Shown in pieces: positions 1-64,000 of a stretch of DNA of 64,000 bases. The notes under the pieces are model-generated. The model did not search any database, was not told the origin of the DNA, and saw only the letters and a program-made list of their open reading frames with translations. The stretch is from Prorocentrum cordatum (taxonomy: Eukaryota; Sar; Dinophyceae; Prorocentrales; Prorocentraceae): assembly GCA_963575745.1 (NCBI GenBank), contig CAUYUJ010017648.1, positions 62,001-126,000 on the forward strand, given 5' to 3'. Position 1 is the stretch's first letter. Every line of letters starts with the position of its first letter. The position numbers and the translations under genes were made by a program.

Positions 1-540
1 TCCGTTGGACTCCAGGCGTGCCCTGGGAGGTTCTCCCTTTTCCCTGTCTCCTGTGTTCGCGCCTTTTGGGGCCCCTTGGAGGCAGTTTGGATGCCTCTTG
101 GGGACTGTTTGGGGGCTCGTGGGAGCTCTTCTGGGCCTCTTGGGGGCCTCTTGGACCTCTTGCGGGCCCCTTGGGGGCACCTTTGGGCCTCCTGGGCGCC
201 TCTTGGGGCCCCCTGGTGGCCTCTTTGGGCGGAAAAAGGCTCGGATGTTCGGCTCGCGTTCCCTCTCTTGGGCACTCTTGGGGCTGCCTTGGGCCCCTCG
301 TGGGCCGTGTTGGGTGCCTCCTGGGCCGTCTTGGGGCGCTCGTAGGCCGACATGGGGGCCTCTCGGAGGCCTCTGGGGTGGTCTGGGGTCCTCTTGGGAG
401 GCCTCTTGGAGGCCTCTTGAGGCTATCTTGAAGTCATCTTGGGCGCCCTGGAACGATCTTTCGGCGACCCCAGGCCCTCTTGGGCAGACTTGGCGGCCTC
501 TTGGAGCCCTCTTGGCCCGTCTTGGGGCCCTCCTGGCCCG
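1..540. repeat. CTTGGGGCC-type degenerate tract 1
   Basis: About 9-12-bp degenerate units of the form (G)CCTCTTGG(G/A)GGCC in irregular register over 500 bp. Related tracts at 14945-15510, 26150-26830 and, shorter, 51840-51920 and 54755-54860. Open frames inside it are Gly/Leu/Pro/Trp-rich repeat shadows. Confidence 0.85.
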
Positions 541-1811
541 TCACGCGGGGACAGACGCATGGGAGCCTTGGGGAACCGCGACAAGCCCAAAGGAATTTCG
601 GAATGTGTGGCCCGGGCCCTTGAAACACTCCTCAGGACTGATGGCTGAGGCTCTGGGGATTCGGCTGAGGACACGCCCATTCCGTGCCCAGAGGCATGGT
701 GGCGGATGTGTGTGTATACATACATAACTACACATATCGAGAGAGAGAGAAGGGGGAACAGAGACAGAGTGAGAGAGAGAACAAATAACAAGAGAGAGCA
801 AGCGGAACATCAGATCTTGTCGAAGGACCCAACCATATGCAGTTGTGCAGTTGTGAGTAAGGCAGTCGATATCGTCCTCGGTGGAGCTCCGTATAGGGCC
901 ACGAAAAGTGTGGGGTGTGCCGTGTGCCGAAATGTACATGCGATGGGAGGGAATCCGCATGCGAACATTGCCATTGGCGCTGTGTGGAGCGCCCTATGGG
1001 GCCACGAAGCTTGTGAGGGGTGGGACGGAATAGACATGCGGAGGGCAGAAACAGGGGTGGGAGGAGGGAGGACCGGGAGGAGGAGAGGATGAGGGGAGGA
1101 CGCGGGGCGCTGTGTCTTCAAAACGAGGACCCAATGCCACAGACTTGCAGGGGAAAAGATATAACAAGTCTCATCATGCCTCTTGGAACGCCAATGCTTT
1201 TCTTGTTGAGCCTTTGTATGGAATGGCCATGTGCGTTCCACTACCTCGAGCGAGCATTATGATGTTGATCTTGTTTGGCCCAAACCATCTCCGAACTAGC
1301 AATTCTTGCTATGCAGGGTTGTGCCAGATTGCTGCTGCTAGATTTCCCCAGTCAATCCATAGTTCTTTATCCGATTCGCAGAATTCCTAATTCTGCATCA
1401 CGGGTCTGGATAATAATGCGCGTGGCGCAGGACAGCCAGGAGGTGGAAACGAATGGGGGTTCGGACGGCCCGATGCTGATTGAATGGGCGACACCGCTTC
1501 GGTTGTGTAGTGATCTTGATTTTCATGAGCCGACCCAGTGTCAGGGTTCACCCATGTGGAAGTCTGATCCTGATGGGTCTCAGATTGGGAGCGGCGCCCA
1601 TACCTGTCCTTAGCTGCGCCCAGACGTCCTTGGAGCGCCTGAGCCAACGTCTAAGCAGGCACCACAGGAACCCCAAGATCGAGGCACAATCTGCACTCCC
1701 AGACCCTCCAACAGCCCACCACACCATCCTGGGTCCCACACCAATCCTGCAGGAAGCGTCGAACCTGTAAAAAAACACAACGTTCAGGACGCATCGCTCC
1801 TCGACATCTCT
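541..1811. other. No gene seen
   Basis: Only a short GA-rich stretch (739-800) and scattered short open frames on both strands. No recognisable exon of the upstream part of GOGAT was found. Confidence 0.5.
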
Positions 1812-1909
1812 CTTCCTGCCCTCCTCCCCCCTTACGTCTAGCTTTAAGTCGGGCATGTCCCTTCCTGCCCTCCTCCCCCCTTATGTCTAGCTTTAAGTCG
1901 GGCATGTCC
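1812..1909. repeat. 49-bp tandem duplication
   Basis: CTTCCTGCCCTCCTCCCCCC, TTA(C/T)GTCTAGC, TTTAAGTCGGGCATGTCC occurs twice (1812-1860, 1861-1909). The second copy runs into foldback element F3a, so the left end of F3a is duplicated. Confidence 0.9.
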
Positions 1910-2055
1910 CTCTACAGGGAGAATCTCCAAACATAGTCAGCTAAGATAGTCTGGGGACGATCCGTCGATTCTTCTTATAATGCTTGGGCATGCTTGTTCA
2001 TGCTGCTGGCGCTCGCTAAAAAAAAAGAAAACGCCTGTAGGAGGACATGCCCGAC
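1897..2055. mobile_element. Foldback element F3a
   Basis: Begins GTCGGGCATGTCCCTCTACA and ends with an inverted copy (GTAGGAGGACATGCCCGAC). The centre has ATAGTCTGGGGACGAT, shared by other copies. It ends 80 bp before GOGAT exon A. Confidence 0.75.
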
Positions 2056-2135
2056 CGAAGTCCAGCTGCATTGGACTCCACCGTCCCTGGGGGGGCATCG
2101 GGCCCCCGCCCCCCCTCGTTCTCCCCCTCTGCCAG

Positions 2136-2214
2136 GCAGCGGGCCCACCCCTACCGCCTCCTCGCGCACAACGGCGAGATCAACACCATCAAGGGCAACA
2201 CGAACTGGATGAAG
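2136..2214 (+). CDS. GOGAT: GOGAT exon A (HNGEINT oxyanion-loop exon)
   Basis: After the AG at 2134-2135 the first base completes a codon split by the intron (probably Trp). The next codons read QRAHPYR, then [18 protein letters not shown], the most conserved segment of the glutamate synthase glutaminase domain. By family knowledge the Asn-Gly of HNGEINT forms the oxyanion hole that stabilises the glutamine hydrolysis intermediate. The exon ends AAG and the intron starts GAACCC, a GA donor of the kind known in dinoflagellates. The next residues read through (EPRPPPP) do not fit the family, which supports the boundary. A foldback element ends about 80 bp upstream. I could not find the preceding exon, which should encode the RFSTNT-like segment; it may lie before the window. 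Confidence 0.88.
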
Positions 2215-2268
2215 GAACCCCGCCCGCCACCCCCGCAGTCTTTGCCCGCGCGGCCTCCCTCCATCGCC

Positions 2269-2405
2269 GTCGTATTCGTCGTCGTCGCTCGTCGCCGTCG
2301 TCATCGTCGTCGTCGTCCCCGCTCTCGTCCTCGTCGTCGTCGTCGTCGTCGTCTTCGTGATCGTCGTCGTTGTCGTTGTCGTTGTCGCCCTCTTCGTCCG
2401 GCGTT
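2269..2405. repeat. (TCG)n-type trinucleotide repeat
   Basis: TCGTCGTCG runs with CTC interruptions, just after GOGAT exon A. Confidence 0.9.
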
Positions 2406-2699
2406 CGGCCCCTCCCGGCGGGGCTGGACCACCTTACCATCACCCCCTCACGGGGGCCCGCTCCCCCCCCCCCTTCCCGCTCCTCCTCCCGCCGCAGCCG
2501 CTCCTCCAGGATCCTCCTTCCCTCTCCCAATCCTCCCCCAGCCTCTCCCCCCGCCGCCGTCCCCCCACCTGCTCCATCCCATTGCCACTATCAGAAGTGA
2601 TTCCCTGTCGCGCTGTCGCGCCCCGGGTCGTGCCGTCGGGGCCGTGCCTGGCGTGTCGCCCGAGACCTCCTCTCCATTTATGACCTGGGATCTCGAGAG

Positions 2700-3050
2700 T
2701 TGAACAGTTTCGGGGACGGAGGGCGGACGGTTTTCGAACTGTGATTCTCGCGCGGGTGCCGCGCACATTCGCCCTGAACATTCGCAAGGGTTTCATGGAA
2801 TAATGGCGGTTCTTTTTCAAAACGTGTGGTTCTCGCTTTGGCGCTTCGCACATTCGTCTTCAAACAGTTCAAGAGCCTCGCGGATGGAGGGCGGGTGGTT
2901 TTTCAAATTGTGGCTCTCGCGTTGGCGCCGAGCGCATTCGTCTTGAACATTTGCAAGAGCTTGACGACGGATGGAGGGCGGTTCCTACTCAAAATAATGT
3001 TCTCGCTTAGCGCTGCGCACAGTCGTCGTTCGAGTTTACAACATGTTTGA
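2700..3050. repeat. ~85-110-bp minisatellite, plus orientation
   Basis: Repeated order GTTCTCGC, GGCGC..CGCACATTCG, CTTC/TTGAACA...CAAGAG, GGATGGAGGGCGG, TTTTTCAAA. The reverse complement of the same unit forms an array at 41920-42215. Confidence 0.75.
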
Positions 3051-3360
3051 AGATTCCTATGGCTGACGTTTCAAACATTGCATTTCGGCACGGTGTAGGA
3101 CAGTCATGGCGCAACGGTCACGTGGGATCGCGGTGATGAGGTCCTCGGAATGGAGTTCTGGCGCGAGTCAGGATCGCCAGGACGCAACAGCAATGTGATT
3201 CGCAGCGTTGCAGTCCTAAGAATGGCCTTTGGCACTGTTCAGGGTTTTCAGCCGATTGTCTTCCAACGGGGCACTTCCCTCAGTGAAAGTGGGAAGTTGG
3301 AGGAAGGGCTTGTTGCAACATCGTTAAAGAGCTTTGAGTTTACACTGGTCACTCTCATAC

Positions 3361-3425
3361 TTCTTCTTCTTCTCCTCCTCCTCCTCCTCCTCCTCCTCCT
3401 CCTCCTCCTCCTCCTCCCTTCTCCT
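3361..3425. repeat. (CTC)n microsatellite
   Basis: Uninterrupted CTC units over about 55 bp. Confidence 0.95.
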
Positions 3426-5099
3426 CCCTTTCCTTACCCTCCTCCTACCCACAAGTAAGACGAAGTCGTGAAGCCGTCGACCCCGCCGACACCACGGACT
3501 TCATCGACTCCCTACCACGATCATGCAGCTGGCACCCCCGACAGGGCCGTTGCAGGTAGCGAGGGTTGGCAGTTGCGGTTCCAGCTATGTGCATTCTTCA
3601 TCCTTATTCTTCGTTGCAAGAATTTGTCAATCTGAATTCAGCGGCCCTCTCTCAGCGGATCCCAGTCGAGAGGGGTCCCTTTTCTCCCGCATGTTGTTTG
3701 TCTACGTGTGGGGTTTCAGCCGTTGGTTGCTTAGTCGTTGTTCAATCGGGACGCGTGTTCGTTTTGTTTAAAGGGCGCTCCCGCTGAATCGTTGTCCTCA
3801 TTTCAGGATCGACGCTGTGCTCCCCTCTTCAGAGTGCGCGGGCCACATACCTGGATTCGAGTCCTTCCTCGTCGTTGCCTCCCCCTCCGTTCCCCTCCTC
3901 CGCTTTCCCCTGCTCATCCTGCTTCTTCCGCTCCTCCTGCTGCTGCTGCTGTTGCTGCTGCTGCTCCTCTTCCTCCTCACATTTCTTCTCCTCTTCCTTA
4001 TGCTCATGCCCCTGTTCGTCCGCCACCCTTGTTCCTCCTTGTCCACTGCGCAGAGGTCCTGCTTCATAGTGCGCATAGTGCCATGGTGCCCTCTGGGGGT
4101 TCCAGATCCGCTATCACACACAGCGGCGGATAGAGACGACTCAGCGCAATCGGAAGGGATGGTGGGAGGAGTAGGATGCCAGATATGGCGCGAACGCAGC
4201 CAGCTTGCCTCCTCTCCCCTCTGTCATTTTGTTGGATCGTATATAACGGAAGGTCCCGCACATCTCGGATTGAGGGCATACCAGCGAATAGCGCCCAACA
4301 GCGTACAATGGCACCAAATAGAGCCTAATAGCGCCCAGTAGCGCCGAACAGTGATCAAATGGCGACCAATGGCGCCAAGTAGCGCCATGTGAAGGGAAAC
4401 GCATCAAGCCCGCTGTGCACGCGATTTGGCGCGCTGTTTCGCGCCATGGGGACCACCAAACACCCCCGTGAGCTGCTTTCCGACTCCCCCCCCTTCCTCT
4501 CGGCGTCGGAGGGAGGAGAGGCGACACTAACACCACCAGGGGGGCCACCTCCAGAGAGGAGGTCCACGATGCCTCCCCGAGCTGGAGACGAGGGAGGGGG
4601 AACCACACCACCAGGGAGACCCCCCTTGCTCCTCGCACCTCCTCGCCCCAGTGGTGCTGGTGTCGCCTTTCCTTCTCCCTGCCCTCCCGGAGAGCCGACC
4701 CATGAGCCTCACAAGGTGAGGCAGGCGCGAGCGCCAGGCCGAGCTGCGGGCTTCCGGGCTCGGTGCTCTGGGCGCGCGGGCTGGCCCCGTGCGCGCAGAG
4801 CGCGAGGAGGGCAGCCGGTCCCTCGCGACGAGGGCCCTCTCGGGAGGCCCGGGCCCAGGGCGACGAGCTGCCGAAAGCCTCGAGCTCGGATTCTTGCGAG
4901 GCGGGGCAGTGCTCTCGAGGGGAGCCGGGCCTGCGCGCACCGGGAGCCCCTCTGGAGGCCCAGCGAGGGCGAGAGGGCGGGCTAGACTGGCTGGGCAGTC
5001 CGTCCTCACCCGGTCCTGCTTTGACGGGGTGCCTCCCGTGGGGCCCCTTGTGCTTCCCCCCTGGGGTCCCAGTGGGGCCAGAGAGCAGGAGTTGTTCCC
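3426..5099. other. No gene seen; short repeats
   Basis: Contains a CTG/GCT run (3936-3967) and degenerate 16-18-bp units AGCGCCCAA(C/T)AGCG at about 4270-4395. GC-rich frames at 4389-5330 are open on both strands and look non-coding. Confidence 0.5.
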
Positions 5100-5292
5100 A
5101 ACGTCGACCTCCATAGTTCTTGACCCATTCCCCAGAACCGTGTTTTCGTCCTGAGTCGTCTTTTGACGGCACCGAGGCCCTTCGAGGGTCCCTGGAGGCC
5201 AAAGATAGCGAGAGACCTGCCGTCGTACTTTTGTGTTCGCAGCGCGAGGAGGCCTGGGCCGCCCCTCCCCCGCACTCGGCAACGCGCAGAGA

Positions 5293-5432
5293 GGGGTAGG
5301 GGGAGGGGGGAAGGCTTCTTAGAAGCACCCCTGCTTCTTAGAAGGCGCGAGCCTTCTCTATAGACGTAAGGCCGAGGCCTTCTAAGAAGCAGGGTGCTTC
5401 TAAGAAACCTTCCCCCCTCCCCCTACCCCCTT
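5293..5432. mobile_element. Foldback element F4a
   Basis: A near-perfect hairpin: GGAAGGCTTCTTAGAAGCAC and CTGCTTCTTAGAAGGC on the left, GCCTTCTAAGAAGCAGGGTG and GGTTTCTTAGAAGC-like sequence inverted on the right. G-rich on the left edge, C-rich on the right edge. Confidence 0.75.
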
Positions 5433-5817
5433 TTGCGCGCCGCCAACGCACGACGCGCCTGCCGAGACGTTCCAGGGCGTGCTCGCTCCCCGGGGCAAGC
5501 TGCCCCGTCGGGCAGGGCCCCCCGCTGCCGGTGCCGCTGCGCAGCGCCGCCGGCCGCCGCCCCGGCCGTCCTCCTCTGCAGCCCCGTGCCCTGCTCCGGG
5601 CGGGGGCCTCGGGTGTATCAGCCACGCGCAGCCCAGGCCCTCTCGGGCAATGAAAAAATCATGACAGGAGGTTTTTGGTAATTTTCGGCCTCTGGGGGCC
5701 CTTGCCGGCGCTCGGGACCGTCAAAAAGCGACTCAGGAGGAAAAACCGGTCCAGGGGAATGGGTCGGGACCTCCAGGGGTCGACGTGATGACAAAAATCA
5801 TGACGTCGGGGGTCTGG

Positions 5818-5960
5818 GGAGGGGGGTGGGGGGAGGGGGGAGGGCTCCTTAGAAGCAGACCCTGCTGCTCAGAAGGCGCGGGCCTCATCTACAGATGTAT
5901 GGCCGTCGCCTTCTGAGGAGCAGCCTCCTGCCTCCCCCCTCCCCCCAGCCCCTTTTGCGC
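5818..5960. mobile_element. Foldback element F4b
   Basis: Same layout as F4a: GCTCCTTAGAAGCAGACCCT, GCTCAGAAGGCGCGGGCC, then GCCTTCTGAGGAGCAGCCTC and a C-rich edge followed by CCCCTTTTGCGCGCCGCCAA. Confidence 0.7.
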
Positions 5961-6454
5961 GCCGCCAAGGGTAGCTAGGGGGCGGCCAAGAGGCCGGTGA
6001 TGACTAGGGGGGGGGATCATGGCTAGGACCATGATATCTCCCCAGATTTCATGGCGCCTCCTCTTGTTTCGTTACGTCCCCGGCCCCCGCCCTGGGACGC
6101 GTACATGCGGCCAGTCATGACTTGCGCCCCACCCTCTTGGGCGCCCCCCACTTGGCCGCCCCCAGGTAGCAATTCACGTGTCAGAAATCGGGGGTCCCCA
6201 AACGTGTTGGTGACCACACCGTGTGGTAAATCGGGGTGGATCCGGGGTCACCGCACGGTTGTGGGACTCGGGTCGTGCTCCGAGGATGTCTCGGGCGACT
6301 GGGGCCTCCAGGGTCCCAAGACCGTGCGGTGACAGACCCTACGGTGATGTCTTTGGGGATTTCGAGGTCCCCGCCGGGTCTGTCACCACACGGTTTTGGG
6401 ACCCCTAAAGAAAGAAAGAAAGAAAAACATCCGGTCGGGAGGGTGGGGCTGGGA

Positions 6455-6680
6455 GAGTCTAGGCCTCCCGAATGGGGTCGGAGTAGATGGGGCTGGACGA
6501 TCGCGCCGTATCGCCGATGCATCAGCGATGCGGCTCGATGATGAGCCCGACTTTCTCCATGCCGACGTCGTCGATGCATCGCCGACGTTGCCAGTACATC
6601 GCCGATGCATCGCCGATGTATCGGCAATGCGGCGAGATCCTCCGACCCTATCTGCTCTGACCCAATCGAGGAGGCCTTTA
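6455..6680. mobile_element. Foldback element F5a
   Basis: Left CTAGGCCTCCCGAATGGGGT, CGGAGTAGATGGGGC. The right end reverse-complements to AAAGGCCTCCTCGATTGGGT, CAGAGCAGATAGGGTCGGAG. The centre is full of CGCCGATGCATCGGCGAT-type palindromes. Confidence 0.7.
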
Positions 6681-6835
6681 GAGAAATGGTCAGATCGTCA
6701 ATGCTACCGCGTATGCTGGAGGTTCCCATTATACACTTATATACCCCTATCTCCCCAGCCCCTTCCTCCCAACACGATCGTCGATTTCCTCAATGTGAGC
6801 CTTGGGCATTTTTTTCATCCCCTGGCGATTGCTCT

Positions 6836-7012
6836 AGGCCTCCCAGGTGGGGTCCGAGTAGGTTGGGTCGGAGGATCGTGCCGCATCGGCGATGCGGCTC
6901 GATGTGGAGCCCGATTTTCGCCGCGCCGACGCCGCCGATGATTTGCCGACGTCGCCGATACATCGGCGATGCAGCGCGATACTCCGACTCCTATCTACTC
7001 GGACCCCATTTG
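6836..7012. mobile_element. Foldback element F5b
   Basis: CTAGGCCTCCCAGGTGGGGT, CCGAGTAGGTTGGGTCGGAG on the left; ACTCCGACTCCTATCTACTC, GGACCCCATTTG inverted on the right; CATCGGCGATGC repeats inside. Confidence 0.7.
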
Positions 7013-7587
7013 TGAGTCCCCTCGATTTCTGGCGTGACTGGGGGGAGGGGGGAGGGGGCCAGTCACCTCACGATTCGCGCCGATGTTTGTATAAAAACTG
7101 CTCATTCCCACACGGCGCCAGCGCGAGTCGGGATGTGACCCAGGGGAGAGGGAGGTGGGGGGGCGGGGCTCGTAGCATCTCTTGGAAGCCCTGTACGTCT
7201 TCGGACTTCCGTCTCTAGAGTGCACTGGCGTGCGTTAGCGTCGGGCAGTCGACGAGCAAGCTTCGATGAGCGTCGGTCAGCGTCGGTCAGCCTCGACTCT
7301 CGGGAAGCAAAAGCAATGTCAATGATACGCCGCCGTGGGAGCCCATCAGCGCGTTGCTGTTGAAAAAAAGCCCGGCCTCTGGACAACACGACGACGCCTT
7401 TAGGACCCTCCTCGTCCCCCCCCCATGGCCAGACCCCCGAGGTCACGATGTGTTCGTTGCGTCGACCCCCCGAGGCCTCGGCCCCCTTCCCCGGGACCGG
7501 CGTTCTCCATCCCGAGTCGCGTTCCTGGACGGCCCCGAGGCCGGGCGAGCTCCCCCAAGGAAAGCCGAAAATGCAGGAGGGGAAGAA

Positions 7588-7742
7588 ACACGCAGACACA
7601 ATGAATCGTCGATTCCCAGGAAAATGTAGAAAAAGATTGGGAAGTGGGGGGGCAGACGAAGACCCAGAAGATATGGGAACATATATGGGGGATCCTTTGT
7701 AGTTCTGTGTATTTGTCTTGTGTGTCCCAGGGCCCCTTCAAA
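7588..7742. repeat. Repeat F6 copy a
   Basis: Starts ACACAATGAATCGTCGATTC, contains AGTGGGGG...AGACGAAGACCCAG, and ends GTGTGTCCCAGGGCCCCTTC. Related copies at 33890-34033 and 34918-35063. Confidence 0.7.
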
Positions 7743-8144
7743 AATGGCGAAACCCCGCCCTCCGTGATTTTTGTCCTTGCCCGAGGGGGTCTGGGCCTGG
7801 GCTGCCCCCCAATTTACTAGCCTGGGACATATCCCTATCCCTATGCTGGGCATCTCCTCATCACGATGCCAATCTTAGGGATTCCCTTATTTTTTGAGGG
7901 CGAATCCCTAAGACTGTCATCGCCTTTTGGCGTGTCAATCTTAGGGATAGGGGTACGTTCGAGGCTGGTAACCAGCTGCCACCCGCCCGAGAGGGCGTCC
8001 GGCAGGCCCATGGGCGGCGAGGAGGCGTTCCCTCGAGAGAGAGAGAGAGAGAGAGCGCGCGCCTCCGCGGCGCTCCCCCGCGGCGTGCCCCGGGGCGGCC
8101 GCGGCGCCTGGCACACGGCGTGCTCCGGGCCTTGCCAGCCTGAA

Positions 8145-8332
8145 GTCGGGCCTGTGCCCCGTCAGGGGGATGTTCGACGAAAGGGGAAAAAATACCTCCA
8201 AAAATAGTCAAAAGATAGTCCAAAAATAGTCTGGGGACTATTTTTTGCATATGTTTTCTGGCCTTTTTGGGGCATGTTTGGGGGTATGTGTTATTTTTCG
8301 TCGAAAATCCCCCTGTAGGGGACACGCCCGAC
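8145..8332. mobile_element. Foldback element F3b
   Basis: Ends GTCGGGCCTGTGCCCCGTCA and TGTAGGGGACACGCCCGAC, with GACGAAA / TTTTTCGTCGAAAATC inside them and ATAGTCTGGGGACTAT in the middle. The uninterrupted reference for F3d. Confidence 0.78.
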
Positions 8333-9248
8333 ATAATGCCAGCCTCTCGGAGAGCTCCGGGCTGTGCTGGTCGAGTGCCATCGTCGTCCAGGCTCCGCCG
8401 TGGGGACCCAGACACGATCGCGTCGCACACAGAAATCAGGGCGGGAGGTTCTTGGCTACGTTCGGCCCCAGGGGTCCCTCGCCGGGCTTCGGGACCGCCA
8501 CAAAACGACTCAGGACGAAAAGCCGGTCCTTGGGAGGGGGTCGGGACTTCCAGGGACGCCGTCCTGAACAAATCAGGGCGTCGCATGTCTGGGGAGGGAG
8601 CCCAGACCCCCTCGCGCTGCCATAGAAGTCGTGACGGCAGGGCTGGGGCGATTTTCGGCCTCCGTGAGGGCCTCTGCCGGGCTTCGGGACCGTCGACAAG
8701 AAAACTACCCAGGAGGAAACACGGGTCCCAGGGGAAGGGGTCCGGACCCCTGGGGGTCGGCGCTGTGAAAAAATCGCTGGGTCGGGGGCCCGGGAGCCAG
8801 GGAGGGAAGGAGGGAGGGAGGTGCGCGGGCCTCCCGGGACCCCTGGCTGCCTCCTCTCCTCGCGGGGCCTCATGAAGCCCCCACGAGGGGGCATCTCCTT
8901 CCCGCAGGCCAAGCCCCTCTTGCATGCGACTTGCCCTCCCACCCGACCAGCGAGCTCCAGATGAGGGTCCACGGAGCAGGAGAAGGGGATGAGGAGGAAG
9001 GGGGAGAGGGAGCAAGATGATCTGGGGGCGGGGGAGAAGGCTCAAGAAACAAATGTGGGTGACGAGGGAGTTGTACCGTCTCCCTTGTTTTGGCCCAGGC
9101 TTCATCTAGCGAGCTTGCTCCTCCTGACAGGCTCCGTCGGCCTCGCTCATCCGGTGGCGCTCCGGCGGAACAAGCTCCTGTTTGATCCGCGCGGGGAGCA
9201 GACACGCAAGACAGGCACGACCTAGATGAGGCCGAGAAAGGACGTTGG

Positions 9249-9330
9249 ATGAGGAGCAGGAGGAGGAGGAGGAGGAGGAGGAGGAGGAGGAGCAGGAGGA
9301 GCAGGAGGAGCAGGAGGAGGAGGAGGATCA
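9249..9330. repeat. (GGA/GCA)n tract
   Basis: Purine-rich AGGAGG/AGCAGG run, about 80 bp before GOGAT exon B. Confidence 0.9.
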
Positions 9331-9410
9331 GTGCGAAGCTGTGGGGCGGCAGACGAGCGCCCCCGCCGACGGCCGCGAGCCTCCCGGCCTGCCCGTGCTC
9401 CGCGGCCCAG

Positions 9411-9455
9411 GCCCGCGAGGCGCTCATCAGCAGCCCCATGCTGCCCAACATCGAG
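9411..9455 (+). CDS. GOGAT: GOGAT exon B (15 codons)
   Basis: This 45-base exon encodes AREALISSPMLPNIE. It lies between GCGGCCCAG and a GA donor (GAGCCGG). In GOGAT proteins NWM(K/Q) is followed by AREG/AREA and about 15-20 variable residues, so the exon continues exon A in phase 0 and leads into exon C. It is too short to be convincing alone. The case rests on the AREA start, the correct phase on both sides, the AG|G acceptor and its position between two firm exons. A purine-rich (GGA/GCA)n tract lies just upstream at 9249-9330. Confidence 0.62.
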
Positions 9456-9741
9456 GAGCCGGCCGCGCCCGTCGCCCTCCCGCCGCCCTGCCCTCCCCCC
9501 TCCCCTTGGGACGCCCGAAAGGGGTACCTCCTTCCTGAATTTCATTGGTTTTAGGGTTTTAACAAATGGTCGCAGCCACGCAGAGGGCGTGCGCAGCGAC
9601 GCCCCAGATGCTCGGCCTCCAGTACTTCTACGTGGCGGCGCCCCCGCAGGCACGCAGAGGGCACGCGTGGCGACGGGGGCGTCGCCACGCAGAGCTTCTA
9701 AAGACCAAGCATTTTGAAAACCAATTGCTTCCACTACTAAA

Positions 9742-10125
9742 GTACGGAAAGAATGGGTACACTGCCCAACAGCAGCTCCTGTCCACTCTGAACAGGGCTC
9801 GCGGTCGGTGTCGCCGCGGCCCGTGCCCACTTGAGGCAGAAGGCCGCGTGCCCAACAGCGGCCGCTGCTGGTTTGGGACAACATTTGTTGTTGGGCATTG
9901 TATGGGGCATAAAAAGTGGCATAAACCTAAAAACTCAGAGGTCCGCGCGGATTTCTCGGATCGGCGCTGGACCCCCCTCCCTGGCGCGCGGAGCGCGCCA
10001 GGGGCGGCGCCGGAGGCGCCGCTGGGGGGCCCCAGCGCCGATCCGAGAAATCCGCGCGGACCTCTCAGTTTTTATGCTTATGTCACTTTTTGTTCCCCTA
10101 ATTGTGCCCACTCTTTCCGCACCCA
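9742..10125. mobile_element. Repeat R2 copy A, split by F1a
   Basis: Left end GTACGGAAAGAATGGGTACA; the right end reverse-complements to GTGCGGAAAGAGTGGGCACA, so R2 also has inverted ends. Without F1a it would be about 180 bp, closely matching copy B at 11470-11655. Confidence 0.75.
9902..10100. mobile_element. Foldback element F1a with 5-bp target duplication
   Basis: 199 bp flanked by ATTGT (9897-9901 and 10101-10105). Terminal inverted repeats of about 70 bp: outer parts CATAAAAAGTGGCATAA and, reverse-complemented on the right, ACAAAAAGTGACATAAG; inner parts AGGTCCGCGCGGATTTCTCG on both arms. The centre is a GC-rich palindrome (GGCGCCGGAGGCGCC). It has inserted into repeat R2 at a site that is unoccupied in the R2 copy at 11470-11655. 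It has no coding capacity, so it is MITE-like. Confidence 0.88.
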
Positions 10126-10404
10126 TTTCGGGCGTCCAAGGACTCCCGCCTGGTCCTCTGCCTTCCCCCGGAGTCAGAGAAGATCAAACCACCGCATAAA
10201 CCTCCTCCTCCTCCTCCTCCTTAGATCCAGGTCGGGGGGCCTCTGCGTGCCTGAGCTTCGCCCGGGGCCAGAAGAGGCCCTTCGCTCCTTGACAGCGTGG
10301 GGGCCATGCCCAGAAACACCACGCTTGCCTCCAGGATGCCCCCTGGGTTTCTGGGGTTCGATGGTTTTTCGATGGGAAGAGAGCTCGACGTGCCCACACG
10401 AAGC

Positions 10405-10475
10405 ATCAATGGACGTCCTGGGGTCTCTTGTGGAAGGTTCTCTTGTGGAAGGTTCTCTTGTGGACTGGCCTCCAC
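10405..10475. repeat. 17-bp triplication
   Basis: TCTTGTGGAAGGTTC occurs in tandem. A related stretch (ATGGACGTC(T/C)TGGGGTCTC) lies at 17158-17225. The rest of 10126-11057 holds no gene I can support. Confidence 0.7.
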
Positions 10476-11057
10476 TATATTCAGCGCTCTTTCTGGTAGC
10501 ACGATGGCTGTACTACCAAGTCCCCCCAGGTTCCACCGCCGTGCGAAGGCAACTGACGTCGCATCGAGCAGGCGAGAGCGAGCTAGCGAGCTCCTCCCAC
10601 TCCCGCTCCTCCCTCTCCCTGCCTCGCACCTGGGCGTTGTCGCAGGATGAGGAGGCGGAGCAGGAGGAGGATCAAACGCAACAAGGGGGGGAATAGGCAT
10701 AGGGGGGAAGCATTGACCCCCAATCTCCCGTTGATCGCCGATAGGGGTCCGATAGCCCAAGTCTGCCCAGGAACGTTCGGATTCACGATCGGGGGCCTGT
10801 CGCCGATCTATCGGCGGTGTGTCGCCGATGCCAGGTCGAGGTGCCGTCCCCTGTGCCAGTCCCCTCCCCCGATGGGTGCCCCTCAGAGGACGGGGGAGGG
10901 AGGAGGACCGACGCGGAGGGGGGGGGGGGGGGCAAGGGGGAAGAGGGGAGGAGGTCGAGGGAGCAGGAGCGGCTGGAGCAGGAGGGAGAGCAACACACGG
11001 GCGCAGAGGCACGCGAGCGCCACGAAGACGACCTCAAGCGATTGGTCCGATCGGCCG

Positions 11058-11300
11058 AAGGGGGTCTAGCTGAAAGGGGGTGATGCAATAGAATTTGATG
11101 CAATAGATTTGTGGGCTTGGAACAGAGTTGGGGCGTGCCATACGTTCCGGTGCGCAAGTGTATTGCTGGATTTTCGCGTGCGACGCATAAGATGCAGTTC
11201 GCTGCAGTACATTTTTCCGGCGCAATTCGTTTGCAATACGCGTGTCCCAAATCTATTGCACCATTTCCTTTCAGTTAGACCCCCTTTTGGGCTCAACCAA
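11058..11300. mobile_element. Foldback element F2a
   Basis: Inverted ends: AAGGGGGTCTAGCTGAAAGG on the left and, reverse-complemented, AAAAGGGGGTCTAACTGAAA on the right. The interior has several TGCAATAGA/TGCAATAC motifs. Homologous to 14577-14829. Confidence 0.7.
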
Positions 11301-11469
11301 AGAGTAGGGTCGTGGCAGTTTACGTCGCCGCGAGGCGAGCGGGTCGTGATTGCTCGTGATGTTTGGCCTGCCGGGGCCTTTAACGATTCCCGAGACTGCC
11401 AGGACGGGATTCCGTCGGGTGTTGTTTGTCACGGGGGGCGGCGAAGGTGGCGTGGAGCTGGACGCCCGG

Positions 11470-11655
11470 AATGGGTCCGGCAAGAATGGGTACAGTGCCC
11501 AGCAGCAGCTCCTGTCCACTCTGGACAGGACTCGCTATCCGCGCCGCCGCGGCCTGTGCCCACTTGAGGCAGAAGGCCGCCTGCCCAACAGCGGCCGCTG
11601 CTGGTTTGGGACAACGTTTGTGGTTGGGCGTTGTGCCCACTCTTTCGGTACCCAT
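11470..11655. mobile_element. Repeat R2 copy B (uninterrupted)
   Basis: 186 bp sharing long blocks with copy A (for example CACTTGAGGCAGAAGGCCGC and GCGGCCGCTGCTGGTTTGGG). The F1a insertion site is empty here, GGGCGTTGTGCCCAC at about 11627-11641. Confidence 0.75.
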
Positions 11656-12049
11656 CTTGGGTGGTTCAAAGTGGATCGAGGGCTGCAGGAGAGCGCCTTC
11701 TCGTTCTCCTGCAGCGCGGGGCCTCCCCTCGAAACATTTACGAGCTGCTTCCAACCTCGTGATTCTTCTCTTGCTCATGGTTTTGCCGACCGGCGCGAGC
11801 CTTCGCACCCCTCCCTCCCCCCCCTCCCCATAGAGGCCCCAACGATGAGTTCATGCAGAAATTTGTTCATACATTAATCATGTATTAAAAATCATTATCC
11901 CGGCAAAGCAACCTAACAACGATGTGTAGGAGCATATCTGGAAGCATTCCCCTTACGATTCAGATGAGAATCCAGTTGTAGAATTCTGCTGTTCTCGCAG
12001 TCGTAGTCGCATTCGCGATGACAGTCGCAGTGGCAACGGCAGTCGCAGT

Positions 12050-13195
12050 CACAGCCTCAGCCTCAGCCTGCCTCAGCCTCAGCCTCAGCCTGCCTCAGCC
12101 TCAGCCTGCCTCAGCCTCAGCCTCAGCCTGCTTCAGCCTCAGCCTCAGTCTGCCTTCAGCCTCGGCCTCAGCCTCAGCCTGCCTCAGCCTCAGCCTCAGC
12201 CTCAGCCTCAGCCTCAGCCTCAGCCTCAGCCTCAGCCTGCCTCAGCCTCAGCCTGCATCAGCCTCAGCCTCAGCCTCAGCCTGCCTCAGCCTCAGCCTGC
12301 CTCAGCCTCAGCCTCAGCCTGCCTCAGCCTCAGCCTCAGCCTGCTTCAGCCTCAGCCTCAGTCTGCCTTCAGCCTCGGCCTCAGCCTCAGCCTGCCTCAG
12401 CCTCAGCCTGCATCAGCCTCAGCCTCAGCCTCAGCCTGCCTCAGCATCAGCCTGCCTCAGCCTCAGCCTCAGCCTGCCTCAGCCTCAGCCTCAGCCTGCC
12501 TTCAGCCTCAGCCTCAGTCTGCCTTCAGCCTCGGCCTCAGCCTCAGCCTGCCTCAGCCTCAGCCTGCATCAGCCTCAGCCTCAGCCTCAGCCTGCCTCAG
12601 CATCAGCCTGCCTCAGCCTCAGCCTCAGCCTGCCTCAGCCTCAGCCTCAGCCTGCTTCAGCCTCAGCCTCAGTCTGCCTTCAGCCTCGGCCTCAGCCTCA
12701 GCCTGCCTCAGCCTCAGCCTGCCTCAGCCTCAGCCTCAGCCTCAGCCTCCCTCAGCCTCAGCCTGCAGCCTCAGCCTCAGCCTCAGCCTCAGCCTGCCTC
12801 AGCCTCAGCCTGCCTTCAGCCTCAGCCAGCCTCAGCCTCAGCCTCTGCCTCAGCCTCAGCCTCAGCCTCAGCCTGCCTCAGCCTCAGCCTCAGCCTGCCT
12901 CAGCCAGCCTCAGAGCCAGCCTGCCTCAGCCTCAGCCTCAGCCTCAGCCTCAGCCTCAGCCTGCTTCAGCCTCAGCCTCCTTCAGCCTCGGCCTGCAGCC
13001 CTCCTCAGCCTGCAGCCTCAGCCTCAGCCTCAGCCTGCCTCAGCCTCAGCCTGCCTCAGCCTCAGCCTCAGCCTGCCTCAGCCTCAGCCTCAGCCTGCAG
13101 CCTCAGCCTCAGCCTCAGCCTCAGTCTGCCTTCAGCCTCGGCCTCAGCCTCAGCCTGCCTCAGCCTCAGCCTGCCTCAGCCTCAGCATCAGCTTG
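12050..13195. repeat. CCTCAG hexamer satellite
   Basis: CCTCAG repeats broken by GCCTGCCTCAG and CTTCAGCCTC variants, with higher-order blocks of about 180 bp. One frame stays open for 553 codons (Ser/Ala/Leu and Pro/Gln), but this is a property of the repeat. Confidence 0.95.
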
Positions 13196-13575
13196 CCTCG
13201 GGAATGGAGTTCTAGGAACTCGAAGACCACGAAGTGGCCTACAGTTGGCTCTGGGCATTCAAGCCCGGGAATGGAGTTCTGTGAACTCGAAGAGCACGAA
13301 GTGGCCTACAGTTCGCTCCGGGCATTCAAAATGTGGCCTGGGAATGGAGTTCTGGGAATGCGAAGACCACGAAGTGGCCTACAGTTCGCTCCGGGCATTC
13401 AAAATGTGGCCCGGGAGTGGAGTTGTGGGAAGTGGAAGAGCACGAAGTGGCCTACAGTTGGCTCCGGGCATCCAAAATGTGGCCCGGGAATGGAGTTCTG
13501 GGAGCTCGACGACCACGAAGTCGCCTACAGGTGGCGCCGAGCATCCAAAATGTAGCCCGGGAATGGCGTTCTGGG
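13196..13575. repeat. ~62-bp minisatellite
   Basis: About six copies of GGGAATGGAGTTCTGGGAA, then CACGAAGTGGCCTACAGTTG and CTCCGGGCATTCAAAATGTG. The same unit recurs at 32853-33045. Confidence 0.9.
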
Positions 13576-13782
13576 AGCGCCAAGAGCGATTTTGCGAGGA
13601 TGTCCCAGGCGATTTGGGTTCCGACGGCAGCAGCCGGATTCTGTCTGGGTTCCGCCCAGACCCCCCTGAGGAGTCATGATGCTCTCTTTTGACCCTACTA
13701 GAAGCCTATCAGTCTTCGGTGTTAGGTAATATTTGTTTTAAATCCTATGTATTAAAAACTGCCCTGTAGAGTAGATCTTGAC

Positions 13783-13885
13783 TGATTGTGGGCGCCTGCC
13801 TCAAGCAGGAGGAGTCTCCTCCACAGGGCGCACGGTTGCAAGCAGTCGCACTACGCACTACGCAGAGGTCTGGAGCCAAAGTCCC
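13783..13885. repeat. Dispersed repeat shared with 22586-22690
   Basis: Both contain GGGCGCAC(G/T)GTTGCAAGCA-like and GCAGAGGTCTGGAGCCA blocks after a GCTTCAGGCAGG / CCTCAAGCAGG hairpin. Confidence 0.6.
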
Positions 13886-14033
13886 CTCGCCCTTTCGCTT
13901 TGTGTCGAAGCGCTGAATAAAAAGACGTTCAACTTACACCTTGGAGCCAGCTGCTGTTCTGCACATGGCACATTGCATCTGGCTTTGGCTGGAAGGCTTG
14001 CCTCCGTGACAGGCCTCGAGTACCATTCAAAGC

Positions 14034-14049
14034 ACCATCACCATCATGG

Positions 14050-14130
<81 letters not shown>

Positions 14131-14225
14131 ACAGCATCATCAGCATCATCATCATCAACAACATCATCGTCATCATCAGCATCATCACCATCATCACCAT
14201 CATCATCGTCGTCATCATCACCATT
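14034..14225. repeat. (CAT)n microsatellite
   Basis: CATCATCAT with CAA and CGT interruptions over about 190 bp. It creates the poly-His, poly-Ile and poly-Asp/Met frames on the two strands. Confidence 0.97.
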
Positions 14226-14576
14226 ATGTTTATGGTGTGCGCACTCGCCACGGCAACCGTTCACCGGACCGTCGTCACCCCCCTCTGCGTGGGCAGTCCC
14301 TATGCCCGCAACACGTGTTGGATGCGCTCAGCTGCAGCACCTCTGGCCCAGAGCATGCTTGCACCTTCCTTTGCGCAGACCTCGCTTGTCTGCTCGCATG
14401 GCTTATATTCACGACTCTTGTGCACTGCCTGCGCTCGCACGAATTGTACAATCATGAGGTGGAGTCTCGGACCTCTCTTCAGGGCCGCCGGCCTGCGCCG
14501 CCCATCCGGGGCGCTCCTAGTGCTTGAGGGCCGCTACTGCGCACCGAGGAGCGAAGAGATTTGAGGTTCGAGGTTC

Positions 14577-14829
14577 GGGTTGACCCAAAAGGGGGTCCAG
14601 CGACAAGGGGGTGGTGCAATAGATTTGGTGCAATAGATTCGTGGGGTTGCAATACATTTGGGGCGTGCAATACATTCAAGGGCGCAAATGTATTGCTGGC
14701 TTTTCGCGTGCAATACATTTTACAACACAATGCAATCCAATTCTCTGGCGAAACACATGTGCAATACAATTGCCCCACATCTATTGCACCACCCCCTTCA
14801 ACTGGACCCCGTTGTGGGTCTCCCAAAGA
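14577..14829. mobile_element. Foldback element F2b
   Basis: Left end GACCCAAAAGGGGGTCCAGC, then AAGGGGGTGGTGCAATAG. The right end reverse-complements to GACCCACAACGGGGTCCAGT, then the same GGGGGTGGTGCAATAG. About 250 bp, with internal TGCAATACA repeats. Confidence 0.78.
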
Positions 14830-14944
14830 GGTGTTCCGATTTCTTCGCTGGTTCTTAGTTCAGCGCCTTCGCCTCCGAGCAAAACCGAGGCACCTCTTGC
14901 CTGGCAGCGCAAGAGGCGGCGCCTCTTCGAAACTCGTGGTGACC

Positions 14945-15510
14945 TTTCGCGGGCTTCTTGGAGGTTTCTTGGTGCCTCTTGGGGACCTCTTGGAGGCCTC
15001 GTGGGGCCTCATGATGGTTCCTCGGAAGCCTCTTGGGAGGTTGGGAAGTCGTCTTGGGGTGAAGGTCTCGAAGTGTCAGTTCGAGATTTCCTCTTGGGGC
15101 CGTCTCTGGGGCATCATGTGGTCTCTTTGGAGCCTCTTTCGACATCTTTGGAACCTCTAGGGCTGTATTAGGGTCTACTTGAAGGCCTCTTGGGCTGTTT
15201 AGGGGCGGTCTTGGGGGCCTCTTGGACCGCCGTGGGAGCCCGTGAAACCGAACATGCGATATTGCTAAAATCCAGAAAATTAGGGCCTTTGGAGGGCCTC
15301 CTGGGGCCTCATGGAGACTTCTGGGGGGTCCTCTTGGGGCCTTCTGTGGGGTTCTCTTGGGGCCCTCTTGAAGCGTCTTGGAGACTTCGTGGGCCGTCTT
15401 GACGCCATCTTGGACATCCCGGAACGCTCTTTGGCCGTCTCGTGCGCTTCTTGGACCGTCTTGGTGGCCTCCTGGGCCCCTTTTGGCCCGGCTTGGGGCG
15501 CTTCGGGAAT
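14945..15510. repeat. CTTGGGGCC-type degenerate tract 2
   Basis: GGCCTCTTGGGGCC, GGAGACTTC and CCGTCTTG-type units in the same orientation as tract 1. It ends 345 bp before GOGAT exon C. Confidence 0.85.
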
Positions 15511-15853
15511 TTCGTGCCTTCCCCCTCCACCCCTACCCCAGAAGAGCTCGCCCGTCTCTCCCCCCCGCAGATCTGAAGCTCAGATTGTAGGGGTTGGAGT
15601 TTCAGCACAGCTGAAGCCTGAACCTTGCCTCTTCAAAACTCACTCGCCGGGTCTGCGCAGGTAACTTCTATTTCATCGATGGTTCCCTTTGTAGATGTAG
15701 CCTTCCGTGCAGTCATGCACCTTGTTGGATATCCGAAGGAAGGACAGGTCTTGATATCCGCGGGCGGTCTCTGACGTTAGCTCGGGGATCGAAGGGGCAC
15801 AGGGGCGCACAGGGAGGAGGGGAGCCTGAGGGGAGCCGCGTTTTTCAATGCAG

Positions 15854-15944
15854 GACACGTTCCCCCTCTTCCACGACGACCAGACTGACAGCAGCCAGTT
15901 CGACAATATCATGGAGGCCGCGCAGCTGCGATGCCCCAGCATTC
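15854..15944 (+). CDS. GOGAT: GOGAT exon C (TDSSQFDN aspartate exon)
   Basis: The acceptor is TTTTTCAATGCAG. The exon reads DTFPLFHDDQTDSSQFDN, then IMEAAQLRCPSI plus one base of the next codon. The (S/T)DS-x-x-(F/L)DN motif matches the GOGAT segment NxSDSAxxDNVxELL, whose Asp is a glutaminase active-site residue by family knowledge. The end is placed at a GT donor (GTGCGG), because joining there to exon D restores an Arg codon and gives the family's spacing of about 21 residues from Met-Glu to the EAW motif. An earlier GC donor after ATGGAG (15916) would then require a missing exon. The frame stays open to 16132, but that part does not resemble the family. Confidence 0.72.
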
Positions 15945-16470
15945 GTGCGGAGATGGTCGTGGATGGCTTGTCATCGGGGGGTTGCGAGAGCTGGCTTGTG
16001 TTAAAGAGATCCAAGATAGCGTACGTCCCCCCGCGCGTGGAGTGGCGCGTGGGCTGCACGGCTGGCGACAGGGCGAGCAATGAGCCCGACATCAGGTGGC
16101 TCGGATTCAACTCCCGGGAGGTCAATTTCTGACTTCGCCCTGGTCAGGAATCCCGTCTCGTCCGGCTTCATCCCGCTCGATCGTGCTTAATTCACCCTAG
16201 TCCTGTTCAATCCCGCTGAATCCGCGGCCGAATTCGGCGTAGCAACTCCCCGATGGGGCTTAATCCTCTTTACTGCCGATGAAGACCTCCCAGTAGTTGC
16301 TTCCTAAAGGTGGCATGCAACGCCCCTGGATACGCAGGAATCGTCATCCCACGAGCCGCGGGCACGCGTTGGCGTGCGCGCGCGACACGGGGGGGGGGGG
16401 CCAGAGGCCACCACATCAGGAGCGCCGCCGCGGGCGCTGCCTTTCTTGGAGCATGCGGGGCTAGCCTGAA

Positions 16471-16652
16471 GTCGGGCATGTCCCTCTACAGGAGGAATCT
16501 CAAACAAATGATCAACGAAGTAGATTGGGGATGTTTATGTATATATATATATATATGTTTATCTATATATAAAACGCATGTGTGTGTTATGTTTGAACGT
16601 TTGTGGAACATTATTTTCGTCCAAAATCCGCCTGTAGGACGACATGCCCGAT
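16471..16652. mobile_element. Foldback element F3c
   Basis: Ends GTCGGGCATGTCCCTCTACA and TGTAGGACGACATGCCCGAT. Inverted similarity extends outward into GGCTAGCC on both sides. An AT-rich stretch (TATATATAT) fills the middle. Confidence 0.75.
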
Positions 16653-16715
16653 CTAAGGCTAGCCGCGGGACGAGAGAAGTCGAAGAACAGATAACATCAT
16701 ACACCTACACTGTTC

Positions 16716-16846
16716 GGCGCTCCATGAAGATTTCTTGGGTCGGCGCTGGTCCCCATTGGCGGCGCCTCCGGCGATGCCCCTGGCGCGCTCCGCGCGCCAG
16801 GGAGGGGGTGGTCCAGCGCGGATCTCAGAAGTCCAGGCGGAGCGCC
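16716..16846. mobile_element. Foldback element F1b
   Basis: Same core as F1a (TCGGCGCTGG, GGCGGCGCCTCCGGCG, GCGCGCTCCGCGCGCCAGGG). The ends GGCGCTCC and GGAGCGCC are inverted. Confidence 0.7.
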
Positions 16847-17007
16847 AACAGTTTGTCTTTGTGCCTTTTTGTTATTCTTCTGCTTCTTCTTCTTCTGACA
16901 AGAGCGCACGAGCACGGCAAGAGCACGGGCACAGCAGCAGGCAGGGCAGGCGCACGCGCGCCGTTGGGTCGCGGGCGGAGTGTCCGGAACCAAAGCGTGC
17001 ACCGAAA

Positions 17008-17095
17008 CATTCGGAGGTCCGCGCGGGTTTCTCGGAACGGCGTTGGGGCCCCTTGGCGGCGCCTTCGGCGCCACCCCTGGCGCGCTCCGTGCCTC
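17008..17095. mobile_element. Foldback element F1c (partial)
   Basis: Left arm GAGGTCCGCGCGGGTTTCTC and the core GGCGGCGCCTTCGGCGCC; the right arm is lost. Confidence 0.6.
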
Positions 17096-17219
17096 CTGTG
17101 TGCCCTGGGTTTCGCGATGATTTCTGCTGCTGTGTGACGGCTCCCGCACCAAGAGTCCATGGACGTCTTGGGGTCTCGGGGTTGGGTTTCTCGTGGAAGG
17201 TCTCTTGTGGCCGAGCCCC

Positions 17220-17325
17220 TGCTGTAGGGAGGAGGAGGGAGGAGGAAGGAGGGAGGAGGGAGGAGGAGGAGGGATGAGGAGGAGGAGGAGGAAGAGGAGG
17301 AAGATGAGGAGGAGGAGGACTCTAA
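17220..17325. repeat. (GGA)n purine tract and 116-bp duplication
   Basis: AGGAGG run, followed at about 17365-17550 by two copies (period 116) of CCAGCCGCTCGTCCAGGGCT, GTCGTGCGGGGCGCCCCGGC. From 17560 to 18510 I see no gene. Confidence 0.8.
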
Positions 17326-18514
17326 AGTGAGCTGGGCGTTGCATGTGAGTGGGCAGTTGGGACCACCAGCCGCTCGTCCAGGGCTCCTGGAGAAGTCGTG
17401 CGGGGCGCCCCGGCGGCGTCCGGAAGGGCCAGTGACGATGCTCGGAAGCCGATGATGACGCGTGGAGGGCAGTGTGGATCACCAGCCGCTCGTCCAGGGC
17501 TCCTGGAAAAGTCGTGCGGGGCGCCCCGGCAGCGCGCGGAAGCGCCCGAGAATTTGGTACGTAGAGGCCCTGAAAGGCGGTAGGAGCCGTCCATGCAGGG
17601 AACAAGGACCTGAGGGCGCTCCGCTCAATCCTTCGCGACACGGTGTTGGATGTTCCCGTTGCTTCACTGGGTGAACGACTGCAAGCGCTGGTATGTTTTG
17701 CTGGCGCACTTCAATGTAGAGGGTGCATCCACGATGTGTCGGCTGATGTTGGGTTCACGCTCCCCATGCAGTTGTGCTTGTATGTTCGACAGGCGATGCT
17801 GCAACGTTGTCGTGTCGTTCGGCTAATTGGTCATGTCCTGAACGGTTTGGAAAGTCATGTGTCTAGTCATGTGTTCATGACTTTTTGTTGACGTCGACGC
17901 ACGACATATTCACTGTCGAGCACGGGGCGTTATGAACTTGAACACAGGCATCCACATCACGCGCCGAATGATTAATGACCACGGGGTGCATTTGCGCATG
18001 ATCATGCGCACATGTTGCAGAAGTGCAACGGTGCGGATATGACTGCGCAATGGTCTTGGAGGCAGGACAGTCCCATAACACTTGCGCTGCAAGCCGCATT
18101 ATTATGTAGCCGATGTGGCGCACTCGAGTCAAGCAGCTGCGTTAGAACTCTCCCCCTCATCAGCCCTTTCTAGTCCTCTCTGGCCCACCCGTCCACACTC
18201 GTTTCTTGCCTAGACCTCCCTGCTCCCCCCCTTCCTTTCCGCTCGCCTTCCCAGGTGATCGCACTGGGAGGCCGACCCCTGGCAGAGGTGGCCATGCTGA
18301 TGGTCCCCCAGGCGGGCACCCCCCTATCAAGCCCGCTCGCTGTCGAGGCTGAAGTGGGCTCTGAGGGAAAGTTGAGAGAGCGAGTCTGATGAACAGTTTC
18401 ACGGAAAAACCCAAGGCTGTCTGTCAGGTGAGGCCAAACGTACCCCAGAACAGACGGAGTAGATGTTTTTCGCCCTGGCTGGCTGTCGCCCGGTTCGTTG
18501 CCCGGTTCATTTCG

Positions 18515-18805
18515 CAAGGGGTTGTTTTCGCCCGGTTGGCTTTCGCGCAGGTTCGCATTCGCCCGGGTTGGTTTTCGCTCAGGTTGGCTTTAGCTCAGGT
18601 TGGCTTTCGCCCGTGTTGGCTTTCGCCCGGGTTTGTGTTTCGCCCGGGTTGGTTTTCGCCGGGGTTGGCTTTCGCCGGGGTTGGTTTTCGTTCAGGTTGG
18701 TTTTCGCTCAGGTTGGCCTTCGCCCGTGTTGGCTTTCGTCCGGGTTGGTATTTCGCCCGGGTTGGTGTTTCGCCCGGGATGGCTTTCGCTTGGGTTCGTT
18801 TTCGC
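18515..18805. repeat. 18-bp minisatellite
   Basis: GGTTGGCTTTCGCCCG(G/T)-type units about 16 times. Confidence 0.9.
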
Positions 18806-18841
18806 CCTCCTCTTCCTCCTCTCCTCCTCCCACTTTGCGCC

Positions 18842-19153
18842 CAGATTGGGGGGATGTCTCGGGCGGTTTTATTGTTTGGTTCCCTTACATCCTTTTCTTT
18901 CGGTTCAGTTCCCGAGGATGCCTCATGTGAGGCGTTCGTTGGGTTCAGTACTCCCAAGACGGGGCGCCAGGGGGTTATCACAGGCCCGTTTGTTCCCAGA
19001 TTGGGGGGATGTCTCAGGCGGTTTGCCTGTTTGGGTGCTCAACATCCTTCTCTTTCGGACGGAGCAGTTCCCGAGGATGTCTCAGGCGAGGCGCTGGTTT
19101 CAGTACTCACAAGGGGGGGGCGCCAGGGGGTATTGCACAGGCCCGTTTTCGTC
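18842..19153. repeat. 155-bp tandem repeat, two copies
   Basis: Each copy starts CAGATTGGGGGGATGTCTC, contains CAGTTCCCGAGGATG and GGGGCGCCAGGGGGT, and ends ACAGGCCCGTTTG/T. Confidence 0.9.
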
Positions 19154-19399
19154 TTCACGGATGGATTTTCCTGACAGGTGCCCATGGGGAAAGCAGGAGA
19201 AAGAGGAGGATGGCAAAAGGGAGGACGAGGAGGACGGAAGGAGGAAGCAACTATTTAAAGCTTTCGTAGTCGTCGGCGTCTGCCTTCCGGCCTCGTTTTC
19301 CACGCGGATTCGCTGGCACTCGGATATTGAGAAAGACAATGTCTTCTGCCGAAGTTTACCATCACTATGAGATGCACATATGGGGGTCTCCGCGTCGAG

Positions 19400-20115
19400 A
19401 CTTTTTTCTCGGCCGCCGATGGCGCAACCTATGGCGCAACCGATAGGAGACGGTTTTATTGTCTGCGGCCGAGGGCGCAATCTTTGGCGCAACCCATAGG
19501 GGACGGTTTTATTCTCGGTGGCCGAGGGCGCAACCTATGGCGCAACCGATCGGAGACGGTTTTATTCTCGGCCGCCGAGGGCGCAGCCCATGGCGCAACC
19601 GATAGGAGACGGTTTTATTTTCGGCGGCCGAGGGCGCAACCGATGGCGCAACCAATATGAGACGGTTTTATTCTTGGCCGCCGTGGGTGCAACCTTTGGC
19701 TCAACCGATAGGAGACAGTTTTATTCTCGGCCGCCGAGGGCGCAATTTATGGCGCAACCGATAGGAGGCTGTTTTATTCTCGGCGGTGGAGGGCGCAGTC
19801 TATGGCGCAACCGATAGGGAACGGTTTTATGTTCGGCGGCCGAGGGCGCAACTTACGGCGCAACCGACAAGAGACGGCTTCATTCTCGGCCGCAGAGGGC
19901 GCAACCTATGGCGCAACCTATGGCGCAACCTGTAGGAGACGGTTTTATTATTGGTGGCCGAGGGTGCAATCTATCTTTGGTGGTCGAGGGCGCAACACAA
20001 GGCGGAACCGTTTGGAGACGGTGTTATTCTCAGCGGCCGAAGCGCGACCGATGGCGCAACCGACAGGAGACGGTTTTATTTTCGGCGGCCGAGGCTGCAA
20101 TTTCTGGGTGCCCAT
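19400..20115. repeat. 53-bp tandem array
   Basis: About 13 copies of GAGACGGTTTTATTCTCGGC, CGCCGAGGGCGCAACC, TATGGCGCAACCGATAG. The period is 53 (not a multiple of 3), so open frames across it rotate through all three phases and are not evidence of coding. Confidence 0.95.
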
Positions 20116-20518
20116 GGTACGACCAGGACGCCGTCAACGCACTCACCGTGCTGGGGGCCCGCGGGTAGTACGAGGACGAAGCGAGGGCATCCCAATGCGT
20201 GAGGAGCTGCGCCCGACGTGTGCTCGCCGTTGGGGCTGGCGGTGGGGCCCTAGCGGCGAGGAGCTGTCTTCTGATTGTAAGTGTCGGGCCCCGGACCCCC
20301 CCACAAACCCCCCAAGCTTCCCCCTTTCCCCCCCGGGATCCGGGGGGACAAACATGTGAAACACTCCCCCACTCGGGGGTTGTTCGGGGGCTTCCCGCGG
20401 GGGGGGGTTCCAGAGAGCTCCCACGCTGGTCTCGGAGGGCCTGTCCACCAAGCCCGGGGCCTACGATGGGCCTGGCCAGGGCTGGTGGTGGTGTACTGTT
20501 TGGGCCTCCTCCCTCCTG

Positions 20519-20577
20519 CCTCCTTCCTCCTCCTCCTCCTCCTCCTCCTCCTCCTCCTCCTCCTCCTCCTCCTCCTA
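20519..20577. repeat. (CTC)n microsatellite
   Basis: Almost uninterrupted CTC units, 350 bp upstream of the SL-tagged retrogene remnant. Confidence 0.97.
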
Positions 20578-20928
20578 CCTACGGCAGTGGTGCTTGGAAG
20601 ATCGGCCCGCCAGTGCGGCCCACCCGCCCAGTGCATACGGGGTGGCCACGATGGCGACACCCCGTCAGGTCCTGGCGCTACGCGCAAGCCTCGACGGCTT
20701 CTTCTGGGCCCACCTGGCTCGAGGCGTGCCGCGGAAAGAGGGCGTCCGGGTTGCCAGCCGTGTTCTCGTCGCGGCGTTGCGGACTCCTCCACGACGTGGA
20801 ACCTCGGGGTCGGTGGTGGGCCCCGTGCCAAGATGCCTCTGCCCGCCAGTGGTTCTGAGGTTCGCGCGTCTGCTGCCCGCTCCTGCTAGCCAGAACGCTC
20901 GGGCCCACAAAAAGCGGCGTGCACTTCC

Positions 20929-20950
20929 TCCGAAGCCATTTTGGCTCAAG
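20929..20950 (+). other. DinoSL relict with one mismatch
   Basis: Identical to the 22-nt leader except A for T at position 5 (TCCGAAGCCATTTTGGCTCA, then AG). The next bases are GATC, not a GT donor. An ATG lies 15 bases downstream. It marks the 5' end of a retroposed, once trans-spliced mRNA. Confidence 0.85.
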
Positions 20951-21517
20951 GATCAAGTCCACAATATGGACACCGTCACTGTACTTGATCCATTCTCCCG
21001 CCTACTATAATCAGCGCGTGGGCGATGTTCCTGACTGTCTGGCCGCATTCGGTGGCCGCTTATTGTTCACCTGTGCAGTTCAGGTCGGAGCGTTGCATGC
21101 GAAGTCGACGGCTGAGTTGGATACATTGTCGGATGTGTGGAGCTTCTCTCATTTCGTCGATGCTGTGTACTCCGACGACAAAGTTCGCATGCGATCTGCA
21201 CGCAAAAGTGTCAAATCTCTTGTGAAGCAAATTACTTCAACTATAAGTTCAAGGCAACATCTTGTAACACGACTGCCAAGGTTCGCAATGTGCTACTCGA
21301 ATGTGTGTTTGCCCTTGTGGCCAAGATTAATGACAATCAGTCCTTCGACGCGTTCACTCAGTCGTCCTACAACGCTGTACGACGCTTCCATCCACATTAT
21401 GCTGTCATAGTCGTCGGCAACGCGTTTCAAACTACGTTTGGTGCCCAAGTGGTGGCTTTCGTGCAAAACGATCCTGGCACACTATACTTGAGATTGGCGG
21501 CTACAGACGGGCACTGA
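20951..21517 (+). pseudogene. SL-tagged retrogene remnant, possibly LC8-like dynein light chain
   Basis: Downstream of the SL relict an ATG at 20966 opens MDTVTVLDPFS, then the frame breaks at a stop (21008). Protein-like sequence continues one frame over (YYNQRVGDVPDCLAAFGG to about 21230), then returns to the first frame and ends at 21515-21517. Two one-base frame disruptions make it a pseudogene. The last part (FDAFTQSSYNAVRRFHPHYA, then IVVGNAFQTTFG) resembles the LC8 dynein light-chain fold in spacing (helices, then xxPxWxxIVGxxFG), but this is a weak match and other folds are possible. GC is lower than in the surroundings. It lies in GOGAT intron 3. Confidence 0.5.
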
Positions 21518-21619
21518 CGAGTGCCGGCAAGAGGCATTGAAAAGTAGGTGGGTGGGTGCTTTTGCAGGCAGCAGCCGTGCTTGCAACCATTGCCTCTTAC
21601 ATCTTTGCCGTGCAAAGTC

Positions 21620-22288
21620 ACATCTGTCTTCGAGGTGGGTGTGCACCGTCCTCCATGCGGCCTGCCAGAGTTCACCCGGGCGGAGTACGACGCATTCCGT
21701 CAGAGGACCGACGGAAAAGTCAATTTTGCAGCGATGGGAATGCTTGAATTCCGACGCCTCCGACACGAAGTTCTTCTTTGGAATCAATACTAGAGGCCCG
21801 TGTGTACAGAGGATCCTGGCAACCCCGAGGAGACCGTGCCGTCTGCGATGCACAGCATGTTCATCGCCACGGCTGAAGGTTCATCAGGCCTGGAAGACGT
21901 GGGCTTCTTTTCCATGCGACTTGAGAAGAAGGCAGAGAGTACTTTCATGGAAGGGTTTAGTGGAGTCTTCCTGGCTGCCCTGGACTCTGTGAACGGTTCG
22001 TGCTTCATCGGTACGAAGAGACTCTATCTCGACCATGGAAGAGGTTCAGGTGCAGGCGCTCTAGCCAAGCAGCATGGGTCCCCCAGCGGTTGGGATCAGG
22101 GACTCTTCGCTAGCTTTCTTAGTTTCATCAGCGCAGTCGATGCCAGTAGGGACACGTTGGTGGATGCTGCGGAGATTGCAGACGCGAAGGCTCACCGCCC
22201 AGCGCAGTTTGGCCCGACACTTGCAAGTCTGTGCACAAGCATTGTAAATGAAGATCCATTTCAAAAGGTTATGGGCTGCACGCCGTAG
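21620..22288 (+). pseudogene. Unidentified coding remnant after the retrogene
   Basis: In the same frame as the end of the retrogene remnant, two open stretches of balanced composition are separated by one TAG at 21791-21793. The first has EFTRAEYDAFRQRTDGKVNF. The second runs to the stop at 22286-22288 and contains EDVGFFSMRLEKKAESTFME and GWDQGLFASFLSFISAVDAS. No ATG begins the second stretch; the first internal one is at 21848. I do not recognise the family. It may be the rest of the same retroposed message or a separate insertion. A foldback element begins 18 bases further on. Confidence 0.35.
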
Positions 22289-22305
22289 TTACCAGGACTC
22301 GCGGG

Positions 22306-22400
22306 AGTGGAACGCTTGGCCCCCTGGCGGCGCCTCCGGCGCCGCCCCTGGCGCGCTCCGCGCGCCAGGGAGGGGGCCCAGCACAGATCCAAGGAAATAG
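22306..22400. mobile_element. Foldback element F1d
   Basis: Core GGCGGCGCCTCCGGCGCCGC and GCGCGCTCCGCGCGCCAGGG; the outer arms are eroded. Confidence 0.65.
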
Positions 22401-22927
22401 ACTCCCTCCCTTGGTGTCAAGCAGGGCGGCCTCCCCGCCCAGGCCTTTCTGCAAGGCGCAGCAGTGCAAAGGCAGAGAGGGGGGGAGCGAGCATAGTGAT
22501 CGTTTTCTGATGTATTGTTTTGCCGATCGGCGCGGGGCCTCGCACCCCCGCACCCCTCTTTCATGGAGCAGATCCTGGCTGTGTTGGGGCCTGCTTCAGG
22601 CAGGCGTCGCCCCTCCCCCATAGGACGCACTGTTGCAAGCAGTCGCATCCAGCAGAGGTCTGGAGCCAGACACCCCCCCCCTTCCGCCCAGTGTTGAAAC
22701 TGCACAAGAAACCGATCACACACTCCAGGACACTCGGGGGTGGATAGACCTCCTACCCTGATGCGTCGATTAGCGAATTCTTGACGCTTCGCGTATCCCC
22801 GCCAGCAAGCAATCCCCCTGGACCCAGCCCCACAGGCAGCGCTGGCGCGGCGCCAGAGATCACCTCCCTGGCAGGGTCCCCGCCATCTGGCGCGTGTTCT
22901 GGTGGCGACGACAGGCCAGATACTCCC

Positions 22928-23932
22928 ATGGCTGCCGACACAGACAGGTCTCAGGGTTCAGCGGACAACGACTCACGCATGGGCCACCATGACCCGCCCG
23001 ACGACCACAACGGTGAAGGCGCGGAAGACGGGCTCCCCCTTCACAAGATGGAGCCCGACTACGGAGAGGATGAACCCGCCCGTCCTCCCACGCCTTCCGA
23101 GTCGGCCCAGGAGGGTGATGATAGTCGCTCAGGCGGCGATGCCCCACAGCGAAGCCCGTCGGCGGGCAGCTCTGACACCAGCCGCGAGGACACCGCGACT
23201 TCAGTCGCAGAAGATACGCCCTACGCCGATCGCAGGAGGGCTCCAGCCCGAGACCCCGCGAGGCACGAGAGGACCAGCGACGGTGGCGGCTCGCGGTGCG
23301 TGCACTTTCCCGCGCCCACCCCGACGCCCCCTGAGCGGAGGCCCCATTACTCTCGCCATGCTGGCTCTTCGGAGCAGGACGCACTCAACCTGTTGTCCTG
23401 CCCTGATGGAGGCGGCCCAATGTACAAAGTCAGGCTGGGCACCGTCGAACTCGAACGTCCCGGCGAGACACCAGCCAGTCGCATACCCAGGCTTCAGTCG
23501 CATCTGGGAGCAGTCTTTTGCGCACTGTGGACAGCGAACACGCAGCGTACCCTGCTCCCTGGATGGAGGGCGCCCAAGTCCGACCCGAAACTACACATGC
23601 CCTCGGATATCAGCAACTTCCAAGAGGCCTGGAAGGACTGCGGGTACGACGCCTACGAGATGTACAGGAGGCTGGGCTACGATATCGACTGGAACAGGAT
23701 ACGTGCCAACTACCTGCGTCACTCCGAGACAGACGACAGGAGCAAAGGCGGCTATCGCCACACGGGCTGGCGCGACCGTGCGACAAGTTCCTGGGACACC
23801 TGGAGCAGTTGGCAGGGCGAGTGGAGCGACGGATGGCGCGAAGATCACTGGCAGGCGGGTGGCAAACGCGGCGGAGGTTACCCTGATGATCGGGATGATC
23901 GAGAGGAACAGAGACTCCGCTGGAGAGACTGA
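22928..23932 (+). CDS. Hypothetical acidic, Trp/Gly-rich protein
   Basis: 334 codons from the first in-frame ATG; the frame is open from 22748, after a stop at 22745. The N-terminal half is acidic and Pro/Ser-rich (probably disordered). A more ordered part around residues 150-260 contains ALNLLSCPDGGGPMYKVRLG and DAYEMYRRLGYDIDWNRIR. The tail is rich in Trp, Asp, Arg and Gly (SSWDTWSSWQGEWSDGW). A gag-like RNA-binding protein is possible, but no zinc knuckle or catalytic motif is seen. It lies in GOGAT intron 3 and is followed by 377-bp tandem repeats. High GC also opens other frames here, so coding status is moderate. Confidence 0.45.
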   Translation: MAADTDRSQGSADNDSRMGHHDPPDDHNGEGAEDGLPLHKMEPDYGEDEPARPPTPSESAQEGDDSRSGGDAPQRSPSAGSSDTSREDTATSVAEDTPYADRRRAPARDPARHERTSDGGGSRCVHFPAPTPTPPERRPHYSRHAGSSEQDALNLLSCPDGGGPMYKVRLGTVELERPGETPASRIPRLQSHLGAVFCALWTANTQRTLLPGWRAPKSDPKLHMPSDISNFQEAWKDCGYDAYEMYRRLGYDIDWNRIRANYLRHSETDDRSKGGYRHTGWRDRATSSWDTWSSWQGEWSDGWREDHWQAGGKRGGGYPDDRDDREEQRLRWRD

Positions 23933-24489
23933 ACTCCCTCTCGGCCCCTGCCGCGCCCCAGTGCCCGCGCCCCACCTGCGCTGCACAACGCGCCACCGCG
24001 GCCCTCGGCCGCTCTTTCCTTCAACCTGGGGCTGCACTACCTCCCCTCTGAACGGCACCCTCTCTCACCCTTGGACCTTGGGGTGCCGTTCGGTAGTGCC
24101 GTCTGCTCCCCGCGTGACACCGCGCGCGCAGACCAACTTGCCACTGGCATCGCTGCCTGTCTCCACCGGTGGCCGCCGCCCCCTTGCCGCTCGGCTCCCC
24201 CTTTCCTCGCCTCGGCTGCACTTCCTGAATTCCAGCGAGCGCTGCCCAGGCCGTGCCGTGGGCCCCTAATCGCGGCGCTCTGCCGCCCTCCACCCGTTAC
24301 GCGCACCTCCTGCCTTTGGATCCAGGTGCGCGCTTCGGCAATACCGTCCACCGCCTCTCCGCAGTGGACTCGCGGCCTCTGGCCCTACTGTAGATGTCTC
24401 ACCGCCAGGCCTTCCAGGCCTGTCAGTGGGCCACGGCTCGCCTGTCCACTGGCTTCCCCCTGGACTTTCTAACCGAACGAACGGCCTTC

Positions 24490-25500
24490 CGCCGCCACCC
24501 TGGACCTCTCAACAAGCAGCACGGCCTTCCGCCGGCACCCTGGATCCAAGTGGCTCTGAGGGACGCGTCTTGGGTACAAGCCGCTCTCGTCCCTCTGGTG
24601 CTTGACGACTCGGTTGGGTTGCGCTGAGTCACCTTAGATGTGCATACTCCTCGGGGTCTGCCGTGTATCGTGCTCTCGGCGCCCTTCCACTCGTCGGATC
24701 TAGGCTGTCGCATCTCAGTTGTGGAAGGTACTCTCGTCATCATGCTCCACACCCTGGATGCGCTTTCTTGCGTCGCGACCTGGTTCGCTGTCAGCTTTTT
24801 CCGTTGGGCTGTCCCCAGACAGCCTGTGGTACCCCCAGGCTCCCTGGATCGGTGACCTCGGGAACTCTCTATGCTGGACGGCTTTCCACACAAGCAGCAC
24901 GGCCTTCCGCCGTCACCCTGGATCCAGTGGCTCTGAGGGACGCGTCTTGGGTACAAGCCACTCTCGTCCCTCTGGTGCTTGACGACTCGGTTGGGTTGCG
25001 CTGAGTCACCTTAGATGTGCATACTCCTCGGGGTCTGCCGTGTATCGTGCTCTCTGCGCCCTTCCACTCGTCGGATCTGGGCTTTCGCATCTCAGTTGTG
25101 GAAGGTACTCGTGTCATCATGCTCCACACCCTGGATGCGCTTTCTTGCGTCACGACCTGGTTCGCTGTCAGCTTTTTCCGCTGGTCTGTCCCCAGACAGC
25201 CTGTGGTACCCGTCAGGCTCCCTGGATCGGTGTCCTCGGGAACTCTCAATGCTGGACGGCCTCCCACCGTGACCCTGGATCAGTGGCCTTGAGGGACTTG
25301 CCTGGGTATACGCGGTCTCGTCCCGCTTGTGCTCTCCGACTCGTTCTGGACAGCACTGAGACACTCTGATGTGCACACGCCGCGTTTCGATCGTGTTGCG
25401 TGCATCAGGCGCCCTTCCACCCGCCGGGTCTGGGCTGAAGCATCTCGGTGTCGAAGTTTCTCGGAACATTTTCACACTTTGATGCCGTTCTGGCGTCGCG
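24490..25500. repeat. ~377-bp tandem repeat
   Basis: Two closely similar copies (period 377-378; for example CTGAGTCACCTTAGATGTGC at 24624 and 25001) and a third diverged copy. Each contains ACAAGCAGCACGGCCTTCCG, GACGCGTCTTGGGTACAAGC and GTCCCCAGACAGCCTGTGGT. It lies just after the 22928-23932 open frame and may belong to the same element. Confidence 0.88.
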
Positions 25501-26149
25501 GCTCGCTGCCGCCGTCGGGATCCCCGCTGGACTTACGTCCCCAGTCGTCTGTGCTACTTGTCAGGCTTGGGTCGACGTCCTCGGGTACGTTCCTCTCGTT
25601 CGCACCTGGACGTTGGGACGTCTCGCGCCATTTTGGCTGCGCTTGGTCTCCTCGGTGCCTACTTCAGGCCCGTTGGCCGCACCGCTGCATGCCCTTTCAG
25701 GGGCTGCCTCTGGCTCCTGGATTGCCTTGGCTCCGCCGCCCTGGACGCTGTCGTGAGCCGCCTGATCCGCGGCCCCGCGCGCGTTTGGTAATTTAGTCGC
25801 GTCCGCGGCCCGTTCGCGACCTCCCGCCGCTGGCGCTTCCGCCTGCGGCTGTAAAAAAATATCCCCGCCAGCCCATCCAGTAACGATGCCCAGGCGAATG
25901 GAGATGATCAGGGAAGTGAGGGAGCATACAGAGTAACAAAGGGCTGGGGAGCCCGTCTTACCCAAGACGGCGAGGATGGAGGAGGAATCGGAGGAGGATG
26001 AGGAGGAGGAGGAACTGAAGGAGGAGGAGGGGGAGCGGGAGGAGGGAGGAGGGAGGAGGAGCAACAGGCGGATGATGATGATGAGGAGGAGGAGGAGCAG
26101 GACGAGAATGAGGAGGAGGAGGAGGAGGAAAAGGGCGAGCAGAATGGCC
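25501..26149. repeat. Spacer with (GGA)n purine tract
   Basis: 25975-26140 is an AGG/GGA-rich tract. Nothing else is recognisable. Confidence 0.7.
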
Positions 26150-26830
26150 AGAGGCCTCTTGGATGCCTCTCGGAGTCTCTTCGGATGTCTCTTGGGAGCG
26201 TCCTGAATGCCTCTTAGGGCGTCTTGGGAGCGTCTTGGCGGTCCCGGGGGCCTCTTGGGGCGTCTTGGGTGCCTCGGGGAGCCTCTTGGGGACCTCTTGG
26301 GGCCATCTTGGGGCCATCTTGGGGCCATCTTGGCGCCATCTTGGCGCCTCTTGGGGCCTCCTGGGCGCCTCTTGGGGCCATCTTGGAGGCGATCGATCAA
26401 AGAAGAGGGTGGGGTTAATTCGCCCTGCCCCTCTAGATCCTCTAAAATCGCCTCTTGGGCTCATCTTGAGGCGCTCTTGGAGCGCTCTTGGGCGCTCTTG
26501 GGGCCGTCTTGAGGCTCTCTTGGGCCCCTCTTGGGGCTATCTTGGGCCCTCTTGGAGCCATCTTCAGGCCTCGGAAGGCCATCGGAAGCGAAAAGGCGAG
26601 AAAGCAACATTCATTCGTTTTCTTTTGGTTTTTGAAGGATTTTGGCCTCTTGGGGGGTCTCTTTGGAAGTCTCGGAGGCCTCTTGGAGTCGTCTTGGGGC
26701 GATCTTGGGGCCTCTTGGAGCATCTGGGGAGCCATCTTCAGGCATCTTGAGCTATCTCGAGGCAGGCATCTTGGAGGTCGTCTTGGCCTCTCCGAGGCCC
26801 TCTTGGAGCCGTCTTAGGCCATCTTGGACG
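26150..26830. repeat. CTTGGGGCC-type degenerate tract 3
   Basis: Includes several near-perfect CTTGGGGCCATCTTGGGGC units around 26290-26400. Same orientation as tracts 1 and 2. Confidence 0.85.
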
Positions 26831-26969
26831 CTCCAACGCGTCGCGGAACCCCCCGTCCAGGTCCAGGGGAGGGGGTTAGGGGGAGAGGTAAACCCCTCCC
26901 CGAAGGGGAAGGAGGGAAGATGGAAGAGGAAACTCCCTAAACCACCTACGCCCAGAGGGCTGGTGGGAT

Positions 26970-27085
26970 TGGTCGTTTTCGGTTCTCGAGAGGGCGTCGC
27001 GGCCGTCATTGTTGCTGCTCCAGGTCCGTCAGTTTCGGCCCTAGGCTGTTTTCGCTAAAGGGAGGTTTACCAAAGGGAGGTTTGT
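26970..27085. repeat. Dispersed repeat shared with 34238-34370
   Basis: Both contain TTTTCGG(T/C)TCTCGAGAGGGC, GGCCGTCATT and a final GGG(A/G)GGT(T/C)TGTCC. Confidence 0.65.
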
Positions 27086-27559
27086 CCACCGCCGAGACAC
27101 CTGGAAGTGTGCACGATGCGCTCCGCAACTGGCAGCTGTCGCCGGCGCGCACTGCGACCTCCCGTCCGGTTGTGGCCACGTCCGCCGCTGCGCTCCCTGC
27201 AGAGGCCGAGGAAGCTGCTCACGCCGTCGCGGGCGCGTTCCAGCGCCCCCGGAGGCGCTCTCCGGGCGTCCCCGGGCGCTCTCCGAGCGTTCCCCTGGAG
27301 CGCTCGGAGGCCGCTGCGGCGCCCGCGGTGCAGCCTCCGGGCCCGCGGGCTCTCCGAGATGCCCGGCTTATCCCCCTCCGGCTCTATCCTCAGCCTGCCT
27401 TCATCTTCCGAGCAGTTTCTTTGGGCGGAGGGCAGAGGGTGAGGTCTGAAATGTCGTTTCGATGGATTTCCGAGGCTTGAATCTGCAAGAGGGGAATCAC
27501 AAGACGGATTAATTGTCGAGGTGCAAAAGCCCATTTGGATTTCACCCTGAGCCCTCCAC

Positions 27560-27710
27560 CCTAAGAAAATGCTCAGATATTTCTCCTCCTCCGCCTCCTT
27601 CCTCCTCCTCCTGCTTTCTTCACCCTGCCTTTTTACCCTGCTGGGATCGATTGTGAAGGCCTTGCGGCCAGTGCCGCGGACCCTGAAGGATGACGACGAC
27701 GACGACGAGA

Positions 27711-27745
<35 letters not shown>

Positions 27746-27750
27746 TGCCC
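27560..27750. repeat. Pyrimidine tract and (GAC)n microsatellite
   Basis: CTCCTC run at 27585-27615, and GACGACGAC at 27687-27745. From 27086 to 28115 there is no other gene apart from R3-like repeats. Confidence 0.85.
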
Positions 27751-28115
27751 GACTGTCTTCATCTTGCTTGCACCTTGCTTGGGGCCGCCACCTCTTCCCG
27801 AGCCGTGCTGTTGGAAGGCCCCGGGGGCCGAGAGGGGGGCCTTGGTGGTTCCATTGGAGGTAGCGTGCCCAGCGTTGAGGACATGATGACGCCTGAGGTC
27901 GCCATGCAGGCAGACCCGCCATGGGGGAAGCAGGTCTTGAGGGAAGCGGGCCCCGAGGTGTTGCACACTTTTCGGGCTCCTGGGGCCCTCTGCAGGGGCC
28001 CTGGGAGTGTCGGAGAACGACTCGGGAGGCAGACCTCGTGCTGGGGGAAGGCTCCGGTCCAGGACCCGTGTGTTTTTGGGACCCGCTTCCCCCATGCGAA
28101 GAGGTTGCCATGAAG

Positions 28116-28195
28116 GAACGTTTGTGTTCTCGGCCGCATCGGAGGCCTGGGAGAAGACGCCGTTCATCACCGACAAGATGAAAGACTTCTACAAG
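28116..28195 (+). CDS. GOGAT: GOGAT exon D (EAW exon)
   Basis: Two bases complete the split Arg codon; the exon then reads TFVFSAASEAWEKTPF and ITDKMKDFYK. This fits the family segment (M/I)PEAWxNxxxMDPxxxxFYEY. The acceptor is CCATGAAG before G, and the donor is GC after AAG. Length and phase fit exons C and E: the FYK end plus VQ at the start of exon E exactly fills the family spacing to MEPWDGPA. The firm part is EAW...DFYK. The first ten codons, and so the exact acceptor, are less certain because GCATCGGAG at 28136-28144 is an alternative. Confidence 0.72.
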
Positions 28196-28224
28196 GCGCG
28201 GGGGCGGATGGCGAGGGTGGCGCA

Positions 28225-28732
28225 GCTCCACCAGCTCCTGTTCATCCTCTTCCATCTCCTCGTGCCCCTCCTCTTCCACCTCCTGCTCCTTCTTTTTCGT
28301 CTCCTCCGCCTGCTCCCCCGCATCCCTCCCTCCATCCCGTCCCTCATTACCCCCTTCACCTCCTCCTCCTCCTCCTCTTTCTCCTCCTCCTCCTCCTCTT
28401 CCTCCTTCTCCTCCTCTCTCTTCTGTGCCCTCCTCCGTCTCCCTGCTCCTCCCAGTTTGCCTCATACAAAAATTGTTTTCCCATGCGCTGGTTTCTCGAA
28501 CGGATCGGTCTCGATGTTCCAAGATTGCGTGCTCGCTGCAGGGTTGGCCTTCTCTCAGGACAGGCGTTTTGCTCCCGTCGTTCAGAGAGGCGCTCTTGCC
28601 CCGTGGGAGGGATGTTTCCTCGTCGTTGTCGCCCCCCCCTCCTTTCCCCTCCCCCGCCTTCCCCTGGTCCTTCTGCTCATCCAGCTCCTCCTGCTCCCGC
28701 TGCGATTCCTCCTCCTCCTCCTCCTCATCATC

Positions 28733-28764
<32 letters not shown>

Positions 28765-28855
28765 CATCAGCATCATCATCATCATCATCATCAGCATCAT
28801 CATCATCATCATCATCAGCATCATCATCATCATCATCATCAGCATCACCCGTCCC
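28225..28855. repeat. Pyrimidine tract and (CAT)n microsatellite
   Basis: CTC/TCC-rich 28225-28435; CATCATCAT in four 30-bp higher-order units at 28715-28850, each ending in CAG. Confidence 0.9.
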
Positions 28856-28859
28856 CTTC

Positions 28860-30290
28860 CCCGTCCTGCTCGCTCTCCGCCCGCCCCCCTCTCCCTTCGT
28901 GCCCGCTCGCGCCCGAGCCCCCGCGCCTTGAGGGGCCCACCTGTGAGCGCAGGCACGCGCGCCCGTATATAGCCGCTGCGTCTCGTCGGTGTGGCCTGGC
29001 CGTGCGGGGCCAGCTGCGAGTCGACCGCTGCGCCTCGACGCCGAGAGCTCACCCGGCTGCGGCCCCGAGCCGATGCCGACCCGGCGATCCGAGGTGGCCC
29101 AAGTCTTGCACGGCGCCGTCGTGCATATCTCGGCCTGTCCCGTGCGAGCTCTGTGTCGATCCCGTGCCGATGCAGCCCGCTCCGACTCGATGTTGAAGGA
29201 TCGATTTATGTGATTTAAGGATGCAGTCGGGGCCCTGAAGAAGGAACCCTGTTCGTTGGGGAGGGGCTCGGTGTTCCTTGATTGTTCTGAAGTTGGCCTG
29301 AGGTGTCCCATGGGAAATCGAAGTTCAACGTATGGGAGAAAGGGGCCTCGTTCCTTATTTAGGGTTCCTTAGGTCAACGCCCCGACTGTATTGAATGAGC
29401 CTTTGGCGTGTGCCATCTGAATTTCCAAATTCCTACGGTTCTGAAAGGGGCCTTCGGATGCCTCGCGACGTGCGAGTTCCAGACGGCGTGCGGCAGAACA
29501 GCGCGAAGAAAGTGAGAGTCAGCGATTTCAGCGTGGTGAAGATACCATAGCGAAAACGAACAATCCCGCGAATGTTCCTATTGAGGGGTACCGATCGGGA
29601 ATTGTGAAGACAAGGTGTGTTGGTCAGCGTAGACCCCTACACCGTGAGTTATTGTTCTACAGTGATGTCGATTTGTATGTTGTGGAGGCCATGCGGTACG
29701 CTGTATTTTGTAAGTTTTGCGGTGTGAGTTGTGTGGTGCACGCTGTGTAATGCAAGCTATTGGTTGTTATATTGTGATTAACGAATCATGGACCCCCGCG
29801 GGGCTGATGGATAGACCCCTCGGGGCGCGACACATTTTTTAATCACGCGCGTCAGGGTTCGGAGTGCTCGGGGAACCACCGCGCCGCGGATGATGGCAAA
29901 CGGCACGAACGACGAGGAAGAGGAAAAGGATGAGGAGGAGGAGGCAGCCGAAAAACAACCGAGCTGGCGTTTGCGGGAACTCCAGGGTTAGGAGCCCGCT
30001 TCTTTCAGGGCCCGTTCCTGTCGCAGCGACGGGAGGTCCGATCGAATTCGAACAAACAAACAAAGCGACGGTGGCGGCGCCGACGGCACTACATCTGCTG
30101 CCCTTGCCTCCCGCCCATCCCCGCTCCCGTATTCCTTGCTGCTCCTGTCGCTTTCTCGCTGACGGCCGGGCGTCGGCGCGTCGGCGCTAGTCACCGGCGC
30201 CGCCGCGTTGAGTTTCAAGTTGGCGGGCGCCACCCCGCGCTTCGCCTCAACAGGGAAACCCTTTTTCCGAATCGCACGAGTCGCATTGAT
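28860..30290. other. No gene seen
   Basis: GC-rich to 29215, then ordinary sequence. The motif GTGTGGTGCA-type repeats begin weakly at 29640-29770. Confidence 0.5.
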
Positions 30291-30299
30291 TTGTTACTC

Positions 30300-31285
30300 A
30301 CAAGCTGGCATTCATGTATATAGGATGTGGAGTGTGCGCTACGTGGTGCAAAAGATACACGATGTGTATCATCGTGTTTGTGATACACGCTGTGCAATCC
30401 ATGTTGTGTTCGACGTGTGCTGTTAGCTCAAGCGCGTGACATGTAGTGGGTGGTATACGTGATGTGAGCCACGCCGTGGCGGTCAAGCAGTGCAAGGTGT
30501 GTGGTGCAAGCCAGGTTGTGCATGCTGTGCCGTGTGAGGTGTGTGGTGTGTGATATGCGCTGCAGCCTACCTGGCGCACGCTGCGCGGTGCAAGCCGCAC
30601 GCTGTAAACCATACGGCGCCAGCGCACGGGGCGCCCACGGGGCGCCCACGGAACGTGCAGCGCCGCCAGCGAGGCGACCGCCTGGAGCACCGACCCGGCG
30701 CAGATGGGGCACTGCCGGCGCCCGCGGGCGGGCGCGGGCGATCACGCGGCGAGGCCGCGGGGAACCCGCCCGGCGCCCGCGAGGCGCCCGCGAGGCGCCC
30801 GCGAGGGGGCACGGCCGCCAGCGCGGCGATGCCACGGAAGCCGACCCAGCGCAAGGGGCGGCCATCTCGGCACCCTCGGCCGGGCACGGGCGCCAGCACG
30901 GCGACAGCCAGGGAAAATTTGTTCCCAGTTGCTCAAGACAGCCAAGCCACAAGCCCAACGTGCAAACACCGTACTGGGACAGGGCTTCGCGATCTCGTCA
31001 ATCCTGGCCAGCCTATTGCACCACCGTCTGTTTGTATCGCATCGCCGTCATTGTAGATCATACATCACACAATTTTGCAACACAGGTCACACTACATAAC
31101 TGACACAACATCGCTTATGCCAAATAGCTTGCACCACATAGTTCGCACCCCATACACCACCGAACCTGCACCACATATATTGAACCGCCGTGCTCACACC
31201 TCATAGTTTGCACTCTATTGTTTGGGCCTTGTAGCTTACGCCACATGTTTTGCACCACGCATCGTACACATGCACTGTGTAGCCA
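30300..31285. repeat. Inverted pair of degenerate GTGGTGCAAGC arrays
   Basis: The left arm (30300-30610) has many (T)GTG(G/T)TGCAAGC-like units. The right arm (31070-31280) has the reverse complement, GCTTGCACCACA. The centre (30610-30960) is GC-rich with GGCGCCC(A/G)CG repeats. Confidence 0.6.
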
Positions 31286-31515
31286 CTCGCTGCTTGCAGG
31301 GCCACCCAGGCGAGCATGCTGCTGTGTGTGTGTCCACGCGTAGATGTTATGGCTGGTTTGCTCTTCCCATTGTATGTTATTCCTCTTATCTTCATTATGA
31401 TCATTGTTTGTCTGATTGCTCTCGTGCCAAGTCCAGCAAGTTTGGTCGAACGTCGGGACACGGGCGCGCATCACCGCCGGCGGCCGGGCGGCGATCGAGC
31501 GAGGGGCGGCGACAG

Positions 31516-31585
31516 GTGCAGGCCGCGGTCATGGAGCCCTGGGACGGGCCCGCGCTGCTGTGCTACACCGACAGCAACACGGCAG
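31516..31585 (+). CDS. GOGAT: GOGAT exon E (MEPWDGPA exon)
   Basis: The exon encodes VQAA followed by VMEPWDGPALLCYTDSNT, then Ala and the first base of a Gly codon. MEPWDGPA is a signature of the glutamate synthase amidotransferase domain. The acceptor is GGCGACAG before GTG. The GC donor after ACGGCAG gives phase 1, and joining to exon F restores TAGACLDRNG with the spacing of the family's (F/S)DGxxxGAxLDRNG. A (CTC)n tract of about 145 bp begins 11 bases into the next intron. Confidence 0.87.
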
Positions 31586-31595
31586 GCCGCCACCG

Positions 31596-31742
31596 GAGAC
31601 GCCTCCTCCTCCTCCTCCCCCTCCTCCTCCTCCTCCTCGTCCTCCTCCTCCTCCTCCTCCTCCTCCTCCTCCTCCTCCTCCTCCTCCCCCTCCCCCTCCT
31701 CCTCCTTCTCCCCCCTTCTCCCCCACCTCCTCCTCCTCCTTC
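31596..31742. repeat. (CTC)n pyrimidine tract
   Basis: CTC units with few interruptions, right after the donor of GOGAT exon E. Confidence 0.95.
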
Positions 31743-31782
31743 TCGTCAGACGGCGCCAGAGATCAGCCACGCGCAGAGGGGG

Positions 31783-31932
31783 TCTGGGGGAGGGGAGGGG
31801 GCTTCTTAGAGAAGCACCCCTGCCTCTTAGGAGGCGCGGGCCTTGTGTATAGTAGTCTATAGAGGTAGTGCCGGCGCCTTCCAAGAAGCAGCCTCCTTCT
31901 AACAAGCCTTCCCCCCTCCCTCTACCCCAGTG
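31783..31932. mobile_element. Foldback element F4c
   Basis: GGCTTCTTAGAGAAGCACCC, CTCTTAGGAGGCGCGGGCCT, then GCGCCTTCCAAGAAGCAGCC and a C-rich edge. Third copy of the F4 hairpin, in GOGAT intron 5. Confidence 0.7.
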
Positions 31933-31954
31933 CGCGCGCAGCCGAGGAGAAGGA

Positions 31955-32170
31955 TGTTGGGGGCAACGATAGGGGGGTAGACAAGGGAAGCTGCTATCGA
32001 CGATGCATCGACGATGCGTCATCGATGTCATGGCGATGTTTCGACGATGTATAGGCGATACGTGGAGTAGTCTGCATCGACAGGGCATCGACGACACATG
32101 GGCGATGTATCGGCCATTCGAGGTCGATGCATCTCCCCTGCATGCCTGACCGTCAGCCTGACCCCCCCTA
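31955..32170. mobile_element. F5-related palindromic element
   Basis: GCATCGACGATG-type repeats between GATAGGGGGGTAGACA and TGACCCCCCCTATCTGTCCC, which are roughly inverted. A shorter relative may lie at 10715-10845. Confidence 0.5.
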
Positions 32171-32598
32171 TCTGTCCCCCTCAGAAGGAAGGAAATTGGA
32201 GAGGGAGAGATGGTAGCGAGGGCCGCCGCGAGCGCGCGAAGCTCTTCGTGGCTCGCGATTCCTCGTCCCCATCCTCCTCGTCCTCCTCCTCCTCCTCCCC
32301 AAGGGGGGGGGGGTCGGCGCGAGAGCGCGACGCGATTCGAGCTTCCCGCCTCGAAGTGCGACCTGCGCGAACTCCGCTGCCCCCCTGCGGAAAACGGGGG
32401 CGGGCGGAGACCCAGACCCCCTCTGCGCCGCGAGCAGAGACAAAGCGCTGCCACAGAACACGCTCAAGGCCCACTCGGGCGGCGCCCGGGGCGGCGATCG
32501 CGCCCTCCGCCGGACGCTGCGCTGCATCTGCCGGCCTCGGGGGGGCCCCGCCTTGGGCCCCGGGGGGCGGTCGCAGAGCAGCTCGGGACGAGGATTAT

Positions 32599-33326
32599 GT
32601 CGGGCGTGTCCCCCTACAGGGAGATTTTCGACGAAAAATAAAAGTTATCCCGGCAAAGCAACCTAACAGCGATGTGTATAAGCATATTTGTCAGCCTCAG
32701 CCTGCCTCAGCCTCAGCCTCAGCCTGCCTCGGCCTCAGCCTGCGTCAGCCTCAGCCTCAGCCTGCCTCAGCCTGCCTCAGCCGCAGCTTGCCTCAGCCAC
32801 AGCCACAGCCTCAGCCTCAGCCTCAGCCTGCCTCAGCTTCAGCCTCAGCCTCAATGTGGCCTGGGAATGGTGTTCTGGGAACACGAAGAACACGAAGTGG
32901 CCTACAGTTGGCTCCGGGCATTCAAAATGTGGCCTGGGAATGGTGTTCTGGGAAGACGAAGTACACGAAGTGGCCCACAGTTGGCTCCGGGCATTCAAAA
33001 TGTGGCCTAGGAGTGGTGTTCTGGGAATGGATTCCTAAGGATTCCTAAGAATTCCGAAGGATTCCTAAGGATTCCTGGGGCTGACCCTTTTGTCCAGTTT
33101 TGTCCGGATCCCGCCCACACCCCCCTGGGGCGTCAAGATGCTTTCTTTTGACACCACTAGAAACCTATCAGCAAAAGCTGTTAGGTAAATACCCCAAAAA
33201 TACCCCAAGAAGGCCAACAAATATTCAAAACATCGTCCCCAGACTATTTTTGAACTATGTTTTGATTTTTGGGGGGGTATTTTTTTTTTTTCGTCGAAAA
33301 TCCCCCGGTAGGGGGACAGGCCCGAC
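32599..33326. mobile_element. Foldback element F3d, interrupted by a composite satellite
   Basis: Left end GTCGGGCGTGTCCCCCTACA...TTTTCGACGAAAAATA. Right end TTTTTCGTCGAAAATCCCCC...GGACAGGCCCGAC. Between them, ATAGTCTGGGGACGAT (reverse orientation) matches F3b. The composite satellite copy 2 (32645-33188) separates the two parts. Confidence 0.75.
32645..33188. mobile_element. Composite satellite element, copy 2 (nested in F3d)
   Basis: TTATCCCGGCAAAGCAACCT, a short hexamer block (32690-32860), three 62-bp units, ATTCCTAAGG repeats (about 33030-33085), then CTTTTGACACCACTAGAAAC, CCTATCAG and TGTTAGGTAA. Its insertion splits F3d in an AT-rich spot (AAAAATAA / ATACCCC). Confidence 0.7.
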
Positions 33327-33439
33327 TTAAGACGAGGAGCGCCGGCCACGGGGACGGCTGCAGGCGGTTCCGGGGGGCCCACGCGGTCCACGGGTCGCGG
33401 CGTCGCTGGTCCGGGGTCGTCCTGGGTGGGAGCGAAGCT

Positions 33440-33670
33440 CTGGGAGGTTGAGGGGCGGTGAGAGAGAGGGGTGGTGGTGGCAGCAGAGGGAGAGAGAGTG
33501 GGAGGGAGAGAGAGAGAGGGGAGCGAGGTGGCCGGAACGCGAGAAAGAGGCAGTGATGCTTGGGCTGGGGAGGGAGAGAGAGAGAGAGGGGAGAGCGAGG
33601 GGAGAGAGAGTGGGAGAGAGAGAGGGGAGCGAGGTGGCCAGAACGCGAGAAAGAGGCAGTGATGCTTGGG
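33440..33670. repeat. GA-rich tract with 106-bp duplication
   Basis: GAGCGAGGTGGCC(G/A)GAACGC, AGAAAGAGGCAGTGATGCTT occurs at 33521 and 33627 among GAGAGA runs. Confidence 0.9.
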
Positions 33671-33889
33671 CTTGAGATGGTATTGCACGGGGGCGCCTGC
33701 ACTCCTTTGGTGGGACGAGCGGCCTGCTGCAGCACATCTGTGTGTCACTCCAGGTCCGGCCAAATGCTGGACAGAGCGAAGGAATTGCTGGAGTGCTTCC
33801 CCGAAACGCCACTGGCTTCGTCCAGACACCGTGTCATGCCTCGCGTGCGTCTGCGCAGCGTGAGTATGGTTCAGGAGAGGAAAAGACAC

Positions 33890-34033
33890 AGACACAATTA
33901 ATCGTCGATTCCCAGGAAAATATGGGAACATATGGGAAGTGGGGGGAAGACAAACACCCAGAAAATATTTGAAAATATCGGGAATCTTTTTATTTGTGTG
34001 TATTTATTTGTGTGTCCTTGGGCCCCTTCAATG
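33890..34033. repeat. Repeat F6 copy b
   Basis: ACACAATTAATCGTCGATTC...TTATTTGTGTGTCCTTGGGC. About 145 bp. Confidence 0.8.
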
Positions 34034-34917
34034 GTGTTCGGCAGGGCAACACAGCCCCGGCGGCTCGAGCCGAGGACCGCGGTCTGGCTCCAGCCAGGCG
34101 GCGGGCATGGCAGGGAGCGAGGAACATCCTCGTGGGCGCTCCTGCCGCTGCTGCTGCCGGCTCTTACTTCAGCCACCTCGGAGGTCTCCCGTTCGGGGCT
34201 GGACAGAGCCCCCAGCAGTGGCACGTCGATCAGTGCACTGTCCGTTTTCGGCTCTCGAGAGGGCGCCGTGGCCGTCATTTTCCAGGCTTGCGCCCGCCAG
34301 GTTTGGGCCTCAGGTCGTTTTCACGAAACCACGTTTTGCTCTAAAGGGGGGTCTGTCCATCCCTGACCCATGGCGTGCTGGGGGCGTTGGCAGAGGCCTC
34401 GGCGAGCTGCTCGATGAATCAGCTGCACGGGGCTGCTGGTGGCAGGCACTGGCGAGGACGGCCTCCCACCGGCTTGCTTCAGAGGCCCGGCCGCAGGGGC
34501 CCGACCTGTACAGCACCAGGCTGGCCTGCCTCGTAGGCCCCGCCGATGCAGTGAGCTCTGTTGATAGGGCCGGCACGCTGCTTGCGTATCGGATAGCCTT
34601 GCAGTGTACCCAGGATAGGGATGTGAGATGCTGCTCAGAATCGGTTCGGCCCTTCCTCGTATGGGTTGGCACGCATTTGCCGTATCGGATGGTGCGACAA
34701 ACCGAGACTCCGAGAATCTTTTCTGAACCGTCGCTCGACCCTTGGACGGGCCAGCGCGCCGCCGCGATGGCGGATGGGCGGGCACGTCCAGCTCGTTTGT
34801 GTGAGACATTTTGCCTTCGCGGATTGGGCGTCACGTCGCCTTGATAGCGCATGCGAGCCGATGTGACACCGGCGGTGGGTACGAGGAAGTGCTTTTGTGT
34901 CAGGGTGGGGGAAAAAG

Positions 34918-35063
34918 CGCAGACACAATTAATCGTCGATCCCCCTGAAAATATGGGAAAATATGGACAGTGGGGGGGAAAATGAAAACCCACAACATTT
35001 TGGAAAATATGGGGGATCCTGGGATTTGTGTGTATTTATTTGTGTGTCCCTGGGCCCCTTCAC
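34918..35063. repeat. Repeat F6 copy c
   Basis: ACACAATTAATCGTCGATCC...TTATTTGTGTGTCCCTGGGC. Same orientation as copies a and b. Confidence 0.8.
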
Positions 35064-35599
35064 TGTGGGGCGTCGGAGGGGAGACCGGCTCCCTCCGTGC
35101 ACACGCTGACGGTGTGTTAGCTAACGGCGAAGTAGGACATCCAATTGTAGAAAGGCGTGGTTCGTGACCAAACCACTGTAGGAACGTGTGTTTCGTGTTT
35201 TCCTATATTTCGCTGCGTCGTTGCCGCTCGATACATTCTCACATTTGAAGTGTAGGAAAGTGTGGTTCGTGATTGCCTACAATTTGTTCTGCGCGAGCTC
35301 GGTGTCACAAACATCAAATTCCCAACATGGCCGTTAGCGCGGCCTTGGTCCCTGCAGCGGGCTGGGTGCATGGCGGTCGGTTGCCCTTGCTTGGGGACAT
35401 CTCTGGTGACGCCCGCCGCCGGCCACAGGTGGTCGGCACTCGTCTTCGGATTCGGAACGATCGAGATGGATGCTTCGAAGAAATAGGCCTCAAACATATT
35501 TCGAAGAATGCATACTCCGAATAACAAGCACTTGTAAGAAACAACTCCGAAGAACAAATACGCCATAAACATACTTCGAATAACAAATACTTCGAAGAT

Positions 35600-35727
35600 G
35601 GCGCTCCGCGCGGATTTCATGGATCCGCCCTTGGCCCCTCTGGCGGCGCCTCCGGCGCCGCCCCTGGAGCGCTCCGCGCGCCAGGGAGGGGAACCAGCGC
35701 AGATCCAAAAAAGTCGCGCGGAGCGCC
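35600..35727. mobile_element. Foldback element F1e
   Basis: Inverted ends GGCGCTCCGCGCGGA and CGCGCGGAGCGCC around the F1 core. Followed at once by R2-related sequence (35735-35870). Confidence 0.7.
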
Positions 35728-35734
35728 AAGACCG

Positions 35735-35870
35735 ACAGCTCTGACAGCAGTCCCTGCTAATTTTGAAGAGGACTCGCTGTCGGTGTCGCCGCAGGCATGG
35801 TCCAGTTGAGGCGCAAGCTCGCCTGCCCAACAACGGCCGCTGTCGGTATTGGACATTGCGAGGGTGGGAT
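35735..35870. mobile_element. Repeat R2 copy C (partial, diverged)
   Basis: Shares GACTCGCTGTCGGTGTCGCC and CTGCCCAACAACGGCCGCTG-like blocks with R2. The ends are lost. Confidence 0.5.
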
Positions 35871-36330
35871 TCCCATGCGCCCATGCGTGTTCATCGAAAG
35901 GGCGTGCATCCGAATTTCAGGTAGAGAGAATGCCCACGCCTGTCCATCGACAGGGATGGGCGTCTGGGCCAGGACGGCGCCTACGTCGACACCGTAGATG
36001 TCATGGGTTGTTGCGCCCGCGACAGCAGTCTGGCTGTTTCACGGTTGTTTAAGCGGCCTGATATATCGGATGTGTTGTGAATGTTTTTATGCAGCGAGCC
36101 GAAGCTCTCACACGCACAGAAAAAAACCCTCGTTGCGAGGGCAGGATGCCCATGCCTGTTTGTCTACATGGATCAGTTTCCCAGCTTCTAGGCGTGCGCA
36201 GCGGATACCATTGCCATCGATAGGGATGGACATCCACGCCGACGCGGCGCCTAAGTATTCCTGACAGTGTCGATGTCGAATATTGCCGTGCCCGCAATTG
36301 CTGTTTGGCCGTCCCGCGGCCATGTCAGCG
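35860..36330. repeat. Decayed direct repeats beside the gypsy remnant
   Basis: Two related stretches of about 200 bp contain ATGCC(C)A(T/C)GCCTGT...CGA...GG(G/A)TGG and GGCGCCTA. A third, weaker relative lies at 40100-40290 on the other side of the pol remnant. They could be old LTRs or a local satellite; the similarity is too weak to decide. Confidence 0.3.
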
Positions 36331-36389
36331 TACTCAAGATCGCGGATGCCCAGCCGTCAAAGAGTACCGCAGTTGTTTGTTCATTATTT

Positions 36390-38700
36390 CACTTGGTGTC
36401 TGATGGGCCAGTTTCGCATGCATGCTTGGCGCTAGAATAATGTCGAAGCGTTCCAGGTATTGATCCCAGGGCTGATGTTTCCCCATCGTGCTTGTGCCAT
36501 TGTTTCCTTGCTGCGCGCCATGCGCGCGTGAAGAAACTAGAACACGTCACGCTTTCGGAGCGTGCATAGAGTCGCGCAGTAATCGACATACCGAATGTAT
36601 TGCGACACCAGAAGTTGCATGTCATTGCTGCTTTCAAGCGCCGTGTTTGGAAATCTAGGCACTGGGCGTTGATTTCGATCGACGCAATCTGCGTAACAGT
36701 ATTCGCCGGACATCGCTTTGGGGTCGGCGTCAGCTTGAAGTGCTGGGCGCTGACGTTCAAGCTCTGGCGAATCCTGGCGCCACGACGTTGGAGGAGACTG
36801 TTGTGCTGGCGGATTGTATGCAAATTCAGTTACGGGCAGCTTTCGGCCGCGACGATCGCGTGCACTATTTGTGCCAGCTCGGTTCGCGAACGTTGCATGT
36901 GGGCATGGCCAAACGCTGAGACGGTCGTCGCGGGCCCCTGGTGGCGCATGCCGTTTTCTCCGAGCGCATGTGCAAGCTTCAGTTTCTGCAGTCAGTAGAA
37001 CCAGTAACGCTGAGCGAGCTCGTAATCTGGTCTTGCGATATTGGATTATGTCTGATTTGCACTTTTGCTTTTTGCGGCTGATGCCAGCGACGGCAAGGTG
37101 TGCCATCGAAGCTGCGCTTATCGTGCTTTTCGGGCCTGGCGACCATCGTTACAACGGGGTTGTTGGAATGCGACTGGGCACCTGCGCGATTCCACCTTCA
37201 GTCTGTTTGCCCCGTCACGCGGGAATGTACTTCGCGACGCGCCCCGAGATCCCACTCCGATATAACCAGCCGAGCGTCTCAAGAATAGCCAGGGTTTCAT
37301 CGTGACCTCTTACGTTCGTTCGAGCGCAAGAAGTTTGCAAGGTTCGAAGAACGAATGTGAAACACCGTGGGGAAAAGATGTTGCAGAAGTCTTTCACAAC
37401 GCCGTGTTGGATTCAGCATGACAGTTTTGCCCTCAAGCAGTACCTGCTGAACTTGCGCATCCCCGAGCACAGCCATCTTGCCAAGGAATGCAGTGGCGTT
37501 GGGCTTGCCGACCCACCGATGCAGGACGCGACAACTGTTCGTGCGAGGTGCGGATATCTTGCGCGTCGTTCACGGGCACGCGCGAACGGGTGCGCTCAGG
37601 CAGTTCTTCCTGCCAGGCGCTGTGCTCAAAGCAGAGTGCCGTCTCCCGCAGGTAGTTGCAATTTGCTATTGTCTGCGTGGTCCACGTTGCAGTCGCACGT
37701 CGCTTGCCGATTACGGCATCATTGCTTTTGCGGGCGCGAGCCCGAGACCAGGCCGCGGCGACGTTCTCCAAGGGCCTAAGGGCGCGGTCGACGCCGGCAA
37801 AGGGTCGCAGAAGCGACTTCTGCGGCATTGCGCCGTCTGGTATGGGATAAGCAGCATTCGGGCTCGATCTTGCATGATTGCCAGTGAATTGTTGCAGACG
37901 ATATTTGGGCGAAGCGGGGGGAGTCTTCAACTATGATCTTTGATGGATTGTGCATCAGGCAACCCGTCGTTTGCCCGATATTCCCCCGCCCAACTATCTG
38001 GAACAACGGGTCGATTCTTAATTGCACGTGGTGCAGTCGCCTGAGCGTCGCGTTTGCGTAGCGTCTGGAGATGGAGACCCGGCCGCTGGCGCTCGTTAGT
38101 CGATGGTTCGCCGATTTGCAGTGGTCGCAGGCACGGGGGCCCAGTTCCGCTTGTTTGATTGGCGCGGCGGCCGCGATCCAGCGCGTCGGCGACGAATTTG
38201 CTCCCCCGAAGCACGCGGCCACCTTTTGTGCTTGAGTTTGGCCGCGATCTTCTTATTTTTCCATTGCAGTCGAGAGGGCATGTTGGACATCGCTGCCAAG
38301 CCATCCCCCTGCGCAGCACTGCCTCGCAGCGTGCCCGCGCGTGGCCGCCGAGGGCGCGCTTGCCGTCGGAACCATCGTTGTTGTCGCGCGCTCGCAAGTC
38401 AAGCCGCGTGAGAGATTTTCACGATAGCGTGCATGTTCCCGGCGCGCACGGCGATTGCCGGCGGGTGATCTTCCAGGAGCACGGGCGTGTCGTGCGTCGA
38501 CCCTGCGAGCCGCGTGCAACGCGAGCGGTGGCCCACCCGCTGTGCGGACGCGCTCGATCCGTCATTCTCCATGCAGCGCGCGACGCGGGGCAGGCCTTCG
38601 AGGCTTCGACAGCAGGCGCCACGCGCGAAGAAAATGCGCATCTCTTGAACCCTGTCTCACGGTCACCTAAGGGCAGGCCGTTAAGCGCGTCGGTCGGATG
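36390..38700 (-). pseudogene. Decayed Ty3/gypsy-like pol remnant, minus strand
   Basis: Blocks of an LTR-retrotransposon pol occur in order on the - strand, out of frame with each other. They are an RT-thumb/RNase H segment with YRLQQFTGNHARSSPNAAY and ALRPLENVAAAW (about 37910-37700), an integrase zinc-binding segment with VRGHDETLAILETLGWLYR and VAKYI (about 37310-37220), and the integrase end with KLPVTEFAYN (about 36850-36815). The gap of about 400 bases between the last two fits an integrase catalytic core. A possible linker (DHPTDALNGLPLGDR, about 38720) lies upstream. Frameshifts and stops show it is inactive. The resemblance is from memory of the family, so the class call is moderate. 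Confidence 0.5.
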
Positions 38701-40434
38701 ATCGGCCCACGGGGCGTGCCGCGATCGACGGTTTGCCGTCTCCGACGTGATCCACCTCGTGTCTATGGCGTTTCTGGGCACGCGCATGTTCAATGTCGGC
38801 CCGCTCGCTTGAACGCATGTGCCCTGCGCCCCGATTGGTGGTCCACCTGGGTCTGCTTTCTTCGAGGTTGCGCTGCGCGCATGCACCGCGGGCGCCGCCA
38901 TGGCTCGATATACCCACCTTGCCGGAGGGAAATCGCTTCATGCTCCAGGAACACCGCTAATTTGGACCAGATTATGTGTTCAAGGTGCAGCAGTTATTGC
39001 AGGCCGTTGCAGACAGATGTTTACGGAAGCGCCTTGAGAATGGATCCAGCCGGTTTTTGCCCAACACGGTTTGCGCGAGCATCGCGCATCCGTCTTTGGT
39101 TTCGCATCGCATCTACGTCGGACAGGTTTGCACGTTGGATTGTTGTCCACGTGTCTTCTTTATTCTTTCGTTGGAGCTCTTGATGAACTCAAGATCAATA
39201 GAACCCAGCGGCGGGTCTTTCTGCGAGAGTATTCGTGCTCACCATTGTGCCGAATTACTGGGGAGATTGAAGCGTTTTCATATGATCCCTGATTTTGAAA
39301 TCAATGTCGTGGTGTTGGTGGCTGATGACATGCTGATGTATTTGAGGATTCGCTACGAGCTCCAGGGCATCCAGCGTTTGTGAATCTGGGGCGTTTTAGT
39401 TTGCATTGTTTCGATGTGCGCGCTCGGAATTACGTCTTCTCGAGCACCAGCATGATCTCGGGAACAGTTCGCGTGTCAGAGGCTCTGATGACTGAGGTCG
39501 TTGTGGCTTGTCAAGCGAACAGTTCTGGATTGATGGGTCTTCGCGTACTTGGCCGCGCCATGATGCGGCCCTATTGCGCGGAAGCCCGCCCTGGCCCTCA
39601 AGTTCGTCGAAGTTCCAGCAGAGGATTTCGAGGGACACGCGAGCAGCTGGAGCAGCCATGTGACCAGAGTCCCTGCGTACGACGCGCAGGCGAAGCTAGC
39701 TTATGCGACCGATTCGCGACGCTGATTTCCAGCCGTGGGCCACCTGGGGGCCCCCTGTTAGCTGGCGCAGTTGCGCGCCCCGCCCCGCGCCGAAGAGGGC
39801 ACCTGCGATTGTGATTCCACCTGGGGGGCGGCAGACATGAGGGAGTCAGCGCATAGTCTGCTGCAGCTGTTCTAGGTGGTATAGTTGCCCCCCTCTTGCT
39901 CCGCAAAGTGCCGGTGCGAGCCGCAGTTGCAGCGAGGCGCGTTCAAGGATGCATCGCTCGGGCGTCCGCGGCGGGCATTGCAAAAACCTTTGCGTCCGCC
40001 ATCGGGACCTAAACGCATAGAGAGAGGCACGCCGCTTGCACTGAGCCTCCTCTCGTCCGGTCTCCAAAGCATTCTCTCGGCTCTTGGACTGGATTTCGCA
40101 GCCTCGCCGAGGGCGGGCTTTCCATGCCTGTCCAACGAGTGGTAGTCCCTACACGCATGCACGAGGAACGGTTTCCCGATGCCTGTCCGTCGACGCGGGT
40201 GGGCACGGCGTCCAACGCGGAGACTGCTTGACACCGCTGGCGTCAAAGGCTGCCGCGCGCGCGACGGCTCTCTGTTTTTTTTCGGGGAGCACACAACGGC
40301 ATGCCAATAAACATGAGCACTAAGTTGGCCCAGCTTCTTCAGCGCGTTCGCCCTCCCAGCGTGGACAAACAAAGGTCGCCCAGGTTGGAACAAACTTCGG
40401 AAAGCTGGCCCAGGTGTCTTAGGTGATGATTTCA
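38701..40434. other. No gene supported
   Basis: Sequence of moderate GC upstream (in - strand sense) of the gypsy remnant. It could hold its lost gag and RT, but I cannot identify motifs. Confidence 0.4.
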
Positions 40435-40575
40435 CGCATCGTATTTTCGGATCGGCACTCGAGGCCCCCTGGCGGCGCCTCCGGCGCCGACCCTGGCGCG
40501 CCATGGAGGGGGGTGCAACGCCGATCCGAGAAACTTCCGCGGACCTCCGAGCTTTTTCTGCTTCTGCCACTGTGG
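40435..40575. mobile_element. Foldback element F1f
   Basis: TTTTCGGATCGGCACTCGAG, core GGCGGCGCCTCCGGCGCC, right arm GCCGATCCGAGAAACTTCCG followed by CGGACCTCCGAG, as in F1a. Confidence 0.7.
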
Positions 40576-41500
40576 CGTCACATAGTTTCGCTGCCTTGCA
40601 GGCGGGCCGACGCTCGTGGATGCCTAGCAGACCCCTCGCCGCGAGGGCGGGGTGCCCCAGTGGGGCGCTACCTGGAGCTGGCTGTGGTGTGGCCACCTGT
40701 TCGCCCCAGCTTGAACCCTCTGGCGATGCCCGAGGGTCGGGGTGTACCTCCCTAAGCAGGGCCGCGCACCGCAGCAAAGTGAAGGTGTGCGATCGTATGC
40801 TGCCTTCGCCCAGCCAGTCACAGGGTAAGGGGCCGCTCAGGGGCGCTCTTGGATCTCAGAGACTTCGCAGCCGCTCCCCGTGCGCCCCCCTGAGCCTTTC
40901 CCCTTGCCAAGCATGGGATGGCGTCGGCACTGGGAGGGACAGACAGTAGGAGGCAGGGGGGGGTGAGGGGGGGAGGCGTAGTGAAGCGACTTCGCAAGTC
41001 TCCCTCGTCTTCGTGCTATAGGCGCCATCTCTTGGCCCTGTCTCCGATCTGCGCTTGCTGCAGTGCCCCCAGCATTGCAGCTCTCAATGATTACAACTCT
41101 GGTGGGTGGGTGGACGACGGAGCGGAGGGTTTGCCAGCAGGATTGCCCATGCAAGTTTTCGTGCCCAGGACAACTCGACTCCATGAGGCACTATCTGTAC
41201 TGTCCTGTTCTTTGGGCTGAGGTGCATGAGACATGGCACCCAGAAATTCATTCCCTTGGAGCAGTATCTTGATTGTCGTCTAGCTCTCTCTCTCTCTCTC
41301 GTGTCCAGTCGGATGAAAAGAGGACTCTTGCTGTGCAGAGAGTTAGAGTTGTGCTGGCATTATATAATACGTAGAATGCGGTGAAGAACCCCACCGCACG
41401 CGAGCTGGGTGATACTGTGCCCTGTGCCACTTCAGCCAGAGCGCAGCTAGGACCGCAAATGCCAGAGGATCATGCATAACTATTGGACATCATTCTGGGC
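40576..41500. other. No gene seen
   Basis: Ordinary sequence with a short CT run (41283-41301). Nothing recognisable. Confidence 0.5.
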
Positions 41501-41640
41501 TATGCGTGAGGAGGAGGAGGAGGAGGAGCAGGAGGAGTTGGAGGGAGGAAGAGCAGAAGGACGAGGACAAGGAGGAGGAGGAGAAGGAGGATGAAGAGGA
41601 AGAAGAGCAGGAGGATCAGGATCAGCGCAAAACCAAGACG
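41501..41640. repeat. (GGA)n purine tract
   Basis: AGGAGGAGG run with GAA interruptions. Confidence 0.9.
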
Positions 41641-41739
41641 CACCGACGATGAAGAAGTAAACCCTTCTTTAAAGCTCCCTCTTCACACGACCCTGCAAAC
41701 ATGCATCTGCATTGCGAGACATGCCACTTTTAAAGACAA

Positions 41740-42215
41740 CTGTCTGATAATTCTGAATCATGCCAAGACACCCTGTCTGGGACTTCAGCGCCGCGACTCA
41801 ACGTGAGCGCTGCGTCTTGACAGTCCTGAGTCGTGCCAGGACACAACTCCTGGGACTTCAGCGACTCGGAGAAACGTGGATCTTGTGTTCTGACAGCCCT
41901 GAAGGATGCAAGAGCGCCGCTCCTGGGATTCCCAACCAGAGATTCCTTGAAACCGTTGCAGACTTTGAAACGAATGTGCGCGGCGCTGTGGCGAGAACCA
42001 CAATGTGAAAAAGTGAGCAACCCTCCATCCTTCACGGTGTTGCGAATGCTCGAAGGCGCATGTGCGCGGCGCCACGGCGAGAGACACAACTTCAAAAACC
42101 GCCCGCCTTCTGTCCGTGAATTCTGTTTCAAACTTGCAACACGTGCATGCGCGGCGCCTAAGCGAGAGCCACCTTTTCAAAAAGACCCAGCCTCCATCCA
42201 GGGAGCTATTGCTAA
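41740..42215. repeat. Minisatellites, minus orientation
   Basis: 41740-41930 has three ~72-bp units with CCTGGGACTTCAGCG and TGACAGTCCTGA. 41920-42215 has three ~85-bp units (TTTGAAACGAATGTGCGCGG, CGGCGAGAACCACAA, CCCTCCATCC) that are the reverse complement of the 2700-3050 repeat. Confidence 0.75.
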
Positions 42216-42309
42216 ATCGAAGCTGCAGGATCATACATGGTAAGGACTCCCCGGCGACATCCCCGACCCGCCCATCCGACACGTCTGCGGGTGCGACAGG
42301 GGGAACTGA

Positions 42310-42600
42310 TGTATAAGAAAAAGCGGATGGAGGAGGAAAAGGAGGAAAAGGAGGAAGCGGAGGAGAGAAGGAGACGGATCAGGCGGAGGCGGAGGCGGAG
42401 GCGAAGGCGAATGATGCGGCGGCGCAGGCGGCGGACGCGACGGAGAGCAGGCAGGAGGGGGTGCGGAGGGAGGAGAGGGGGGCGGGCTGGGGGAGGCAGG
42501 GGCGGGGGCAGCGGGAGCGGGCGGGGAAGGGCGGGCGCGGCGCGAGCCGGCGGCGCGAGGGGGGCGAGGCGGCGGCGGGAGGGGAGAGGCGCAGGACGGG
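42310..42600. repeat. Purine-rich GGAGGA/GGCGG tract
   Basis: GGAGGAAAAGG-type, then GGCGGAGGC-type repeats immediately upstream of GOGAT exon F. Confidence 0.85.
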
Positions 42601-42613
42601 GAGGACCCGCCAG

Positions 42614-42666
42614 GTGCGTGCCTGGACCGCAACGGCCTGCGGCCCTGCCGCTACTACATCACGAAG
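42614..42666 (+). CDS. GOGAT: GOGAT exon F (LDRNGLRP exon)
   Basis: Following GACCCGCCAG, the exon completes the split Gly codon and reads ACLDRNGLRPCRYYITK, matching the family's GAxLDRNGLRPxRYxIT. LDRNGLRP closes the glutamine-binding part of the domain. The end is placed at the GA donor after AAG (GAGCGC); the 3' limit could shift by one codon. The next exon should encode an (A)SE(V/A)G segment, which I did not find downstream in the window. The exon sits between a purine-rich tract (42310-42600) and a pyrimidine-rich tract (42780-43155). The LINE insertion starts about 490 bp downstream. Confidence 0.87.
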
Positions 42667-42779
42667 GAGCGCCGCCCCGCCGACGGCCGGTCGGCCGGCC
42701 GCGGCCGCGGGCGCCGGTTGCTCGTTGGCTGTCGCTCCACTGCCGCCCCGAATTTTGTCGTCTTTCAGCTCGTCTTCCT

Positions 42780-43143
42780 CCCTCGAACTCCTCCTCCTCC
42801 TCCTCCTCCTCCTCCTCCTCCTCCTCCTCCTCCTCCTCCTCCTCCTCCTCCTCCTCCTCCTCCCCCTCTTCCTTCCCCTCCTCATCCTCCTCTTCCTCCT
42901 CTTCCTCCTCCTCATCCTTCTCCTCCTCGTCCTCCTCCTCCTCTTCCTTCTCCTCCTCCTCCTCCTCCTCCTCCTGTTCCTGCTCCTCCTCTTCCTCCGC
43001 AACTTGTTTCCTCTGCCTTCTCCTCCTCGACCTCTCCTCCTGTCTCCTCCTCCTCCTTCTCGACCTTCTCCTGTTCGACCTCCTCCTCCTCTTCCTCCTC
43101 TTCCGCCTCTTCCTCCTTCTCCTCCTCCTCCTCATCCTCTTCC
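42780..43143. repeat. Pyrimidine-rich CTC tract
   Basis: About 360 bp of CTC/TTC units. The LINE inserted at its 3' edge. Confidence 0.95.
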
Positions 43144-43155
43144 TCCTCGACCTTT
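43144..43155 (+). repeat. Left target-site duplication of the LINE
   Basis: TCCTCGACCTTT sits one base before the SL and recurs at 50304-50315. The left copy is embedded in a TCC-rich tract, which slightly raises the chance of coincidence; the right copy is in ordinary sequence. Confidence 0.65.
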
Positions 43156-43156
43156 T

Positions 43157-43178
43157 TCCGTAGCCATTTTGGCTCAAG
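43157..43178 (+). other. Perfect dinoflagellate spliced-leader relict
   Basis: The 22 bases match the DinoSL consensus with T at the variable first position. The core is CCGTAGCCATTTTGGCTCAA plus a final G. The next bases are ACCC, not the GT donor of an SL RNA gene, so this is a leader copied back from a trans-spliced mRNA and not an SL gene. It marks the 5' end of the retrotransposon transcript. Confidence 0.95.
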
Positions 43179-43313
43179 ACCCATGCTTTGGCGGGCTGAG
43201 CCCGCATTGGCAAAAACGGATACCGCTAGTCCGCGGCAGCTATCAACCAGTCAGGAGGTCCCTCACTCGAGGGGTTCGCGAGCCTCCAACATCCCTTTCC
43301 TTGCTCTCGCGCC

Positions 43314-44564
43314 ATGGCTCCTGCTGGCCCTGGTGAGTGGGAGCGCCGCCCGTGGGTCCAGTCCTCCAGGCCCCGTCGCTGGGGGGGCACTATACCTGAG
43401 GGCGGGGTATCGGCAGACAAGTGGGACAAATGGGACAGCCAGCGAGCCAAGCACGAGGAGGAATGGAAGACGGTGGCTGGGCCCAAAGGTGAAATTCTAT
43501 GCCACCACTGTGGTTGCCGAAAGAACTCAAAAGGATCGATGTGCTGCAAGCATTGTGGCCAAAAGCTCGGTTCTCGACCCCAACCTCTGGAAGACCCTGG
43601 GGCCCCCAAGTCGTCGGACGAGATGGGGAAGGGAGCGGGCAAGGGGAAGAAAGGTTATAAAGGCGGCAAGGGAGATCTGGTCGGTGGCAAGGGCACAGGC
43701 AACCTCTCCTCGGCACTCCCTCCTGGACCTGTTCCCGAGATTCCTCAGGCCAAGGCTCTCGAACTACAGCGTTTGGCTCGTGAGGCTGGGGACGCTGTGG
43801 GGGCCGCGCGCTATGGTGCCCTGGCGCAGAGGGCGGCTCCACCCCCGAAGCCGTCGGGGAGGCAGAGGCTCATTGCCGCAGAGCAGAAGCAGGAGAAGCT
43901 CGAGAAGCGCCTCAACAGTGAGTTCGAGAAGCTGGAGCGCTGGCGTCGGGCGACAGAAGAGCTGGCGGTCTCGGTCGGGGCCCTGGCCGACGAGCTGCAG
44001 GCCGCCGACGCCGAGGTGGCAGCCGCCCTGGTGGAGCTCCAGAGCCAGCACAGAGGACCACCAGCGACGGAGTCCAGCGGCCTGGCGAGCATCAGCCTGC
44101 GCAAGCTCATTGACGGTGAGATGGAGTTGGCCAGCCTTATTTCTTGTGACGATTTCATTGATGTGGAGGCTGTCAAGGGCAGCTACGAGGTGTCCGAAGA
44201 GGACCTACGTGAGCTCGAGGAACGCAAGAACGACGTGGCGAAGCAGATGCAAGAGGTGCTGGGATCGGTTTTTCGCCAAGCGCTGGAGAAGGCCAACTCC
44301 GCTCAGGACCAGCACAAGGAGCACCTCAAACGTCTTCAAGCAAAGCGACGACGTACCGCTGATGACGGCCCTGGGGAACAAGCAGCAGCCACAGGTGGGA
44401 TCGAGCCTGGACCAGGGGTATCGCCAAGCCCAGAGACAGCGACGCCGTGCTCACCTGCCGAGGCGACGGTGGATGCGGTGGGCAAGGCTGCCCCACAGGT
44501 GGACATTCGCTCTCGCGTCGCTGCTGACAGTGGTGTGCAAGCAGCTAAACGGGCGGGTCTTTAG
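43314..44564 (+). CDS. LINE ORF1: zinc-finger, coiled-coil nucleic-acid-binding protein
   Basis: 416 residues from an ATG in a GCCATGG context. Residues 63-81 hold CHHCGC...CCKHCG (Cys 63, 66, 77/78, 81), a CxxC...CxxC zinc ribbon expected to bind RNA. A Lys/Gly-rich segment follows at about 105-125. A long Glu/Lys/Arg-rich region with coiled-coil character covers about 170-350, and the C-terminus is charged and Pro-rich. This fits the gag-like first protein of LINEs, which coats the element RNA. Its last 203 bases overlap ORF2 in another frame. No relatives can be named from sequence alone. Confidence 0.8.
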   Translation: MAPAGPGEWERRPWVQSSRPRRWGGTIPEGGVSADKWDKWDSQRAKHEEEWKTVAGPKGEILCHHCGCRKNSKGSMCCKHCGQKLGSRPQPLEDPGAPKSSDEMGKGAGKGKKGYKGGKGDLVGGKGTGNLSSALPPGPVPEIPQAKALELQRLAREAGDAVGAARYGALAQRAAPPPKPSGRQRLIAAEQKQEKLEKRLNSEFEKLERWRRATEELAVSVGALADELQAADAEVAAALVELQSQHRGPPATESSGLASISLRKLIDGEMELASLISCDDFIDVEAVKGSYEVSEEDLRELEERKNDVAKQMQEVLGSVFRQALEKANSAQDQHKEHLKRLQAKRRRTADDGPGEQAAATGGIEPGPGVSPSPETATPCSPAEATVDAVGKAAPQVDIRSRVAADSGVQAAKRAGL

Positions 44565-47500
44565 CAACAGCGTGAGCTCGACACAGGTGGGGGCGACGTG
44601 GTCGAGTTCGGCGACTCCCTGTTCCTGGTCATCTCTTGGTGCCGTTCCTGAGAAGGCGGCCGCTAGCGCCCCCGCTCCTGAGAGGAGTAGCCCGAGGGAG
44701 CCCGCCTGCCTCGCGGCAGGGGCGGGTCCCAGGCGGGCAGCGGCGCTGGAGGAACGGGCACTGACGACGAAGTCGTTTGCCACGTGCGCATCGTCGAGGC
44801 CATCTTCTTCGGTTGAGTGGTCATCGTCGGGGTTGGGTACTCCCTGTGCTGCGGTGTCGCCGTCGGCTCCAGTGTCGGCAACTCCCTGGGCAGCGGTGGC
44901 GACGTCGACTTCGCGGGTGGCGTCTACCAGTTTTGTCGGATCGGAGTCCAGGTGCGCCTCGAGCCTGGTCTCCTCAGAGTTAAATTGCGAGGAAGAGTGG
45001 CCGCGGGCTTCGGCGACAGGTCAGAGCGCCGAGTACGTGACAGCCAGTCAGATCGCAGCCGTCAAGCCCAACCAGAGCTTGGCGGCCCTCCTGTCCAAAC
45101 CTTTTGTCGGATGCAGTAAGGAAATCTCAGCGTCAGAACGCGACAGCCAGGTGCTCCTCGAGCCTGGCTGTCTCAGAGTAGATTGTGAGAACCTATCGTG
45201 GGAGTCTGGAGTTAGATCGCTAAATCCTGGGGGCAACCGATGCTCGGACGAAGTGCCCACCCAGGTTCAGTCGCCACGTGCTGGGTCTCGAGCCAAGGGA
45301 GTCAGTGTTGAGCAACCTCATGGAGAGTCTCAAGCAGCGCTGCAGCAGAAGCAAGTCATCTCATTGTTGGAAGGGCTCCCTCCTGAGGATCGCGGTGCAC
45401 TAGGTACGTTCAGAGTGGGCACTCTGAATGCGAATACGTGGCCAAGGGCTCGGAATACCATGCCATGGATTGAGAAACAATGCCAGATGCCGCATGTGTT
45501 ATGCATTCAGGAGACCGTGCTGGACCAGTCGGGGGAAGCAGGGGCCCATCAATGGTCTCGCACTTGCTCTCGGAAGCTGGCGCTGGGTTCTGCCAAGCGC
45601 ACAGGAGAATCGGCCAGATCTTTCTCAGCAGGAGTTGGCTTGTCTGCGGCCATGGGCATTGGGGTGGCCAAGCTCCAGGTGCCGGAGAGATGGCAGCACC
45701 GTGTGGTGATGAGACTCATGACGGTTGGCACGCACTCGTGGATCATCATCGGCTCAATCTACGGCGTCGACTCGATCGGCCCCAAGGGCGAGAACCTGGA
45801 GTTGTTGGAGTTCCTTAGCGCCTTCCTGGGGGCGCAGCGTTTCCCGTTCCTGCTGGGAGGCGACTGGAATCTAGAACCCGAGGAGATCATGGAGATAGGC
45901 TGGCTGGACCTGGCATCCGCCACCATCTTCGCACCTGGCCTCCCAACCTGCAATGGCAAAGAGTATGACTACTTCATTGGATCCCAGGCCCTGGACGCCT
46001 TCCCCATGTCGGTGGAGGCCAAGGTGGACACGCCGATCTCGCCACACTGCTACGTGGAGATCAAGCTTGAGGGCCTCAGGGACGAGCCGTTTGTCTGGGT
46101 CGAGGCGCCCCCGCGAGCCTTTCCTCTGGCCGACCAGGAGGCCAAGAGGAAGACCAGGAAGAAGGATATGTGTGCCAAGGAGACCGTACTCACCTCGACC
46201 ACGGAACCGCCATTGGTACTTGTGCTTGACGAGTGGCATCTGGACGCCCCAGTGAGCTCGGTCGAGGAGGCGGCAGCGAAGTGGTTCCACGCGGCGGAGA
46301 AGTACCTGGTGCAGTTGTTCGAGATTCCGTCCTCGGACAGAAGGTTCTATGTTGGCAGGGAGAAGGGCGTGGTACTCAAGAAGAAGAGGCTGGTGGATTG
46401 TGCGAAGTCTATTCTTGAGCGCCACGACGAGTCGGACACCAGAGCTTGGCTGAGTGCCCTCAGGCTATGGGATGCCCTATGTGTAGCATCGTCAGCTCCG
46501 CCTGGTTCGAAAGCAGGCAGACCAGAGCACTCCGCGAGGTGCGAAAGGCAGCTGCTGTCCCTGAGGCTCCCTGAGGCCATCTCGGACTCCCCCTCCCTGC
46601 AGGCAAAGGATGTCCAGAAGTGGGTCGCCTTGGCCAAGAGGGGAGGTCAATTGTCTGCCTGGTTTCGGACTGTGCTTGCGGAGGAGGTTGAGGTGCGCAG
46701 GCGCAAGGACTCACAAGCCAGGAGCAAAGCCTGGAGAGAGTTTGGCGAGCTCGCAGCTGATGGCTCTGGCAGAATAGCGCACGCGATTTCTAGGCCCAAG
46801 ATGTTGGAGGAGGCGCCCACGCTGGCCAAGGGCAAGCCCCATGGTCTGGTGGGAGCTGCGGCGATCACGGCGGTGCTGGAGGAATGGGAAGAGTTGTGGA
46901 TCTCTGACGACAGGGCCCAGGAGGCAGCGCCGTCTGACTGGAGTTACCCGTGGAAGCTCGACCAGATCTCGGAGGACCAGATCGTTCAGGTCTGCCGCTC
47001 CTTTGGTGTGTCTACTGGTCTAGGCTGGGACAACTTTCACATGAGGTTGGTAAGTTTCCTGGATGGGGTGTTTGTGCGGAGGCTACTAGAGATTATATCA
47101 ATATGGGAGCGCAATCCGCACTGTGAGCGCATGTGGGTCACGATCAATGTATTTCTGCCTAAGCCAGGAGGAGGTGCACGCCCGATAGGGCTCTTGTGCT
47201 TCTGGGCACGCATTTGGAGCAGATGCAGGAGGCAGTATGTCAAGAGTTGGGAGGTGTCTGTGGATGCGAAGTTTTTCTGGGGAAAAGACGCCACGACCAG
47301 TTGCGACAAGGCGGCGTACGTGCACAACATGCTGGCCTGCTACGCCAGGAGGAAGAGGCTGTCGGCCATAACTGTGTTCTATGACATCCGCAAGTTCTAC
47401 GAGAATGTCAGTCATCAGCAGCTTCGAGAAGCAGCAGAGCACTACAACTTCGACGGCGCCTTGCTGAAGGCGCTCTGCTGCCTGTATCGAGCACCACGCC

Positions 47501-50244
47501 GTGCGCGATGGACAGGGGGCACGGGCAGAGTCAGTCATCCGAATGGTACTATCGTGGCTGGCTGCAGTGCGGCAACAGGAGTGGCGAAGCTGATGACCTT
47601 GTGCCTCCTCAAGCGCCTGGCGGAGGAGACGCCTCCGTGTCGTGCGCTGAATGTGGTCGATGATTTGACGACGCATACCATTGGAGGCCCCAGGACGGTT
47701 GTTGAGAACACGGTCAAGAGTTTCGAGATTGTCACCTCGGAGCTGGACTCAAGGAAGTTGCCTATTAATTGGGACAAGACTAGATTCATGATGTCCGACC
47801 GCTCGCAGCTGTCTGCTTTGATACAGGATCCCAGGTGGAGTCTTTCGGACGACAAGCTGGTCATCGCCCACCGCGACCTCGGCGGCGACTCGCTGGACGG
47901 CAGGGCGAGGAGGGTCGGCACGCAGACTTCGAGATGTGAGGCCGCCAGCAGCACGGCACGTGCCCTACGTCAGCTGGGGCAGAGTGAAAAGCATAGTAGA
48001 GTGTTTCGTGTGGGAGCGCTGGCTAAAGCTTCTTGGGGATCCCACATTTTGGGGATCCCGCCGACCACCCTCCATAAGCTTAGGGTCCAAGCTGCGAGAT
48101 CCTGGGGCCCGCTTCTTCCTGGCACTTCCCTGGGCTTCAGGTTTCTTTCGGCCGCTCGCCTCTGGCTCAGGGACCCGCTTTTGGTGACGGTGACGTCGGC
48201 TGTAAAGGAATTCGTCAGTGTCTGGTGGGCCCGCTCGATTTCTAAACCAGTGTTGGAAGCTTGTGTCCAGGACGCCCTTGCGGTCCAGGGGAGTAGGGCC
48301 CCCTGGGGCCAAGTCCGTCAGCCTGTTGCTGCGCTGTTCTTGCAGCTGGCTCGGATCCGCTGGAGGTTTGACGTGTCTCGAATGGCCCTGGTTGACGACC
48401 TCAACCGTGTGTGGTCAATTGATCGGTTTTCGCCCAAGTTTTTCACCCTTCTCCTGCGAGGCTCGGTCGTTCGGGCTATCGAGCGGGAGGAGCAGTTGAA
48501 ACAGTTCGATTTCGGGATGTGGAGCGGCCCAGTGTTCTGGCAGCCCATTCATCAGCTCCTAGGGCGGAAATGTTCTGAGTCGTGGACAAAGTCGCACAAG
48601 GCAGCTCTTTCAGCCCTGTGCGCGAATGTGTACTGGTGCCAGCACAGAGTGTGCGAGCACAGCCCAGAGGCCCCTGACCAATGCCAGCTTTGCAGAGATG
48701 GTAGAGGCACGTTGTACCACCGCAGGTTTCAGTGTGTGGCTTTCGCTCCCTGGCGACGCGAGAACCTGGATCCCGTGGTTGAGAAGGCGGCTCGTGCGAT
48801 TGGCCATCTCCCCACTCCTGCTGGAGAACTTTTTAGCAGATGTCTTTTCCCCAACCCTGCGGCCTGGGTGGAGCGACCCCCCCGCGACCCTCTGAACCCG
48901 TGCACCAGGCACTTTCAGTGGCCTCAGGACGGCCCTCTGTTCATTCCCGAGGGGGCACATGTGTTCACGGACGGGTCAGGCTTTGAAGGGGAGCTCACAG
49001 GTCTCGGGACCGCGGGTTGGGCTGTTGTGGTGCTGGACAGGTTGGGGAGGACCCTCGCTGCCCTTTTTGGGGTCGTGCCGATCGGGGAAGCGCCTGGACA
49101 GCAGGCACGCGATGGCGAGGATTTCGCTGTACTGATGCTCTCCCGACGCTCGGTCCTCTCCGCAGGTGTTTCGCTCCATGTGGACTGCGCGGCCACGGTC
49201 GGCTGCCTCCGAAACCTCGCGGGGGCTGCTGGGGCGGCCTCGGCCCGAGCCCACTGGTGGGCGGAGATTGGGGACCGTTTAGAGGGCGTGGAGGTGCATC
49301 AGATCCCGTCTCACTCGTCGATGATTGATGTTAGGGAAGGCCGTATCACGGAAATGCAGCGTTTTGGGAACTCTGAGGCAGACAGACTCGCCAAGGAAGG
49401 AGCTGAGCCATTCCGAATTTCGTGCGAGGACCGCCAGTTTGTAACTGGTTATGCTGAATTTGTCCGTCGTGTCGGGCTGTACAGTGCCAGGCAGCAGGCT
49501 GAGTGTAGAGAGTTGGCCCTGAACGATCATCAAGGGTTGGAATGGCTCGGCTACGTCCTCCTGGACGCGGTCCCTGGCCTCCCCCTTCCTGGTTCGAACC
49601 CTGGGGATGGTGAGCCAAGTGCGCAGTGCGGTGTGCCTCTGGGTGTGCCTGGTGAGGGGGAGGTCCCTGGCGAGATCCCTGGTGCACACTCTGGTGAGGC
49701 GCCTCCCGAGAACCCCCCGACCCCAGGAGCATGGCTCCAGCTGGGACACTCCCTCGAGCAGGGGGTGGTTTATGAGTCGGACGGCTGCACGTATCACGAC
49801 ACGATGCTGTGTTGTACGGCTTGCGGTGCAATGGCACACTCCAGCACGAAACGGGGGAATCTGCGGTCGAGGTGTCGTCCTGTCGCGTCGTGGGGACGGG
49901 GGTTCTACCTTGACCGATTTCGTGCTGGAAGGTATCCTGCGCATAGGAACCCTAGAGGGCTCACTATGGCGTACACAGGGGCCCCCTCTCCAGAGGTTCG
50001 CTCGGAGTGGAGGCCCTACTTTGAGGCCTGGTCCCAGGGCCGCGACCGCCCTCCGAGAGTTGCTCGGAGGGCCCAGCCCTCGCGCCGCGAGGGACCCGCT
50101 GCCGACCGTGCGCGAGGCGTTGGCATGCTCGGTCTGTCGAGGGCGGAGGTCGTGGAGCTCGGGGCCGAGGTCGAGGCCAGGCGCTGGAGAGGTGGTCTCC
50201 CCGTGGAGGAGGAGGATCTCTTCGGCTGCCTGGGCCCCTCCTAA
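44362..50244 (+). CDS. LINE ORF2: endonuclease, reverse transcriptase, RNase H
   Basis: 1960 residues from the ATG at 44362. The frame is open further upstream, but that part is the shadow of ORF1 and a microsatellite. Residues 1-350 are a low-complexity Ser/Ala-rich region. The endonuclease/exonuclease/phosphatase domain covers about 353-565: LNAN 355-358, Glu384 in IQET, GGDWN with Asp501 and Asn503, His562 in SPH (usually SDH). The reverse transcriptase covers about 930-1190: Asp1008 in FYDIRKFYE (motif A) and Asp1100-Asp1101 in VVDD, in place of YADD. A CxxH...CxxC cluster lies at about 1426-1444. RNase H covers about 1533-1680: TDGS Asp1537, Glu1586, Asp1608, His1651 and Asp1674, a complete DEDD set. 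A CCxxC cluster lies near 1817-1821. It nicks the target and reverse-transcribes the element RNA. Confidence 0.92.
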   Translation: MTALGNKQQPQVGSSLDQGYRQAQRQRRRAHLPRRRWMRWARLPHRWTFALASLLTVVCKQLNGRVFSNSVSSTQVGATWSSSATPCSWSSLGAVPEKAAASAPAPERSSPREPACLAAGAGPRRAAALEERALTTKSFATCASSRPSSSVEWSSSGLGTPCAAVSPSAPVSATPWAAVATSTSRVASTSFVGSESRCASSLVSSELNCEEEWPRASATGQSAEYVTASQIAAVKPNQSLAALLSKPFVGCSKEISASERDSQVLLEPGCLRVDCENLSWESGVRSLNPGGNRCSDEVPTQVQSPRAGSRAKGVSVEQPHGESQAALQQKQVISLLEGLPPEDRGALGTFRVGTLNANTWPRARNTMPWIEKQCQMPHVLCIQETVLDQSGEAGAHQWSRTCSRKLALGSAKRTGESARSFSAGVGLSAAMGIGVAKLQVPERWQHRVVMRLMTVGTHSWIIIGSIYGVDSIGPKGENLELLEFLSAFLGAQRFPFLLGGDWNLEPEEIMEIGWLDLASATIFAPGLPTCNGKEYDYFIGSQALDAFPMSVEAKVDTPISPHCYVEIKLEGLRDEPFVWVEAPPRAFPLADQEAKRKTRKKDMCAKETVLTSTTEPPLVLVLDEWHLDAPVSSVEEAAAKWFHAAEKYLVQLFEIPSSDRRFYVGREKGVVLKKKRLVDCAKSILERHDESDTRAWLSALRLWDALCVASSAPPGSKAGRPEHSARCERQLLSLRLPEAISDSPSLQAKDVQKWVALAKRGGQLSAWFRTVLAEEVEVRRRKDSQARSKAWREFGELAADGSGRIAHAISRPKMLEEAPTLAKGKPHGLVGAAAITAVLEEWEELWISDDRAQEAAPSDWSYPWKLDQISEDQIVQVCRSFGVSTGLGWDNFHMRLVSFLDGVFVRRLLEIISIWERNPHCERMWVTINVFLPKPGGGARPIGLLCFWARIWSRCRRQYVKSWEVSVDAKFFWGKDATTSCDKAAYVHNMLACYARRKRLSAITVFYDIRKFYENVSHQQLREAAEHYNFDGALLKALCCLYRAPRRARWTGGTGRVSHPNGTIVAGCSAATGVAKLMTLCLLKRLAEETPPCRALNVVDDLTTHTIGGPRTVVENTVKSFEIVTSELDSRKLPINWDKTRFMMSDRSQLSALIQDPRWSLSDDKLVIAHRDLGGDSLDGRARRVGTQTSRCEAASSTARALRQLGQSEKHSRVFRVGALAKASWGSHILGIPPTTLHKLRVQAARSWGPLLPGTSLGFRFLSAARLWLRDPLLVTVTSAVKEFVSVWWARSISKPVLEACVQDALAVQGSRAPWGQVRQPVAALFLQLARIRWRFDVSRMALVDDLNRVWSIDRFSPKFFTLLLRGSVVRAIEREEQLKQFDFGMWSGPVFWQPIHQLLGRKCSESWTKSHKAALSALCANVYWCQHRVCEHSPEAPDQCQLCRDGRGTLYHRRFQCVAFAPWRRENLDPVVEKAARAIGHLPTPAGELFSRCLFPNPAAWVERPPRDPLNPCTRHFQWPQDGPLFIPEGAHVFTDGSGFEGELTGLGTAGWAVVVLDRLGRTLAALFGVVPIGEAPGQQARDGEDFAVLMLSRRSVLSAGVSLHVDCAATVGCLRNLAGAAGAASARAHWWAEIGDRLEGVEVHQIPSHSSMIDVREGRITEMQRFGNSEADRLAKEGAEPFRISCEDRQFVTGYAEFVRRVGLYSARQQAECRELALNDHQGLEWLGYVLLDAVPGLPLPGSNPGDGEPSAQCGVPLGVPGEGEVPGEIPGAHSGEAPPENPPTPGAWLQLGHSLEQGVVYESDGCTYHDTMLCCTACGAMAHSSTKRGNLRSRCRPVASWGRGFYLDRFRAGRYPAHRNPRGLTMAYTGAPSPEVRSEWRPYFEAWSQGRDRPPRVARRAQPSRREGPAADRARGVGMLGLSRAEVVELGAEVEARRWRGGLPVEEEDLFGCLGPS

Positions 50245-50303
50245 CTTGTTTGTTTTTCTTTGTTTGCATGCGAATTGGGTCACTCCCTTCGTGGTCGTGG
50301 GCG

Positions 50304-50315
50304 TCCTCGACCTTT
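50304..50315 (+). repeat. Right target-site duplication of the LINE
   Basis: Second copy of TCCTCGACCTTT, 59 bases after the ORF2 stop. It sets the 3' end of the inserted copy. Confidence 0.65.
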
Positions 50316-50673
50316 GGAACAGTGTCGAGATTATTGCCCTTTTCAGATCGCTGCCGTAATCATAAGCACCATTTTGGTGCAGGACGACGGGAAATGGGGC
50401 GATGTTGTTGAAGTCGCTGTTTCCTGCGCTCGTGGGTATTCGCTTTCATGTGGGCGACGGTGACCAACACCGCGCTTGTTCTGTCTACGGTGGGTGTACC
50501 AAGCAGAGCCTGGAATAAGTGAGTGGATACGTAAATCGGAGGTTGAGGGGTGAGATCGCAGTGAAACGGAGACCCCCCTCCGGGAAATCGGAATCGGTTT
50601 CGTGTTCGTGTCGTGCGTGCGGGCGAGGCGAAGCTGCGCGTGATCCTCCTGTAGCTAGGCCGAAATAGGAGCG

Positions 50674-50835
50674 AAAGTCTATTGCCCGTCCGCCGGTGGC
50701 CAGGAGGTGTCCCAGTTGGGCCGGGCGGTGTCTCAGGTGTCCCGGGTGTCAGTGAACGAAAGTCCGCTTCCCGTCCGCCGGTGGCCGGGAGGTGTCCCAG
50801 TTGGGCCGGGCGGTATCCCGGGCGTCCCAGCGTTA
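50674..50835. repeat. 85-bp tandem duplication
   Basis: CGTCCGCCGGTGGCC(A/G)GGAG, GTGTCCCAGTTGGGCCGGGC twice. Confidence 0.9.
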
Positions 50836-50869
50836 ACGCATGTCGCTAATTTCATAATTCGTTTTTGTC

Positions 50870-51190
50870 GGCGGTTGCGGCGGGCTTTCTTATCCAATCC
50901 AGCTTATCTTTTCCAATCCGTCTTGTCCAATCCCATCCATCTTATCTGTTTCAACCCATATTTTCCCATCTTATCTTATCCCACCCAATCCAATCCACCC
51001 AACCCAATCCATCAATTCATTTGTTTCTGCGCGTGCGGTGGGCCAATCCAATCCATCTTATCTGATCTAACCCATTTCTTCCAATCCAACCCATCTTATC
51101 TTATCCAAGCCATCTTATCATCCAATCCGCCCAACCCAATACATCAATTCATTTTGTGTGTGCGGCTGCGGCGGGCTTTCTTATCCAATG
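50870..51190. repeat. TCTTATCCAATCC repeats
   Basis: Short degenerate (A/T)TCTTATC(T/C)...CAATCC units. The flanking GCGGCGGGCTTTCTTATCCA occurs at both ends. Not telomere-like. Confidence 0.8.
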
Positions 51191-51224
51191 TCATCGTCAT
51201 CGCGATCATCATCGTGGTGGAGGG

Positions 51225-51263
51225 AGACTCTGATAGAGAGGGAGAGAGAGAGAGAGGGCGAGA

Positions 51264-51310
<47 letters not shown>

Positions 51311-51325
51311 AGAGAGACGATATCA
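51225..51325. repeat. (GA)n microsatellite
   Basis: GAGAGAGA with GACAGA and GAAAGA interruptions. Confidence 0.95.
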
Positions 51326-53170
51326 AGGTGACAGGCTGGAGGTCAGTCAGGGTGGGCATTTGATCTCAATCCCCCCCCCCAACATCCTTATAGCCCGCAG
51401 GGCGGTCGTATAGGTACTCGATGCGCACACATGCAAACAATCGTGTTGGGAGGAGTTAGGTACAGTGCCACCAGCCAAAACGATTCATTCCGTGGTCGTC
51501 TACGACAGTGACAATGCGGCAAGTGAACGCAATTGTGCCCTCTTCGTTGTGCTCGGCTGCTTGCGGCAAGCCCTACCATAGCGCCAGCGCAGTACAGTCA
51601 ACCCGCATTGCGAGGACGGGCAACCTTCCCAAGGGTACCCTTGCATCCTTGCCTCCTCGGTCTATCCTTGGCCACTCTCATTGGCCGCGCCCCGGTCGAA
51701 ATCTTCGAAATTGGATTCTAAGACCCTTGCAACCCTTGCATCCTTGTCGCGCATCCTTATGATATGGGCCGGCTGTAGTAGCGCAGGAGTGTGGATGTTG
51801 AGTTCTGCGACCGCTCCAGACCAGAACGGACGTGTGGGCGGGTCTTGTGGCCGTCTCGAGATCTTCTTGGGCCCCTCATGAGGACCTTGGGGCCGTTCTG
51901 GGACCTTCTAGACGTGTCTTGGAACTGCCGTGCGTCGTCCTGGTCTGACATCTAGCTGAATATTGTTGCAAGTTATTTGGGTCTCTCATTTCGTTTGCCT
52001 CCTTGGGTCTCGCGTGAGGTGTTTTTGGGTGCTTTCCTGAGATTATTGCTTGGCCCATGGAACCGATCCGCCACCTTGTCCTTGGGGGTCTCCAGCAGAA
52101 CTCAGGGGAACCTCCAGGTGTTTGGTGTGAGGTGTGTGTGTGTGGGGGGGCGCACCACGGTAAGCGCCTAGGATTGTACGGAGAATCTGACAAATCGGGG
52201 ATCTGAGCTCTGAGGACCCTGCAGTCGTTGTGTCGCTCACAAGTATATGAGCCTCGAGCTTCGTCACTTGCTCAAGGCACGGTGGCGGACTGGGCACAGC
52301 TTGAAGTTTCAGGAGGGTGATTGGGCCGTCTTTGGCGCTGGTCGTCGGACCTCGTGCACCCCGCTCGGGGCGGTTTTGGGCCGTCTTGGCTCCGTCTGGA
52401 GGCCGAAACTTGTGCCAGAGAGCATCATCGGGGAGCGTGTTTCGCGGTCCCCCGAGGCGAAGTGGAGGCCAATCTTGGGTACTTGGGTACCAACAGCAGG
52501 GCGCAAGCCTGCCCAACGGGGCAGAGGTGGGGCAGCACCTGCGCGCAGGGAGCTCTGAGGAAGAGGCGTAGTGGTCTGCATCTGGTCCGCGCGCGCGACG
52601 GCCGCCCCAAGGGGATCTGCCGTCCCAAGAAGGCCCCACGAGCGGGCGAAGGCCCGCCGGGAGCAGGCGAGGGCCCCCCCCCAAGGAGTGCGCGTCAGAG
52701 CGCGCCGGGCCCCAAGAAGGCCGCAGTGTTGCCACACGGCGGTGCCAAGGTGGCACAAAAGACAGCCTGAGCTGGTTCAAGACAGCTCGATGGGCTGCAG
52801 CGACGGCCCCAGGCGGGCGAGGCGCCTCTCCTCGGAGGCTCCCAGGCAGGGCCAGATTCACTATACCAACGTGCGTTTGTCGATGGTGCTGGGCCTTCCT
52901 GCCTAATATGGTGCTTCGACAGGCGTGTTGGCCCCCGAGGTAGCCCCAACAGGGCTCCTACACAGTCATGAGAGGGCCCCGAGACTCCCGAACAGGGCCC
53001 CAACAGAGGGCCCGAAGAGATCCCAAAGACGGCCCAAGAGCGGCCCTACATACAGACTGGCCTTCCGCTTGGACTCAAGCCATGCTGTTTCGAGCCGTTT
53101 TGTGGTTCAAGCAGATAGCGAAGTTAGCATTTTGCGCCACACTGAAGCCGCTACGCACCGGGCCGAACGG
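51326..53170. other. No gene seen
   Basis: Non-repetitive, with short TTGGGCC-type stretches (51840-51920). The expected next GOGAT exon, with an SE(V/A)G motif, was looked for here and not found. Confidence 0.5.
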
Positions 53171-53959
53171 ATGTCGAGCCACGCGCGGGTTGCTCTCTCA
53201 GCCCTCAGCGAGCCGCTCTCGCGAGCAAGGCCAGCGGTGGCCTGGGCAGAGGCGTCCAGCATGGCGCCCGCGCCGATGCAGCCCTCGGCCCCCAGGACGA
53301 CCCCTGGGCGCCCCCGCGCAGGCATGCTGCGCCATCCTACCGTTCCGCGCCCGCCGCCTGGCGGCCCCCCCGCTGGCAGGATCCGCAGGCCCCGGGGGCT
53401 GCTTCGCCAGCCCGAGCCTGCAGCCGCACCGACTCCCGGTCGCCGCCCCGAGGCGGAGGCGCTCGTCACGGGGGTCTCCGAGCCTCGCCCCGGCCACGGC
53501 ACGTCCGGCCGTCGCGCTGCGAGCCGCTTCCCGCCGCCCGAGCTGCTGCCCAGGACGGAGCTGGCCGGCAGTCTGGCGAGGAGCGGCCATGGGAGCAACG
53601 GCGAGGCGACCCCCGAACCTTTCGAGGAGTTGCCGCAGTCCTCCGAGGCGGGCAGCGGGCTCAGCCGGGTTGGCGCGGTCGCCAGCGAGAGGGCGGGCAG
53701 CCACCCCATTTTGCCGGGACTCGCCCGCCCCGCCGGCAGGCCCGTCGGGCCAGAGGGCACGCCACCCAGCTTCGACGACCGTGCGATGCAGCTCGGCCTT
53801 GAGCAGGCCAGGTGGCTCACGCCAGCACACGCCCATGCCGCGAGGGCCCAGGCGCTCGGCCGTGAGGAGGCGTCCGCCGTGGCCCACCCCAGCGGCGCCA
53901 GGAGGTCGCTGTCGGCGGTGGGCACCAGGCGCCCGCGCGGTGTGCTTCAGGGGAGCTGA
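53171..53959 (+). CDS. Doubtful Ala/Pro/Arg-rich open frame
   Basis: 262 codons from ATG, within a longer frame without ATG from 52925. It contains FDDRAMQLGLEQARWLTPAH near the end and is otherwise low in complexity. The opposite strand is open over almost the same interval (53107-53925), which points to GC-driven openness. No domain or motif is recognised. Confidence 0.2.
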   Translation: MSSHARVALSALSEPLSRARPAVAWAEASSMAPAPMQPSAPRTTPGRPRAGMLRHPTVPRPPPGGPPAGRIRRPRGLLRQPEPAAAPTPGRRPEAEALVTGVSEPRPGHGTSGRRAASRFPPPELLPRTELAGSLARSGHGSNGEATPEPFEELPQSSEAGSGLSRVGAVASERAGSHPILPGLARPAGRPVGPEGTPPSFDDRAMQLGLEQARWLTPAHAHAARAQALGREEASAVAHPSGARRSLSAVGTRRPRGVLQGS

Positions 53960-54920
53960 GGAGCCGCTCTGGACTGCTTGCCAGCCTGGAACAGGTCATC
54001 CCGACCTCGGCACCCCATCCCTGGGACTGGGCTTCTCAGCCGCAGGGGCAGGGGCAGGTTCGAGGCTGGCGCCTGGCCAGCGTGCAGTCGAGCGGCTGGG
54101 CGGTGTCCGGGGCCGCTGGCCGGGCCGCGGGGCATCCGCAGAGGGCAACCGCCAGGGTTTGTGCATCACCCGCGGGCCCGAAGTGGGCATGCCGGGCCTT
54201 CGACGACAGCACAGTCGAGCCGCGGTCGATCGAGGTGCCTCTCCGCTATCTGAAGCCAGATGGTTCGGCCAGGCTGTGGCCTGCCGGGCCGGGGCGTGGT
54301 CCCCGGGGCGTGGCCCCTATTCATCGCGTTTCGTATACTCGTCCCGTGTTGCTCCGTTTGTCTCCTTGGCTTGGCTGCTTCCTTTTTTGCATACCTGGCT
54401 CTCAGACCTATCGAGGGCAATTGCTTCGGACCACCGCCTCCCCCTGCCCTTTGGAGCTGCCCATGGTGCGGGCAAGATTTGTGACCCTGTCCACTGCAGC
54501 TTTGAGCTTCGGGCTCCCTCCCCCAGAAGCCAGGGGCGCACTGGATATGGATAAACATCTGGATCCTGGAGGCCCGACGTTCATCCCTGTCCAGTGCGCC
54601 TCGGCCTTGTGGCGCCCCTTCCAGGTCCGTCCAAGACGCACTGGATATGGATAGAAATCTTGCCCGCGCATGTGGCCAAGCGTTGGTTCAAATCTGGGCC
54701 AAGTTATTGGACTACGCGTTCCCCCAGCCGTTGTGGACGAAGTGGGGGAGGAGAGGGAGTCCTTGGGGCTCTCTCGGGGTCCCCTGGAGGCTTCCTGGGG
54801 GCCTCTTGGGGCTCCCGATGGGCCGTCTTGGGCCGTGCCAAGGCTGTCTTGGTCCGTCATGCGCTTTGAGTGGTCTTTCGGAGCCTCGAGGCCCAAGTCA
54901 TTAGCATGTTCACGTGCCGA
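53960..54920. other. No gene seen; short duplication
   Basis: GCGCACTGGATATGGATA / ACGCACTGGATATGGATA is repeated about 95 bp apart (54536, 54631). A CTTGGGGCC-type tract occupies 54755-54860. Confidence 0.5.
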
Positions 54921-55190
54921 GGAGGAGAGGAGGAGGGGGAGGAGGAGGAGGAGGAGGAGGAGGAGGAGGACGACGACGACGAGGAGAAGAAGGAGGAGCA
55001 TGAGCATGAGCACGAGCATGACCATATGCTTAAGTCAATGAATCCACCACAACACCTGAATTAAGCCTTGCCTCGGGTGGCCAGTTCGGCCTTGCTCAAG
55101 ATCTTCGACCAGAGCCCCTGGGAGATTCGACGCAAATACTCCGCCCTGGTGGGTGCCAGTCGATGCACACACACACACACACACACACTC
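54921..55190. repeat. (GGA)n tract and (CA)n microsatellite
   Basis: GGAGGAGGA with GAC and GAGCAT interruptions (54921-55025); ACACACAC at 55163-55188. They lie at the 3' edge of the decayed LINE. Confidence 0.9.
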
Positions 55191-58100
55191 TCTACCAAGG
55201 GCCAGCAGCTGCTGGGAACCGGAACTTCTACAACCTATACAATACCACTATCGCAAACCACTATGAAATTGCATCCGATGGGTCTGATGAAAAACGCCCC
55301 CCACTATGTGCAACTGGGCTAGGGGGGCTTCTTATTAATGACAGACTTTTAATTATCCTCGGGGGGGAAGCAGGCCGTCCTGAGTCACGAAGTCTTCGTG
55401 GCCTTCGAACCCTAGCCTCCGCACCTGGTGCATCTGCACCCAGTGTTGTCCATGCTGTGGTCCGAATGCAGAAAGGCGAGATAGGCAGCAGCAGGGGGCG
55501 GGGGCAGGGCGGGAACGGGTGGACGTTTTTCCATTGGTTCAGTCTGCAGCTTAGTCTCGTCTGCCATCGCGTCCAGAGTGGCGCGGGGAATGCGCATGCG
55601 CACGAGCCTGGGCGTCCTTTCTTCTTTCATGAGCACAGCATGGCGGGTTGCTTCCGGCAGGCGAGCCTCGACCGCCGCCTGCCCCGCCATTTCATCATCT
55701 ATGAGACTACCTGCTGCCATCCACCTCGGGGCTTTGCCCTCGACGATGTCCTGAGCAGACAGGTGCGAGTTCGTGAAGAAGGCTGAAATGGAATCGCGCA
55801 TTCGTTTTTCATGAGAAGGTTCAGAAGCGCCCACAGATCGGCGTCCTCACCTGCTGTCTCCTCGAACCTTCTATCAGACAAGCTTACAGCAAGGGGTTCG
55901 CAATCCGAAATGAAAGCAATGGATATTGTGGTGATCCAAACTGCTAAGAGCAAAGCGCGCAACTCGCCCCGAGCAGTCCTGGGAGCGGGCCTTGCACAGT
56001 CGAGGCGAGCTGCAATGTCGGCTCCAGCGCACCAGGGAAAGCAATGACCACTCCAACTTTCCGAGACAATATGCTATGTGTGTCGGGGCCTCCACTGGAG
56101 TCCCCCAGGCCAAGGAGCGGCGCCTGCTCAGGGCCGCCTGCCACGCAGCCCTCGACTATCTCTTCATTCTCAAGCTCCTCGGTGCCGACCCACTGTTCGA
56201 TCTCATTCGGCGCTTGGACGATTGCCCAAGGCGCTGGCATGCGGCCTCTGAGCCAGAAGCCCTGATACATGTCCGCTTGGGTCAGGGCCTGGGGGGCTGC
56301 GCTGCCCGCGTTGCATTCTCATGTCCACACTCGGTGGACCATGTCCTCTGGGGCCTTGTGACACCGCGGGCAGTCCACCGAGCCGTCGAACTTGCTCAAT
56401 GCATCCTATGTGCGTTGTCGGGGCTAGCGCCCTCCAACAGCACATGCCAACATGACCTCCGACAGCTGGTGCCCGTACCCAGGCACTGTGGCAAGCTGCT
56501 GCAGCAGGATCTGGTATCAGTCGCAGTCCACGCCCTGCGTGAGGTCCACGCCCTGCATGAGGCTCGCGCCGCAGAAGTGACGACTGGCCTCTTGCCACAG
56601 GTTGTGTCCCAGCGTCAGCTTGAAGTCATGAATGAAGCCTTGGTGCGAGTCCAAGGCGGCCAGTACTGGGTATAGTTCCCCCTCAAACTTCCACATGTCC
56701 CCGCAGGCTGGGTGGCTGGGGGGGCAGATCCCACGCCGTGGCCTGCTGCGGAGACCATCCCGCTTCGAGCAGGTGGAGGATGGTGTCCGTTCTGGGCCCG
56801 CGCACATGACGAACTCGTTGACCCTCCGGGAGCCCGCAAGTGCGCTTGTAGACTTTGTCCCAGGCCAGCCGCATTCCTGGCCGCGCGTCAGGCTGCTCCC
56901 GCCACGTCCATAGCCAGAGGTCGAGGGTCTCGACGGGTAGTTTCACTCTTGGGTCGGGGTCGCCAGCCTTGAGCGCCAGCAGCGTCGTCAGGCGGCGGCC
57001 CTTCGTCGGCGCGGCTAGGGCCATGCCCGACCGTCTGTGGGCGAGGGTCATCCTGCCTCCAGAGGTGCCGTAGGCCTGGTGCCCGTGCACCCCCGCCGCT
57101 TGGGCGCCCGACTTCTAAAACGCGCCCGTCGTGCGGTTCTTCTTCGACGCGAAGGCTGAGCAACGCACCGTGCCGCTCATGGCCTTCTGCTTCGCTTCTC
57201 TTTTCATTGTGGTATCCCTGGCCATGCGCCCGCCGCCGCCCAGGTCGATCCCCAGGTGCGTGGGCTGGAGCTTCGGCTGCGCTGCGAAGCCCGCCTGCTT
57301 GACCTTGCGCAAGACCCACATGGCATCCTGAAGCAACGAGCACACCATGACCAACTTGGGCGCCACGTTCAAGCTCTTGGCTTTGAGCTCGTTGCAGGCG
57401 TCTATCGCGCGCGTCGCGAGGCCCCGTCTGACCGCGGCGGCCCTCGGGCCACGCGACGATTGAGGAAGATCATCAATCCAGATGCGGTGCGCCATGCGGG
57501 GATGAGCGACCGCGTTGGCCGCCAATCCATCATGCGTCACTGACTTGGCGAAGCGCGCCCCAGCCCCGAGTCCTTGGACGACGCCCCGCGCGGGCTGGAA
57601 ACCTCGACAGGTCGCCCCCGGCTGCCCCGGCGCGCGCGCCGCCGCGCGCAGCAGAAGTTCAAGATAGAGGGTCCTTGGGGGGAGCTACAACTCCGACGCG
57701 CGCGACGCCAGCGCACGCCACGCTTCTGAAATCGCAGACTGCCTGGATGTCGAGAAGGTCCTCGCCACCGGCTGCCCCGAGGTGATGAGACACCTCCAGC
57801 TGCATCGCGCGAATGAATGCTTCCCTCGCACGGCCGCGCCCCAGGACACTTCGGCCTCTGCAGACCAGCTGCGGACCAAGGGCTCGCGAATGAGGCCCCA
57901 TTGCCTGCCGACCGTGGGCGCGAGCCCGTTGATGCGGTCTCCGCTTGATTTTTCGGTAACACTTGCCCCGCTGTGAGCAGGGCCTGGCCATGCCATGCGC
58001 GGTGATGCTCGCGCGCCTCGGACAGCCGCGTCAGCTTGGCGAGCGCCTCGTCAGGGAGGCTTTCAAAGTCGAGCGGGCTCAGCATGTCGACGCCTAGCCC

Positions 58101-61100
58101 AGCCTTGCCCTGCGCCTTGTAGAGCGCACGCCTTCTGTCTGAAGTGGAAATTGGTGGCAACAGGCTATCATTCCAGCAGCCTGGACCCTGGGGAAGGTCC
58201 GAGACATTTCGTTTTTTTTCCAGGGCTGACGGCGACCATGAATAATGCTATATCTTCGCTTTAGAATCTATGATATCCCTTGGATGGAAGGGAACCGTGC
58301 CCCCTTGATCGATCGGGGTCAAAGACTTACGCAGAGCACCGATGGATCCATCCTCAGTCATAATAGCTTTGAACTCCGGCAGACTTTTCCTGCGCTGCCC
58401 GACGCTGGGCCCCCCCCCCGTGATACGTTTGGGGTTGGCCTCGAAGCTGGTGAGCACTGGTGTTGGAACCCCTCCAGCAGCAGCCAATATTTTCTCCAAC
58501 TCGCTCCACGGCGGGCCCCGCCCTTCAGCGAGAAACCTCTGCGCGTGGTCTGGCCGTGGCCGATCAGCCAGATGTCTCGCGCGCGCCGCGACGTGGCGCT
58601 CATTCTGAACAGCGCAGTTGCCCTTCACCTGGTGCAACAGAGATCCCCCGAGCAGTGCGCTCAGCTGGGCCCGTGACCTGGTCTCGAAGGGGAGCCGCTC
58701 GCACCTTCTGCGGCATTTTGGCAGTTGTGACCGGCCACTTTGGCCCCTCGGCGCGCGACGGCCCTCGGGGCAAGTCCACTCCATGATGAGAAGTGGCGGT
58801 CGGTCCAAGAGCTGACGCCCATGGGGCGTAGAGGCTTGGAATAGTGTCTCAAGCCGAGGTTGCATGAGCCGAACGGCCGAGGATTGCGGCAAAGCAGGAG
58901 CAAAGGACTGAGGCGAGGTGGCCCTTGAAATAAAACCTACGTCCTTCCGACACCTAGTCCAAAGATCAGAAGGGACGGCGAAAGACGGGGCCTTTCCAGA
59001 GAGCAAGCCCCTTCCAGCCCATGCCCCACGGGACCTCTAGCCCCGGAGGAATGCAGGGTCTGCGACTGAGGGTGGTGATGAGCAGGAGCAGGACGGCTCA
59101 TGGGTTCCACCCCAGACTGCATGGCTTTCTCACGCATGCCCATAGAGACCTCGTGAGACCTGCAGGTGGCCCAGGCTGGGGCGCGCGCGACCCTTGGGCG
59201 GTCGCTTGGCTAGGGCGCAAAGTGGCCGCACCTGGGCGGGGCGAGTCGGGGCGGAAGCTTAGTTCCTATGCCCACGGGTCCTTTTCTTCAGGCCACTCGT
59301 CAAAATTGAGCACATCAGAATCAGTCGCCCCTGCCCCGGAAACCCCAGCATTTTTCCCTGGACTCCGAAGTTCCAGGAGTCGCACTGGAAGCTCATGCTG
59401 GCAGCAATCCTCAAACAAGGGAGAGAACTGGGCCGCTCGCTTCGCAATTGCAGGCTGAACCTGGATTCGACGCTCAACGCTAGCATTGCAAAGCTTAGAT
59501 CCCTCAGTGGCCTCATTGCAGGGTCTGGGGACCTGCGGGAGCTTACTTTGTGTCTCAAGGATTCGTGTGAGCAGCTGTCCGCCTGACCTCCGCACGACTA
59601 TACATGCGGCTTCCATGGTGCAGGAATGACAGGACTAACAGCTGCAATGAATGGCACAGCGGACGGGCTGCACAAGAGATAATCGATGACCGTGCCCGAG
59701 CCAGGACTACACGTGACAGACCCTCTTGCATGTGACGTGCGATTTTTGACTTCTCACGTTGCCGCGGTGGCACGTTCAAGACGCAACCATCCAAGGGAGC
59801 TGGAGTGGAAACCAAGATCACTGCTAGTCTCTGAAACTTGCGGACACTGGCTCCTCTGAGCCCGAGACAACTGTGCGCGTGGAAGCTGATCATTTCTACG
59901 CTGAAACCTGAGAAGTGCACGACTGCGACTAGACAGTCGTCTAGACGATGTATGAGTGGGCGCCCGCAGTTTGCTTGCCGCCAGCTTGGCAGCAGGTTGA
60001 CGATCTGCAAGCGCCTGCGGGACATAACACCCGCCCTCGCTGGCGCGCTCCATCAGCGCCTCCCTGGCGGCGCCGACAACAGCCGGTGCTTTAGAAGATG
60101 CGCGAGCAGGGTCGGTGAACAAGCGAAGGCTCTTGCCCCGAGCCTTGGAATCATATTGTCTACATGCACCTGCATCATGGGCGCGAGTCTCACCCATGCT
60201 GTACAAACCGAGGCCGAACGACTGAGCCACGAACCAGTTCCACGACTTTATCCCCATGCGCGTGATGTTGACATAGAACAAGCGGCTATGCCTCCCCTCA
60301 GCGCCCTCAGGCGGCTCCGACTCGGCCCTGCGGCCTAGTCGCGAAGCCGCTGCATCGGCCTGGGGGGCGACACCCAGGCCCTCGCCGTTGTTCCTGCCCT
60401 TCTGCTGCTGGCTCTCTGCGAGGAGCTTCGCCCCAGAAGGCCGCTTGGCCTCCTCGGCTATCCTCTGCTTCTTCTCGTCCGCGTCCGTCTTGGCTTCGGC
60501 CTCGCCGGCCGCGGCTGGACATGCGGCCCGTCCAAGGGCGGCGGCGCCTGGGGCCCCCCCCTTCCGCCGCCTGCGGGGGCTGCGCCAGCGCCGCTTCGCC
60601 GCCGCCAGCCTTCGCCTGGCCGTCTCTTCTCGGCGGGGCGTTGCTGGATGTTGCGCCGCGCTCCTCCATGTGAGCCAGCCGTGCCGTCGCCTAGGCCTCC
60701 GTGGAGGCCATGGCGCCCTGCGTGGTATCCAAGCTCGCCGTGATGCCGCGCTGTGCCTCCTTCTCGTTCCCCCCGCAATCCACAGGGTCGATCTGGTCGA
60801 AGAAGCTCTGGTCCCAGCTGACCTGGAATATCGGCTCCGACGCGATGCCCACGCCATCGGCGGCCGCCTCCCGGGGCGCCATGCCTTCGGCGTGAGCCAC
60901 CGCCTTCGCCGCAGTCTTGCGGGCGGCGGCGACGTCGGCAACGGCTCGCGCAGCCTTCGCCTCCTTCGTTTCGGCCAGCTCCAGCTGCTTCTTCAGCCCC
61001 TGAGCGACTGGCTGTCCGCGTCTGTGCTCGGCGTCATTGAAGACATTTTCGGCGCGACGGAGAGCTTCGACGAGGGGCGGCTCGTCTCTGGGCTTCCCCA

Positions 61101-61470
61101 TCTCCGCCGCCGGCTTGTTCACCTGCACCTGCAAGCAGTCCCTGAGGGCAGGGTGCTCTGTCTCGTGCGGGGACTGCTGCAGCAGCGCAACCGCGCCAGT
61201 GCTCGCACCGCGGCGACCGCCGCCTTTGGCGCCGTCGCGGCCCCGGCCGCCTGCCCTGCGGGTCCCGCGAGGGGCCTCCAGCTGCGACCACTCGCCCTCC
61301 AGATCGAGGCCGAAGCTCGCGGCCCGCTCTCGAGGGGCGCTCCTGCCCTTGAACAGAGAGGCGCGAGACCCACGTCCTTTGCCTTTTTTCCAGCCTATCT
61401 TGGACAGCACGTGATTGCACTCGCATGCCCCGCAATTTGGGCACCTGCATCATGGCCCCCGCACCGTCGA
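55070..61470 (-). pseudogene. Decayed LINE-type retrotransposon, minus strand
   Basis: Conserved blocks of a second LINE family follow each other on the - strand in the right order but in changing frames. They are: ORF1-like block (61410-60691); endonuclease start FYVNITRMG...METRAHD (about 60280-60180); endonuclease middle (59616-59259); linker with EFKAIMTEDGSI (about 58380); RT start with GVDMLSPLDFESLPDEAL (about 58100); INGLAPTVGRQWGLIREPLV (about 57920); motif A region (about 57760); HRIWIDDL, equivalent of YADD (about 57480); thumb LTTLLALKAGDPDPRVKLP (about 57000); RNase H start LGLGDSSGG (about 56105), where the usual TDGSGG Asp is lost; RNase H end (55960-55560); and a CRCTRCGG zinc cluster (about 55425). 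Frameshifts between nearly every block show it is dead. The ends are approximate. Confidence 0.78.
60691..61410 (-). pseudogene. ORF1-like block of the decayed LINE
   Basis: An open block of about 239 codons with no clear ATG. It begins LSKIGWKKGKGRGS, is rich in Arg/Gly, then has a charged helical stretch around EALRRAENVFNDAEHRRGQ and an Ala/Lys-rich helix. Just upstream in the same frame lie CRCPNCGACECNH cysteines after an in-frame stop, resembling the zinc cluster of gag-like proteins. It precedes the endonuclease block, as in a LINE. Its product would be an RNA-binding ORF1 protein if intact. Confidence 0.5.
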
Positions 61471-64000
61471 TGAGATCCCCCCTGCTTTAGTCCAGAATGA
61501 GCGCAAACGAATGTAGATGGCGGCGCTCAAATCCAGTTTCTCAAGTGCCCCGTTGAGGCACGGGGGAAGGAGGCCAGAGAACTTTACCCCCCAATACTTG
61601 AGAGGAGGAGGAGGAGCCCGAGGGCGCGGATCGCACGTAGGCTTGCGCCCCCAGGGAGGATCAGGAAGATTCGCCTGGCGGAGCGTGCGAGGCCGCTCCG
61701 AGCACTCCTGCCACGTGCGTCGCACTATCCACGGTTGGGGCCAACAGGGGGCCCCGCCGAGTTCAGCCCGCAGAGCGAGAGTCACGCCCCCCCCCCCCCC
61801 CAGGGAAAAGCATCTCGGAGGTATTTCGGCGCCCCTCGCGAGGGCAGGCGGCCTCGGCATCCCGCCGGCGGCCTCTGGGGGCCAGTGGGCCACGAAGTGC
61901 AGAACGCGTCAGCCTAATCGAAGCGTTCCTGCACCGTCTGAGGGGTCAGCCGGTGGCCCCCGGGAGTCCGCGCGGCCCGGAATAGTCGTTGCCAATTGTT
62001 CCCCCCTGCTCCCTTTTGCCCGCCGACAGCCCGCCGTTGCGGGCATTTGGCTCAGGACAGTTGTCGGCGCTCGCCCTGCACGTCGTAGCTGGTAAAAATG
62101 GCGCCGCGCGCCCGCCGCCTTGTCGCCCGCCAGCGCCATGGGAGATTTCACTTGGAATGTCCATGTTGATGGGGCCCCCTGAGCTAGGGGAGAAGGACGA
62201 CGTCGCATATTATGCATCGGGATATTTGACCAGCGGACCAGAAAACAGTTAGCTGGAGAAAACGCAGGCGACATCCACTGCGTTGACCCAAGTGGCAGCT
62301 ACCACCGCACTTGTGATAAGATGAGCAAGCAGCTGGCACTGGCGGCGGGATACCACATGAGACTCGGAGCGACCTCGCGGAGTCAGCGCCCCGGCACGCG
62401 TCGCGTTATCTCTCCCCCCGAAGAAAGCGCACGATTCAGAAAACGATTCACGTGGTAATCTTCGGGAGATTTTGACCAGGTGCCTCGGGCCCCGATTGAT
62501 TCCCGATTCGCGCCGCTGGCGCCGAGAATTTGTCGGACTGAGGTGCATCCGCGCCAAGAACAGCGCTTCGACGCTGCGGCGTCGCCGTGTAGCGCCGAAC
62601 GGGGGGCTTCAGGGGCGCGCGCTGCGGCGCATGGGGCAGACATTCCATCGGGCGATCAGGCTGTCTGGGGTTAACAGGGCTGGCCCGTTTGCCACGGAAG
62701 GGAATCAAGACTGCGCGGGGGAATGGCATCTCGAGGTGTCACTGTTATCGATGAGCGCGATCACCCGTCCGTCTCGGTGCAAGATGCAGACGTGGAGGCG
62801 GGCTCGCCTGCATTGGGTGCCGCTGCGCCCATCTATCTGCAAGCGCTGACCGCGCTCCGTCGAGAGCGGCATATTCCATTGGAACAGGGAGGAGTCACCA
62901 GGGTGATACCATTGATGCCCCAGAGACTTGTTGCCCCAGAGACTGTGCTCACAGACCTCAGTCCGGATGTCGGTCAGGCCTACGTTATTGACGCCAAGAT
63001 GCATGTAAAGTCAATCTAGAACGAGTTCTCATTCTGCACGGTGAACCGAAGAAGAATATTGCCGCGAGGAGATCGTCCGGCGCCGTCGAAATCACCCGTG
63101 GTCGGTGGCAGCCCACCAGTAGACATCGGCATCCGTCAGGGAAGGTTTGCTGGGCTAGAAGACGAGAGAGAGCCTGCTATGGCAACGCCAAGGACACCCG
63201 TGAGGGGGGGGTGGGGACCCGTCGAAGATTTCGCTGTCGGTTTCGGCTAAAGGGCTTTTTTTTTTCACGCGGCCAAGGAGTGACCAGCGCACAATGAACC
63301 CAATGAGATCCAGCCCGAGTGCCTCGAACTGATCTGGCGTCTCGAGTGTCGGCGCGATTTCTGTGAAGAACGAGTGCTGGCGGCCACCTTCGGCGCGGGG
63401 GCGCGGCCGCGCACCGATGCCCGTGCCAGTCAGGGAGCTTCGCTCGGCCTGGATGCTGGGCGTGATCCAGTACTTGCATGGAGTGCAGTGGGAACTTCCC
63501 CCACGGTGAACGCAGTGCACCAGCTAGCCGCAATTGCATCGCATTCGATACGCAGAGCGGCAGGCTGCCCAGCAGAGAGGCTCCACAAGCACATTCTCGC
63601 GTTTGCAAGTGGATTACGAGCCCCACGTGCTGCTTCCAGAGATAACTCGGTCTCAGGCAGCGACGAGGGCTGGCGCCGCGGTTGCCAGTCGTCCTTTGCG
63701 CGGATAAAAAAAAGATGTGCGACAGCGTGGTCCCCAGCATGCTCCTCTATTCCTCGGATTCTCCATGGTTGCCAATAGCGGATCGCGCTCGTCTGGGCGC
63801 CATCCGCTGCGAGAGTGTGAGGCGTATCCCAGACATCCCATCGGCAGGCATTTCCAGGGCGAGCAACGCGAGCGCGCTGCAGAATGCCGCGGCGAAACCG
63901 CCGTCGCACATGCTTCTTTCTAGTCAACATACAGTACAATCAAATGGCCACGCGTGGCGCGAGCTCGATTGTAAAGCATTTACTTTGACGAAAGCGGGAT
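61471..64000. other. No gene identified
   Basis: Mixed sequence with poly-C (about 61787-61802) and several 60-190-codon frames on both strands. Only the doubtful frame at 62723-63019 is listed separately. Confidence 0.45.
62723..63019 (+). CDS. Doubtful short open frame
   Basis: 98 codons from ATG with balanced composition (HPSVSVQDADVEAGSPALG near the start; ends AYVIDAKMHVKSI). No family is recognised and no splice context supports it. It might be an exon or remnant. Confidence 0.2.
   Translation: MASRGVTVIDERDHPSVSVQDADVEAGSPALGAAAPIYLQALTALRRERHIPLEQGGVTRVIPLMPQRLVAPETVLTDLSPDVGQAYVIDAKMHVKSI

Follow-up and report, generated by a model that had tools for sequence, protein, structure and literature searches.

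The window, that is, the whole 64-kb stretch of DNA that was analyzed, harbors a LINE of 7,147 bp on the forward strand (43157-50303), whose 5' end is a perfect 22-nt spliced leader (SL), the DinoSL. The element and its flanks comprise the following features:

43144..43155, + strand: 5' target-site duplication TCCTCGACCTTT, an exact repeat of 50304-50315, copy-specific at other loci
43157..43178, + strand: 22-nt DinoSL, the first 22 bases of the element, perfect at 43 of 48 genomic places
43183..50244, + strand: long ORF2 frame of 2,353 codons, from an AUG 4 nt past the SL to the stop
43314..44564, + strand: ORF1, 416 amino acids, with a codon-position-3 substitution bias in its frame and a relative, P0008
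45406..46065 (approximate limits), + strand: APE/exonuclease III-type endonuclease domain, from Pfam, profile search and invariant residues
47158..47793 (Pfam limits), + strand: reverse transcriptase (RT) domain, from RVT_1, profile search and a VDD motif
50245..50303, + strand: 3' untranslated region with the fixed end ...GTGGTCGTGGGCG and no poly(A)
50304..50315, + strand: 3' target-site duplication TCCTCGACCTTT, an exact repeat of the 5' copy

The SL 21-mer CCGTAGCCATTTTGGCTCAAG is perfect at 43158-43178, preceded by a T at 43157 that makes up the first base of the 22-mer, and shuffles of the window yielded no SL match with up to three mismatches allowed. Two AGs lie within the SL, one internal (43162-43163) and one terminal (43177-43178). 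The initial annotation had already placed a perfect SL at the start of the element and a second copy of TCCTCGACCTTT 59 bases past the ORF2 stop, and both statements are borne out (the stop ends at 50244, and the repeat begins at 50304). Its description of the duplication as directly preceding the SL is right about the presence of TCCTCGACCTTT upstream but not about direct contact, since a single T (43156) intervenes. The 5' duplication forms the end of a CCT-rich tract extending upstream, and TCCTCGACCTTT has no further exact occurrence in the window.

With an RT, an endonuclease on its N-terminal side, no terminal repeats, copy-specific duplications and 5' truncations, the element is an APE-type LINE. 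An LTR element was ruled out, as no direct or inverted repeat of at least 30 bp was found at seed 14. A ribozyme-processed 5' end was also rejected on the basis that no Rfam ribozyme matched at E ≤1 in 42900-50700. The one Rfam listing at the LINE (E = 0.22) concerned an unrelated leader and was below the gathering score.

The ORF2 frame encodes, in this order, an N-terminal leader without visible protein constraint, the APE-type endonuclease, the RT, an RNase H-like region recognized by motifs and a C-terminal Cys-rich region. It contains all of ORF1 in another phase; this overlap, the opening of the frame 4 bases past the SL and the TCC-rich target described below had gone unnoticed in the initial annotation. 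ORF1 starts in the AUG context GCCATGG, shares 33% identity with P0008, and contains a Cys-rich stretch that we read as zinc-ribbon-like. Substitutions in its frame are biased to codon position 3, and most substitutions in the ORF2 frame past 45400 likewise fall on position 3. Of the 16 SL-complete copies, 13 have preserved the ORF2 frame intact; the shuffle test applied to it preserved codon usage and not neighbor effects. The RT was identified by Pfam RVT_1 (E = 1e-10) and by a six-sequence profile against LINE-1 ORF2p (E = 1.4e-9). For the endonuclease, the Pfam match to Exo_endo_phos at 45445-45978 (E = 0.0027) lies below the curated cut-off, while the relative P0004 exceeds it; a six-sequence profile matched exonuclease III structures (E = 1.2e-5), and the catalytic positions N10, E38, D155 and H216 are invariant across the six sequences. 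A search of PDB with the single sequence matched no chain, whereas the alignment query gave 13 sequences, with LINE-1 ORF2p and exonuclease III as the best. Against IMG/VR, ORF2 had no match and the SL matched one contig (L028). Ten other long ORFs in the window were compared with Pfam, and one match was obtained, a short GATase_2 on 2047-2703.

To locate further 5' ends, the 4.13-Gb host genome was scanned with an exact 25-base pattern from just downstream of the SL and therefore blind to the SL itself. This gave 48 places, a number that misses copies changed within these 25 bases. Furthermore, 21 copies were scored among 1,059 first-look candidates; the other counts represent exact matches rather than copy-number totals. 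A perfect SL is present at 43 of the 48 places, and the remaining five SLs are point-mutated, decayed, 1 to 2 nt short, cut off inside the SL (L065) or half N-masked. Upstream of the SL, no purine-bearing 12-mer within up to 140 nt is common to more than two of the 48 places, so that the family as a whole lacks a shared upstream sequence, which would have spoken against the initial annotation. Two pairs have many such 12-mers in common (16 in L022/L051 and 8 in L025/L045) and may be duplicated loci or alleles, so that not all of the 48 places represent independent insertions; 1 to 4 are shared by L040/L047, L043/L061, L047/L063, L001/L057, L001/L038 and L024/L051. Three places (L008, L018 and L035) carry a tandem of the SL and a 15-nt SL. 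Its form is indirect but specific evidence for a second trans-splicing at the internal AG of the SL, of which it would be a relict, and L008 and L018 belong to separate subfamilies with 9.1% divergence.

The 21 copies that were scored all share the same 3' end, apart from a single substitution in L008. At each of them ...GGGCG is followed by TCC (TCG in L010), and the poly(A) of a processed mRNA is absent, so that at the 3' end the template departed from an ordinary processed mRNA. An exact duplication of its own, 12 to 14 bp long, flanks 8 of the 10 copies with informative 3' flanks (exceptions, L015 and L020), while only 8 of 180 mismatched flank pairs reached 11 bp. The proposed 12-bp target duplication is thus real and, as had been anticipated, differs from copy to copy; this, together with the uniqueness of TCCTCGACCTTT in the window, rules out a chance repeat. 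Nine more copies have pure-TCC 3' flanks, of which eight give repeats of at least 16 bp that are indistinguishable from the tract and one (L021) gives only 4 bp; altogether, 3 of 19 copies (L015, L020 and L021) lack an exact 12-bp duplication. The 5'-truncated copies L010, L015 and L020 have no SL but the same target and 3' end as the family, and L010 is also flanked by a 12- to 14-bp duplication.

Readable insertions lie in TCC-rich tracts with the element sense on the pyrimidine strand, and because the target is TCC-rich, nearly every insertion of the family shows the TCC start of the duplication. Pyrimidines make up 85% or more of the 40 nt upstream at 42 of 43 junctions, a share reached by 1.7% of 40-mers in the window. 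The exception is L043 (78%), where a purine-rich stretch adjoins the SL; L011 and L014 are unreadable upstream, and L062, L063, L064 and L065 have 93 to 100% pyrimidine upstream. In the copies readable upstream, insertions of this LINE are confined to one microsatellite class. Furthermore, no AG occurs within 33 nt 5' of the first AG of the SL at 44 of 45 junctions, and 18 of the 45 are AG-free across the up to 150 nt examined, with a median AG-AG gap of 7.5 nt in the window. The TCC-rich tract on the pyrimidine strand and the AG of the SL together resemble a 3' splice acceptor.

Judged from the genomic copies, this APE-type LINE very probably uses its own trans-spliced mRNA as the template of retrotransposition. 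The 5' ends, the copy-specific duplications and the tandem SLs support this template, which the initial annotation had proposed. In such a cycle, a genomic copy would be transcribed, probably by read-through from upstream, and trans-splicing would put the 22-nt DinoSL in place of all sequence that precedes the element, as suggested by the SL being exactly the 5' end of the copies and by the re-spliced form of the tandems. The ORF1 and ORF2 proteins would bind this mRNA, the endonuclease would nick the purine strand of a TCC-rich tract, which is the target observed, and the RT would begin at the fixed 3' end ...GGGCG. Reverse transcription as far as base 1 of the SL would yield a full-length copy with a 12- to 14-bp duplication. 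In the new copy, a pyrimidine tract adjoins an AG-ending SL, the make-up of an acceptor that could serve the next trans-splicing. Points against this template are the missing poly(A), the three copies that lack an exact 12-bp duplication, the mutated SLs of L062 and L063 and the purine-rich stretch at L043. Tandem SLs occur at only 3 of 48 places although simple scanning would favor the internal AG, so either the terminal AG dominates or a large part of the templates begin at the SL with no further splicing.

We further propose, tentatively and with a probability somewhat short of even, that the choice of target itself serves the element's strategy of expression. Insertion into a TCC tract would place an AG-poor polypyrimidine tract before the AG-ending SL, so that each copy would be born as a complete trans-splice acceptor and could do without a promoter and a 5' processing signal of its own. 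The host would trim, cap and SL-tag any read-through transcript and thereby renew the 5' end in each cycle. Since the AUG 4 bases past the SL opens the frame over ORF1, trans-splicing would also set the translation start of ORF2. The maintenance of full-length, capped copies without an internal promoter, as suggested initially, is plausible.

An SL captured once, now DNA-encoded and acting as promoter or transcription start, would let later copies arise without new trans-splicing. The 45 of 48 places without a tandem are expected if transcription starts at SL base 1, and passages of PMC6050394 hypothesize a TTT(G) promoter motif in the DinoSL of retrogenes and state that an upstream promoter would yield many tandem SLs. 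However, splicing at the terminal AG regenerates a single SL and leaves the copy unmarked; single SLs are therefore compatible with re-splicing, and the tandems in two subfamilies 9.1% apart and at L035 require it. Furthermore, the 16 SL-complete copies show no SL change where about 4.8 are expected from their tree, which is only suggestive because an exact match defined a copy as SL-complete and mutated SLs occur at two other places (L062 and L063). We consider a one-time capture unlikely.

The element might also be an ordinary retrogene, a LINE mRNA retroposed by other machinery into a dead by-product. SL-tagged retrogenes are reported to be common in dinoflagellates, and the window has a further SL relict at 20930. 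This relict, the sole comparison, is retrogene-like but lies outside a pyrimidine tract (0.475). The family occupies 48 places in several subfamilies and keeps to a single class of target, and its 21 copies that were read through to the terminus share a fixed 3' end. Together with the mostly intact ORF2 frame and its position-3 substitutions after 45400, this makes a by-product very improbable. Multiplication of one locus by DNA duplication is countered by the differing target duplications, yet two pairs do look duplicated. Site-specific insertion into SL RNA genes, with the SL as part of the target, would account for the SL sequence at the 5' junction, but at the junctions read both flanks and duplications are TCC-rich tracts rather than SL gene sequence, and 5'-truncated copies without SL sit in the same type of target; the probability of this origin is close to nil. 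A trans-spliced template remains the preferred reading.

Both SL-tagged retrogenes and microsatellite-specific LINEs are already known; a literature search found no SL-ended LINE. SL-tagged retrogenes of dinoflagellates were reportedly described by Slamovits and Keeling in 2008. They are covered in PMC6050394, PMC12014239 and PMC7245778. Like this LINE, they carry an SL relict at the 5' end and SL + CCATTTTGGCTCAAG tandem relicts; here, in contrast, the mRNA that is retroposed comes from a LINE equipped with machinery of its own, and the copies show a fixed 3' end without poly(A), one target class and 12- to 14-bp duplications. Kibi, Koshi and Waldo are microsatellite-specific non-LTR retrotransposons, and SLACS, CZAR, CRE and NeSL insert site-specifically into SL RNA genes. 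PMC4640811 lists Togen on (TG)n and some HERO families among the former and mentions SL exons as a LINE target. The microsatellite-specific LINEs resemble ours in using one microsatellite class, one orientation and a fixed 3' end, but differ from its TCC-rich target and spliced-leader 5' end; the TCC-rich flanks set it apart from the SL-exon-specific SLACS, CRE and NeSL, whose target is the SL RNA gene. Trypanosomatid L1Tc/ingi are also LINEs whose host combines polycistronic transcription with SL trans-splicing (PMC4748587). L1Tc is described there and in PMC8190864 and PMC4035085 as having an internal Pr77 promoter, an HDV-like ribozyme and unspliced transcripts without SL, while our element has no match to the ribozyme families of Rfam at E ≤1. 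R2, a subject of PMC3774820, likewise obtains its 5' end by processing of a co-transcript. It does so with an HDV-like self-cleaving ribozyme at a 28S rDNA site, whereas the LINE here would use host trans-splicing.

The part of a LINE that is copied has to include the 5' end and, in most cases, the promoter; known solutions are an internal promoter or a ribozyme that releases the element from a read-through transcript. The family described here points to a third, in which the host SL would supply and renew the 5' end and the landing site would provide the pyrimidine tract of the acceptor. If re-splicing takes place in every cycle, the relative frequency of tandem SLs (3 of 48 places) would give a rough genomic reading of AG usage. 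In PMC6050394, the type of RT that recycles dinoflagellate mRNAs is stated to be unknown, with LTR elements favored. A non-LTR family that bears the mark of a trans-spliced mRNA, at least its own, would bear on the question of which RT recycles the mRNAs of dinoflagellates.

The element starts at the SL, as the initial annotation had it, with position 43157 being the first base; this leader is the DinoSL, which indicates a dinoflagellate host. The flanking duplication proposed alongside is present on both sides, although its left copy lies one additional T (43156) away from the SL. The features are as follows.

43157-50303, + strand: LINE element, 7,147 bp, opening with the 22-nt SL and closing with ...GTGGTCGTGGGCG
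43144-43155 and 50304-50315: target-site duplication TCCTCGACCTTT, flanking the element
43314-44564, + strand: ORF1, 416 aa, with a Cys-rich zinc-ribbon-like stretch judged by eye

A DNA search of the genome (4,128,499,153 bases in 21,875 contigs; the window is G000:C16799:62001-126000) returned at least 27 matches at no fewer than 21 loci including the window, with 21 of 1,059 first-look candidates scored. A complete, perfect SL is found at 16 of the 21 scored loci; at L011 it is partly masked by Ns, at L014 it is masked, and L010, L015, and L020 are 5'-truncated copies. A 36-base pattern spanning the SL into the element has 43 exact matches in the genome. A second pattern of 25 bases, placed past the SL and independent of it, has 48, counting only copies in which those bases are unchanged. 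Among the 48 places but outside the 43 are L013 and L064 (perfect SL, then a base change), L062 (single SL mutation), L063 (decayed SL), and L065 (truncation inside the SL), while within the 43, L043 starts at CGTAG, 1 to 2 nt short or changed, and the SL of L011 is half masked. The perfect SL 21-mer is thereby present at 43 of the 48 places. Sequence upstream of the SL common to other copies, which the initial annotation named as speaking against its reading, was not found: among 12-mers containing two or more purines, none occurs at more than two of the 48 places in the stretch of up to 140 nt before the SL. Upstream sharing is strongest between L022 and L051 and between L025 and L045, each pair apparently a duplicated locus.

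Flanking duplications were compared in the 19 copies with both flanks readable, 10 of which have a 3' flank other than a pure TCC repeat. Eight of these 10 informative copies (L001, L005, L006, L008, L010, L017, L018, and L019) carry their own exact duplication of 12 to 14 bp, the copy-by-copy variation that the initial annotation asked to have checked, and L015 and L020 lack one; as a control, 8 of 180 mismatched flank pairs attain 11 bp. The remaining 9 of 19 have pure-TCC flanks and are uninformative, L021 among them having only 4 bp. At the 3' end, GGGCG is followed by TCC in the 21 junctions read (TCG in L010), none of which has poly(A); L008 shows a single substitution just ahead of the junction.

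The target is a pyrimidine tract. Of 43 junctions (42 from the 36-base-pattern set plus L013; L011 is masked), 42 have a pyrimidine content of at least 85% over the 40 nt before the SL, compared to 1.7% of window 40-mers, the exception being L043 (0.78), and the pyrimidine strand is the element sense strand in 43/43. Going upstream from the SL's first AG, another AG is reached only after 34 nt or more in 44 of 45 junctions (after 9 nt in L043), and 18 of the 45 have none within the inspected stretch of up to 150 nt; the median AG-to-AG gap in the window is 7.5 nt. Because these flanks are pyrimidine rich and AG poor, target tract and SL together are composed like a 3' splice acceptor and may be used as one. 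CCTCTTCGCTCT directly precedes the SL in both L006 and L053, whose outer flanks differ; this may reflect a preferred target word or recombination at the locus.

On a tree of the 16 SL-complete copies, which were picked by exact match, about 4.8 changes were expected over 21 SL bases and 0 were observed. No mutated visible SL occurs in the other 5 scored copies; L062 and L063, among the 48 places, do carry mutated SLs. The zero-change result leans towards renewal of the SL, short of proof. Three of the 48 places (L008, L018 [= L023], and L035) begin with CCGTAGCCATTTTGGCTCAAG and then CCATTTTGGCTCAAG. The second, 15-nt unit is the remnant that trans-splicing of an SL-bearing transcript at the SL-internal AG (CCGTAG/CC) would leave, and the form of SL plus 15-nt relict is known from dinoflagellate retrogenes (PMC12014239 and PMC7245778). 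Since L008 and L018 are 9.1% diverged and each is placed among single-SL relatives, their tandem SLs seem to have arisen independently. Use of the terminal AG (CTCAAG/ACCC) for splicing would regenerate a single SL without trace.

At the DNA level, many insertions at different sites have the SL as their 5' end, with variable duplications and re-spliced forms, a target class and orientation fixed in the junctions read, and a fixed 3' end. We infer that read-through transcription supplies element RNA, which would be trans-spliced with tract and SL serving as acceptor; the ORF1 protein may bind the RNA, and the endonuclease would nick the purine strand of the target. Simple scanning predicts that the first AG wins, yet single SLs predominate, which speaks against this mechanism. 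That the SL doubles as a promoter (PMC6050394) has lower probability. For the same task, L1Tc of trypanosomes relies on an internal promoter and a ribozyme and makes transcripts that are not spliced (PMC4748587).

The ORF2 frame encodes an APE-type endonuclease, an RT (RVT_1 match in Pfam, E = 1e-10), and an RNase H-like region. In PDB searches, a six-sequence ORF2 profile matched LINE-1 ORF2p (E = 1.4e-9) and exonuclease III (E = 1.2e-5), and the single sequence matched no chain; its Pfam endonuclease match was weak (0.0027, under the cut-off). The RNase H part, assigned solely by the alignment motifs DGS, D, and N..AD, had no Pfam match. Among the matches listed, at least five database proteins show 24 to 30% identity to ORF2, and P0008, a database protein, is related to ORF1 (33% identity).

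No SL-ended LINE appeared among the titles and abstract openings returned by full-text searches of open-access literature. Microsatellite-specific LINEs are already known (PMC4640811); what may be new is the combination of features in this element. A second SL relict in the window (20930-20950; CCGAAGCC..., one mismatch) lies outside a pyrimidine tract (0.475 pyrimidine in the 40 nt upstream). No frame downstream of it exceeds 166 codons, and it looks like a decayed SL-tagged retrogene. Two perfect DinoSL copies also occur on one strand, 147 bp apart, in an A+T-rich IMG/VR contig (L028, 2746-2913), one followed by a G+C-richer stretch.

No stop interrupts the ORF2 frame between the SL and 50244 in 13 of 16 SL-complete copies; in L009, L016, and L018 the frame is broken. 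L016 (C6329) carries a complete SL at its 5' end, but the alignment of this copy breaks past query base 487, some 474 bases inside the element, and ORF1 is broken in it as well. When ORF1 was shuffled synonymously, the +1 frame was stop-free in 1 of 20,000 trials, typically having about 8 stops. Between-subfamily substitutions concentrate at ORF1 codon position 3 in the overlap and at ORF2 codon position 3 after 45400; in 44565-45400 they follow no clear codon pattern. Relative to other subfamilies, 135 bp of this last stretch are deleted in frame in the L017-L020 group and in L021. We read the frame and substitution data as ORF1 being probably under protein constraint, with the overlying ORF2 frame apparently kept open and otherwise without visible constraint. 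Such a frame is expected if ORF2 is translated from its first AUG (43183, four bases past the SL) and ORF1 via leaky scanning to its GCCATGG start. ORF2 might alternatively be expressed from a later AUG or by ribosomes that leave ORF1 through a +1 frameshift; neither route would require the entire upstream ORF2 frame to be open. Further in-frame AUGs within the overlap are at 43813, 44161, 44362, and 44473; past the ORF1 stop there is none before 45460, a position inside the endonuclease domain. The overlapping ORF2 start (43183-45404), open through ORF1 and the stretch without codon bias, merits separate study.
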